Shown piece by piece: positions 1 through 42,486 of a stretch of 42,486 bases of DNA. Within the stretch, counting starts at the first letter, position 1. Every line of letters begins with the position of its first letter. The notes beneath the pieces are model-generated. The model did not search any database and was not told where the DNA came from. It saw nothing but the letters and a program-made list of their open reading frames with translations. Position numbers and translations under genes: made by a program. The DNA comes from Actinomycetes bacterium. GTDB taxonomy: Bacteria; Actinomycetota; Thermoleophilia; Solirubrobacterales; Solirubrobacteraceae. The stretch is from the NCBI GenBank assembly GCA_021846845.1, contig JAJZWB010000013.1:1-42486 (forward strand), written 5' to 3'.

Positions 1-76
1 CCGGAGCCGTCGCGGAGAGCGCCGCGACGGCGACCACAGTCGCGGAGATGTGCGCGAGCCTCCTGATGGCCGTCAA
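1..76 (-). CDS. Possible N-terminal fragment of an exported protein (cut by window edge)
   Basis: Reading the minus strand from a TTG at 76 gives about 25 codons with an Arg-Arg pair followed by an Ala/Val-rich hydrophobic stretch (residues about 8-24). This is the look of a signal peptide or first membrane segment. The frame is still open at position 1, so the body of the protein lies outside the window. No strong ribosome binding site precedes the TTG. A perfect 9-bp inverted repeat (7-15 and 22-30) lies inside this stretch and may only reflect Ala/Ser codons. The product cannot be named and the gene itself is tentative. Confidence 0.35.
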   Translation of the reverse strand, partial: MTAIRRLAHISATVVAVAALSATAP

Positions 77-165
77 CCTACCGCGGCGAGTCCGCTCGCG
101 CACCCGCCGGCCGCGCCCTCCCCTGGTGGACGCGGAACCGCGACGGGCGGCTCCAAGGCCAGGCC

Positions 166-624
166 TCAGCGGCCGATGCCGCGGACCAGCTCGCGCGCAC
201 GGGCCGGCACCGGGTCAAGCGCCTCTCGCACGGCCGCCAGCCCGGCTCGCAGCTCGGTGTCGCCGACCTCGACGGGGAGCATCGAGTCCTGCAGCTCGGC
301 GATCTCCTGATCGGCCTCGTGGGCGGCGTCGGCGGCCCGCTCGATCAGGTCGCGCACGTTCTCCGACGGCCCCGGCTGCGTCGCGGGCGCGAACGCACGC
401 GACCGCATGCCCGACCGGGCGGCGAACTCGGCGTGGGTTCGCTGGGCCCGGCCGTATGCCGACTGGACCGGGCGGAACAGCCGCTCCTCAAGCTCGTCGG
501 CCAGATGCTCGTCAAGGTGCTCGTAGGCCTCGCCGAGCAGCGCCAGCGCTTCGGCGATCCGGTCGGTGGCGATGCCCAGGTCGCCCAGGATCTGCTCGCG
601 GCCCTCTGATGTGGTGTACGCCAT
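166..624 (-). CDS. Small helical hypothetical protein (152 aa)
   Basis: I do not recognise the family. The protein is rich in Ala, Glu, Leu and Arg, with long stretches predicted to be helical (roughly residues 10-60 and 85-130) that could form coiled coils. It has no signal peptide, no membrane segment and no cysteine. I chose the ATG at 624; a GTG directly before it at 627 is the alternative. It lies 12 bases downstream of the end of the small membrane-protein gene at 637-1014 on the same strand, so the two are probably co-transcribed. A structural or DNA-associated role cannot be inferred from sequence alone. Confidence 0.7.
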   Translation of the reverse strand: MAYTTSEGREQILGDLGIATDRIAEALALLGEAYEHLDEHLADELEERLFRPVQSAYGRAQRTHAEFAARSGMRSRAFAPATQPGPSENVRDLIERAADAAHEADQEIAELQDSMLPVEVGDTELRAGLAAVREALDPVPARARELVRGIGR

Positions 625-636
625 CACGACACGAGG

Positions 637-1014
637 TTAGTGCGCGACGTGGGAGCCGCTCTCAAGCCCCTGGCCCAGCAGGTGGCGGCTGTCGGACAGC
701 CGCCAGCACAACGCCGAGACGACCGCCGAGACGACCAGGACCGACGGCCAAGCACCGATCACTAGCCCGAGCGCGTGCGACAGCGCGAAGCCGGCGAGCC
801 CGGCCGCGGTCAGCTTCACGGTCACGCCGCGCCCGTCGCGTGAAGACCACACCGCGATGCAGGCGAGGCCGCAGGCGGCGAGCACGACCCCGCCGAGCGG
901 ACGCGATCCGGTCGCGACGGCGACGGCGAACCCCGCGATCAGCCCGCCCGCGGCGATCGGCGCGGTCGGCACGCGAGCCATGGCGCGGTCCGAGACGAGA
1001 AAGTCAAGGTTCAC
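637..1014 (-). CDS. Small integral membrane protein (125 aa)
   Basis: The product has three or four hydrophobic segments (about residues 17-35, 39-56, 68-85 and 88-105), separated by short loops with a few basic residues, so it should sit in the cytoplasmic membrane. From memory, similar short proteins with an S-D-R-A-x-A-R-V-P-T-A-P-type N-terminus are common in actinobacteria, and their function is unknown to me. The GTG at 1014 gives the full N-terminus; an ATG at 981 (M-A-R-V-P) is an alternative start. It is upstream of, and probably in one transcript with, the helical protein at 166-624. No catalytic motif is visible. Confidence 0.7.
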   Translation of the reverse strand: MNLDFLVSDRAMARVPTAPIAAGGLIAGFAVAVATGSRPLGGVVLAACGLACIAVWSSRDGRGVTVKLTAAGLAGFALSHALGLVIGAWPSVLVVSAVVSALCWRLSDSRHLLGQGLESGSHVAH

Positions 1015-1031
1015 GGGGCTGATGATGCCAT

Positions 1032-1089
1032 GCCGGCGCGCGCGGGGCGCGATCCGTCAGACCGGCCGGCGCGCGCGGGGCGCGATCCG
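1032..1089. repeat. 25-bp direct repeat, two copies, period 33
   Basis: Two identical 25-bp copies lie at 1032-1056 and 1065-1089, separated by 8 bp. They fill most of the gap between the start of the small membrane-protein gene (1014) and the end of the glycosyltransferase gene (1095). The unit begins GCCGGCGCGC and ends GCGATCCG. Confidence 0.85.
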
Positions 1090-1094
1090 CGGGT

Positions 1095-2747
1095 TCAGCG
1101 GCCGCGGACGACGAACAGCTCGGCCCGGACGTTGACGCCGGGGCCCTGCGCATGGGGGGCGCCGACCGCAAGCCGGCGCAGCCGGGGATCGTGCATGAGG
1201 TACCTGGCCCAGGTGATGGAGCTGCGGTGGATCAGCACCATCCACTTCGGCTCGGTCTGGAACGAGAGCGGCGTGACCAGGAGAACGCGTGCGCCGGCCG
1301 GCAGCCCGCGGATCAACGGCGCCAGGACCGAGCGCACCGAGGAGCGCTCGAACCTCTGCAGCGCGTTGCGCCAGTCCACCACGTGCGGGTCGGGCACCGG
1401 GCCGAGCGGGTTCGCGAAGCGATCCGAGCCGGGTAGGTAGTACGCGAGCGTCGGGACCTGCTCCGGCTGGGTGGAGAGGACCAGCGCGCCCGGGCCGGCA
1501 CGATGGCCGATCGTGTGCGCGACCGCGGCCACGTTGGACTTGAAGTACACCGACGTCGCGCGCGGCTGGAGCACCCAGAAGCAGCAGGTGAGCGCGAGCG
1601 CGACGACGCCCAGCCCACGGGCCCGGGCCAGGCCGAGCGAGAACAGCAGGATCAGAGGCCCGACGATCACCGCCAGGTAGCGGGATGACCACGAGGGCGT
1701 CGTCTTTGCGTACACCCAGGCGATCAGCAGCGTCCCGAAGCCCAGCACGGCGAGCGACAGCGCCGCGACGACCGTCCGCCGGTCGGACGGGCCCGATGCC
1801 GGCGACCGGTCGAGCACCCCCCGCCCGGTGAGCGCCCACAGGCCGGTCCCGGCCGCGAGCGCCAGCGCCACTGACGCACCCCGCCCCCCGGCCACGAAGT
1901 ACAGACCCTGGGTGAGCGACCAGATCACCGGCGGCAGCGCCCACGGCGCGCCGGTGTGCGCCGCCTGGTAGAGCAGGGTCGGCAGCCAGGGCAGGAACAG
2001 CACCCCCGCCGCCCCGAACCCGAGGAAGCCGTCGCGCCACAGCGCGGCCCGGGGCCGAGGGGCGGCCATGACGCAGACCGCGAACGCCAGCATCGCCGCG
2101 AGGGTTGCGAACAGCGCCCAGTTGTGGGTGTAGAGCATCGCCGCGAGCGAGAGCGAGAACGCCGGCAGCCAGCGGCGCCGGCGATCGACGAACACCCTCA
2201 CGAACGAGACGGCGACCAGCAGCGATTCGAGCGCCACCATCGAGTACATCCGGGTCTCCTGCCCGTAATAGGTCAGGAACGGAAGGCCGGCGGCGAGAAT
2301 CGCCGCCAGCAGTCCCGCTCGCCGGCCGAACAGCGCGGACCCGCCCAGGTAGGCGGTCGGTACCGCGGCCAGGGAGAAGCACAGCGAGAGCGCGTGCGTC
2401 GCCGTCTCACGCGAGCCGAACACGGAGATCCAGACGTGCAGCAGCGCGTAGAACAGCGGTGGCGATCCGTCCTGGCGCAGCAGACCCGGCAGGTCGCTCA
2501 GCGGATGCGACGCGATCCCCACCGAGATCGCCTCGTCGATCCAGTAGTGGAACCCCATCTGTCCGGTGCGCAGCGCCGCCGATGCGAGCGTCAGCAGGGC
2601 GACCACCGCAACCGAGGTCCGACGCGTGCGCATCCAGCGGCCGATGCGCTCAGACCAGCCGGACGCGCCGCCGAACGGCAGCGGTGCCGACGGCAGCGTC
2701 CGCGCGGTGCGTGGGGTTTCGGTGATCATTCGAGGCTGGTGCGGCAC
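1095..2747 (-). CDS. GT39-type membrane glycosyltransferase (550 aa)
   Basis: This is a polytopic membrane protein with about ten or more hydrophobic segments after a basic N-terminal tail. It has the features of the dolichyl-phosphate-mannose mannosyltransferase/ArnT (PMT_2, GT39) superfamily. An acidic D-E pair follows the first membrane segment (Y-W-I-D-E-A), where these enzymes place a catalytic Asp. A G-Q-E-T-R-M-Y-S motif follows, as is typical of bacterial members. Such enzymes move a sugar from a polyprenyl-phosphate carrier onto a protein, lipid or glycan on the outer face of the membrane; the substrate here is unknown. GTG 2747 gives the longest form, and ATG 2729 is a plausible alternative. 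It is divergent from the HD-GYP gene with about 210 bp between them. Confidence 0.85.
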   Translation of the reverse strand: MPHQPRMITETPRTARTLPSAPLPFGGASGWSERIGRWMRTRRTSVAVVALLTLASAALRTGQMGFHYWIDEAISVGIASHPLSDLPGLLRQDGSPPLFYALLHVWISVFGSRETATHALSLCFSLAAVPTAYLGGSALFGRRAGLLAAILAAGLPFLTYYGQETRMYSMVALESLLVAVSFVRVFVDRRRRWLPAFSLSLAAMLYTHNWALFATLAAMLAFAVCVMAAPRPRAALWRDGFLGFGAAGVLFLPWLPTLLYQAAHTGAPWALPPVIWSLTQGLYFVAGGRGASVALALAAGTGLWALTGRGVLDRSPASGPSDRRTVVAALSLAVLGFGTLLIAWVYAKTTPSWSSRYLAVIVGPLILLFSLGLARARGLGVVALALTCCFWVLQPRATSVYFKSNVAAVAHTIGHRAGPGALVLSTQPEQVPTLAYYLPGSDRFANPLGPVPDPHVVDWRNALQRFERSSVRSVLAPLIRGLPAGARVLLVTPLSFQTEPKWMVLIHRSSITWARYLMHDPRLRRLAVGAPHAQGPGVNVRAELFVVRGR

Positions 2748-2947
2748 GCTGCCGGGCCGCGCAACGCCGTCACGCGCGCAGGCCCGGCGTGCGCCTGACT
2801 CCGGGACAGGGCCGTCCTGTGGTGTGCGCCGGACGACCTGACGGAAAACTAACGCTCCATCGTTGGCTTGCGCCCCTCGGGTCGTGAAGGGTTCGTTAGC
2901 GGCTGGGCCGCGAACGGCGGCGCGATCAAAGGACGGCGACGGCTGCC

Positions 2948-2953
2948 GATAAA
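2948..2953 (+). promoter_or_regulatory. Candidate -10 element for a leaderless HD-GYP transcript
   Basis: GATAAA occupies positions -12 to -7 relative to the A of the ATG at 2960, and no Shine-Dalgarno precedes that ATG. This geometry fits leaderless transcription, which is common in actinobacteria. No convincing -35 box is visible, so this is a weak prediction. Confidence 0.3.
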
Positions 2954-2959
2954 GCGTCC

Positions 2960-4279
2960 ATGAGGCTCATCCGGGTCGACTGGATCGTCGATGACATGGA
3001 GCTGGCCAGGGACATCCCGTCCGCGACGCTCGGTGCCGCGCCCCTGCTGCGCCGCGGCGTGTCGCTGACCCCGTCGCTCGCGGCCAGGCTGCTTGCGCTC
3101 GGGGTCAGGGCCGTCTGGATCGAGGACGACATGGGCGACGGCATCGTCCCCAACCAGCCGCTCCCCGACCACGTGCGCAACGCGACCGAGAGGGCCGTCC
3201 ACTCATGCATGGAGGCGGCCAGGTCCGTGGCCTCGGACCTGGCCGACCTGCCACCGCGGGCGCTGGCCCAGATACAGCAGGCAGCGGAGGCTCTGACGGA
3301 GGCGCTGGCGAGCTGTCCCGAGGCGGCGCTCGCGTTCGATGACCTCGCCACCGCCGACAGCTACACCTACAGCCACTCGGTCCGGGTCGCGACCCTCGGC
3401 CTGCTGATCGGCCAGCGCATCGACCGAATCGACGGATGGATCGACTACCGGGGCGAGCGTCGCTTCGATCGCACCGTGGAGCGGATGACGCAGCTCGCGA
3501 TGGGCCTGATGATCCACGACATCGGCAAGCTCGCGATCCCCGACTCGATCCTCAACAAGCCGGGCAAGCTCACCCCGGAGGAGTGGGAGCTGATCAAGAC
3601 CCACCCGACCGCCGGCGTATCCATGCTGACCTCACCACGGATCTCGCCGCTCACGCGGTGCATCGTCCGCGACCACCACGAGCGGTGGGACGGGCAGGGC
3701 TACCCGGCCGGACGCGCCGGGACCGACATCCACCAGTTCGCCAGGATCGCCGCGGTCGCGTACGTGTACGAGTCGATCACCGCCGATCGCCCCTATCAGC
3801 CCGCGACCGCGCCGCACGTCGGCGTGCGGGTCATCCGGGAGGGGGCCGGAACGCAGTTCGACGAGCAGGTGGTCGCGCACTTCCTTCGGATCGCCATGCC
3901 CTACCCGGTCGGCTACACGATCACGCTGCCCGACGGAAGCTCGGGGGCGGTCGTCGGAGTCGATCCGGAGAGCCCCGAGTACCCCGTGATCCGCCATCGC
4001 GACGCCGACGGAGCGCTCGTCGAGCGGGCGATCCATGTGGTCGACGGCGTCGTCATGGCTCCCGGCGCAGGCGGACCGACCGGCCAACCGCCCGGCGAGC
4101 CCCTCGCGGCGCACGACGCGCGTGTGGGCGCGGCGAGCCCCGCCGGTGCAGCGGGCGCCGTGAGCATGGTCCGAGCGGATGCGCAGCGTGCTCACCCTCG
4201 CCCATCTCACGTGCGCGAGCCGGTCGCCATCCGGAGCGCCGTCGGGTCGCCCGGCTCAGCCTGGCTGCCCGCCGCATGA
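2960..4279 (+). CDS. HD-GYP domain protein (439 aa), possible c-di-GMP phosphodiesterase
   Basis: The HD-GYP core spans about residues 125-320. The expected motifs are H139, H186-D187-I-G-K190, H215, H239-H240-E241 and D244-G-x-G247-Y248-P249. The family hydrolyses cyclic di-GMP using a two- or three-metal centre. In most members the next motif is A-D-x-Y-D-A-(L/M)-T; here it reads A-Y268-V-Y-E271-S-I-T, so the Asp that normally completes the metal site is Tyr. The enzyme may therefore be altered or inactive. Residues 1-110 form a separate N-terminal region, and the last 70 or so residues are low-complexity Ala/Gly/Pro. The stop codon overlaps the ATG of the following VOC gene (ATGA), which indicates translational coupling. 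Confidence 0.88.
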   Translation: MRLIRVDWIVDDMELARDIPSATLGAAPLLRRGVSLTPSLAARLLALGVRAVWIEDDMGDGIVPNQPLPDHVRNATERAVHSCMEAARSVASDLADLPPRALAQIQQAAEALTEALASCPEAALAFDDLATADSYTYSHSVRVATLGLLIGQRIDRIDGWIDYRGERRFDRTVERMTQLAMGLMIHDIGKLAIPDSILNKPGKLTPEEWELIKTHPTAGVSMLTSPRISPLTRCIVRDHHERWDGQGYPAGRAGTDIHQFARIAAVAYVYESITADRPYQPATAPHVGVRVIREGAGTQFDEQVVAHFLRIAMPYPVGYTITLPDGSSGAVVGVDPESPEYPVIRHRDADGALVERAIHVVDGVVMAPGAGGPTGQPPGEPLAAHDARVGAASPAGAAGAVSMVRADAQRAHPRPSHVREPVAIRSAVGSPGSAWLPAA

Positions 4280-4884
4280 CCGTCAGGCGCAGGCCCGTGC
4301 GCAAGCTTCAGACCCAGGGCGTCCACCACATCACGCTCGTCGGCGCCGATCGGCGGACCTCGGTGGCTTTCTGGGAGGGCGTGCTGGGGATGCCGCTGGT
4401 GTTCGAGCAGCCCAACCTCGACAACCCGGCCGAGAACCACCTCTACTTCGACCCCGGCGACGGACGTCTGGTCACGGTGTTCACCAACGAGGATCGGGCA
4501 CGGGACGCGACGCGCACGGCGACAGACGCGGGCTGCGTCCATCACCTCGCGTTCTCGGTCTCGCAGGCCACGTTCCGGCAGGCCGTGGAGCGGCTGGACG
4601 AGCGCGGGATCCGCCACAGCGGCGTCAGGGACCGCGGCTTCATGGACTCCATCTACTTCGACGACCCGCTCGGGCTGCTGATAGAGCTGTCGTCCTATCG
4701 CTTCGAGCCTCCCGCCGGGTTCACGCATCCCGACGTGCTGCTGGCGGCCCACCGGCTGCGCGTGGCGCGCGGCGACCGCAGCATCGACCAGGTCCACCTC
4801 GCCGACGCGATCCAGGAGCTGGTCGAGCGCTCGCGCGGGTCCCTGTCGGACGACAGGGACCCGAAGGACCCGTACAGGCGCTAG
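4276..4884 (+). CDS. VOC-superfamily protein, ring-cleaving dioxygenase/glyoxalase-like (202 aa)
   Basis: Two vicinal-oxygen-chelate modules are visible. The first starts at G-V-H-H-I-T (His about residue 18), followed by F-W-E-x-V-L-G-M. The second starts at C-V-H-H-L-A-F (about residue 95) and ends with L-L-I-E-L-S-S-Y, whose Glu is a normal metal ligand. The layout resembles the short VOC ring-cleaving dioxygenase and glyoxalase families, which bind a divalent metal and act on small molecules; the substrate cannot be told. The frame is open far upstream, but the ATG at 4276 overlapping the HD-GYP stop is the natural start. The C-terminal 40 residues are charged and not part of the fold. 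Confidence 0.85.
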   Translation: MTVRRRPVRKLQTQGVHHITLVGADRRTSVAFWEGVLGMPLVFEQPNLDNPAENHLYFDPGDGRLVTVFTNEDRARDATRTATDAGCVHHLAFSVSQATFRQAVERLDERGIRHSGVRDRGFMDSIYFDDPLGLLIELSSYRFEPPAGFTHPDVLLAAHRLRVARGDRSIDQVHLADAIQELVERSRGSLSDDRDPKDPYRR

Positions 4885-4995
4885 CGGCGAGGCGGAGCCC
4901 GGCGCGGACGGCCGCCGCCGTCGTCGGGTGGCCCGTGGCCGGCGACGCGCGGCGTTCCCGACCCGGGCACGGGCGTCTCTAAGGTCTGGCGCGGC

Positions 4996-6111
4996 ATGTT
5001 CCTCGCCCTCCGGGAGATGAGACGGGCAAAGGCGCGGTTCTCGATGCTGGTGGTGGCGATCGCGCTGCTCCTGTTCCTGATCCTCGTCCAGCAGTCGTTG
5101 CGGGACGGGTTGATCGGGGCGTTCACCGGCGCGATCGACAGGCAGTCGGCGCCGGTGCTCGTCTACTCGGTCGATGGTCAGAGGACGCTTCAGGCGAGCG
5201 TGATCTCACCCCGCCTGCGGCGCACGATCGAGAGCGCCGGCGGAGTTGGTCAGGCGGGCATGATCGGACTGAGCACCTTCACCGCACGGATCAGCGGCGG
5301 CGCCCGGACCAGCGTCGCCCTGTTCGGGTACCAGATCGCCTCCGTGGGCGGTCCCGACCGGCTCGTGGCCGGCCGGATGCCCAAGTCCCCGGGCGAGGCC
5401 GTCGGCAGCGGCGGCGCCTTCTCGCTCGGCGACACGGTGCGGCTCTCGGCGACACCCCGGGCGCCGGCGCTGCGAGTCGTGGGCATCGCCCCGGACGCCG
5501 AGATCCAGGTCCTGCCGACGCTGTTCGTGTCCTGGCCGGACTACGGCGCGTGGGTGCGCGCGGCGAATCCGGATGCGAGCGCGGTGCCGCCGAGCGCGAT
5601 CGGCGTGAGTCCGTCGCCCGGGACGAGCGCGCAGGCACTCGTGGCGCGGATCGACGCCGCGGCGCCCGAGGCCGAGGCGCTCACGCGCGCGGACGCCGCA
5701 CGGCGAACCCCCGGGGTCGAAGCCGTGAGCGCCTCGTTCAGCGTCATCTTCCTGCTGTTCGCGAGCGTGGTGCCGCTCGTCGCCGGACTGTTCTTCATGA
5801 TCGTCACCCTTCAGAAGGCGCGCTCGCTCACGCTCCTGCGCGCGATCGGCGCTCCGGGGACGACGCTGGTGCGATCGCTGCTACTCCAGGTCGTGATCGT
5901 TCTGTGCGCCGGAATCGCGCTCGGGACCCTGATCTGGTTGCCGGTCTCGCAGGCGACGATCGGACAGCTGTCACTCGGCTTCGACGCGGGCGCGGTGCTG
6001 CTCTGGGGGGCGCTGCTGCTCTCGCTCGGCGTCGCGAGTGCGCTCGTGGCGGCTCGTCGCGTGCTCGCGATCGACCCCGTCGAGGCGACCACCGGCGGAG
6101 GCTCGCTGTGA
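4996..6111 (+). CDS. ABC transporter permease, FtsX/MacB family (371 aa)
   Basis: There is one N-terminal membrane segment (about residues 17-35), then a large extracytoplasmic domain (about 36-235), then three membrane segments (about 245-270, 290-315 and 330-355). This is the FtsX/MacB/LolC permease plan. The segment with L-T-L-L-R-A-I-G-A follows the second membrane helix, as in the family. It is the first gene of a three-gene transporter. Its stop overlaps the start of a second, clearly paralogous permease (6108), and an ATPase gene follows. The best general comparison is a DevC/MacB-type exporter; the cargo is unknown. Confidence 0.88.
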   Translation: MFLALREMRRAKARFSMLVVAIALLLFLILVQQSLRDGLIGAFTGAIDRQSAPVLVYSVDGQRTLQASVISPRLRRTIESAGGVGQAGMIGLSTFTARISGGARTSVALFGYQIASVGGPDRLVAGRMPKSPGEAVGSGGAFSLGDTVRLSATPRAPALRVVGIAPDAEIQVLPTLFVSWPDYGAWVRAANPDASAVPPSAIGVSPSPGTSAQALVARIDAAAPEAEALTRADAARRTPGVEAVSASFSVIFLLFASVVPLVAGLFFMIVTLQKARSLTLLRAIGAPGTTLVRSLLLQVVIVLCAGIALGTLIWLPVSQATIGQLSLGFDAGAVLLWGALLLSLGVASALVAARRVLAIDPVEATTGGGSL

Positions 6112-7229
6112 GGATCGCCCTGCGTGAGCTTCGCCGCCGCCCCGGACGATTCGCGGTGGCCACCTCGATCCTCACGCTGATCTCGATCCTCCTGATCGTC
6201 CTCGGCGGCCTGCTCGACGGGCTCACCGCGTCCAACACCGGCGCGCTGCGCTCGCAGCGCGGCGAGCTGATCGTCTACTCCGCGGACGCCGAGAGCTCTC
6301 TCGTTCGCAGCCGGATCACGACCGCGATCCGCCTCGAGGTGGAGCGCGTGGCGGGTCGCGGCAACGTCTCGGGCCTCGGCTCGGTGCAGGTCGGGGCGCG
6401 TGTGCCAGGCCGCGGACCGCGGGACCTCGTTCCCGTCGTCCTGTTCGGCTACCAGCTCGCGCCCAGGCAGCTACCGGAGGTGGTCCCCGCCCGCGATGAG
6501 GTCTACGCCGACAGCTCGCTCGTCGCCCGGGGCGTGCGCAGGGGGATGATCGTCAGGCTCGGGCAGGCACGGTCTGCGGTCCGGATCGTCGGCTTCCTGG
6601 ACGACAGCCGCTTCAGCGGCCAGGGGACCCTCTGGGGCTCGCTCGCCACCTGGCGTTCGGTGATCGCAGCCAACCGGCCGAGTGAGCGGGCGGGAGCCGG
6701 CGTGGAGCAGGCCCTCGTCGTGCGGACCGCCGGCCGATCCGCCTCCAGGGAGGCGGCCGCGATCGACCGGGCCACCGCGGGCGCGACGAGGACGCTCACG
6801 ATCGAGCAGGCGATCCAGGCACTGCCCGGGGTCTCCGCGCAGCAGACGACCTTCAACCAGATCATCTGGGTGACGATCGCGGTCGGCGTGCTCGTCGTGG
6901 CGCTGTTCTTCGCGCTGATCACCGTCGAGCGCGTCGCGCTGTACGGGGTGCTGAAGGCGATCGGCGCAAGCTCGCGGACGCTGTTCGCCGGTGTCGTCCT
7001 CCAGGCGCTGGTCGTCGCCCTGATCGCATCCGCGATCGGCGCCGCGGCAGGGATCGCGCTGGATCTCATGATTCCGGTCGGCGGCGCGATCCCGTTCTCC
7101 GCGAGCGCCGCTCGCCTTGTCACGAGCACGGTCTACCTGGTCGCCGCGGCGCTGGTGGGGTGTTCCTTCTCGCTGCGCCGCGTCCTGCGCGTCGACCCCG
7201 CGGCAGCGATCGGCGCCGGAGACGCTTAG
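6108..7229 (+). CDS. ABC transporter permease, FtsX/MacB family, paralogue of the preceding gene (373 aa)
   Basis: It shares the same plan: an N-terminal helix (about residues 17-37), an extracytoplasmic domain and three C-terminal helices. It also shares short motifs with the preceding permease, such as L-F-G-Y-Q in the outer domain and L-(L/K)-A-I-G-A after the second helix, so the two arose by tandem duplication and probably form a heterodimer. The frame extends far upstream, but the GTG at 6108, overlapping the TGA of the previous gene (GTGA), gives a start that matches the N-terminus of its paralogue. The ATPase gene follows after 8 bases. Confidence 0.88.
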   Translation: MRIALRELRRRPGRFAVATSILTLISILLIVLGGLLDGLTASNTGALRSQRGELIVYSADAESSLVRSRITTAIRLEVERVAGRGNVSGLGSVQVGARVPGRGPRDLVPVVLFGYQLAPRQLPEVVPARDEVYADSSLVARGVRRGMIVRLGQARSAVRIVGFLDDSRFSGQGTLWGSLATWRSVIAANRPSERAGAGVEQALVVRTAGRSASREAAAIDRATAGATRTLTIEQAIQALPGVSAQQTTFNQIIWVTIAVGVLVVALFFALITVERVALYGVLKAIGASSRTLFAGVVLQALVVALIASAIGAAAGIALDLMIPVGGAIPFSASAARLVTSTVYLVAAALVGCSFSLRRVLRVDPAAAIGAGDA

Positions 7230-7237
7230 GAGACGGG

Positions 7238-7978
7238 ATGCCGGCATCTCCGTGCAGCCGCGAGCAGCCGGGCGAGCCGGAGCCGGGGGGCGCGCGCGGG
7301 CCGGCGCTCCAGATGCGCGGCGTGCGCAAGGTCTACGGCAGCGGCACGAACGAGGTGGCCGCGCTGGACGGCGTCGATCTGACGGTCGGTCCGACGGAGA
7401 TCCTCGCCCTCGTCGGACCGTCCGGTTCGGGCAAGACGACGCTGTGCTCGATCGCCGGAGGCCTGCTCACGCCGACGTCCGGCACCGTGGTCGTCGGCGG
7501 GAGCGACATCTCGCGCTACAACTCCCGGCAGCTCACGGACTTCCGCCGCAACGCGGTCGGGTTCGTGTTCCAGACCGTGAACCTGGTGTCGTTCCTGACA
7601 GCGCGTGAGAACCTGCTGGTCGTCGACGAGATAGGCCCGCGCACGGGGCGCAGGGCGAGACAGCGCGCCGACCAGCTGCTTGAGGAGCTAGGGCTGACCG
7701 GGAGGGCCGGCAATCTGCCGTCCGCGCTGTCCGGAGGCGAGCGCCAGCGCGTGGCGATCGGCCGGGCGCTGATGAACGACCCGTGTCTCGTGCTGTTCGA
7801 CGAGCCGACGTCCGCCCTCGACACTCACCTCGGCGAGCAGGTCGTGGCACTCATCCGCCAGGAGATGAAGGCGCGCGGCACCGCCGCGATCATCGTCACT
7901 CACGACCTGCGCATCACCCACCACGCCGACCGCGTCGCGACGATCGTCGACGGCCGCATCGCCGACGCCGGGACATGA
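7238..7978 (+). CDS. ABC transporter ATP-binding protein, LolD/MacB type (246 aa)
   Basis: All parts of an ABC ATPase are present: Walker A G-P-S-G-S-G-K-T-T (residues 60-68), a Q-loop in F-V-F-Q-T, signature L-S-G-G-E-R-Q-R, Walker B L-V-L-F-D-E-P, D-loop S-A-L-D and the switch His in I-V-T-H-D. It powers the two permeases encoded immediately upstream. The ATG at 7238 is chosen because AGGAGA lies 7 bases before it; the frame itself is open from 7160. The first 23 residues are a Pro/Gly/Glu-rich tail before the fold begins. Confidence 0.92.
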   Translation: MPASPCSREQPGEPEPGGARGPALQMRGVRKVYGSGTNEVAALDGVDLTVGPTEILALVGPSGSGKTTLCSIAGGLLTPTSGTVVVGGSDISRYNSRQLTDFRRNAVGFVFQTVNLVSFLTARENLLVVDEIGPRTGRRARQRADQLLEELGLTGRAGNLPSALSGGERQRVAIGRALMNDPCLVLFDEPTSALDTHLGEQVVALIRQEMKARGTAAIIVTHDLRITHHADRVATIVDGRIADAGT

Positions 7979-7996
7979 ACCGGCGCGGGCGACCGT

Positions 7997-8011
7997 CGAG
8001 CGCCGGCCACC
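7997..8011. repeat. Single dispersed copy of the repeat core found at 9677-9750
   Basis: The 15-bp sequence CGAGCGCCGGCCACC, in the gap between the ATPase and DedA genes, is identical to the core of the 21-bp tandem units at 9677-9739. This suggests a dispersed intergenic element. Confidence 0.6.
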
Positions 8012-8761
8012 GCGGTCGATCCGGACCGGACTGCAGGAGCGGCGCGCGCACGGTCCGTGTGCGGCGGCGCTGACCGGGCCCGCCCGCCGATGGGTCAGAC
8101 TTCGAAGGCGGTGATCCTGGACACCATCCACCAGCTGGTGCGCCAGTACGGGCTCGTGGCCGTGTTCGCCGCCACCGCCGCGCAGGCGGTCGGCGCGCCC
8201 GTGCCTGGCACGACTGTCCTGGCCGCCGGCGCCCTGTATGCAGCGGCGGCTCGCGGCCTGCCGATCGAGGGCGTGATCGCAGCGGGGACCTTGGGCGCGC
8301 TGGCGGGAATGTGCGGCGGCTTCTGGGTGGGCCGCCGGATCAGCGAGGAGCGCCTGGTCCGCATCGCCGCCGCCCTGCGGGTCGGTCGTGAACGCGTGCT
8401 TGGCCTGCGCGCAGAGTTCGCGGCCCACGGCGGCGCGTGGGTCTTCCTGGGCCGGTTCGTGAGCGGGGTGCGCAACGTGAGCGGGCTGCTGGCGGGCGCG
8501 AGCGGCATGCCTTTCGCCCGCTTCGTCCGGGTCGGCGCCGCTGCGGCGTTCGCGTGGGCGACGACGGCGGGCCTGGAGTACTACTGGTTCGGGCGGGCCC
8601 TGGTGTCGGTCCCCACGTGGGTCCTGGTCACCCTGGTCTGCGCGGGCCTGACCGTGACGTTCGCGACGCTGCGATTCGCGCGCCGAACCGTCTCACGCCG
8701 TCTCGTAGACGACGCGGCGGGTCGATCGGGAGCCGCGCGACCGCTCGCGCGATCGCCTGGC

Positions 8762-9181
8762 TCAGGCGATCTGCTGGATGCGGATCAGATTGCCGGCGGG
8801 GTCACGCAGGGCGCAGTCACGGATCCCGTAGGGCTGATCGGTGGGCTCCTGCACAACGTCGGCGTCGCCTGCCGCCAGCCGCCCGAAGGTGCCGTCGAGG
8901 TCGACGGTGGCCAGGTTGATGCTGGCGTAGGTTCCCTTGGCCATCATCTCGAGGATCGTGCGCCGCTCATCGTCGGTGATGCCGGGGGTCGCCTGCGGCG
9001 GATAGAGGACGATCGAGGTGCCGGGCTGCTCGGCGGGCCCGACCGTGATCCATCGCATCCCGCCGTACCCGACGTCGTTGCGGACCTCGAAGCCGAGCGT
9101 GTCGCGGTAGAAGGCGAGCGACGCCTCAGGGTCGTTGTGCGGCAGGAAGCTCGCATGAATCGTGATCTCCATGGCGGCCAT
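8762..9181 (-). CDS. VOC family protein, glyoxalase/bleomycin-resistance type (139 aa)
   Basis: This is a single VOC-fold protein. It begins I-T-I-H-A-S-F-L-P-H-N-D-P-E-A-S-L-A-F-Y and continues with D-T-L-G-F-E-V. A C-terminal R-D-P-A-G-N-L-I-R-I strand is typical of the glyoxalase/bleomycin-resistance group. The initial metal His of classical glyoxalases is not clearly placed, so it may bind rather than convert its ligand. The start at 9181 lies one base after the stop of the AraC regulator (9183); 9172 is an in-frame alternative. AraC-VOC pairs of this kind are common in actinobacteria, and the regulator probably controls this gene. It overlaps, antisense, the long tail of the DedA frame. 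Confidence 0.85.
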   Translation of the reverse strand: MAAMEITIHASFLPHNDPEASLAFYRDTLGFEVRNDVGYGGMRWITVGPAEQPGTSIVLYPPQATPGITDDERRTILEMMAKGTYASINLATVDLDGTFGRLAAGDADVVQEPTDQPYGIRDCALRDPAGNLIRIQQIA

Positions 9182-9182
9182 C

Positions 9183-9626
<444 letters not shown>

Positions 9627-9676
9627 GTGCGGGATCGTGGCACGTCCCTGATGGCCGAGGCGCCGACCGCCGGCGA

Positions 9677-9750
9677 CCGAGCGCCGGCCACCAGCCACCG
9701 AGCGCCGGCCACCACCCACCGAGCGCCGGCCACCGCCCACCGGGCGCCGG
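9677..9750. repeat. 21-bp tandem repeat, about 3.5 copies
   Basis: Units start at 9677, 9698 and 9719, with a partial copy from 9740. Each begins CCGAGCGCCGGCCACC and differs only in the last five bases. The array occupies the gap between the AraC gene (start 9626) and the end of arsA (9819). If the longer AraC reading frame were used it would be translated as G-G-R-R-S-V-A repeats, which looks unnatural. Confidence 0.85.
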
Positions 9751-9818
9751 GTGTCTCGGCGGCAACGGCACCGGTCGTCCGCGCGCCGGGGGCCGTGGTG
9801 GCCTTCACAGCGCCTCGG

Positions 9819-11636
9819 TCATGCGGCCGCCGCCGTGCCGGTGCCCGCAAGCTCATGCAGCCCCCGGGGCCCGATCGGCGGCTCGGGCTGCCATGCCGTC
9901 AGCCATACCCTAGAGGCCGCCTGCTCGACGCGCTCGATGTGGGCGTGCTCTGCCGAGGCACGGGCGCGCAGCGTCGGATGCCGGGTGTCGGTCGCCGTGA
10001 GCGAGGCGCTGATGACCCAGCCGAAGGGCTCGATCCCGGCGCGGCGGAGATCAGCCTGCAGCCGCTCCGCTTCCTGCACGGGGGTGGACTCGGCGAGCGT
10101 GACGACTAGCAAACGCGCGAACGCGGGGTCGCGCAGCCGCGTCAGCAGCTCGGACACGTCGGCTGAGACGTCGGTCTGCCCGCGCTGAACCTCACGCTGG
10201 TAGCTCTGAGCCGCGTCCAGGAGCAGAAGCGTGTGGCCCGTGGGGGCGGTGTCGAGCACGACGACGCGCTCGCGCGCGGCGTCCACGGCGCGGGCGAACG
10301 CTCGGAACACGGCGATCTCCTCCGTGCACGGGGAGCGGAGATCCTCCTCCAGCAGCGCCCGCCCCTCGTCGTCGAGCCACTTCGCACCACTCAGGACCTC
10401 CTCGGCGTAGCGAGCGATCTCGGCGGCGGGGTCGATGCGCTCGACGACGAGCCTCTCGTGGGCGGCGCCCGCGAGCGCATCGACGATGTGCGCGGCCGGG
10501 TCGGTGGTGGAGAGCGTGACGTCGTGCCCGCGCTCCGCGAGCGCGAGCGCGAGCGCGGCCGCGACAGTGGTCTTGCCGACTCCGCCCTTGCCCATCGTCA
10601 TCACGACTCCGTTGCCGACGCCGTCCAGCTCGTCGACCAGCTCGTCGAGGCCCGGCAGGCCGCCAGTGTCGCTCTGGGCGCCGTGCGCGGACGGACCGCC
10701 GGCGCCGTGTGCGGACGGACCGCCGGCGCCGCGAGCCAGTCGCCGCAGCGCATCCACCCCCGTCAGGTCACCTGCCATCAGGGGAACGCCGGCGACGGCC
10801 AGCGCAGACAGCTGCGCGGGGGCGCCGGCGAGCGCCTTCGCCTGCCTGAGAGCGAACGCAAGCGCGACCGCGTCTCCGGCATGATCGCCGAGCAGGCCGT
10901 TGACGATCAGCCGCTGGTTGGCGACCCCGAGCGCGGCAAGCTCTCCGCTCGCACGAGCGGCCTCCCGCAGCGCCGATTCCTCCGCGCGTGACACCAGCAC
11001 AAGGGTCGTGAGCGTCGGGTCAGACAGGGTCCTGACCGCGTCCGCGTACTGCTCGCGCCGCTGGTCCAGGCCGGCCAACGGCCCGAGGCAGCTCGCGCCC
11101 TCGGGGTGCGCCTCGACGTAGCCCGACCATGCGCTCGGAAGCGACAGCAGCCGCAGCGTGTGCCCAGTCGGCGCCGTGTCGAAGATGACATGGTCGTAGG
11201 CGACCGTCCCCGGCGGGGCGGTGAGCACGGCCGTGAACTCGTTGAATGCGGCGATCTCCACCGTGCAGGCGCCGAACAGCTGCTCCTCGATGCCGGTGAT
11301 GGCGGTCTCGGGCAGGATGCCGCGATAGGGTGAGACGACGCGCTCCCTGAATGCCGCGGCGGCGGCCTCCGGGTCGAGGTTGGCGATCGACAGCCGCGCC
11401 ACCCCGGGCACCGGCGTCGGATCAGCCCCGGCCGCGACGCCGAGGACGTCAGCGAGGTTGGAGGCGGGGTCGGTGCAGAGGATCAGCGTCCGTCTGCCCG
11501 AGTCCGCGAGCGCCACGGCGACGGCGACCGAGATCGTCGTCTTCCCGACTCCGCCCTTCCCGGTGAAGAACAGGTAACGGCTGTCCCAGCTCCCCCAGTC
11601 AGGCGGCGCTAGCGAGCCCGGGCCCGGCAGGCCCAT
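9819..11636 (-). CDS. arsA: Arsenite-stimulated ATPase ArsA, two-domain form (605 aa)
   Basis: Two homologous halves each carry a deviant P-loop G-K-G-G-V-G-K-T-T (first at residues 26-34, second near 350) and the D-T-A-P-T-G-H-T signature. This identifies the duplicated bacterial ArsA rather than a single-domain Get3. The cysteines known to bind As(III)/Sb(III) in E. coli ArsA (113, 172 and 422) have counterparts here in G-A-C-T-V-E-I, A-S-C-L-G-P and S-P-C-T-E-E-I. The halves are joined by a Gly/Pro/His linker containing an 8-residue duplication (24 bp, about 10681-10728). ArsA normally energises the ArsB or Acr3 efflux pump, but no pump gene is in view. Its ATG overlaps the stop of arsD (ATGA). 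Confidence 0.95.
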   Translation of the reverse strand: MGLPGPGSLAPPDWGSWDSRYLFFTGKGGVGKTTISVAVAVALADSGRRTLILCTDPASNLADVLGVAAGADPTPVPGVARLSIANLDPEAAAAAFRERVVSPYRGILPETAITGIEEQLFGACTVEIAAFNEFTAVLTAPPGTVAYDHVIFDTAPTGHTLRLLSLPSAWSGYVEAHPEGASCLGPLAGLDQRREQYADAVRTLSDPTLTTLVLVSRAEESALREAARASGELAALGVANQRLIVNGLLGDHAGDAVALAFALRQAKALAGAPAQLSALAVAGVPLMAGDLTGVDALRRLARGAGGPSAHGAGGPSAHGAQSDTGGLPGLDELVDELDGVGNGVVMTMGKGGVGKTTVAAALALALAERGHDVTLSTTDPAAHIVDALAGAAHERLVVERIDPAAEIARYAEEVLSGAKWLDDEGRALLEEDLRSPCTEEIAVFRAFARAVDAARERVVVLDTAPTGHTLLLLDAAQSYQREVQRGQTDVSADVSELLTRLRDPAFARLLVVTLAESTPVQEAERLQADLRRAGIEPFGWVISASLTATDTRHPTLRARASAEHAHIERVEQAASRVWLTAWQPEPPIGPRGLHELAGTGTAAAA

Positions 11637-12043
11637 CAGCAGCAGCCGCCGCCGCCGCAGCCGCCGGCCGGCGGATCGAGCGGCTCTGGGATGTCGCCGA
11701 GGAACCCGGCGAGCTCATCGCGAGTCGGGTAGCGACCGTGCAGCACGATGTCGCCGTCCACGAGCAGCGCTGGGAGCGCATCGTCGCCGAACGCGGCCAT
11801 CAGGCCCGTGACCTTGCTGCTGGCGACGAACGCGTCGGGGTCGGAGGACAGGTTGTGGCGGCCCACCTTCGCCCCCCGCGTCTCCGCCCAGCGCAGGTCC
11901 TCTCGGATCTCGAGGAGCTTGCGGTCGACGGACGGGCCGCAGACGCCGGACTCGCAGCACATCGCGGGCTCGAAGAGCTCCAGCCGACGAGATGGGGCGG
12001 ACGGGGCCTGATCGTTGACAAGGCCGATGTTCAACGTGGACAT
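11636..12043 (-). CDS. arsD: Arsenite metallochaperone ArsD (135 aa)
   Basis: ArsD hands As(III) to ArsA and also acts as a weak repressor. The N-terminal F-E-P-A-M-C29-C30-E-S-G-V-C35-G matches the Cys12-Cys13-Cys18 triad of E. coli ArsD in both spacing and context. The C-terminus ends in a Gly/Cys cluster (C129, C134 and C135), as in many long ArsD proteins with additional vicinal cysteines. The ATG at 12043 lies inside the 3' end of arsR (13-nt overlap), and the stop overlaps the arsA start, so translation of the three genes is coupled. Confidence 0.94.
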   Translation of the reverse strand: MSTLNIGLVNDQAPSAPSRRLELFEPAMCCESGVCGPSVDRKLLEIREDLRWAETRGAKVGRHNLSSDPDAFVASSKVTGLMAAFGDDALPALLVDGDIVLHGRYPTRDELAGFLGDIPEPLDPPAGGCGGGGCC

Positions 12044-12552
12044 GACCGTCTGGATCTCCGTTTCGGTGTTGTGAGAGGAGGCGGTGAACCCGAGCCTCCG
12101 GGCGGGCACATGGATGGCTCCGCCGCGCCCGTGGAGGTGCCCGCGCGCAGGGTTGACTCCGCCGCGCCCGTGGACGTGCCCGCGCGCGCGACGCTGGTCG
12201 GGCCGCTCGGTGCCAGCCACCCGGACAGATCGCTGAAGGCGTCGGGAGCGACTGTGTAGTACGCCCACCTGTGCCGTCGCTCCACGTTCACCAGCCCCGA
12301 CTCGACGAGCTTGCGCATGTGATGGGACAGCAGCGGCTGTGTGATGCCCAGCAGGGCGATCAGCTCGCACTGGCACACGTCCTGCTCGCTGCGCCGGAGC
12401 ACATCGAGCACCTGCACGCGCAGCGGCTCCGCCAGCGCCTTCGCCACGGAGGCGATGCGCTCGGAGTCGAGGCACGGGTCCAGTCCGACGGAGGGAGCGC
12501 GGCACTCGGCCGCCGAGGGGCCCGCGGAGATCGCTTGAAGCTGCGAGTTCAT
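12031..12552 (-). CDS. arsR: ArsR-family arsenite-responsive repressor (173 aa)
   Basis: A winged helix-turn-helix occupies about residues 30-115. The recognition region reads I-T-Q-P-L-L-S-H-H-M-R-K-L, and D-V-C60-Q-C62-E-L corresponds to the E-L-C-V-C-D-L metalloid site of plasmid R773 ArsR. Two further cysteines (C17 and C27) lie in the N-terminal extension. The C-terminal 55 residues go beyond the usual ArsR length. They contain an exact 39-bp in-frame tandem duplication (12118-12156 and 12157 onward) giving two R-A-G-T-S-T-G-A-A-E repeats. ATG 12552 is preferred over GTG 12582 because the likely operator lies between them. Confidence 0.93.
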   Translation of the reverse strand: MNSQLQAISAGPSAAECRAPSVGLDPCLDSERIASVAKALAEPLRVQVLDVLRRSEQDVCQCELIALLGITQPLLSHHMRKLVESGLVNVERRHRWAYYTVAPDAFSDLSGWLAPSGPTSVARAGTSTGAAESTLRAGTSTGAAEPSMCPPGGSGSPPPLTTPKRRSRRSCPR

Positions 12553-12573
12553 ATCAACATTCGTTGTTGCGAT
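12551..12573 (-). promoter_or_regulatory. Likely ArsR operator palindrome
   Basis: On the minus strand, CAACA-N5-TGTTG forms a perfect inverted repeat, with further AT/AT matches at its outer ends over 23 bp. It ends at the arsR ATG, where an ArsR/SmtB autoregulatory site would be expected. It is the most AT-rich stretch in the neighbourhood. Confidence 0.6.
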
Positions 12574-12582
12574 TCCGAGCAC

Positions 12583-12588
12583 GTTATC
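12583..12588 (-). promoter_or_regulatory. Candidate -10 element of the ars operon
   Basis: GATAAC on the minus strand lies just upstream of the palindrome, so bound ArsR would block initiation. No clear -35 is seen. Confidence 0.35.
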
Positions 12589-13011
12589 ACCTTCCGCGAG
12601 CGCTCCGACCCGGCCACGCGGCAGCGCGGCAGCGCGCCCTGGGTGCTCTCCTGGCGCATCACCCTCGCGACCTGGTTGCGGCAGACGCGCTCGCAGTCGC
12701 AGGCCAACGCGGCGCGCAGCCCTTGCGCTTCGCCGAGATCCGCCACCGCATGCGCCTGCTCATCCCCCACGGCTCCAAGGCCGTCCGGCTCATCCAGGGC
12801 ACCCGGGTCACCCGCCCTCGCGGCGCCCCGCCCGGGCGGACCCGACACCCCGGCCTGACCGATGTCGAGCCCCACCCACCATCAGCCCCAGCACACGCCC
12901 CCCGGGGGATTACCCACGGGCGGCCCCGTCGTCACAGGGGGCGTCGGCGCGAGAGCCGCCCGAGAACTGACCCGAACCCGGGTCCGCCGCCTCCGGGCAG
13001 CGGCCCCTCAA
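12589..13011. other. Gene-free stretch between the ars promoter and the ssrA terminator
   Basis: Several frames are open here because the DNA is so GC-rich, but none gives a protein I can recognise and none has a good ribosome binding site. Runs of C and G are frequent in the second half. Lying next to a tmRNA gene, it could be degenerate integrated DNA, but no integrase, direct repeat or attachment site can be shown. Confidence 0.4.
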
Positions 13012-13053
13012 CGAGAAAGACGCCCCAGTCCCCATTTGGACACTGAAGCGTCT
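13012..13053 (-). terminator. Rho-independent terminator of ssrA
   Basis: On the minus strand a 16-bp stem (arms 13038-13053 and 13018-13033, one mismatch, a few G-T pairs) with a 4-base loop is followed by TTTCTCGTT. It starts 11 bases after the tmRNA 3' end. Confidence 0.85.
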
Positions 13054-13064
13054 GACCTTCGTAG

Positions 13065-13429
13065 TGGAGACGGCGGGAATTGAACCCGCGTCCGCGGTCG
13101 CGTGCAAGGTGGCGTCTACGAGCGTAGCCGGCGCTCTGCTCTCATCCCCCGCTCGCCTCGCCGGCGGGGTTGCGGGGGACCAGCTCCAGAAGATGTCCCC
13201 GGATCCGCTGGAGCGGGCTTCACCGGGCGAGCCTGCTATCTGATCCCGGAGTTCCCGCCGCAGGCGGGCGGGGTCCGAGAGCTCACGGCTTAGCGGTTAT
13301 CGACTAAGCGGCGAGCGCGTACTCGTGAGAGTCCGCACTTATTGTTTTCCCGGGTGTTTAACGAGGCCTCCCGGGACCTCGACTCGCAACCACCCCCACG
13401 AGCCGACCACGTCGAAGCCTGTCGTCCCC
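13065..13429 (-). ncRNA. ssrA: Transfer-messenger RNA (tmRNA, ssrA), about 365 nt
   Basis: The 5' end GGGGACGACAGGCTTCGACG and the 3' end, with a T-arm of the GGTTCAATTCCCGCC type, are tmRNA hallmarks. The 5' G-G-G-G-A-C-G pairs over 7 bp with the 3' C-G-T-C-T-C-C (one G-T pair), leaving an A as discriminator. The resume codon is GCG at 13336-13334 and the tag frame ends at a TAG (13306-13304), giving the proteolysis tag ADSHEYALAA. This is close to the ADSH...YALAA tags of other actinobacteria. The bases after the discriminator are CTA, so the CCA end is not encoded. tmRNA rescues stalled ribosomes together with SmpB, whose gene lies 1.1 kb away. Confidence 0.96.
13304..13336 (-). other. tmRNA tag reading frame (ADSHEYALAA)
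   Basis: Ten sense codons plus TAG start at the GCG resume codon, preceded by AACAATAAGT. The terminal A-L-A-A is the degradation signal. Confidence 0.88.
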
Positions 13430-13451
13430 GGGGGTATTTCTGTCGAAGAGA

Positions 13452-13457
13452 ATTATA
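13452..13457 (-). promoter_or_regulatory. -10 element of the ssrA promoter
   Basis: A perfect TATAAT lies on the minus strand 22 bases before the mature tmRNA 5' end, in otherwise GC-rich DNA. Transcription would begin about 15 bases before the mature end, leaving a short leader for RNase P to remove. No good -35 is visible. Confidence 0.7.
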
Positions 13458-13800
13458 GGAACGTGCGGGGTCGGCCGGGTGGCCTTGCCACAATCAGATC
13501 ACGTCCGCGACCGATCCACCCACCCCCGCCCTGCCCGATCCGCAGGGCGGCCTCACGCGCCCAGCCGGCTCTCCGCCCCGCTGCGCGCAGCTTGACGGGT
13601 TCGCGGCCGACGATGGCGGGGCGCTCGCCGCGCAGCTCGCCCCGTATCCGGGTCAGCCACACCAGCCGGAGGCGCGCCGAGCGTCCTTCTGGCGCCGGCG
13701 GATCACGCCGCTCGGCGCCGGCCTGATCGCGCTGCTGGCGAAGATCAAGTCGGTCCTCCTGCTGCTCGGCAACGTCAAGCTGCTGGTCACCGCGGGGTCG

Positions 13801-14448
13801 ATGGCGGTCTCGATCGCCGCCTACGCGACGATCTGGGGATGGACGTTCGCGATCGGCTTCGTGATCCTGCTCCTGGTCCATGAGCTCGGTCACGTGATCG
13901 CCCTGCGCCGGGAGGGCATCCGCGCGTCGGCGCCGATGTTCATCCCGTTCCTGGGAGCCGTGATCAGCGCCCGCTCGCTCGGCGACAACGCGCTGGCGGA
14001 GGCGCGGGTCGGGCTCGCGGGACCGATCCTGGGATCGATCGGCTCCGGCGCCTGCCTGATCGCGTGGGCGGTGACGGGCAGCGACTTCTGGCGCGCGCTG
14101 GGCTACACCGGCCTGTTCCTGAACCTGTTCAACCTGCTCCCCGTCGTGCCCCTGGACGGCGGCCGGGCGATGGCCGCGATGTCGCCCTGGATGTGGCTGG
14201 CCGGCCTGGCGGGCATGATCGCGCTCGCGATCGCGTTCCCCAACCCGGTGATCCTGATCATCGCGGCGCTGGCTGCCTACGAGACCTGGCGGCGCTGGCG
14301 CGAGCGCCGGTCCGGCGGCCCCGAGCAGCGCGTCTACTACCGCGTCAGCCCGCGCAGCAGGCTGCTCGTGGCCGCCGTGTACCTCGGCCTCGTGGCGGCG
14401 CTCGTGGTCGGCATGAGCGCCGCGCACCTCCCCCGCACGCTCGGCTGA
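13801..14448 (+). CDS. M50 (site-2-type) zinc metalloprotease, 215 aa from first ATG; N-terminus likely longer
   Basis: The zinc motif H27-E-L-G-H31 lies in a membrane helix, and L-D-G-G-R supplies the third ligand later in the protein. The core reads like the compact site-2 protease family that cleaves membrane-embedded substrates. About six hydrophobic segments are present. The same frame is open upstream to a TAG at 13456-13458, and the sequence just before the ATG (from about 13681, F-W-R-R-R-I-T-P-L then K-I-K-S-V-L-L-L-L) resembles the N-terminus I recall for homologues. That stretch contains no ATG, GTG or TTG in frame, only CTG and ATC. The true start is unresolved. It is divergent from ssrA and convergent with smpB. 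Confidence 0.85.
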   Translation: MAVSIAAYATIWGWTFAIGFVILLLVHELGHVIALRREGIRASAPMFIPFLGAVISARSLGDNALAEARVGLAGPILGSIGSGACLIAWAVTGSDFWRALGYTGLFLNLFNLLPVVPLDGGRAMAAMSPWMWLAGLAGMIALAIAFPNPVILIIAALAAYETWRRWRERRSGGPEQRVYYRVSPRSRLLVAAVYLGLVAALVVGMSAAHLPRTLG

Positions 14449-14455
14449 TCCGCAG

Positions 14456-14471
14456 CCGAGCCGCGGCTCGG
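14456..14471. terminator. GC-rich palindrome between convergent M50 and smpB genes
   Basis: The 16-bp perfect palindrome CCGAGCCGCGGCTCGG sits in the 64-bp gap between the two converging genes. There is no T-tract, so it is at best a weak bidirectional terminator. Confidence 0.3.
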
Positions 14472-14512
14472 ACGATCCTGCGTTCGCCACCTGCACCCGT
14501 TCGGACGGGCGC

Positions 14513-14998
14513 TCAGCGACCGGCCTCTCGCAGCTCCCGTGCCACGTCGCGGGCCATGTCCCGCGCACGCATCGACTCCCGCTTGTCGTAGAGGTCCTTG
14601 CCCTTGGCCAGCGCGAGCTGGACCTTCGCGCGCGAGCGCGGCCCCGCAAAGTAGATCCGGGTGGGCACGAGCGTGAGTCCGCGCTCGCGGGTGCGGCCCA
14701 CCAGGCGGTCGATCTCGGAGCGGTGCAGCAGCAGCTTGCGCGGCCGCTCCGGATCATGGTTCTCACGGGTCGCAGGACCGTAGGGCGGGATGTAGGCCCC
14801 GATCAGCCAGACCTCGCCGTCCCGGATCTGGGCGTAGGAGTCCTTCAGCTGCGCCTTGCCCTCGCGCAGCGACTTGACCTCGGTCCCGGTCAGCACGATC
14901 CCGCACTCGAATCGCTCCAGCAGGTTGTAGCGGTGCGAGGCCTGCCGGTTGGTGGCGACGTCGCCGGGCGCCGCCTTGCGCTTCTTGCCCTTGGCCAT
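14513..14998 (-). CDS. smpB: SsrA-binding protein SmpB (161 aa)
   Basis: SmpB carries tmRNA into the stalled ribosome. The oligonucleotide-binding barrel is recognisable from N-R-Q-A-S-H-R-Y and the family signature G-I-V-L-T-G-T-E-V-K-S-L-R, through R-K-L-L-L-H. The basic C-terminal tail (K-G-K-D-L-Y-D-K-R-E-S) enters the mRNA channel. Length and motif order are normal. The ATG at 14998 is the only reasonable start. The gene lies 55 bases downstream of the RNase R-type gene and 1.1 kb from ssrA, so all three components of the tmRNA pathway are clustered. Confidence 0.97.
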   Translation of the reverse strand: MAKGKKRKAAPGDVATNRQASHRYNLLERFECGIVLTGTEVKSLREGKAQLKDSYAQIRDGEVWLIGAYIPPYGPATRENHDPERPRKLLLHRSEIDRLVGRTRERGLTLVPTRIYFAGPRSRAKVQLALAKGKDLYDKRESMRARDMARDVARELREAGR

Positions 14999-15053
14999 GA
15001 TCTCTATCTCGGTGTTGGGATCCCCGGCTCCCGTGGCCTGCGCCGCGTGACGG

Positions 15054-16862
15054 TCAGACCTCCGCGGGGATGAGGTCCACCCTACCCCGCGGCGCGTCGA
15101 TCCGCCCGACGCGCACCCGGATCGGATCGCCGAGCCGGATCGCGCCGCCGCTGCGGGTCCCGACGAGCACGGTCCCCTGCTCGTTGAGCTCCCACCAGTC
15201 GCCGCGCAGCCTGCGCACCGGCAGCATGCCCTCGTAGCGCAGGTCCTCGCCGAAGGCGACGAACGCCCCCGCGCCGATCAACCCGACGACCTCCCCGTCG
15301 AGCTCCGCCTCCCCCTCCCGGACGCCGGCCAGCTCGCGCTCCAGCAGGAAGCAGCGCGCGATGTCGTCGGCGTCTCGCTCGATCACCATCGCCTCACGCT
15401 CGCGCGCCGAGCTCCATGGTCCCGCGGCCGCTGCCCAGGCCGCGTCCGGCGCCGGCTCGCCGGCGATCGCCGACAACACTCCGCGATGGCAGACGATGTC
15501 CGGGTAGCGCCGGATCGGGGAGGTGAAGTGGCAGTAGTGGGTCAGCGCCAGCCCCGAGTGGCCGAGGTTGCGGTCCTCGTAGTGGGCCTGCCTGAGCGAG
15601 CGCAGCACGAGGCTCGTCAGCGCGCGCGCTCCGCGTCCGGTGCGCTTCACCCAGGCGGCGACAAGCTCGGACGCCTGCCCGACGAGGTCCGCCGCCTGCT
15701 GGGGAGTGAGGTGGCCCTTGGGAACCGGCGGTGTGGGTACGCCGAGAGACTCAAGCTGGTCGAGCAGCCGCTCGATCGCGGGCGGGTCCGGGCGCTCGTG
15801 GACGCGGTACAGCGTCGGGATCCTGCGCTGCCCGAGGAACCTGGCGACCTGCTCGTTGGCGGCGATCATCAGGTGCTCGATCACCCGGTGGGACTCGGTC
15901 TGCTCCGAGAGCTTCGCCGCGACCACGTTGCCCTGGCGGTCGAAGCCGAACTCCGGCTCGGCCGAATCGACGACGATCCCGCCACGCGCGGTCCGGCCCT
16001 CGATGGGCAGGTGGCGCGCCGCGAGCGCGCCGGCCGCCGCCCGAGCCGCCGCGAGCGGCTCGCCCCATGGCTCGGCGGCCGCCTCGGTTCCCGCGAAGAT
16101 CCGGTCCACGCGGTCGTAGTCGAGCCGCTGGTCGGAGCGGATCACCGAGCGGTACAGCGAGCAGGCGCGCACGCCTCCCTCGGCGACGGTCAGCTCCGCG
16201 GTGACCGCCAGCCGTGCCTCACCGGGCACCAGGGAGCAGGCGTCGTTGGAGAGCGCGCCGGGGATCATCGGCTCCACCGCGCCCGGGACGTACACGCTGG
16301 TCGCGCGCCGGTAGGCCTCACGGTCGACCAGCGAGCGAGGCTCGACGTGAGCGCACACGTCGGCGATGTGGACCCACACGCGCCAGCCGCCGTCCGGGAG
16401 CGCCTCGGCGGAGATGGCGTCGTCGAAGTCGCGCGCGGTGGCGGGGTCGATTGTGAACGTCACGAGGTCGCGCAGGTCGCGCCGGCCGCCGCGCTCGGCC
16501 CCCGGAGGCGACTGCGCCGCGAGGCGCGCCTCGCGCTCCACGGCCGGGTCGAACCCGCGGCGCAGCCCGCGGTCGAGCATCAGCGCCTCGATCACGTCAC
16601 GGGCGTTGTCGGGCCGGCCCAGCCGCCGGGCGACCGTGGGACGGCGGGAGCCGCGTCTGCCCGCGGCTCCCCCTCCCGGGCCGGGACCGCCGCCGCGCAG
16701 CAGCACGAGGTCGCCGACCGAGACGCTGCGGTCCCGGCTGACCGCGAACCGCGGTCCCGGGCCGAAGAACGGCTCGGCGACGAGGAACTTGCCCTGCTTG
16801 GCGAGCACCGCAACCCGCGTGCCCGGATCGGCGGCCGCGGGCGCGGCCGTGCGCGCGCTCAC
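15054..16862 (-). CDS. RNase II/R-family 3'-5' exoribonuclease (602 aa)
   Basis: The RNB catalytic domain is clear. D139-P-A-T-A-R-D145-F-D147-D148 reproduces the spacing of the four metal-binding Asp of E. coli RNase II (201, 207, 209 and 210), followed by V-H-I-A-D-V. An S1-like barrel forms the last 80 residues, and an N-terminal cold-shock-like part precedes the RNB domain. At 602 aa it is shorter than E. coli RNase R (813 aa) and lacks the basic C-terminal tail. The GTG at 16862 overlaps the stop of the upstream protease gene. Position next to smpB and ssrA suggests it degrades mRNAs released by trans-translation, as RNase R does. Confidence 0.92.
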   Translation of the reverse strand: MSARTAAPAAADPGTRVAVLAKQGKFLVAEPFFGPGPRFAVSRDRSVSVGDLVLLRGGGPGPGGGAAGRRGSRRPTVARRLGRPDNARDVIEALMLDRGLRRGFDPAVEREARLAAQSPPGAERGGRRDLRDLVTFTIDPATARDFDDAISAEALPDGGWRVWVHIADVCAHVEPRSLVDREAYRRATSVYVPGAVEPMIPGALSNDACSLVPGEARLAVTAELTVAEGGVRACSLYRSVIRSDQRLDYDRVDRIFAGTEAAAEPWGEPLAAARAAAGALAARHLPIEGRTARGGIVVDSAEPEFGFDRQGNVVAAKLSEQTESHRVIEHLMIAANEQVARFLGQRRIPTLYRVHERPDPPAIERLLDQLESLGVPTPPVPKGHLTPQQAADLVGQASELVAAWVKRTGRGARALTSLVLRSLRQAHYEDRNLGHSGLALTHYCHFTSPIRRYPDIVCHRGVLSAIAGEPAPDAAWAAAAGPWSSAREREAMVIERDADDIARCFLLERELAGVREGEAELDGEVVGLIGAGAFVAFGEDLRYEGMLPVRRLRGDWWELNEQGTVLVGTRSGGAIRLGDPIRVRVGRIDAPRGRVDLIPAEV

Positions 16863-18061
16863 CTCAGCTTGGCCACGACGGTGCGCTCGGCGACGGCGAG
16901 GGCGGTGTCGGTGCGGGCGGTGGGAGGCGTGTAGGCGTACACCTGCGGCTTGATCCCCGGACCGCGCCGGACGCCGCCACCGCCGAGGTTCTCGCCGTTG
17001 GGCGTGTAGAACTCCCCGACCGTGAAGTCAAGCGCGCCGCCGTTGATGAGCGGCTGGATCTCCTGGAAGACGCCCTTGCCGTAGGTGTGCGTGCCGACCA
17101 CGGTGGCTCGGCCGCGCTGCTCGAGCGCCGCCGTGACTATCTCAGCGGACGACGCTGTCCCCGAGTCCACGAGCACCACCATCGGCTGGGAGGTCGCGAT
17201 CGCGTCGCCCTTGGCGAGGTAGACCTCACGCGGCTGGGCGCGCCCCGCGGTGGTCACGATCGTCCCGTTGGGGATGAACACGCTGGCCACGTTGACCGCC
17301 TCCTCAAGCAGCCCGCCCCCGTTCTCACGCAGATCTAGGATCAGCGCCTTCGCGCCCTGGCCGAGCACGCTGCGGACCTGCTGGCGGACCTGGGCGCCCG
17401 ACCCCTGGGTGAAGCTCGTCAGCTGCACGTATCCGATCTTGACGTGGTGGTAGACCAGGATCCGGCTGTCGGCGACGGGCACCACGATGTCCGCGCGGCG
17501 CACGGTCACGACCCGGCGCCGGCCGCTGCTCTGGACCGTCAGGGTCACCGGCGTCCCGGCCGGGCCCTTGATCAGCCCCGCCGAGAATGAGACCGGTCTG
17601 CCGGCCAGCGAGGTAGCGCCGACCGACACGATCAGGTCGCCGCGCCTGATCCCGGCCTTCGCCGCCGGGGAGCCCTGGAACACCTCCTGCACGAGCAGCC
17701 CCCGCGGCTGGACCGTGATGTCGACGCCGATCCCGCTCAGATGCGGGTTGTCCTGGTTCTGGAAGGCCCTGTAGTCGGCCGGGTCGTAGTAGTGCGAGTA
17801 GGGGTCGTCGAGGCTGGCGACCGCAGCCTGCAGACCGGAGTTGACCAGGCCAGCGCGGTTGACCGGCCGGTAGTAGTCGTTCTGCAGCAGCCCCAGCACC
17901 TGGTTGATCAGGCGGTCCTTGGAGGGACGGGAGACGAACACGCTGCGCACCGCGCCGGGCAGCCATGTCGGATGCCCGCCGAACCAGAGCCCGACGACCA
18001 GCACCACCAGGCCGACGGCGACCGTGGGAATCCAACGTGGACGCTGGCGGCGCGTGCTCAT
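16859..18061 (-). CDS. C-terminal processing protease, S41 family (400 aa)
   Basis: A single N-terminal membrane anchor (residues about 12-29) is followed by a PDZ domain (about 105-190, with G-I-G-V-D and G-S-P-A-A-K-A-G-I). The S41 catalytic domain carries the Ser in S-G-T-A-S-S-A-E (300-307) and Lys329 in T-Y-G-K-G. The Ser/Lys dyad enzyme acts outside the membrane, trimming or degrading exported proteins. The ATG at 18061 gives a standard N-terminus. The gene follows ftsX after about 60 bases, and its stop overlaps the rnr-like gene start (GTGA). Confidence 0.95.
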   Translation of the reverse strand: MSTRRQRPRWIPTVAVGLVVLVVGLWFGGHPTWLPGAVRSVFVSRPSKDRLINQVLGLLQNDYYRPVNRAGLVNSGLQAAVASLDDPYSHYYDPADYRAFQNQDNPHLSGIGVDITVQPRGLLVQEVFQGSPAAKAGIRRGDLIVSVGATSLAGRPVSFSAGLIKGPAGTPVTLTVQSSGRRRVVTVRRADIVVPVADSRILVYHHVKIGYVQLTSFTQGSGAQVRQQVRSVLGQGAKALILDLRENGGGLLEEAVNVASVFIPNGTIVTTAGRAQPREVYLAKGDAIATSQPMVVLVDSGTASSAEIVTAALEQRGRATVVGTHTYGKGVFQEIQPLINGGALDFTVGEFYTPNGENLGGGGVRRGPGIKPQVYAYTPPTARTDTALAVAERTVVAKLR

Positions 18062-18124
18062 CTGCGCGTTCCAGGGTAGCCGGGCGGCAGCGCCGATCCG
18101 CCGGCAGGAGACCCGTCGCTCGGC

Positions 18125-19018
18125 CTAGACGCGCAGGAAGCGGCGCAGCGAGAGCCCGGACCCCACCGCGGAGACGAGCACACCGGTTGCGAGCAGGACG
18201 ATCACGAGCGCCGGGAACGCGATCGTGTGGGGGGCGGCGATCAGCGTCCAGTTGTGCGCCAGGGGGTCCAGCAGTGCGACCTTCGCGACGCCGAGCACGG
18301 CCAGCGCCAGAAGCGCTCCGGCGGCTCCGACGACGACGCCCTCGATCACGAACGGCCAGCGGATGAACCAGTCGGTCGCGCCCACCAGCTTCATCACCTC
18401 GACCTCGCGCCTGCGGGCGTAGAGCGAGAGACGGATCGTGTTGGCGATCAGCAGCACCGACGCGATCACCAGCAGCACGCTCAGCGCGGCGGCCGTGATC
18501 GTCACCAGGTTGGTGACCTCCAGGATCTTCTTGGTGTCCGTGCGGCGGTTGGAGACCGACTGGATCGCCGGGTCGAGCATCCGGGTGGCACCGCCGCCCG
18601 TCGGGATCATCAGCTCGTTGCGGACCAGAAGGACGTTGCCCGGGTTGTCCGGGATCACCTGGAATGTGTCCGGGAGCGGGTTGGAGCCCAGCAGCGCGTA
18701 GGCGGCCGGATCAAGCTTGCGCTGCTGCGCGAGGGCCTGCTGCTTGGAGACGTAGACGACCCGACTGACGTGCGGCAGCGCGAGGATCTCGCCGCGCACC
18801 CGGGCGACGTCGGCGCCGGTGGCGTCCGTCTTCAGGTAGGCGTCGACCATGACCCGCCCGCGGACGCTGTTGGCGGCGCCGTTGGTCGCCTGGACGATCG
18901 GGATGAACACTCCCAGCACGAGCAGGGTCACGAGGACCGTCGCGAGGGCGGCGAAGCTAGGCGCCGCGCTGCGGCGCGTCGCCCGGATCGCCTCGCGCAG
19001 GAAGAAGCCGATCCGCAT
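18125..19018 (-). CDS. ftsX: Cell-division ABC transporter permease FtsX (297 aa)
   Basis: FtsX couples the FtsE ATPase to activation of cell-wall hydrolases at the septum. The sequence shows an N-terminal cytoplasmic stretch, a first helix (about residues 22-42), an extracellular loop of about 125 residues, then three helices (about 172-195, 222-245 and 268-290). The conserved R-R-E-V-E-V-M-K-L-V-G-A-T coupling motif follows the second helix. The ATG at 19018 directly follows the TAG of ftsE. Length and topology are normal. Confidence 0.95.
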   Translation of the reverse strand: MRIGFFLREAIRATRRSAAPSFAALATVLVTLLVLGVFIPIVQATNGAANSVRGRVMVDAYLKTDATGADVARVRGEILALPHVSRVVYVSKQQALAQQRKLDPAAYALLGSNPLPDTFQVIPDNPGNVLLVRNELMIPTGGGATRMLDPAIQSVSNRRTDTKKILEVTNLVTITAAALSVLLVIASVLLIANTIRLSLYARRREVEVMKLVGATDWFIRWPFVIEGVVVGAAGALLALAVLGVAKVALLDPLAHNWTLIAAPHTIAFPALVIVLLATGVLVSAVGSGLSLRRFLRV

Positions 19019-19864
19019 CTACTCGAGCCCCGGCGGACGACCGGAGGGCGCGCGCAGCCGTCGGGCCAGGTCACGGGTCGTCTCGTCCCGCGTGTAGAGG
19101 CCGGCCGCCTCGTCGCGCACGATCCGCCCCTCCGCCAGCTCCAGCACTCGGCGGCGCATCTTGTCGACCATCGCCTGGTCGTGCGTGGCGACCAGGACGG
19201 TCGTGCCGGTGCGGTTGATGCGGTACAGCAGGCGCATGATGTCGATGCTGGTCTCCGGGTCGAGGTTCCCGGTCGGCTCATCCGCCAGCAGCAGCGGCGG
19301 ATGGTTGACGAACGCCCGCGCGACCGACACGCGCTGCTGCTCGCCGCCTGAGAGCTGATGGGGGAAGTTGTGCAGCTTGGTCGACAGCCCGGTGAGACGG
19401 AGGATGTCAGGCACCTTGGCCCTGATCTCCTTCCGCGTGCCGCCGGTGACCTGGAGCGCGTAGGCGACGTTGTCGTAGACGGTGCGGTTGGGGAGCAGCT
19501 TGAAGTCCTGGAAGACGACGCCGATGTTGCGGCGGAAGTAGGGCACGCGGCGGCGGCCGATGTCGGCCAGGTCGTGACCGGCGACGCGGATCACGCCGCT
19601 CGTCGGCTCAAGCTCCTTGATCAGCAGCCGCATCACGGTCGACTTGCCCGACCCAGTGGACCCGACGAGGAACACGAACTCCCCCCGCTCGATCGAGAAC
19701 GTTGCGTGATCGAGGCCGACGTCGCCGGCGTAGAGCTTGGAGACGCCCCTGAACTCGATCACCTTGCGCCCGGAGGATGGCTGCGGGGACGGCTGGGAAT
19801 GCTGTGCTGCCAGGTCGCGGCTTCGCTTCCGCGCCCGGCTTGCTATGTCGATGCGGCTGGGCAT
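19019..19864 (-). CDS. ftsE: Cell-division ATP-binding protein FtsE (281 aa)
   Basis: The ABC ATPase motifs are complete: Walker [10 protein letters not shown] (68-76), Q-loop V-F-Q-D-F-K-L-L, signature L-S-G-G-E-Q-Q-R, Walker [13 protein letters not shown] and the switch His in A-T-H-D. F-Q-D-F-K-L-L and the D-E-P-T-G-N-L-D form are typical of FtsE. The ATG at 19864 adds a 34-residue polar N-terminal tail not needed by the fold. A GTG at 19762 (V-I-E-F) would give the standard length of about 247, but neither start has a strong Shine-Dalgarno. The C-terminus is also about 20 residues longer than usual. Confidence 0.94.
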
Positions 19865-19992
19865 GTGGTCGGCCAGCGTACCGGCCGAGGGAGCGGACGT
19901 GCGGTCCGGGCGGCGGGTGCAACGTCATTTGCAGCGACCGCCGACGCCGGCCGAGCGCACGGTCCGCGCCGGGCGCTACCGTGTCCGCCGAG

Positions 19993-21252
19993 ATGGCGAC
20001 GATCTCGGTCTCGACGCTGAAGAACGGCCTGCATCTGTACCGGATTCCGGTGCCTGGGACGCGCGCGGTGACGATCCTGGCCGCGTTCGACGCGGGCGCG
20101 CGCACCGAGCGCGCCGCGGAGAACGGCATGGCCCACTTCCTCGAGCACCTCGTGTTCAAGGGCGGGGAGAAGTACCCGACCTACCGTGACGTCAACCAGA
20201 CCGCCGAGGGGATCGGCGCCGTGCTCAACGCCTACACGAGCCACGACCTGGTCGCCTTCCACATCACCGCCCGCGCGCAGCGCGGGCTCGAGGCCGCCGA
20301 CCTGCTGACCGACTTCGTCGCTCGCCCCCGGCTCGACGCCGAGGAGCTGGACCGCGAGCGGGGCGTGGTCGTCCAGGAGATCGCCCGCGCCCACGACCAG
20401 CCGGCGGCGCTGGCCGAGCACCTGATCGACGAGGCGGTGTTCGGCGACCACCCGCTCGGGCGGCCCGTGCTCGGCACGACCGAGCACCTGCGCGACACGT
20501 TCACCCGCGACGGGATCATCGCGTTCCGCGCGCGGCGGTGGTCGCCGGCCTCCGGAGCCGCGTTCGCGGTCGGCAACCTCGACGGGCTCGACGCGGACGG
20601 CGCGCTGGAGTCGCTCTTCGAGCGCTTCCCCCCCGCTCCCGCGCCCGAGGCGTTCGACCCCGCCCCGCCGCGGCAGCCGCGGGTGCTGGTGAGGGAGCGG
20701 GACTCCAACCAGTCGCACCTGCGCATCTCCTACCGGCCGTCCGTCGACGTCTCGGTGCCGCGCCAGCGCGCGGCGCTGGTCGTCTACGCGACGCTGCTCG
20801 GCGGATCGATGGGCAGCCGGCTGTTCGACGAGATCCGCGAGCAGCGCGGCCTGGCCTACTCGGTCAGCGCATTCCCGCACGCGTACGCCGATGTGCCCGT
20901 GCTGCAGCTGTCCGCCGGGCTGGAGTCCGGCAAATTGGCCGAGGCCTACCGGCGGATGCGTGAGATCGTCAACGAGCTGCGCGAGCACGGTCCGACCGAG
21001 TCCGAGGTGGCCCGGGCCCAGGCCTACGCCGCCGGCGCGCGCGCGCTCGCGTTCGAGAACACCGGCGCGGTCGCGCGTCACGCCGCGCAGCAGACGATCG
21101 TTTTCGGCGAGCAGCCGGACCCCGACGCCGCGATCGAGCTGCTGGACGCCGTCACGTTTGACGAGGTTCGGAAGATCGCGGCGGGCGTCGCGGATCAGGC
21201 GTCGGTCGCGTGCGTCGGACCGCACACGCTCGCCGAGCTGGAGGGCCTCTGA
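19993..21252 (+). CDS. M16-family zinc metallopeptidase (419 aa)
   Basis: The inverted zinc motif H48-F-L-E-H52 is followed by R-E-R-G-V-V-V-Q-E-I, with the downstream Glu ligand. The second, inactive M16 half contains G-S-R-L-F-D-E-I-R-E-Q-R-G-L-A-Y-S, the conserved R-G-L-A-Y element of the family. It resembles bacterial processing-peptidase-like enzymes. The target is unknown. ATG 19993 is chosen because the fold begins there; the frame is open upstream without a plausible start. It is divergent from ftsE, with 128 bp between. Its end overlaps the likely start of the carboxypeptidase gene. Confidence 0.92.
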   Translation: MATISVSTLKNGLHLYRIPVPGTRAVTILAAFDAGARTERAAENGMAHFLEHLVFKGGEKYPTYRDVNQTAEGIGAVLNAYTSHDLVAFHITARAQRGLEAADLLTDFVARPRLDAEELDRERGVVVQEIARAHDQPAALAEHLIDEAVFGDHPLGRPVLGTTEHLRDTFTRDGIIAFRARRWSPASGAAFAVGNLDGLDADGALESLFERFPPAPAPEAFDPAPPRQPRVLVRERDSNQSHLRISYRPSVDVSVPRQRAALVVYATLLGGSMGSRLFDEIREQRGLAYSVSAFPHAYADVPVLQLSAGLESGKLAEAYRRMREIVNELREHGPTESEVARAQAYAAGARALAFENTGAVARHAAQQTIVFGEQPDPDAAIELLDAVTFDEVRKIAAGVADQASVACVGPHTLAELEGL

Positions 21253-22673
21253 TCCGCCGTCTCGCGGCCGTCGCGGCGCTGGTCGCCGCGGTCGTCGCCG
21301 TCGTGTCGGCGCTGTCCGGCCCCCCGGGCCCGAGCGGAGGCACCGCGGGCGTCGTGGCCGTCGCGTCGATGTCGACGTCGCCGGGATCGCCGCGCCGCCG
21401 GGGTGCCACCGGCGGCACGGATCGCGCGGCGGGGGCGAGCCGGCGCGGCCACGGGGCCGGCGCCGCCACGCCCGCGGCATTCCCACAGGCGCGGCCGACC
21501 GCGCCCGCCGGACCGGCGCAGGCGCGGCTGACCACGGCGCTCGCGAGACAGCTGGCGCTGTCCGGACCCAGGAGCGGGGCGCTGGTCGTGAACCTGCGCA
21601 CCGGGGCGACGCTGTTCTCGCTGCGAGCCGCCGTCGGCCGAGCGCCCGCGTCGGTCGAGAAGCTGTGGACCACCGTGGCCGCGCTGCGGATGCTCGGTCC
21701 GCGGGCGCGGCTGCAGACCTCCCTGCTCGGCACCGGATTCGAGCGTGACGGGGTGTGGCACGGGAACCTCTACCTGCGCGGCGGCGGCGATCCGACGTTC
21801 AGCGACACGGCCTTCGACCGCGCGTGGTTCGGCGGCCTGGGGCCGACCGCGACCGAGATGGCCGACCAGATCATCGCCAGGGGGATCCACGGCGCGACCG
21901 GCCGCCTGTACGCGGACGAGTCGCTGTTCGACCGCCGGCGCGGTGGCCTGCTGACCGGCCAGCTCGCCGACGTGCCCGATCTCGGCGGTCAGCTGAGCGC
22001 GCTCGTCTACGACCACGGCGCCGCGCCGCGGGGCTACAACCCGGCGACCTTCGCCGCGCACGAGCTCGCGCTGACCCTCCGCGCCGCCGGCGTCCGGGTG
22101 CTCGCCGCGTCCCGGGACGCGGTCACGCCGCCCCGGGCCAGGCCGCTGGCGACCGTCAGCTCGCCGACGCTGACGGCGTTGATCCGCCTCATGAACGTCC
22201 CCTCCGACGACCTGTTCGCGGAGATGCTGGCCAAGCAGCTCGGGGTGCGCTTCGGAGCCGGTGGCACGATCGCCGCGGGCGCGCGCGTGATCGGGCGCAC
22301 GATCGCAGCCGACTACGGCCTGCGCCCGCTGATCCTCGACGGGTCCGGGCTGTCGCCCTCCGACCGCAGCTCGCCGCTTGAGGTCGTCGGCCTGCTGCGC
22401 CAGGTGTGGCAGACCCCCATCGGCCGCGAGCTCCAGGCCTCGCTGCCCGTGGTCGGGCGACAGGGGACAGTGCAGGGGATCGCGGTCGGGACCGCGGCCG
22501 CCGGCAACTGCGTCGCCAAGACCGGAACGCTCGACTACGTCACCAACATGGCGGGCTACTGCACCGCGCGCGGTCACCAGCCGCTCGCGTTCGCGGTCTT
22601 CGTCGACGGGCCGACCAACTCCGCCGCGATCGCGCTGGAGGGCGCCATGGTCGCGGCGATCGCCCGTTATTGA
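21210..22673 (+). CDS. D-alanyl-D-alanine carboxypeptidase, PBP4/S13 family (487 aa)
   Basis: The penicillin-binding active-site motifs of class C enzymes are visible: S-V-E-K (the SxxK nucleophile, residues about 149-152) and K-T-G in C-V-A-K-T-G-T-L. D-G-S-G-L-S-P-S-D marks the usual region of the SxN motif, although the Asn is not evident. G-G-G-D-P-T is the standard S13 insert motif. The enzyme trims peptidoglycan peptides outside the membrane; a hydrophobic export signal lies near the N-terminus. The GTG at 21210 would overlap the M16 gene by 43 bases. A GGAGG at 21240 lies just before an in-frame CTG (21249) and ATC (21252), so the start may be there. Confidence 0.9.
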   Translation: MRRTAHARRAGGPLIRRLAAVAALVAAVVAVVSALSGPPGPSGGTAGVVAVASMSTSPGSPRRRGATGGTDRAAGASRRGHGAGAATPAAFPQARPTAPAGPAQARLTTALARQLALSGPRSGALVVNLRTGATLFSLRAAVGRAPASVEKLWTTVAALRMLGPRARLQTSLLGTGFERDGVWHGNLYLRGGGDPTFSDTAFDRAWFGGLGPTATEMADQIIARGIHGATGRLYADESLFDRRRGGLLTGQLADVPDLGGQLSALVYDHGAAPRGYNPATFAAHELALTLRAAGVRVLAASRDAVTPPRARPLATVSSPTLTALIRLMNVPSDDLFAEMLAKQLGVRFGAGGTIAAGARVIGRTIAADYGLRPLILDGSGLSPSDRSSPLEVVGLLRQVWQTPIGRELQASLPVVGRQGTVQGIAVGTAAAGNCVAKTGTLDYVTNMAGYCTARGHQPLAFAVFVDGPTNSAAIALEGAMVAAIARY

Positions 22674-22705
22674 CGGCCGCCCGGCGCAGCGGTGACAATC
22701 GCGGC

Positions 22706-23098
22706 GTGGAGCTGGACTCCGAGCTGCACCCCGCCGAGCTGCGGCGCTACCTGAGCCGGATCGGCAATCGCTGGCCGCTGCAGACCGCGATCCTCGGCGG
22801 CGCCCGGGTCGATGACTCCCGCGGCGCACCCCCGCAACGCGAGCGCGGGCCCGAGTACGTGGTCGTTCTCGTATCAGGCGCGTTCGAGGGTATGCCGTGG
22901 CTGGAGCGCGTCTATCAGGCGAGCTCGCTCTGGGACGGGATGGAGATGGGCGACGGCGCCGACGTGCACTGCTACACGCCGGATGAGTTCGAGCGCAAGC
23001 GACAGACGACGCCCCGGGTCCGCCTCGTCGCCGAGCGAGGGCTGCTGCTCTACCACGACACCGGCGGCCCGGACCATCCGGACCGGATCGGCCTTTAG
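22706..23098 (+). CDS. Small nucleotidyltransferase-like protein (130 aa), function unknown
   Basis: It opens with [21 protein letters not shown]. It then has a central hydrophobic strand Y-V-V-V-L-V-S followed by [11 protein letters not shown], then [11 protein letters not shown]. The arrangement recalls minimal nucleotidyltransferase folds, but the catalytic G-S and D-x-D residues are not clearly present, so this is a weak assignment. GTG 22706 is the best start. The gene follows the carboxypeptidase by 32 bases, and its TAG overlaps the TAA of the convergent nadA gene within the four bases TTAG. Confidence 0.75.
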
Positions 23099-24123
23099 CC
23101 GATCTGCACCATCCGCTCGATCGCGAGCCGCGCGCGATCGGCGATCTCGGCCGGAACCTTCACCTCGTGCTCTCCGTCGCGCAGGGAGTCACGCAGCTTG
23201 GTGAGCGTGATCATCTTCATGAAGCGGCACGAGGCCGCCTCGTTGGCGGCGATGAAATCCACGTCCGGAGCCGTCCGGCGCAGCGGGTGCAGCATGCCTG
23301 TCTCGGTGGCGACGATCGCCGTCGCGCGGGCGCCATCGGAGCCCCGGTCGCCCAGCGCCCTGGCGCGCGCGAGCATCCCCCCGGTCGACAGCATGTGCAC
23401 GCCTTCGGCGGGCACGTCGCCGGCCGCGACGTACTCCATCACGCTGGTGGAGCAGCCGCACTCGGGGTGGATCAGGAACTCGGCCCCCGGGTGCGATCCG
23501 CGCACCGCGGCGATGTCGCCCGGCCTGATGCCCGCGTGCACGTGGCACTCGCCGTCCCAGACGTGCATCGGACGCCCGAGCGTCCGCTCCACGTAGCGCC
23601 CGAGGAACATGTCGGGGCCGAACAGGATCTCGACGTCGTCGCCGTGCTCGGCGCGGATCCGCTCGACCACCTGCACGGCGTTGGCCGAGGTGCAGCAGTA
23701 GTCGGTCTCGGCCTTGACCTCCGCCGACGTGTTGACGTACATGACGACGATCGGGCGGGCGGGAGCGAACCGAGCCTTCCAGTCGCGCAGCTGCTGCGCG
23801 GTGATCGAATCCGCCAGCGAGCAGCCGGCATCCGGGTCCGGGATCAGGATGCGCTTGTCGGGGCAGAGGATCGAAGCGGTCTCCGCCATGAAGTGCACGC
23901 CGCAGAAGACGATCGTCTCCGCGTCGGCGGCCGCCGCCCGCTGAGAGAGGCCGAGCGAGTCGCCGACGTAGTCGGCAATGTCCTGGACCTCGGGCAGCTG
24001 GTAGTTGTGCGCGAGGATCACGGCTCCGCGCTCGTCGGCCAGCGCCCGCACCTCGCGCTGGAGCTCGGGGATGCTCTCGAGCAGCAGGGGCGCCCCGGCG
24101 GCGCCGGCCATCGGCAGGTTCAT
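23095..24123 (-). CDS. nadA: Quinolinate synthase NadA (342 aa)
   Basis: NadA condenses iminoaspartate with dihydroxyacetone phosphate to give quinolinate, using a [4Fe-4S] cluster. The three cluster cysteines are in [16 protein letters not shown] and H-P-E-C-G-C-S. The substrate motifs A-H-N-Y-Q near the N-terminus and S-T-G-G-M are in place, and the length is normal. The ATG at 24123 overlaps the TGA of nadC (ATGA), so the two enzymes of successive steps are translationally coupled. nadB, which makes iminoaspartate, is not in the window. Confidence 0.97.
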
Positions 24124-24953
24124 GGAAGCGGGGTGAGGATCAGCGACAGGTCCAGGGCGGGCGCACTGTGCGTCAGGGCGCCCATCGACACGAAGTCTAC
24201 GCCGGTCTGGGCGATCGCCCGCAGCGTCTCGAGGGTCACGCCGCCGCTGGCCTCCAGGCGGGCCCGCCCGGCGACCTGAGCGACCGCCTCGCGAAGCTCC
24301 TCGGGACTCATGTTGTCCAGCAGGAGCCATTGCGCGCCGGCGGCCAGCGCGTCATCGATCTCCCGCGCGGTGCGGCACTCGACCTCAAGCGTCAGATGGG
24401 GAGCGCGCTCCCGCGCGGCTCGGACCGCGGCGCCGACGCCGCCCGCCAGCGCGGCGTGGTTCTCCTTGATCAGGATCGCGTCGTAGAGCCCGGCGCGGTG
24501 GTTGGTGGCGCCGCCCGCGGCGACCGCCTCCTTCTCCAGAACCCGCAGGCCGGGCGTGGTCTTGCGCGTGTCGAGCACGACCGCGCCGGTGCCCCGCACC
24601 GCGCGCGCCGCCCGCGCCGCCATCGTCGCGACCCCCGACAGGCGCGCGAGCAGGTTCAGCGCCGTCCGCTCGGCTGACAGCAGCGCGCGAGCGCTGCCGT
24701 TCACGGTCAGCACCGGCCCGGCATCGCGCCAGCGCCCCTCCTCGACGGCGCGCTCGAAGCTCGCGTCCGGATCCAGCGCTCGGAAGACCGCCTCCGCGGC
24801 ATCCAGGCCGAAGATCGCCCCGGGCTCCTTCTGGGTGATCCGAGCCCGGGCCCGGGCCCGGGATGGGACCGTCGCGTCGGTGGTCACGTCGCCGTCGCCG
24901 ATGTCCTCGGCCAGCGCCCGGTCGACGAGTTCGCGCAGCGCAACTGGATCCAT
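24120..24953 (-). CDS. nadC: Nicotinate-nucleotide pyrophosphorylase (QPRTase) NadC (277 aa)
   Basis: NadC converts quinolinate and PRPP to nicotinate mononucleotide. The family markers are [13 protein letters not shown] near the N-terminus, [11 protein letters not shown] in the centre, I-L-I-K-E-N-H and the acidic V-E-C. Length is normal. ATG 24953 begins at the standard N-terminus; the frame is open to 25052 but that part translates the tandem repeat. It is downstream of the decarboxylase gene, separated by the 22-bp repeat array, and directly coupled to nadA. Confidence 0.96.
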
Positions 24954-25011
24954 GGTCGGCGAGCATACGAAGCTCGCGCGGGCGGTCGGGACCAGGGCGC
25001 GGCGCGGGGGC

Positions 25012-25185
25012 CCGCCGGCGGCCACCTCACGCCCCGCCGGCGGCCACCTCACGCCCCGCCGGCGGCCACCTCACGCCCATCCGGCGGCCACCTCACGCCC
25101 CGCCGGCGGCCACCTCACGCCCCGCCGGCGGCCACCTCACGCCCATCCGGCGGCTGCCTGCGCCCCGCCGGCGGCCACCTGCGCC
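25012..25185. repeat. 22-bp tandem repeat array, 8 units with a three-unit super-period
   Basis: Units start at 25012, 25034, 25056, 25078, 25100, 25122, 25144 and 25165. The unit is (CCG or CAT) followed by CCGGCGGCCACCTCACGCC. The CAT variant appears at units 4 and 7, giving a 66-bp higher-order period. The last two units are 21 bp and diverged. The array fills the gap between nadC and the decarboxylase, and its right end encodes the last 16 codons or so of the decarboxylase. There are no unique spacers, so it is not a CRISPR. Confidence 0.92.
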
Positions 25186-26699
25186 CCGGCTTCGCGGCCC
25201 GGACCGGCGCCGGGTGCGATGTCCGCGAGCACGCGCAGAGTTCGGAAGCTCGGGTCGGCCGCCCCGTGAAGGCGCGCGCCGGCAGCGGTCAGGGCGCGCA
25301 GGTACTCAACCACCTCGGCGGTGACGCGCTCGCCGGGCAGCAGCGTCGGGACCCCGGGCGGATAGCCCGCGATCGACTCGCACGAGATCCGCCCGATCGC
25401 CTCATCGACGGCGACCGTCTCCCCGCGCCCGAGGAACGCGTCGCGTATCGGCACCACGGTCTGATGGCCGACGGACCCGCCGGGCGGGACGATGACGCTC
25501 ACCGCACCCGGACGTGAGAGCTCCCTGACCGCCTCGGCGAAGTCGTGCGCGAAGCGCTCGAGCGGCTCGACCGGCTGGCCGAGCCCGAGCACCAGCACGA
25601 GCGTCGCGTGGGTCGCCAGCTCCACGTGGATGTCGTAGGCGGCCCGCAGCTCGGCCGCCAGCTCATAGCCCGTGCAACCGGTCCCGCGCACGTCGATCAC
25701 CAGCCGCAGCGGGTCCCAGCCGGCGATCCCGGGACGGCCGACCATCGCCCCGCCGACGACCGCGCAGCCGGGGATCGACGCGATCGCCTCCCGGGCGCGG
25801 GTCGATGCCGCGATCGTTCGGTCCAGCAGCGCCTCGCCGTGCGCTCCGAGCTGCCGCCGGGCGCTGTCCAACGACGCGAGCAGCAGCGAGTTGGGGCTAG
25901 TAGAGCGGACCAGGCGAACGCAGCGGTCCACCTCGGCGGGGTCGACCAGCCCGTCGCGCGCGACGTGGAGCATCGCCGACTGCGTCATGCTGCCGACGAT
26001 CTTGTGGGTGGAGGTCAGGACGGCGTCTGCCCCCAGCCGCAGCGGCGACTCGGGGAGCGCCGGATGAAAGCCGAAGTGCGAGCCCCAGGCGCAGTCGACC
26101 ACCAGAGCGGCGCCGGCGGCGTGCGCCACCTCGGCGCACCCGCCCACGTCGGCCGCCATCCCGTAGTAGGTGGGCGAGACGACGAACACGGCCTCGGTCG
26201 GGGGCGAGCGCGCCAGCGCGTCCCGGAGCGCCTCGGGGGTGACGCCGTGGGCCATCCCGAGCTCCGGGTCGTACTCAGGCGAGACGAAGCTCGCCGTCCC
26301 GCCGCTGAGCACGAGGCCGTCGACCACGCTGGCATGCGAGTTGCGCTGCACGATGACCCGCTGCCCGGGCTTGGCCAGCGCCAGGCAGAGGGCATGATTG
26401 CCCTGCGTGGCTCCGTTGGTCAGAAACCACGTTCGGCGGGCGCCGTAGGCGACCGCCGCCAGCTCCTCCGCGCGCTGGTAGGGCGTCGGCGACGGGCCGG
26501 TGTCGATCCCCTCGATGTCCTGGCAGATGTCGAGCGCCAGCGCGCGCTCGCCGATCGCCGACCGCAGCCCGGGGTCCGCCCCCGCGCCCCCCTTGTGACC
26601 GGGCACGTGGAAGCGAACCGAGCCGCGCGAGCCGTACGAGGCGATCGCCTCCAGATAGGGGGCGGTCGGCAGCTCGCGCGGCCGCCGGCGCTCGGTCAC
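25137..26699 (-). CDS. Orn/Lys/Arg decarboxylase-family PLP enzyme (520 aa)
   Basis: This is a fold-type I PLP enzyme. The decarboxylase-specific start is F-H-V-P-G-H-K-G-G, followed by T-N-G-A-T-Q-G-N. The cofactor Asp is in V-D-C-A-W-G-S-H-F-G, and the Schiff-base Lys233 is in S-T-H-K. The family decarboxylates arginine, lysine or ornithine for polyamine synthesis; which one is not clear from sequence. It matches the shorter Gram-positive SpeA/Cad-like group that lacks the N-terminal wing. The GTG at 26699 gives a normal start, 22 bases after prfB. The final 16 or so residues (Gly/Ala-rich) are encoded by the tandem repeat and look like an acquired tail. Confidence 0.9.
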   Translation of the reverse strand: MTERRRPRELPTAPYLEAIASYGSRGSVRFHVPGHKGGAGADPGLRSAIGERALALDICQDIEGIDTGPSPTPYQRAEELAAVAYGARRTWFLTNGATQGNHALCLALAKPGQRVIVQRNSHASVVDGLVLSGGTASFVSPEYDPELGMAHGVTPEALRDALARSPPTEAVFVVSPTYYGMAADVGGCAEVAHAAGAALVVDCAWGSHFGFHPALPESPLRLGADAVLTSTHKIVGSMTQSAMLHVARDGLVDPAEVDRCVRLVRSTSPNSLLLASLDSARRQLGAHGEALLDRTIAASTRAREAIASIPGCAVVGGAMVGRPGIAGWDPLRLVIDVRGTGCTGYELAAELRAAYDIHVELATHATLVLVLGLGQPVEPLERFAHDFAEAVRELSRPGAVSVIVPPGGSVGHQTVVPIRDAFLGRGETVAVDEAIGRISCESIAGYPPGVPTLLPGERVTAEVVEYLRALTAAGARLHGAADPSFRTLRVLADIAPGAGPGREAGAQVAAGGAQAAAGWA

Positions 26700-26721
26700 C
26701 CGCCGGCCGCCTCGCGCCCGC

Positions 26722-27826
26722 TCATCTCGCCGCCTTGAGCAGGTAGCTGCGCACGAAGCCGTCGAGGTCGCCGTCCAGCACGCGGTTGGCGTCGCCCATC
26801 TCGAAGTCCGTGCGGTGGTCCTTGACCATCGTGTACGGATGCAGGACGTAGGAGCGAATCTGCGAGCCGAAGTTCACGTCCTGCGCCTCGCCCCGCTCGC
26901 GTGCGATCTCCTCGCGACGCCTGCGCTCCTCCAGCTCGGCGAGCTTGGAGCGCAGCATCGCCATCGCCTCGGCCTTGTTCGACGACTGCGAACGCTCGTT
27001 CTGGCACTGGACGACGATCCCGGTCGGCCGGTGCGTGATCCTGACCGCCGAGTCGGTCTTGTTCACGTGCTGGCCGCCGGCCCCCGAGGCTCGGTAGGTG
27101 TCGACCTGCAGGTCGTCCTCGTCGATCTGCACCTCGCCGGTCTCCTCAACCACCGGCGAGACCTCCACGCCGGCGAAGCTCGTCTGACGGCGGTTGGCCG
27201 AGTCGAACGGGGACAGGCGCACCAGGCGGTGCACGCCCTTCTCGGCGCCGTAGAGCCCATAGGCGTTCTCGCCCCGAGCGCGGAACGTCGCCGACTTGAT
27301 CCCCGCCTCCTCGCCGGGGGACACCTCCAGCAGCTCCACCTGGAAGCCTCGCCGCTCCGCCCAGCGCATCTCCATCCGCAGCACCATCTCGGCCCAATCC
27401 TGGGCGTCGGTGCCACCCGCGCCGGCGTTCACGGTCACGAGCGCGTCGCCCTGGTCGTAGCGGCCGGAGAAGAGGCGCTCCTCCTCCAGCTGGTCCAGGC
27501 GCGCCTGCACGCTCGCGATCTGCTCCTCCAGCTCAGCGCCCAGCTCCGGGTCCTCCTCGGCCAGCTCGGCCAGCGGCTCGAGGTCCTCGACGTCGGCCTC
27601 AAGCGAGCGGAAGGTGGCCAGCCGGCGACTGGAGCGAGCGTGCTCGGCCGACACCCCGGCGGCGCGCTCGGGCTCGTCCCAGAACCCGGCCGTGCCCATC
27701 TCAGCCTCGAGCGAGGAGACCCGCTCGTTCAGAGAAGCGGGGTCAAAGATAGTCCGCCAGCAGCTTGAGCTGCTCGCGGATTGCCGCGAGACGCTGAGGC
27801 AGCGACTCTGAGGGGGCGGTTGCCAT
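26722..27826 (-). CDS. prfB: Peptide chain release factor 2, with programmed +1 frameshift (367 aa)
   Basis: The zero frame starts at ATG 27826 and meets an in-frame TGA as codon 28 (27745-27743) in the context TAT-CTT-TGA-C, the standard prfB shift site. Skipping the T at 27745 continues D-P-A-S-L-N-E-R into the main frame, which ends at 26722. In the joined protein, S-P-F falls at residues 205-207 and G-G-Q at 250-252, the same numbers as in E. coli RF2, so the join is right. RF2 reads UGA and UAA, and low RF2 favours the frameshift (autoregulation). The usual AGGGGG stimulator upstream is replaced by GGCGGAC. Confidence 0.96.
27741..27749 (-). promoter_or_regulatory. prfB programmed frameshift site (CTT TGA C)
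   Basis: The peptidyl-tRNA on CTT slips one base forward to TTT when the UGA is read slowly. It is an autoregulatory element of RF2 synthesis found across bacteria. Confidence 0.93.
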
Positions 27827-27876
27827 GTGACCTGACACTAGCAACCGACCCGGCGTTCGCGGCTATCGTTGCCGCC

Positions 27877-28278
27877 ATGGCGAATCTGAACGATCCCGGG
27901 GTCAGGGCGCTGCTCGAGGCCCCCAACTATGCCGTTGTCTCCACCCTCAACGAGGACGGCTCGATCCTCAGCACGGTGATCTGGGCCAGCCTCGAGAACG
28001 GTCAGCTGGCGATCAACAGCTCGGTCGGCCGCCGGTGGCCGGCGAACCTGGAGCGCGACCCGCGCGTCACGCTGGTCGTGTACCCGGGCGACAACCCCTA
28101 CGACTTCGTCGAGATAGAGGGGACCGCAGCGGGGACCGAAGAGGACGCGGACGACCACGTCGACCGCCTGGCGAAGAAGTACATCGGGCAGGACCGCTAC
28201 CCGTATCGCCAGCCCGGCGAGGTCCGGCGCAAGTACGTCATCACGCCGACGAAGGTCCGCCACGTGAAGCAGGGCTGA
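27877..28278 (+). CDS. PPOX-class flavin/F420-dependent oxidoreductase-like protein (133 aa)
   Basis: This is a split beta-barrel protein of the pyridoxamine-phosphate-oxidase-like group. It begins L-L-E-A-P-N-Y-A-V-V-S-T-L-N-E-D-G, continues W-A-S-L-E-N-G-Q-L-A-I-N-S-S-V-G-R-R-W-P, and ends with R-R-K-Y-V-I-T-P. The short length and the N-x-x-x-G-R-R-x-x-N-L-E-R-D-P-R pattern fit actinobacterial F420-binding members; the substrate is unknown. The frame is open upstream, but ATG 27877 starts the fold. It is divergent from prfB (50 bp apart) and convergent with secA (16 bp apart). Confidence 0.87.
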   Translation: MANLNDPGVRALLEAPNYAVVSTLNEDGSILSTVIWASLENGQLAINSSVGRRWPANLERDPRVTLVVYPGDNPYDFVEIEGTAAGTEEDADDHVDRLAKKYIGQDRYPYRQPGEVRRKYVITPTKVRHVKQG

Positions 28279-28294
28279 GTCCAGGTCACGGCGC

Positions 28295-31165
<2,871 letters not shown>

Positions 31166-31246
31166 GGGGCTAGGGTAGCGCGGGCAAGGCCGGCCGGGGC
31201 AGGGCTCCCGACGGTCGAACGCCCCGCGCCAGCCGGCCGGCGACGG

Positions 31247-31606
31247 TCACGCAGCCGGTGAAATGTCCCCTGGGATCAGCCCGCCGGCGTTCAGCCGCGC
31301 GTCCCGCCGCCGGCGCCGCTTGTCGCGGTGGCGCTTGACCTGCACGGCCAGCTCGTCGGCGCACATGTTGATCGAGTGCAGCAGGTCGCCGGACGCGTCG
31401 CGCGCTCGCAGGGTCACGCCCTTCAGGTGCAGGGTGACCTCGGCCACCTTGCTGTCGGCGATCGCGGGGTTGCGCTCCTCCGAGAGCTCGACCTCCAGCT
31501 CGGCGAACTCGGAGACCTGACGACCGACCTTTCCGAAGCGCTTGGTGACGTGCTCCTTCACGTCGTCCGAGACGTGGACGTTGCGTCCCTTCACCTGGAT
31601 ACGCAT
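31247..31606 (-). CDS. hpf: Ribosome hibernation/stability factor, short HPF/RaiA type (119 aa)
   Basis: The fold begins M-R-I-Q-V-K-G-R-N-V-H-V-S-D-D-V-K-E-H-V and carries A-E-V-T-L-H-L-K-G and D-L-L-H-S-I-N-M-C-A-D-E-L with K-R-H-R-D-K-R, the conserved basic helix that occupies the mRNA/tRNA channel. The length corresponds to a short form without the C-terminal dimerisation domain of long HPF, although actinobacteria often have the long form. It should bind 30S subunits in slow growth. GGGAGG lies about 7 bases before the ATG at 31606. secA follows. Confidence 0.93.
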   Translation of the reverse strand: MRIQVKGRNVHVSDDVKEHVTKRFGKVGRQVSEFAELEVELSEERNPAIADSKVAEVTLHLKGVTLRARDASGDLLHSINMCADELAVQVKRHRDKRRRRRDARLNAGGLIPGDISPAA

Positions 31607-31617
31607 CGATCTACCTC

Positions 31618-31631
31618 CCGACTGCAGTCGG
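31618..31631 (-). promoter_or_regulatory. Perfect 14-bp palindrome in the hpf leader, overlapping the Shine-Dalgarno
   Basis: CCGACTGCAGTCGG lies between promoter and start codon, and its last bases are the first of the GGGAGG ribosome binding site. It could be a small hairpin or a protein site. Confidence 0.4.
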
Positions 31632-31652
31632 ATTGATCTCTATGTGAACACG

Positions 31653-31681
31653 AGATTAGCCCGGGCTGCGGCGTTTGTCGA
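31653..31681 (-). promoter_or_regulatory. hpf-secA promoter (TCGACA-17 bp-TAATCT)
   Basis: On the minus strand the -35 TCGACA (31676-31681) and -10 TAATCT (31653-31658) are separated by 17 bp, close to the sigma-A consensus. The leader to the hpf ATG would be about 40 bases. Confidence 0.6.
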
Positions 31682-31863
31682 CCCCTGCATGCGCGCCTTC
31701 GCCGACCACCGCCCACGGCGCACGGCGCTGGCCCACGGACCGGCCGCACAGGGCGCACGCGCAGCGGACCGGGCGCACGGCCCACGGACCGACGCACGGC
31801 GCGCGCTCGCCGGCCGCCACCCGCCGAATGGGTCGGCGGCCGGAGCCGCCACAATGTCCAGAC
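31682..31863. other. Spacer upstream of ctaG with degenerate short repeats
   Basis: The 13-mer GGCCCACGGACCG occurs twice (31730-31742 and 31779-31791) among related GCGCACGGC motifs. No gene or clear promoter is seen. Confidence 0.5.
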
Positions 31864-32700
31864 GTGCCGGGCTACCCCTCCCCCACGATCTCATGGTCGC
31901 CCACGCCGTCGGTCCTCGCCGGCGTCACGCTGATCACGGTCCTCTACGTGCTCGGCTGGCGCCGAGCACGGGCCGTGCGCGACGGCGATCGCGGACCCAA
32001 CCCCCACCGGCCCGGATACGGGCGCCTGGCGCTGTTCGCCGCCGGCATAGCGACCGTGCTCGCGGCGCTGGTTTCGCCGATCGACTCGCTCAGCGACCAG
32101 CTGCTGGTGATCCACATGGTCCAGCACATGCTGCTGCTGGACATCGCGCCGATCCTGCTGATCCTCAGCCTCAACAAGGTCCTCCTTCGCCCCGTGACCA
32201 GGCGCGTGCACTGGCTCGAGCGCCGCGCCGGCTTCCTTGCGCACCCGGTCTTCGCGGTGGTCGCCTACGTGGGGCTGCTGTGGGCGTGGCACGTGCCGGC
32301 GATGTACGACCTGGCGCTCACCCACAACACGATCCACGTGCTGGAGCACCTCTGCTTCTCGGCCTCCGGCACGCTCTACTGGTGGCACCTGCTGTCTCCG
32401 ATCCGAAGCCGCCACCGCCTCGGAGGGATGGGACCGATCCTGTACATGGTGTCCTCCAAGGTGCTGGTCGGACTGCTGGGGATCGTGCTGGCGTTCGCGC
32501 CGACCTCGATCTACCCCTTCTACGCCCACCAGCCCCACTACTGGGGGCTCTCGCCCGGTCAGGACCAGTCGATGGCCGGACTGGTGATGGCGCTCGAGCA
32601 GTCCGTGGTGATGGGGATCGCGCTCGTGGTCGTCTTCATGCGGTCGCTGACCGAATCCGAGCGCGACGCGCAGCGCGAGGAGCGCCTCGAGCTCGCCTGA
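31864..32700 (+). CDS. ctaG: Cytochrome c oxidase assembly factor CtaG, Caa3 type (278 aa)
   Basis: This is a membrane protein with about seven helices and the histidine pattern of the Caa3_CtaG family: H-M-V-Q-H-M-L-L in one helix, W-A-W-H-V-P-A-M-Y-D, then H-N-T-I-H-V-L-E-H-L-C-F. These His residues are thought to handle copper for the CuA/CuB centres of terminal oxidase. The GTG at 31864 (V-P-G-Y-P-S-P) gives a natural short N-terminus; ATG 31828 and earlier codons only add non-conserved residues. The oxidase genes are not in the window. The 3' end runs into a tandem repeat. Confidence 0.87.
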   Translation: MPGYPSPTISWSPTPSVLAGVTLITVLYVLGWRRARAVRDGDRGPNPHRPGYGRLALFAAGIATVLAALVSPIDSLSDQLLVIHMVQHMLLLDIAPILLILSLNKVLLRPVTRRVHWLERRAGFLAHPVFAVVAYVGLLWAWHVPAMYDLALTHNTIHVLEHLCFSASGTLYWWHLLSPIRSRHRLGGMGPILYMVSSKVLVGLLGIVLAFAPTSIYPFYAHQPHYWGLSPGQDQSMAGLVMALEQSVVMGIALVVVFMRSLTESERDAQREERLELA

Positions 32701-32832
32701 GCTCGAAGCGCTCGCCTGAGCTCGAAGCGGTCGGAGCTCGAGGAAGCGTTCGCCTGAGCTCGAAGCGCTCGCCTGAGCTCGAAGCGGTCGGAGCTCGAGG
32801 AAGCGTTCGCCTGAGCTCGAAGCGCTCGCCTG
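32695..32832. repeat. 57-bp tandem repeat (about 2.4 copies) built from 16-22 bp sub-units
   Basis: Copies start at 32695, 32752 and 32809 (partial). Each contains three sub-units beginning GAGCTCGAAGCGCTCGCCT, GAGCTCGAAGCGGTCG and GAGCTCGAGGAAGCG. The first copy starts inside the last codons of ctaG (E-L-A-stop), so the array probably arose by amplification of the gene's 3' end. Confidence 0.9.
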
Positions 32833-32956
32833 AGCGCGGTGAGGACCCAGAGACCCTCCGCGCGGCACCACGCGCAGCGCGACGAGCGACTCCGCTCACC
32901 AGGGCGGCCCGGTCGCGCGGGAGGCCATGGCCCCCCGCGCTCCGGTTCGGGGCCGG

Positions 32957-33754
32957 CTAGCAGGGAGCCTTGCCCGTGACGGTCTGCGTCTGCGTGGTGC
33001 CGGCTCCGCCGTTGGGGGAGGGCAGCGTGGCCTTGAACGTCTCGGCGTAGGGGCGCGTCCTGCCCATGCACCCGACCGAGGCGAACAGCGGGACGGTCCT
33101 GCCCTTCACCTTCATCGTGTGCTTGGCCCACACCAGGTGCTCCACCTCAAGCGACCCCGCGACTGCGCCGGGCCCGAGCGGGTAGTCGACGAAGCTCGGG
33201 ATCGGCACGTCCAGCACCATGTACTTGCCCTGCTGCCGGACGGTCGCGGGATAGGGACCCACCTGACCGGTCTTCAGGCCGACGCACTGATGCGTGGGCG
33301 TGTCGACGAAGAAGAAGGTCAGCTTGCCGCCCCCGCTGTTCCAGACGTGCAGCAGCGGCGTGCAGGGCGAGCCCGATGCCGTGAAGTTGTTGGCGGGCCC
33401 GAGCACGGCGGTGATGTAGCCGCTCGCCACGAGCGCTCCCTTGGGGCACTTGGCGTCGGTCTTGGCGTTGGCGATCTCGGTCGCCGAGCAGGTCGGGAAG
33501 CCCTTTGTGTTCGCCATCACGCCGTAGACCCTGGTCCGCAGGTCGACCAGCACGGCCGTCCGGTTGCCGTTGGTCCCCTTGGCGGTGATGTTCTGCGTGA
33601 AGCCGATCGGGACGGGCTTGCTCCTGGTGCCCGCCGCCTTGGTCGTGAACCTGAGCGTGTGGGTGTAGGTGTTGATCGCGGTGGTGGCCGCGACCGCCAC
33701 GCCCGCGACCGCGAGCGCGCCGAGCGCGGTCGCGATCAGGATGATGCGTCGCAA
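32957..33754 (-). CDS. Secreted six-cysteine protein, family unknown (265 aa)
   Basis: A signal peptide is evident (M-R-R-I-I-L-I-A-T-A-L-G-A-L-A-V-A-G, cleavage probably near A-V-A-A). The mature part is beta-rich with many Thr, Gly and Lys. It has six cysteines including F-P-T-C-S-A-T-E-I-A followed by A-K-C-P-K-G, and ends in Cys. I recall similar secreted proteins with an F-P-T-C-S-A-x-x-I motif as an expanded family in Thermoleophilia; their function is not known to me. The start is a TTG at 33754, fixed by AAGGAGGAG 4 bases upstream. It is the last gene of the mce transcript (72 bp after it), so a role in that envelope system is possible. Confidence 0.85.
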   Translation of the reverse strand: MRRIILIATALGALAVAGVAVAATTAINTYTHTLRFTTKAAGTRSKPVPIGFTQNITAKGTNGNRTAVLVDLRTRVYGVMANTKGFPTCSATEIANAKTDAKCPKGALVASGYITAVLGPANNFTASGSPCTPLLHVWNSGGGKLTFFFVDTPTHQCVGLKTGQVGPYPATVRQQGKYMVLDVPIPSFVDYPLGPGAVAGSLEVEHLVWAKHTMKVKGRTVPLFASVGCMGRTRPYAETFKATLPSPNGGAGTTQTQTVTGKAPC

Positions 33755-33757
33755 ATC

Positions 33758-33766
33758 ACTCCTCCT
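33758..33766 (-). promoter_or_regulatory. Strong Shine-Dalgarno deciding a TTG start
   Basis: AAGGAGGAG lies 4 bases before the TTG at 33754 and is the best ribosome binding site seen in the window. It excludes the longer reading frame beginning at 33802. Confidence 0.85.
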
Positions 33767-33826
33767 TGTGGTTGTACTCCCGCGCGGACGAGAGGCCCGC
33801 ACTGGCGATGAGCGCGAGCCCGTGGC

Positions 33827-35329
33827 TCACGGCAGCGGTTGCAGATGGGGGAAGCTCTGGACCTGGCCGGTGGTCAGCGTGCCGAGCGGCGGCTGGGCCG
33901 AGCACGCGGGCCCCTGCGGCGCCGAGGTGTAGTAGTACTGCGACACGAGTTGCGCGAGAGTTAACACGGTTCCCGTCACGGAAGTTGTGCTCTGCGACAG
34001 CGTCGGGCCGAGCGCCGGCAGCGGATGGCCCGTGCACAGGTAGCTGCCGAACACGCTCAGCCCCCGCAGCAGCTGGGCGTACCCGCCGGGGGCCATGTAG
34101 GGGTTGGAGCGGTTCGTGGACGGACGGTACGGGTAGGGCGTGAGCAGCTCGGGCCCGATCGGGTTGGAGATCCGCAGATAGTGGGCGTTGCCCCCGTTGG
34201 CTGAGGAGAAGAAACCCTGGGTCGTCGCGGTGCTGTTGGCGAAGAACGCCGCGATCTCCCGCCGGTAGGAGTTGGCGTACTCGATCACCGGCACCAGCTG
34301 CCCGAGATAGGGCTTCAGCGCGATCAGGAACGGCACGCTCTCGTTCAGGAACGTCGAGAGGGCCGGGAAGCCCGCGGCCGAGGCGCGGGTCAGCGGCGCC
34401 ACGTAGGTCATCAGGTCGCGGAGCTCCGGCGCGAGCGTTGCCGCCCCCTCCAGGACCGGGGACAGCTGGGCGGCGGCCGGGCGGAGCTCGTCGACCAGGG
34501 GCCTGGTCGTGCGCGAGAAGCGGGCCAGGCGGCCGAGCGTCAGGCGCGTCTGGTCAAGGAACGCGGGGAGGGCCCGGATCGCCGCCTCAAGCTCGACGTC
34601 GCGCGCCGCCGTCGCGGCGAACGTCGCTTCGCTGTTGGTGACGAAGCCCTGCAGGGCGGCCGGCGAGCGCCCGAGCGCGGAGAAGACCTGACCGCCGTAG
34701 TGCAGCAGGGCGCTGGTGGCCGAGCTCTCGCGTCGGAGCACCGAGAGCACCGCGTCGACATTGGTCGCGAACGGGTAGAGGTCGGCGAACGCGGCGCTGA
34801 ACTGCTGGCCTCGGTTGGTGAGCGCGATCCCCCCCTGCTGCATCCAGGTCTCAAACGCCCGGCGGGTCCGCGGGTCAAGCGCCGAGAAGATCTGATCCAG
34901 CTGCACGGTGGGCGCCACCTGGGCCCGGGGGAGCGTTCCGCCGTCGGCGAGCATCGAGCCGCCCGGCGTGCCCGGCGAGAGCTCCACGTAGGTCTCCCCC
35001 AGCAGCGTCTTGGCGCGCAGGATCGCGCGCGTGTCCGCTGGCCGGGGCGCGTAGCGGTGATCGATCTCGATCACCGCCCGGTCCAGGCCGGTGCGGCGAT
35101 CGAGCGATACGCTCACCACCCGCCCGACCGGTACGCCTGAGATCTGCACCTGCGCCTGCGCGGCGAGCTCGACCGCCTGGTTGAACTCAACGCTGAAGCG
35201 ATAGCCCTTCGAGGCGAGCGGCACGCTACCGCCGAACGAGATCCACAGGAAGATCAGCAGGCCCACGCACGAGGCGGTGAAGCCCGCCATCGCGATCATC
35301 TGGAGGGTCGACGGACGCTGCTTGCTCAT
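33827..35329 (-). CDS. MCE-family lipid-transport protein, sixth Mce subunit (500 aa)
   Basis: One N-terminal helix (about residues 12-32) leads into the MCE domain (about 40-120: Y-R-F-S-V-E-F-N-Q-A-V-E-L then V-Q-I-S-G-V-P-V-G-R-V, ending L-G-E-T-Y-V-E-L-S-P-G). A long helical region (about 150-400) follows, as in Mce proteins whose helices form a lipid tunnel. Near the end are G-N-A-H-Y-L-R-I-S and two cysteines (Y-L-C-T-G and P-A-C-S-A). The ATG at 35329 overlaps the stop of the preceding mce gene. The frame is open upstream to 35563 but that is not used. It is last of the six mce genes. Confidence 0.93.
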   Translation of the reverse strand: MSKQRPSTLQMIAMAGFTASCVGLLIFLWISFGGSVPLASKGYRFSVEFNQAVELAAQAQVQISGVPVGRVVSVSLDRRTGLDRAVIEIDHRYAPRPADTRAILRAKTLLGETYVELSPGTPGGSMLADGGTLPRAQVAPTVQLDQIFSALDPRTRRAFETWMQQGGIALTNRGQQFSAAFADLYPFATNVDAVLSVLRRESSATSALLHYGGQVFSALGRSPAALQGFVTNSEATFAATAARDVELEAAIRALPAFLDQTRLTLGRLARFSRTTRPLVDELRPAAAQLSPVLEGAATLAPELRDLMTYVAPLTRASAAGFPALSTFLNESVPFLIALKPYLGQLVPVIEYANSYRREIAAFFANSTATTQGFFSSANGGNAHYLRISNPIGPELLTPYPYRPSTNRSNPYMAPGGYAQLLRGLSVFGSYLCTGHPLPALGPTLSQSTTSVTGTVLTLAQLVSQYYYTSAPQGPACSAQPPLGTLTTGQVQSFPHLQPLP

Positions 35330-36702
35330 GGCGACGAGGGGCAGCTGTACTGGTTGGTGCCGGCGATCGGAGTCGCTCCCGGCAGCTGCGCCGTCGGTGG
35401 CGCGTTGAGCAGGTCCAGGATCACGCCGATCGGCGCGTCGCTCGGCTGCAGGGTGTTCTCGAAGAAGTTCAGCTCGGTGCAGGTGCCCATGAAGATCCCC
35501 TGGATAACGGCCCCGTTGGCGTCCTGGGCGGAGACGAGGCTGTCGGCGATGTGCGCCAGCCACGAGCCCCAGAACAGGTAGCCCTGCCTCCCGCCTCCGG
35601 GCTGGTGGGCGAGCGTGTCGACCAGCGTGTTGAGCACGGACACCGAATCAGACAGCGACGGGATCGTCGGCTTGAGCTGGGCGGCGGCTGGCGCCAGCGT
35701 CCGGGCGAGCGGCTGGACCGCGACCGAGAAGGGCCCGAGCTGGTCCGCGATCACCGGCGTCGTATCGCGGAACAGGGGCCTGACCGCCTTCAGCGCCGGA
35801 CCGAGGTTGCGCGCGAACGGGACGAGACCCGAGAGCGCGGTCGTGCTCGCGCTCGCGTAGGACCTCACCTGACCGAGCGTCCGGGTCGTCTGGCTCAGCG
35901 TGCCGGGGAACAGCGAGAGGGCTGACTGCAGCTGGCGGTCGCTGGCGGCGATCGCGGCGAAGTTCGCATCGGACGCGGAGATCAGCGAGGCCAGCTGCGA
36001 GTCGACCCCGCCGAGCGAGCTGGTCACGAGGTTGAGGTTGTGGATCGCGCGGGTGATGTTGCGCCGCCGCTGCGCGAGCAGCGCGGCGAAGTCGAGCGTG
36101 TGACGGTCGAGCGGCGCGAAGCGCTTGAGCGTTCCGCGCAGGCCCGCGACCGCGGCGGGGCTCGGAGCCTCGCCGCCGGCACCGTGTCCGTGGAACGCCA
36201 GCGCGCCTCCGGAGAGCAGCAGGAGCAGGTAGCTGCGCGTGTCCGCGTCCAGCGAGGAGAGGATCTGCGAGACGTCGACGTCGGGCTGCGTGTTGGTGGC
36301 CGGGAGCGTGCCGCCGTCGGGGATCGCACCCGTCGACGGGGTACCGGGATCCAGCGACAGGTACATGTCCTTGAGCGGCGTGCGCGGTCGCAGCAGCACC
36401 GTCGCGTTGCGGTAGATCGGCGCGTAGCGCTTGTAGATGTTCATCGTCACGACGGCCTGGCCGCCCTGCAGCGACACGCCGCCGACCTGCCCGACCTGCA
36501 CGCCCGCGATCGTCACCGCCTGGCCCTGGCCGGAGGTGACCGCCGCGGCGGTCGTGAAGTGCGCGTAGACCGTGTAGTAGCTCTGGCCGAACACGAACGC
36601 GGGCTGGTGGCCGAGGATGTAGCCGGTGACGCCGATCGCCGCGACCACGAGCGCCGCGATCGCCGCGAAATCAAGGCGGTGGGCGCGGATCGCACGCCTC
36701 AC
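35326..36702 (-). CDS. MCE-family protein, fifth Mce subunit (458 aa)
   Basis: The N-terminal helix (about residues 11-30) precedes the MCE domain (about 40-122: Y-T-V-Y-A-H-F-T-T-A, G-V-Q-V-G-Q-V-G-G-V, L-K-D-M-Y-L-S-L-D-P-G). A helical region to about 370 and a C-terminal tail follow. The tail has W-G-S-W-L-A-H-I and two cysteines (G-T-C-T-E and Y-S-C-P). It lacks the H-Y-L-R motif of its siblings. The GTG at 36702 overlaps the TGA of the upstream mce gene (GTGA), while the frame itself is open to 37194. Its stop overlaps the next ATG. Confidence 0.93.
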   Translation of the reverse strand: MRRAIRAHRLDFAAIAALVVAAIGVTGYILGHQPAFVFGQSYYTVYAHFTTAAAVTSGQGQAVTIAGVQVGQVGGVSLQGGQAVVTMNIYKRYAPIYRNATVLLRPRTPLKDMYLSLDPGTPSTGAIPDGGTLPATNTQPDVDVSQILSSLDADTRSYLLLLLSGGALAFHGHGAGGEAPSPAAVAGLRGTLKRFAPLDRHTLDFAALLAQRRRNITRAIHNLNLVTSSLGGVDSQLASLISASDANFAAIAASDRQLQSALSLFPGTLSQTTRTLGQVRSYASASTTALSGLVPFARNLGPALKAVRPLFRDTTPVIADQLGPFSVAVQPLARTLAPAAAQLKPTIPSLSDSVSVLNTLVDTLAHQPGGGRQGYLFWGSWLAHIADSLVSAQDANGAVIQGIFMGTCTELNFFENTLQPSDAPIGVILDLLNAPPTAQLPGATPIAGTNQYSCPSSP

Positions 36703-38141
36703 GGGCCGACCCCCGTCCGGACCGAGTTCAGGTTCGGCGGCGCGCTCCTGAGGCACGGGACGGTGGACACCAGCGGCGGTGGGCTGCCCGGGAAGGCCGG
36801 CCGGGTGCCCAGCGACGGCAGCACCGCGTTCCCGTACAGGGGCCCGTCGGTCCCCAGCGGCCCGGTCTGCACGCGATCGGAGCCGCCGCCCGCCGTCGCT
36901 CGCACATAGCGCCCGTTGCCGTCGAAGTTCTGCGCAGCGGACGCGATCCCGACCGCGCTCTGGAGCAGCTCCTGGTAGAGCTGGAGGCCCGTGGTCAGCG
37001 GCGGGTCCTGGACGTACTCGTTGCCGGTCGGGATCAGCGTGTGCACGAAGCACTGCGCCAGCGCGTCGGAGCCGCGCAACAGCTTCTGAGAGGAGATCAG
37101 CGTCACGGCCGTGCCCTGGAGGGCCGGGGTCAGCGAGGCGAGCAGGCCGCCGAGCTCGCGCCTGGACATGAGCCTGGAGGCTGCCGAGAGCCATGGCATG
37201 CCGGTGTCGATCGTCGACGCGAGCTGGTCGACGCCGGGCGTGAGCGCGGCTGCGAACCGCTGCGTGGGCCCGTAGGACGCCTCCAGTGGGCCGAGCGCCG
37301 AGTCGGCGCTGCGCAGCAGCGGCGGCAGCAGCGCGATCGTCTGCGAGAGGTCCTGCTGGCGGGACGCGAGCGCTCCCATCGTCTGGTCGAAGGTGGTCAC
37401 GAGATCCTGCAGGTGGGCGCTCTGCGAGGCGAGCGCGGACAGGGTCCGCTCGCTGCCGCCGACGGCGCCCGAGAGGTCGTGCGGCTGCTGTCCGAGCAGC
37501 GCCTGGTTGACCAGCGTGGATGCCTCGAACGCGGCCGCGGCGTAGTTCAGCGACCGGTTGAGGGCCTGTCCGGCGGTCAGGCCGCGGACGCTCGGGTCCT
37601 GGGTCGCGTCCTGCGCGGCCGTCGGCCTGACGTTCAGCGCCTGACCGAGACCCTGCAGGAGCGTCTGGAGGTTCTGGCGGGCGTTCGAGTCAAGGGCCGA
37701 GAGGACGCGATCCAGCTGCACGGGGCCGCTGGTCTGCGAGGCCGGCAGCGTTCCGCCTGAGGCGAGCGTCGGCGCTCCCGGCGTCCCCGGCTGGAGGTCG
37801 ACGTAGAAGTTCCCCTCCAGGAACAGCCGGGGGCGGATCTGGGCGGTCGCGTCTGCATGGATCGGGAGGCCCTGCCGATCGATCGTCATCGTCGCGATCG
37901 CCGCGGTGCTCGAGCCTCCCACGCGTCCGATTCCGGTCACGGTGCCGACGTCGACGCCGGCGATGCGCACGGGCGAGCCCAGGTGCAGCTGGGTCTGGAC
38001 GGTGAACGCCGCACGCAGCACGAACGTAGAGCTGGAGAACGGCAGCGGCCCACCGAACACCAGCCAGCAGACGGACAGGATCACGGTGGCGCCGATCAGG
38101 CCGGCGGCGAGGTTGGAGACCCTCTGTCGGCGACGTCGCAT
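36699..38141 (-). CDS. MCE-family protein, fourth Mce subunit (480 aa)
   Basis: After a basic N-terminus and one helix (about residues 9-29), the MCE domain covers about 40-118 (A-A-F-T-V-Q-T-Q, V-R-I-A-G-V-D-V-G-T-V-T-G-I and L-F-L-E-G-N-F-Y-V-D-L-Q-P-G). A long helical part follows. The C-terminal region has N-G-R-Y-V-R and two cysteines (A-Q-C-F-V and V-P-C-L-R). It starts at ATG 38141, 3 bases after the end of the third subunit gene. As a component of an Mce complex it would help move lipid or steroid substrates across the envelope, powered by an Mla-type ATPase encoded elsewhere. Confidence 0.93.
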   Translation of the reverse strand: MRRRRQRVSNLAAGLIGATVILSVCWLVFGGPLPFSSSTFVLRAAFTVQTQLHLGSPVRIAGVDVGTVTGIGRVGGSSTAAIATMTIDRQGLPIHADATAQIRPRLFLEGNFYVDLQPGTPGAPTLASGGTLPASQTSGPVQLDRVLSALDSNARQNLQTLLQGLGQALNVRPTAAQDATQDPSVRGLTAGQALNRSLNYAAAAFEASTLVNQALLGQQPHDLSGAVGGSERTLSALASQSAHLQDLVTTFDQTMGALASRQQDLSQTIALLPPLLRSADSALGPLEASYGPTQRFAAALTPGVDQLASTIDTGMPWLSAASRLMSRRELGGLLASLTPALQGTAVTLISSQKLLRGSDALAQCFVHTLIPTGNEYVQDPPLTTGLQLYQELLQSAVGIASAAQNFDGNGRYVRATAGGGSDRVQTGPLGTDGPLYGNAVLPSLGTRPAFPGSPPPLVSTVPCLRSAPPNLNSVRTGVGP

Positions 38142-38144
38142 CGC

Positions 38145-39566
38145 TCAGCCGCCCGCCCTGGTCGACTGCGTCCTGGTTCCGAGCCTGCCGGGCGGGTTGC
38201 CGATCACCGCACGGCTCGGGTTGTAGGGCTCGTTGCCGGCGGCACACTCCAGGGGCTGGCCCGGCGCGGCGGTGTTCGGGTACGGGTTCACGTGCAGCGG
38301 CCCCGAGGAGCCGGCGGCCGGTCCGGCGTAGACCCCGCTCGACGGCTCGGACTCGAACCCCGGCTGGTCGGTGATCGCCACCTGGACGAAGCGCAGGAGC
38401 CCGCCCTGGCTGACGTGCTCGGACAGCAGGCTGGCCGTGTTGCGCAGGAACAGCGTCACGTAGTTGCAGGTTGTCTGCGCGGGTGTCAGGAAGGCGAGCG
38501 GAGGGCCGAGCTTCCCAAGCGTCAGCGTCAGGCGGTCGAACCCCGCCAGCACCGACGGGTTGCCCGCATAGGAGGCCAGGCTGCGGGAGAGCGCGACCGT
38601 CCGGCTGTCGAGCGCGGACGTCCCGGGGAGCGTCCGCGTGCCGATCGCGAACGCGCTCGAGAGCACCGGCGCGCTGCGCGGCAGGGTCGCGATCCCGGGC
38701 TGCAGCGTGTGCAGCAGGCCGGCGGTGTCGGCCAGGAAGGACCCGATCGCCGGCGAGTCGGCGATCGTCGCCGAGAACATCGGCGGCGTGCCGGCGATCG
38801 CGTCCTGGAGATAGGGGACCGCGACGTGCGCGAGCGCCGTGAACGTGGTATCGAGGTCGGCGAACAGCTGCGCCTGCGCCTGCGCGACCGGAGCGAGGCC
38901 GCCGACCCAGCTGTCCAGGCCGCGGAGGAAGCCGGCGAGGCCGGTCGAGCGCGACGAGAGGTTGGTCATGACCGGCCCCAGGTCGCCGATCAGCGGGACG
39001 AACGCCCGGATCGCCTGGTTGAGGTCGTAGCCGCGTCCGGCGACCGCGAGCCCGAGGCCGATGGTGGACCGCTGGACGCCGATCCGCGTCGGCGGCGTGA
39101 ACATCGACAGGACCTTGTCGAAGTCGACCTCGGTGGACTCCTGCGTGATCGGGACGGTGGCGCCGTTGGCGAAGCCGCGGTGCGAGCGGCCGAGAGTGAT
39201 CTGCAGGTACTTGAGGCCGATCGCCCCCTTCAGCCGCACGGTGAACGTCGAATCGACCGGAAGCGGCTCGATCGACTTCTGCAGCCGCAGGTTCAGCAGG
39301 GCGATCGGGCGGCCGCCCGGCAGCCGCGCCGGCGTGACGCTGGACACGACCCCGACCCGCGCTCCGCCCATGTTGACCTCGTCCCCATAGGTCAGCTCGC
39401 TCGCGTCGGCGGCCTGAACGTGGAGCGTGTAGCTGGGCACGAACGGCAGGCCGTTGGTCGCGTTGTAGGCCAGCGTCACGGCGACGATCGTGACCAGCAC
39501 GGTCAGGGCGCCGATCAGGACGGGGCTGGCGGCCGGACCGCGACCGCGGCGACGCCTGCGCCTCAT
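38145..39566 (-). CDS. MCE-family protein, third Mce subunit (473 aa)
   Basis: The start has eight Arg among the first ten residues, then a helix (about 15-34) and the MCE domain (about 45-130: Y-T-L-H-V-Q-A-A, V-N-M-G-G-A-R-V-G-V-V, G-L-K-Y-L-Q-I-T-L-G). The helical region follows. Its C-terminal part has T-T-C-N-Y-V-T-L-F-L and L-E-C-A-A-G-N-E-P-Y, i.e. two cysteines, and ends in a polar tail. The H-Y-L-R motif of three siblings is absent. Residues around T-T-C-N-Y-V-T-L-F-L-R-N resemble C-termini I recall for actinobacterial MlaD proteins. ATG 39566 lies 16 bases after the second subunit gene. Confidence 0.92.
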   Translation of the reverse strand: MRRRRRRGRGPAASPVLIGALTVLVTIVAVTLAYNATNGLPFVPSYTLHVQAADASELTYGDEVNMGGARVGVVSSVTPARLPGGRPIALLNLRLQKSIEPLPVDSTFTVRLKGAIGLKYLQITLGRSHRGFANGATVPITQESTEVDFDKVLSMFTPPTRIGVQRSTIGLGLAVAGRGYDLNQAIRAFVPLIGDLGPVMTNLSSRSTGLAGFLRGLDSWVGGLAPVAQAQAQLFADLDTTFTALAHVAVPYLQDAIAGTPPMFSATIADSPAIGSFLADTAGLLHTLQPGIATLPRSAPVLSSAFAIGTRTLPGTSALDSRTVALSRSLASYAGNPSVLAGFDRLTLTLGKLGPPLAFLTPAQTTCNYVTLFLRNTASLLSEHVSQGGLLRFVQVAITDQPGFESEPSSGVYAGPAAGSSGPLHVNPYPNTAAPGQPLECAAGNEPYNPSRAVIGNPPGRLGTRTQSTRAGG

Positions 39567-39582
39567 CCTCGCCCGCCGCCGC

Positions 39583-41181
39583 TCATCCCCGACCCCCCAG
39601 CAGGTAGCTGAGCAGTCCGGTCAGGGTCTGGGCACCGCCCCCAGCCGCCGAGGCGGTTCGCAGCGCCGCCGCGACGATCGCGTCGCTCACGGTCCGGCCG
39701 CCGCCCGAGCCGGCCGACCCCGCCGACCGGACCGAGCCCGCCGATCCGGAGGACCCGACCGACCCCGCTGGCCGAACCGAGCCGGAGGACCCGGACGGGC
39801 CGGCCGACGCGACCGACCCCGCCGACCGAACCGAGCCGGAGGACCCGGACGGGCCGGCCGACGCGACCGACCCCGCCGGGCCCGCCGACGCCGTCGGCCC
39901 GGCGTGAGATCGCCCGCCCGCCCTCGCGGCCAGCGCAGCGCGCGCCGCGGATGCCGCGCTCGCCCCGGAGCCGAAGTTCGCCGAGCACCCCGGGACCGGA
40001 CTGGTCGCATAGTTGGTGCAACTTGAGACCAGCGGCTCGTTGCGCAGGTAGTGGCCGAGGGAGTTGAAGCCGTTGCCCGCGACCGCGCCGTTGAAAAGGA
40101 GCGCCATCAGCTGCTGGATCCCGCCCGTGCTCTGCAGGCTCGCCAGCAGCCGGCTCAGGTTGGCGCTCGCCGGCCGGCCGGCGTTCCCGAGCTGGCCGAG
40201 GCGCTGGGCCAGAGGAAGCGTCGCGACCAGCGAGGGCGCGGAACGGCTCGCGGCCGATCCGAGCTCCGTGAGCGCCCTGCGCGCCTGCGCCGCGAACGGC
40301 ACCAGGTTCGCGAACTGGCTGCCGAGAGCGCTCGCGCTCGCGCCGAGGTCGGTCATCACCGGCGTGCCCTGCGCGGCCAGCTGGCCGAGATCGGCCATCA
40401 GCGGTCGCAGCCGGCTCAGGTAGGACGGGAGCAGCCGGACGGTCTGCGAGATCTCGCGCGTCCGCGCCGCGCTGGCCACCGCGGTCGTGTTCGCCTCCGT
40501 CACGAAGCCGGCCAGCTTGCGCCTGACCTGCGCCAGCGGTCCGAGCACGCGGTCGGACGCGGTCGCGAGCTGCGCGAGCACCCGGTTCTGACGATCGAGG
40601 ATCTGGAGCACCTGGTCTGTCTGCCGAAGCGCCGGGTTGGCACGGAGGATCACCGCGTTGAGGTCCGATCCCCGGGCCGCCAGACCGGTGCCGAACTCGT
40701 CGATGATCACGGCCAGCGACTGGCGCACCGGCATCGTCGAGATGTCCTGCACGATGTCGAAGTCGATCGGAGAGCTGGTCCTGGTCACCGGCAGGTAGTG
40801 GCTCCCGGCGCCCGGTCCCGAGCGGATCAGCGGCAGCGGCGGCGAGCCGGCGCTGCCGGGCAGGCAGTCGACGTACTCCTCTCCGATCAGCGACTGGGGA
40901 CGGATCGTGCAGGTGGCGTTGGCGTGGAACGGCTGGAAGGCCGGGTTGTCGACCGAGATCGTCACCGCGGCGAGGTTGTCCCTGGTGACCGACAGCGCCC
41001 GGACCGAGCCGACGTTCGCACCGGCGATCCGGACGTCCTCCCCCGTGGCGGCGAACGACGCGTCGTCGAAGATCGCGCGGACGAGGTAGGTCGGTCGAGA
41101 CGCCGGCGAGCCCACCGTGAGCAGCGTCGCGGCCGCCGCCGCGATGGCGAGCGCGACGGCGATCGACACAATGCGCCTCAC
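39583..41181 (-). CDS. MCE-family protein with low-complexity C-terminal tail, second Mce subunit (532 aa)
   Basis: A helix at about residues 5-23 precedes the MCE domain (about 32-112: Y-L-V-R-A-I-F-D-D-A-S-F, V-R-I-A-G-A-N-V-G-S-V, I-G-E-E-Y-V-D-C-L-P-G). Within the domain lie C82 and C98, a pair missing from its siblings. The helical region is followed by L-G-H-Y-L-R-N-E-P and S-S-C-T-N-Y...P-G-C-S. The last 130 residues are Gly/Ser/Ala-rich and include an exact 54-bp tandem duplication (39772-39825 and 39826-39879). GTG 41181 overlaps the stop of the first subunit gene. Confidence 0.93.
   Translation of the reverse strand: MRRIVSIAVALAIAAAAATLLTVGSPASRPTYLVRAIFDDASFAATGEDVRIAGANVGSVRALSVTRDNLAAVTISVDNPAFQPFHANATCTIRPQSLIGEEYVDCLPGSAGSPPLPLIRSGPGAGSHYLPVTRTSSPIDFDIVQDISTMPVRQSLAVIIDEFGTGLAARGSDLNAVILRANPALRQTDQVLQILDRQNRVLAQLATASDRVLGPLAQVRRKLAGFVTEANTTAVASAARTREISQTVRLLPSYLSRLRPLMADLGQLAAQGTPVMTDLGASASALGSQFANLVPFAAQARRALTELGSAASRSAPSLVATLPLAQRLGQLGNAGRPASANLSRLLASLQSTGGIQQLMALLFNGAVAGNGFNSLGHYLRNEPLVSSCTNYATSPVPGCSANFGSGASAASAARAALAARAGGRSHAGPTASAGPAGSVASAGPSGSSGSVRSAGSVASAGPSGSSGSVRPAGSVGSSGSAGSVRSAGSAGSGGGRTVSDAIVAAALRTASAAGGGAQTLTGLLSYLLGGRG
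39772..39879. repeat. 54-bp tandem duplication within the second mce gene
   Basis: Two nearly identical copies encode an 18-residue Ser/Gly/Ala unit in the C-terminal tail. Shorter related units flank them on both sides, so the whole tail seems to have grown by slippage. Confidence 0.85.
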
Positions 41182-42486
41182 TGGCCCGGCGGCACGGCGG
41201 TCGTGTCGCAGCCCGGGACGCTCGACGGCGCCGACCCGTCCGGCGTCGGCTGCACGGCGCTCCCCGGACAGCGGTTGTGGACGACCTGCAGGCCCTGATA
41301 GCGCTGCGAGGGGAACTGGGTGGAGAGGCGGTTGGAGGAGTCCAGCGAGAACGGGAACAGCGCCGGCTGGGTGCGGAGGTAGTGGCCGTTGGCGTCGTAG
41401 TACGCGCTCGCCTGGCCGACGTCAGCCAGGGCGGCGATCACGTCGGGCCAGTACTGGCGCAGGTAGGCCACCTGGCTGCTGGAGTCGTGGAACTGAGCGA
41501 TCAGGTGGGTGAACGCCCCGGAGGCGATCTTCGCCAGCCGAGGGGTGGCGAGCGCCAGCTGCGTCAGGTCCCCGGTCTGCGCCGGGCTGTGAATCAGCGC
41601 GTCGAGCGCGCCCACGGTCGGGATCGAAGCGGACACCAGCGTGCGCAGCGACGCCGCGAACTGCGGCAGCCGCACGACCGCCGGCTTGGACGCCGCGACC
41701 AGCGGGTCGAGGCGGTCAAGCGTCGTGCGCAACCCGGCGAACGCGGCCGAGGAGCGTCTCAGCGTGCCCGGCAGCAGCGCCAGCGCCTGCTCGAGCGCCT
41801 GGCTCTGGGCCGCGACCGCGCCGGTGGCCGTCGAGGTGTTGGCGAGCAGCTGGCTCAGCTGCGTGCTGCGCGCGGCCAGCGCCTGCATCGCCCTCGCGCC
41901 CTGGACCACGAGCGAGTCGAACACCGGCTGGTCACGGGTCAGCTCGGCCGTGACCTGGGCGGTGCTCTGCAGGCCCGGAGCCAGATATTGGAGCGCGCGG
42001 TTGGCGGCCCGGCCCTTCCCTGCCAGCGACGCCGCCTCGCCCTGGATCACGTTCGCCAGCCCCGCCCGGGTGAGCGGATCGAAGGCGTCGAACAGCTCGT
42101 CGATGTTCACCTCTGAGTATGTGTGGGTGACGTCGATCGTTCCGCCGCTCGAGATCTCCGGAGCCGCGGCGGGACCGGGCTCCAGCTCCACGTAGCGGCT
42201 CGCTATCCCCGAAAGGGAGTCCTCGAAGATCCGCGCCACGGTGCCCTGGTGGAGCGGGCCGACCCCGCCGTCCAGCGACAGCCTGACCGCCGCCTGCCCG
42301 TCCGCGGTCAGGCTGATGGAGGTGATCGTTCCGACCGCCGCCGGCCCGATCAGGACGCTGTCGCCGGTCACGAGGCCGCTCGCGTTCTGGAAGTCGGCCG
42401 TGAGGACGTAGGGCGAGCTCCCGGTGGCCACCAGGACGGCGACGACGGCCGCGGCGAGGGCCAGCGCGCCGGCCACAGCCCAGCGT
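41178..42486 (-). CDS. MCE-family protein, first Mce subunit in window (N-terminus cut)
   Basis: The frame is still open at the window edge (R-W-A-V-A-G-A-L-A); a GTG at 42476 could be internal. The hydrophobic segment is followed by the MCE domain (Y-V-L-T-A-D-F-Q-N-A-S-G-L-V-T-G-D-S-V and I-A-S-R-Y-V-E-L-E-P-G), then a long helical region. The C-terminus has N-G-H-Y-L-R-T-Q-P and two cysteines (N-R-C-P-G and P-G-C-D-T). It heads the visible part of the operon; YrbE-type permeases are expected upstream, outside the window. Confidence 0.92.
   Translation of the reverse strand, partial: RWAVAGALALAAAVVAVLVATGSSPYVLTADFQNASGLVTGDSVLIGPAAVGTITSISLTADGQAAVRLSLDGGVGPLHQGTVARIFEDSLSGIASRYVELEPGPAAAPEISSGGTIDVTHTYSEVNIDELFDAFDPLTRAGLANVIQGEAASLAGKGRAANRALQYLAPGLQSTAQVTAELTRDQPVFDSLVVQGARAMQALAARSTQLSQLLANTSTATGAVAAQSQALEQALALLPGTLRRSSAAFAGLRTTLDRLDPLVAASKPAVVRLPQFAASLRTLVSASIPTVGALDALIHSPAQTGDLTQLALATPRLAKIASGAFTHLIAQFHDSSSQVAYLRQYWPDVIAALADVGQASAYYDANGHYLRTQPALFPFSLDSSNRLSTQFPSQRYQGLQVVHNRCPGSAVQPTPDGSAPSSVPGCDTTAVPPGQ

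What the first reader, a model, noticed from the sequence alone, without database searches (positions are those of the whole stretch)
33827..42486. All six Mce subunits share a C-terminal cysteine pair, four with a G-x-Y-(L/V)-R motif before it
Each of the six Mce proteins ends with two exported cysteines in its C-terminal region, outside the MCE domain. Subunits 1, 2, 4 and 6 also have a matching motif shortly before (N-G-H-Y-L-R, L-G-H-Y-L-R, N-G-R-Y-V-R, N-A-H-Y-L-R). This suggests a common C-terminal module held by disulfides that could close or cap the lipid tunnel or bind a partner. Mce complexes are known lipid transporters; this module is, as far as I know, not described.
Basis: partly seen in the sequence, partly recalled or inferred. 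Interest (0 to 1): 0.6.

Follow-up and report, generated by a model that had tools for sequence, protein, structure and literature searches.

The report
Disulfide-stapled tips of Mce lipid needles
All six Mce proteins of this soil actinobacterium end in a strictly conserved pair of cysteines, almost certainly one internal disulfide each, in the already known 'portal' that forms the outer tip of Mce lipid-transport needles; such pairs, gained and lost two at a time, occur in Mce proteins across the Actinomycetota, including the solved mycobacterial complex.

Summary
The six genes are mceA-F of an Mce operon (order Solirubrobacterales) cut by the contig end. Each protein has exactly two cysteines in its C-terminal region. 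In 86-102 distinct order-level orthologues per subunit, 558 of 574 proteins have exactly two. In 57 clusters from other Actinomycetota the count is even in 339 of 342 tails, while cysteines in the N-terminal anchors are mostly odd in number. Counts change at least 42 times on a cluster tree, nearly always by pairs and subunit by subunit, which points to intrachain disulfides. G-x-Y-(L/V)-R belongs to a wider element ([FY]-D-x-N-G-x-[YF]-x-R) directly after the last needle helix, homologous in A, B, D, F and weakly E, but absent from C; in D it lies between the two cysteines. The 'undescribed capping module' is the portal domain of the mycobacterial Mce1 structure (8FEF), whose chains A, B, D and F carry such pairs. 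I found no mention of these disulfides in the papers held; the journal version of the structure paper was unavailable. The locus is a new member of a known kind with an apparently unreported conserved feature. Here all six tails are stapled, and MceB has an extra, order-specific pair. Portal placement and bonds are inferred, not measured.

The parts
41178..42485 (-). mceA, 5' end cut by the contig end (435 aa readable)
   Evidence: PF02470 and TIGR00996 matches; first of the colinear A-F set in related loci
39583..41181 (-). mceB (GTG start; 532 aa)
   Evidence: PF02470; colinear orthologues
38145..39566 (-). mceC (473 aa)
   Evidence: PF02470; colinear orthologues
36699..38141 (-). mceD (480 aa)
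   Evidence: PF02470; colinear orthologues
35326..36702 (-). mceE (GTG start; 458 aa)
   Evidence: PF02470; colinear orthologues
33827..35329 (-). mceF (ATG start; 500 aa)
   Evidence: PF02470; colinear orthologues
41373..41399 (-). MceA 363-371 YDANGHYLR, proposed entry of the portal strand
   Evidence: G367 invariant, R371 85/86; aligns with B, D and F in profile comparison
41268..41270 (-). MceA Cys406
   Evidence: 86/86 orthologues
41208..41210 (-). MceA Cys426
   Evidence: 86/86 orthologues
40042..40065 (-). MceB 373-380 NSLGHYLR
   Evidence: D/N373 and H377 conserved; aligns with the A motif
40018..40020 (-). MceB Cys388
   Evidence: 89/90
39985..39987 (-). MceB Cys399
   Evidence: 89/90
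40909..40911 (-). MceB Cys91 in the MCE domain (pairs with Cys106 by inference)
   Evidence: 87/90 in the order; no Cys in the MCE domain of MceB in 57 clusters of other Actinomycetota
40864..40866 (-). MceB Cys106 in the MCE domain
   Evidence: 87/90 in the order
38466..38468 (-). MceC Cys367
   Evidence: 102/102
38244..38246 (-). MceC Cys441
   Evidence: 101/102
37050..37052 (-). MceD Cys364
   Evidence: 101/101
36900..36926 (-). MceD 406-414 FDGNGRYVR, between the two Cys
   Evidence: D407, N409, G410 and R414 conserved
36753..36755 (-). MceD Cys463
   Evidence: 100/101
35500..35526 (-). MceE 393-401 QDANGAVIQ, divergent form of the motif
   Evidence: D394 98/98, G397 97/98; weak profile alignment with the B motif and first Cys, 32% probability
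35479..35481 (-). MceE Cys408
   Evidence: 95/98 at the column; 96/98 proteins have exactly two tail Cys
35341..35343 (-). MceE Cys454
   Evidence: 89/98 at the column (gappy alignment); 96/98 proteins have exactly two tail Cys
34172..34189 (-). MceF 381-386 NAHYLR, strand after the last needle helix in the model
   Evidence: AF2 model: helix to 366, strands 369-375 and 381-387 (low to moderate confidence); aligns with the A motif
34034..34036 (-). MceF Cys432
   Evidence: 90/97 at the column; 95/97 proteins have exactly two tail Cys
33902..33904 (-). MceF Cys476
   Evidence: 96/97

Best explanation
These are the C-terminal portal segments of a heterohexameric Mce lipid transporter. Each subunit runs from an N-terminal anchor through the MCE ring domain and a long needle of helices. 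It then enters the portal at the tip with a short strand, which here begins with the [FY]-D-x-N-G-x-Y-x-R element. The otherwise irregular polypeptide around that strand is held in shape by one intrachain disulfide per subunit, made outside the membrane, plausibly by the VKOR-dependent oxidation system that the genome encodes. The disulfides are structural staples for a tip segment that has little regular structure of its own. Shown: conservation, parity, gain and loss in pairs, independence between subunits, homology of the motif in A, B, D and F. Inferred: placement in the portal barrel, actual bond formation, the structural role.
For: Both tail Cys are invariant or nearly so in every subunit; 558 of 574 order-level proteins have exactly two. 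In 57 clusters of other Actinomycetota the tail count is even in 339 of 342, whereas non-zero N-terminal counts are odd in 86 of 108. At least 42 changes of Cys number on the cluster tree, with only three odd tips; pairs in C and E come and go whole while the other subunits keep theirs, which favours bonds within one chain. In MceF of other groups the counts of 2 and 4 follow a clear pattern: PPxC...YC alone, or with NxPC...xxxC. M. smegmatis Mce1 chains A, B, D and F carry such pairs. The C-termini of all six form the portal beta-barrel there (AlphaFold model of the same). The motif follows the last needle helix, and in the F model HYLR is in a strand. VKOR is present in the window's own genome and 33 of 40 relatives; DsbA-VKOR makes disulfides in exported mycobacterial proteins (PMC12421883).
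Against: No coordinates were available, so no S-S distance was measured; the single-chain models are poor in the tail (pLDDT about 35-70). Tail profiles of this order match those of other Actinomycetota only weakly subunit by subunit (best 48% for A-A), so homology of individual cysteines across the phylum is not shown except by position in the chain. PMC12421883 does not mention Mce proteins as substrates. The preprint of the Mce1 structure does not mention disulfides.
Confidence: 0.82

Rival explanations
1. The cysteines form bonds between neighbouring subunits, tying the six tails into a covalent ring at the tip.
For: In this order all six subunits have exactly two, as a closed chain of six bonds would need.
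Against: In other Actinomycetota whole pairs are missing from C, E, and rarely A, B, D or F, while the remaining chains keep even numbers (339 of 342); a chain of bonds between subunits would leave single cysteines in the neighbours. C and E presence occur in all four combinations.
Confidence: 0.07
2. The pair is a redox switch or a thiol site that opens or closes the portal, or binds a metal or a partner, rather than a structural staple.
For: The portal barrel is closed by loosely packed side chains in the solved structure and how it opens is unknown.
Against: Pairs are dispensable in C and E, differ in spacing (median 11 to 100 residues between subunits) and show no CxxC-like or metal-site pattern; nothing here indicates redox sensing.
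Confidence: 0.06
3. Chance or composition: exported proteins of Actinomycetota simply tend to have few cysteines in even numbers.
For: About 64% of exported mycobacterial proteins have even cysteine counts (PMC12421883).
Against: 99% even in tails against mostly odd counts in the N-terminal anchors of the same proteins, plus near-absolute positional conservation.
Confidence: 0.02

Closest known systems
Mce1 transporter of Mycobacterium smegmatis (PDB 8FED/8FEE/8FEF; PMC9882608), portal domain
   Same: Six colinear MceA-F proteins with MCE domain, long helical region and C-terminal segment; tails of A, B, D and F with cysteine pairs; a G-x-aromatic element after the last helix is enriched in B, C and E of other Actinomycetota.
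   Different: Here all six tails carry a pair (the MceE tail of the Mce1-type cluster L111 has none); MceE has no lipobox-type cysteine; MceB has an extra MCE-domain pair; motif reads [FY]D.NGHYxR; tail sequences otherwise hardly alignable.
Mce1A/Mce4A four-domain description with C-terminal 'tail domain' (PMC8420772)
   Same: Same domain order and a tail of very variable length.
   Different: There the tail is called unstructured, of role not understood, and cysteines are not mentioned.
MlaD / PqiB / LetB MCE proteins of Gram-negative bacteria
   Same: MCE domain (PF02470; MlaD solved structures are top sequence matches).
   Different: According to PMC8420772 no such tail domain exists in the E. 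coli homologues.

Membership tests
Actinobacterial Mce transporter (mceA-F type) | Six consecutive genes, each with one MCE domain, in fixed order | tested here: met
   colinear A-F in the related loci
Actinobacterial Mce transporter (mceA-F type) | Two YrbE permeases and an MceG ATPase | tested here: met
   MlaE permease pair and ABC ATPase upstream of mceA in L148. In the window's genome the permease pair is on another contig, C19; contig C166 reads directly into mceA. The ATPase of the window's own genome was not sought.
Actinobacterial Mce transporter (mceA-F type) | Long helical needle region after the MCE domain | tested here: met
   TIGR00996 matches through about residue 285, below its curated cut-off; AF2 secondary structure helical to 359 (A) and 366 (F)
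Mce portal domain (8FEF) | Each C-terminus contributes one strand to a six-stranded barrel | not testable with these tools
   Needs a hexamer model; the single-chain F model shows strands right after the last helix
Mce portal domain (8FEF) | Sequence similarity of the tail to that of Mce1-type proteins | tested here: inconclusive
   Profile comparison with tails of other Actinomycetota: 48% (A-A), 12% (B-B), 2% (D-D, F-F); MCE and needle parts match strongly
Disulfide-bonded exported protein | Cysteines conserved and lost in pairs | tested here: met
Disulfide-bonded exported protein | Measured S-S bond | not testable with these tools
   No coordinates or mass spectrometry available

The most novel reading that the evidence does not exclude
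Every actinobacterial Mce portal is a disulfide-dependent structure. Mce lipid uptake therefore depends on the DsbA-VKOR pathway, and reduction of the staples opens or dismantles the portal, giving the cell redox control over lipid import.
Probability: 0.1. Interest if true: 0.7.

Novelty: new member of a known kind. Interest (0 to 1): 0.4.

Why it matters
The C-terminal tail of Mce proteins was called unstructured and of unknown role until the Mce1 structure showed it to be the portal. Strict pairwise conservation of its cysteines across the phylum says that the irregular part of the portal is a defined, covalently stapled structure in nearly every Mce system, including the mycobacterial lipid importers. 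It also predicts that Mce assembly depends on the oxidative folding pathway, which can be tested directly in M. smegmatis.

Tried and rejected
PLSDB plasmids by tblastn with MceF: no match. Matching the tails to 8FEF chains by profile: alignments stop at the end of the needle. AlphaFold2 of single chains A and F: MCE domain good, needle and tail poor, so no disulfide geometry can be read. Foldseek of the F model against PDB: top matches are Mce1 chains and MlaD, but with meaningless rmsd beyond the MCE domain. The journal version of the structure paper is not held. Considered and rejected: bonds between subunits, metal site, redox switch, chance (see rivals).

Full report
What is there. The last 8.7 kb of the window carry, on the minus strand, six adjacent genes with one MCE domain each. 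They are mceA-F of an actinobacterial Mce operon; the window ends at the contig end inside mceA. Contig C166 of the same genome ends in a 95% identical copy of the mceA start, without permease genes in front of it, and the two YrbE-like permeases lie on contig C19. A related locus (L148) has permease, permease, ABC ATPase, mceA-F and then an MMPL protein. Named close relatives are Solirubrobacterales.

Checking the observation. Tail cysteines are at A 406/426, B 388/399, C 367/441, D 364/463, E 408/454 and F 432/476. The tail is enriched in Cys within the window (12 of 748 against 4 of 2130 residues, p = 5.5e-5), but conservation is the stronger test. Forty related loci gave 36-41 orthologues per subunit with essentially every tail Cys invariant. 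With 80 further named loci, 86-102 distinct sequences per subunit, 558 of 574 have exactly two tail Cys and only 5 have an odd number. This is despite overall identities of only about 30-64% to the window proteins.

The motif. G-x-Y-(L/V)-R is part of a longer element after the last needle helix: A YDANGHYxR (G 86/86, R 85/86), B D-x-x-G-H-Y-L, D FDGNGxYxR, F HYLR, and in E a divergent D-A-x-G-P-x-x-R. Profile-profile alignment of the tails places these on top of each other for A-B, A-D and A-F (92-93%) and B-D (90%), less clearly for B-F (70%) and B-E (32%); C has no such element. In other Actinomycetota a G-x-aromatic element after the last helix is strongly enriched in B, C and E. The pairs themselves do not form one layout: median spacing is 23, 11, 78, 100, 32 and 43 residues in A to F, and in D the motif lies between the cysteines. 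So there is a common entry element plus a private disulfide per subunit, not one repeated module.

Beyond the order. From genomes across the phylum I took 57 complete six-gene clusters. Tail cysteine numbers were even in 339 of 342 proteins: A, B, D and F almost always have at least one pair; C has 0 or 2; E has 0, 2 or 4. In the N-terminal anchor region of the same proteins, non-zero counts were odd in 86 of 108. On a tree of the clusters, counts changed at least 4, 4, 8, 8, 10 and 8 times in A to F. Gain and loss two at a time, chain by chain, is what intrachain disulfides predict and what bonds between subunits do not.

Known structure. A mycobacterial cluster (L111) is orthologous to the solved M. 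smegmatis Mce1 over full length for chains A, B, D and F, and those chains carry the cysteines. Counting along those alignments gives A C301/C358, B C312/C340, D C344/C362 and F C321/C348/C366/C380. In that structure the C-termini of all six subunits form the portal, a six-stranded beta-barrel with irregular surroundings at the far end of the needle, proposed as lipid entrance (PMC9882608). The preprint does not contain the word disulfide, and two other Mce papers do not mention cysteines. Of the Mce1 chains, C beyond residue 309 and F beyond 399 were not modelled. The preprint also lists Mce1D 268-547 as unmodelled, but Foldseek reports 385 modelled residues for that chain, so I treat the D cysteines as probably modelled. 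Whether the deposited model contains S-S bonds could not be checked here.

Mechanism. Best-supported reading: the tails are the portal segments, each entering the barrel with the motif strand and held by one intrachain disulfide formed after export. The genome has VKOR, and DsbA-VKOR is shown to oxidise exported mycobacterial proteins (PMC12421883). The role as a structural staple is inference. AlphaFold2 single-chain models agree only weakly (helix then strands at HYLR in MceF, low confidence).

Order-specific extras. MceB of Solirubrobacterales has a second, strictly paired cysteine set, C91/C106, flanking the S-L-I-G-E-E-Y loop of its MCE domain; 82 of 90 order members have exactly two Cys there, and none of 57 other MceB does. 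By alignment with MlaD this is the pore-loop hairpin (my knowledge of MlaD), so one of six ring subunits may have a stapled pore loop. MceE has no N-terminal lipobox-type cysteine, unlike the mycobacterial MceE.

Verdict. Observation confirmed and much strengthened; interpretation half right. The module is known as the portal; its pairwise conserved cysteines appear unreported in the papers available to me. New member of a known kind, with a testable general feature; interest 0.4.

Noticed in passing
window 40864-40911 (MceB C91, C106): An extra invariant cysteine pair inside the MCE domain of MceB, flanking the pore-loop hairpin; present in 87 of 90 Solirubrobacterales orthologues at each position, absent from MceB of 57 other actinobacterial clusters.
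   Followed up: partly
window 35267-35269 (MceF C21): A cysteine in the N-terminal transmembrane helix of MceF conserved in 91 of 97 orthologues; it does not look like a lipobox.
   Followed up: no
window 32957-33802, minus strand: Directly downstream of mceF: a secreted, cysteine-rich protein of about 270 aa without any Pfam match even at E 5. Homologues lie at the same place in about a dozen close relatives, twice in tandem in L132. Candidate partner of the needle tip.
   Followed up: partly
G000:C166 end and G000:C19:11090-12563: In this genome mceA-F are not preceded by yrbE; the permease pair lies on another contig. In L148 they precede mceA with the ATPase.
   Followed up: partly
window 39640-39920 (MceB C-terminal end): Low-complexity G/S/A/P repeat after the second tail cysteine of MceB, resembling collagen-like sequence (weak match); length varies greatly between orthologues.
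   Followed up: no
G035, G038, G054 and G015: Some relatives carry many mce genes (25 matches, the scoring cap, in G035, G038 and G054; 23 in G015), so Mce systems are strongly amplified in these non-mycobacterial actinobacteria.
   Followed up: no
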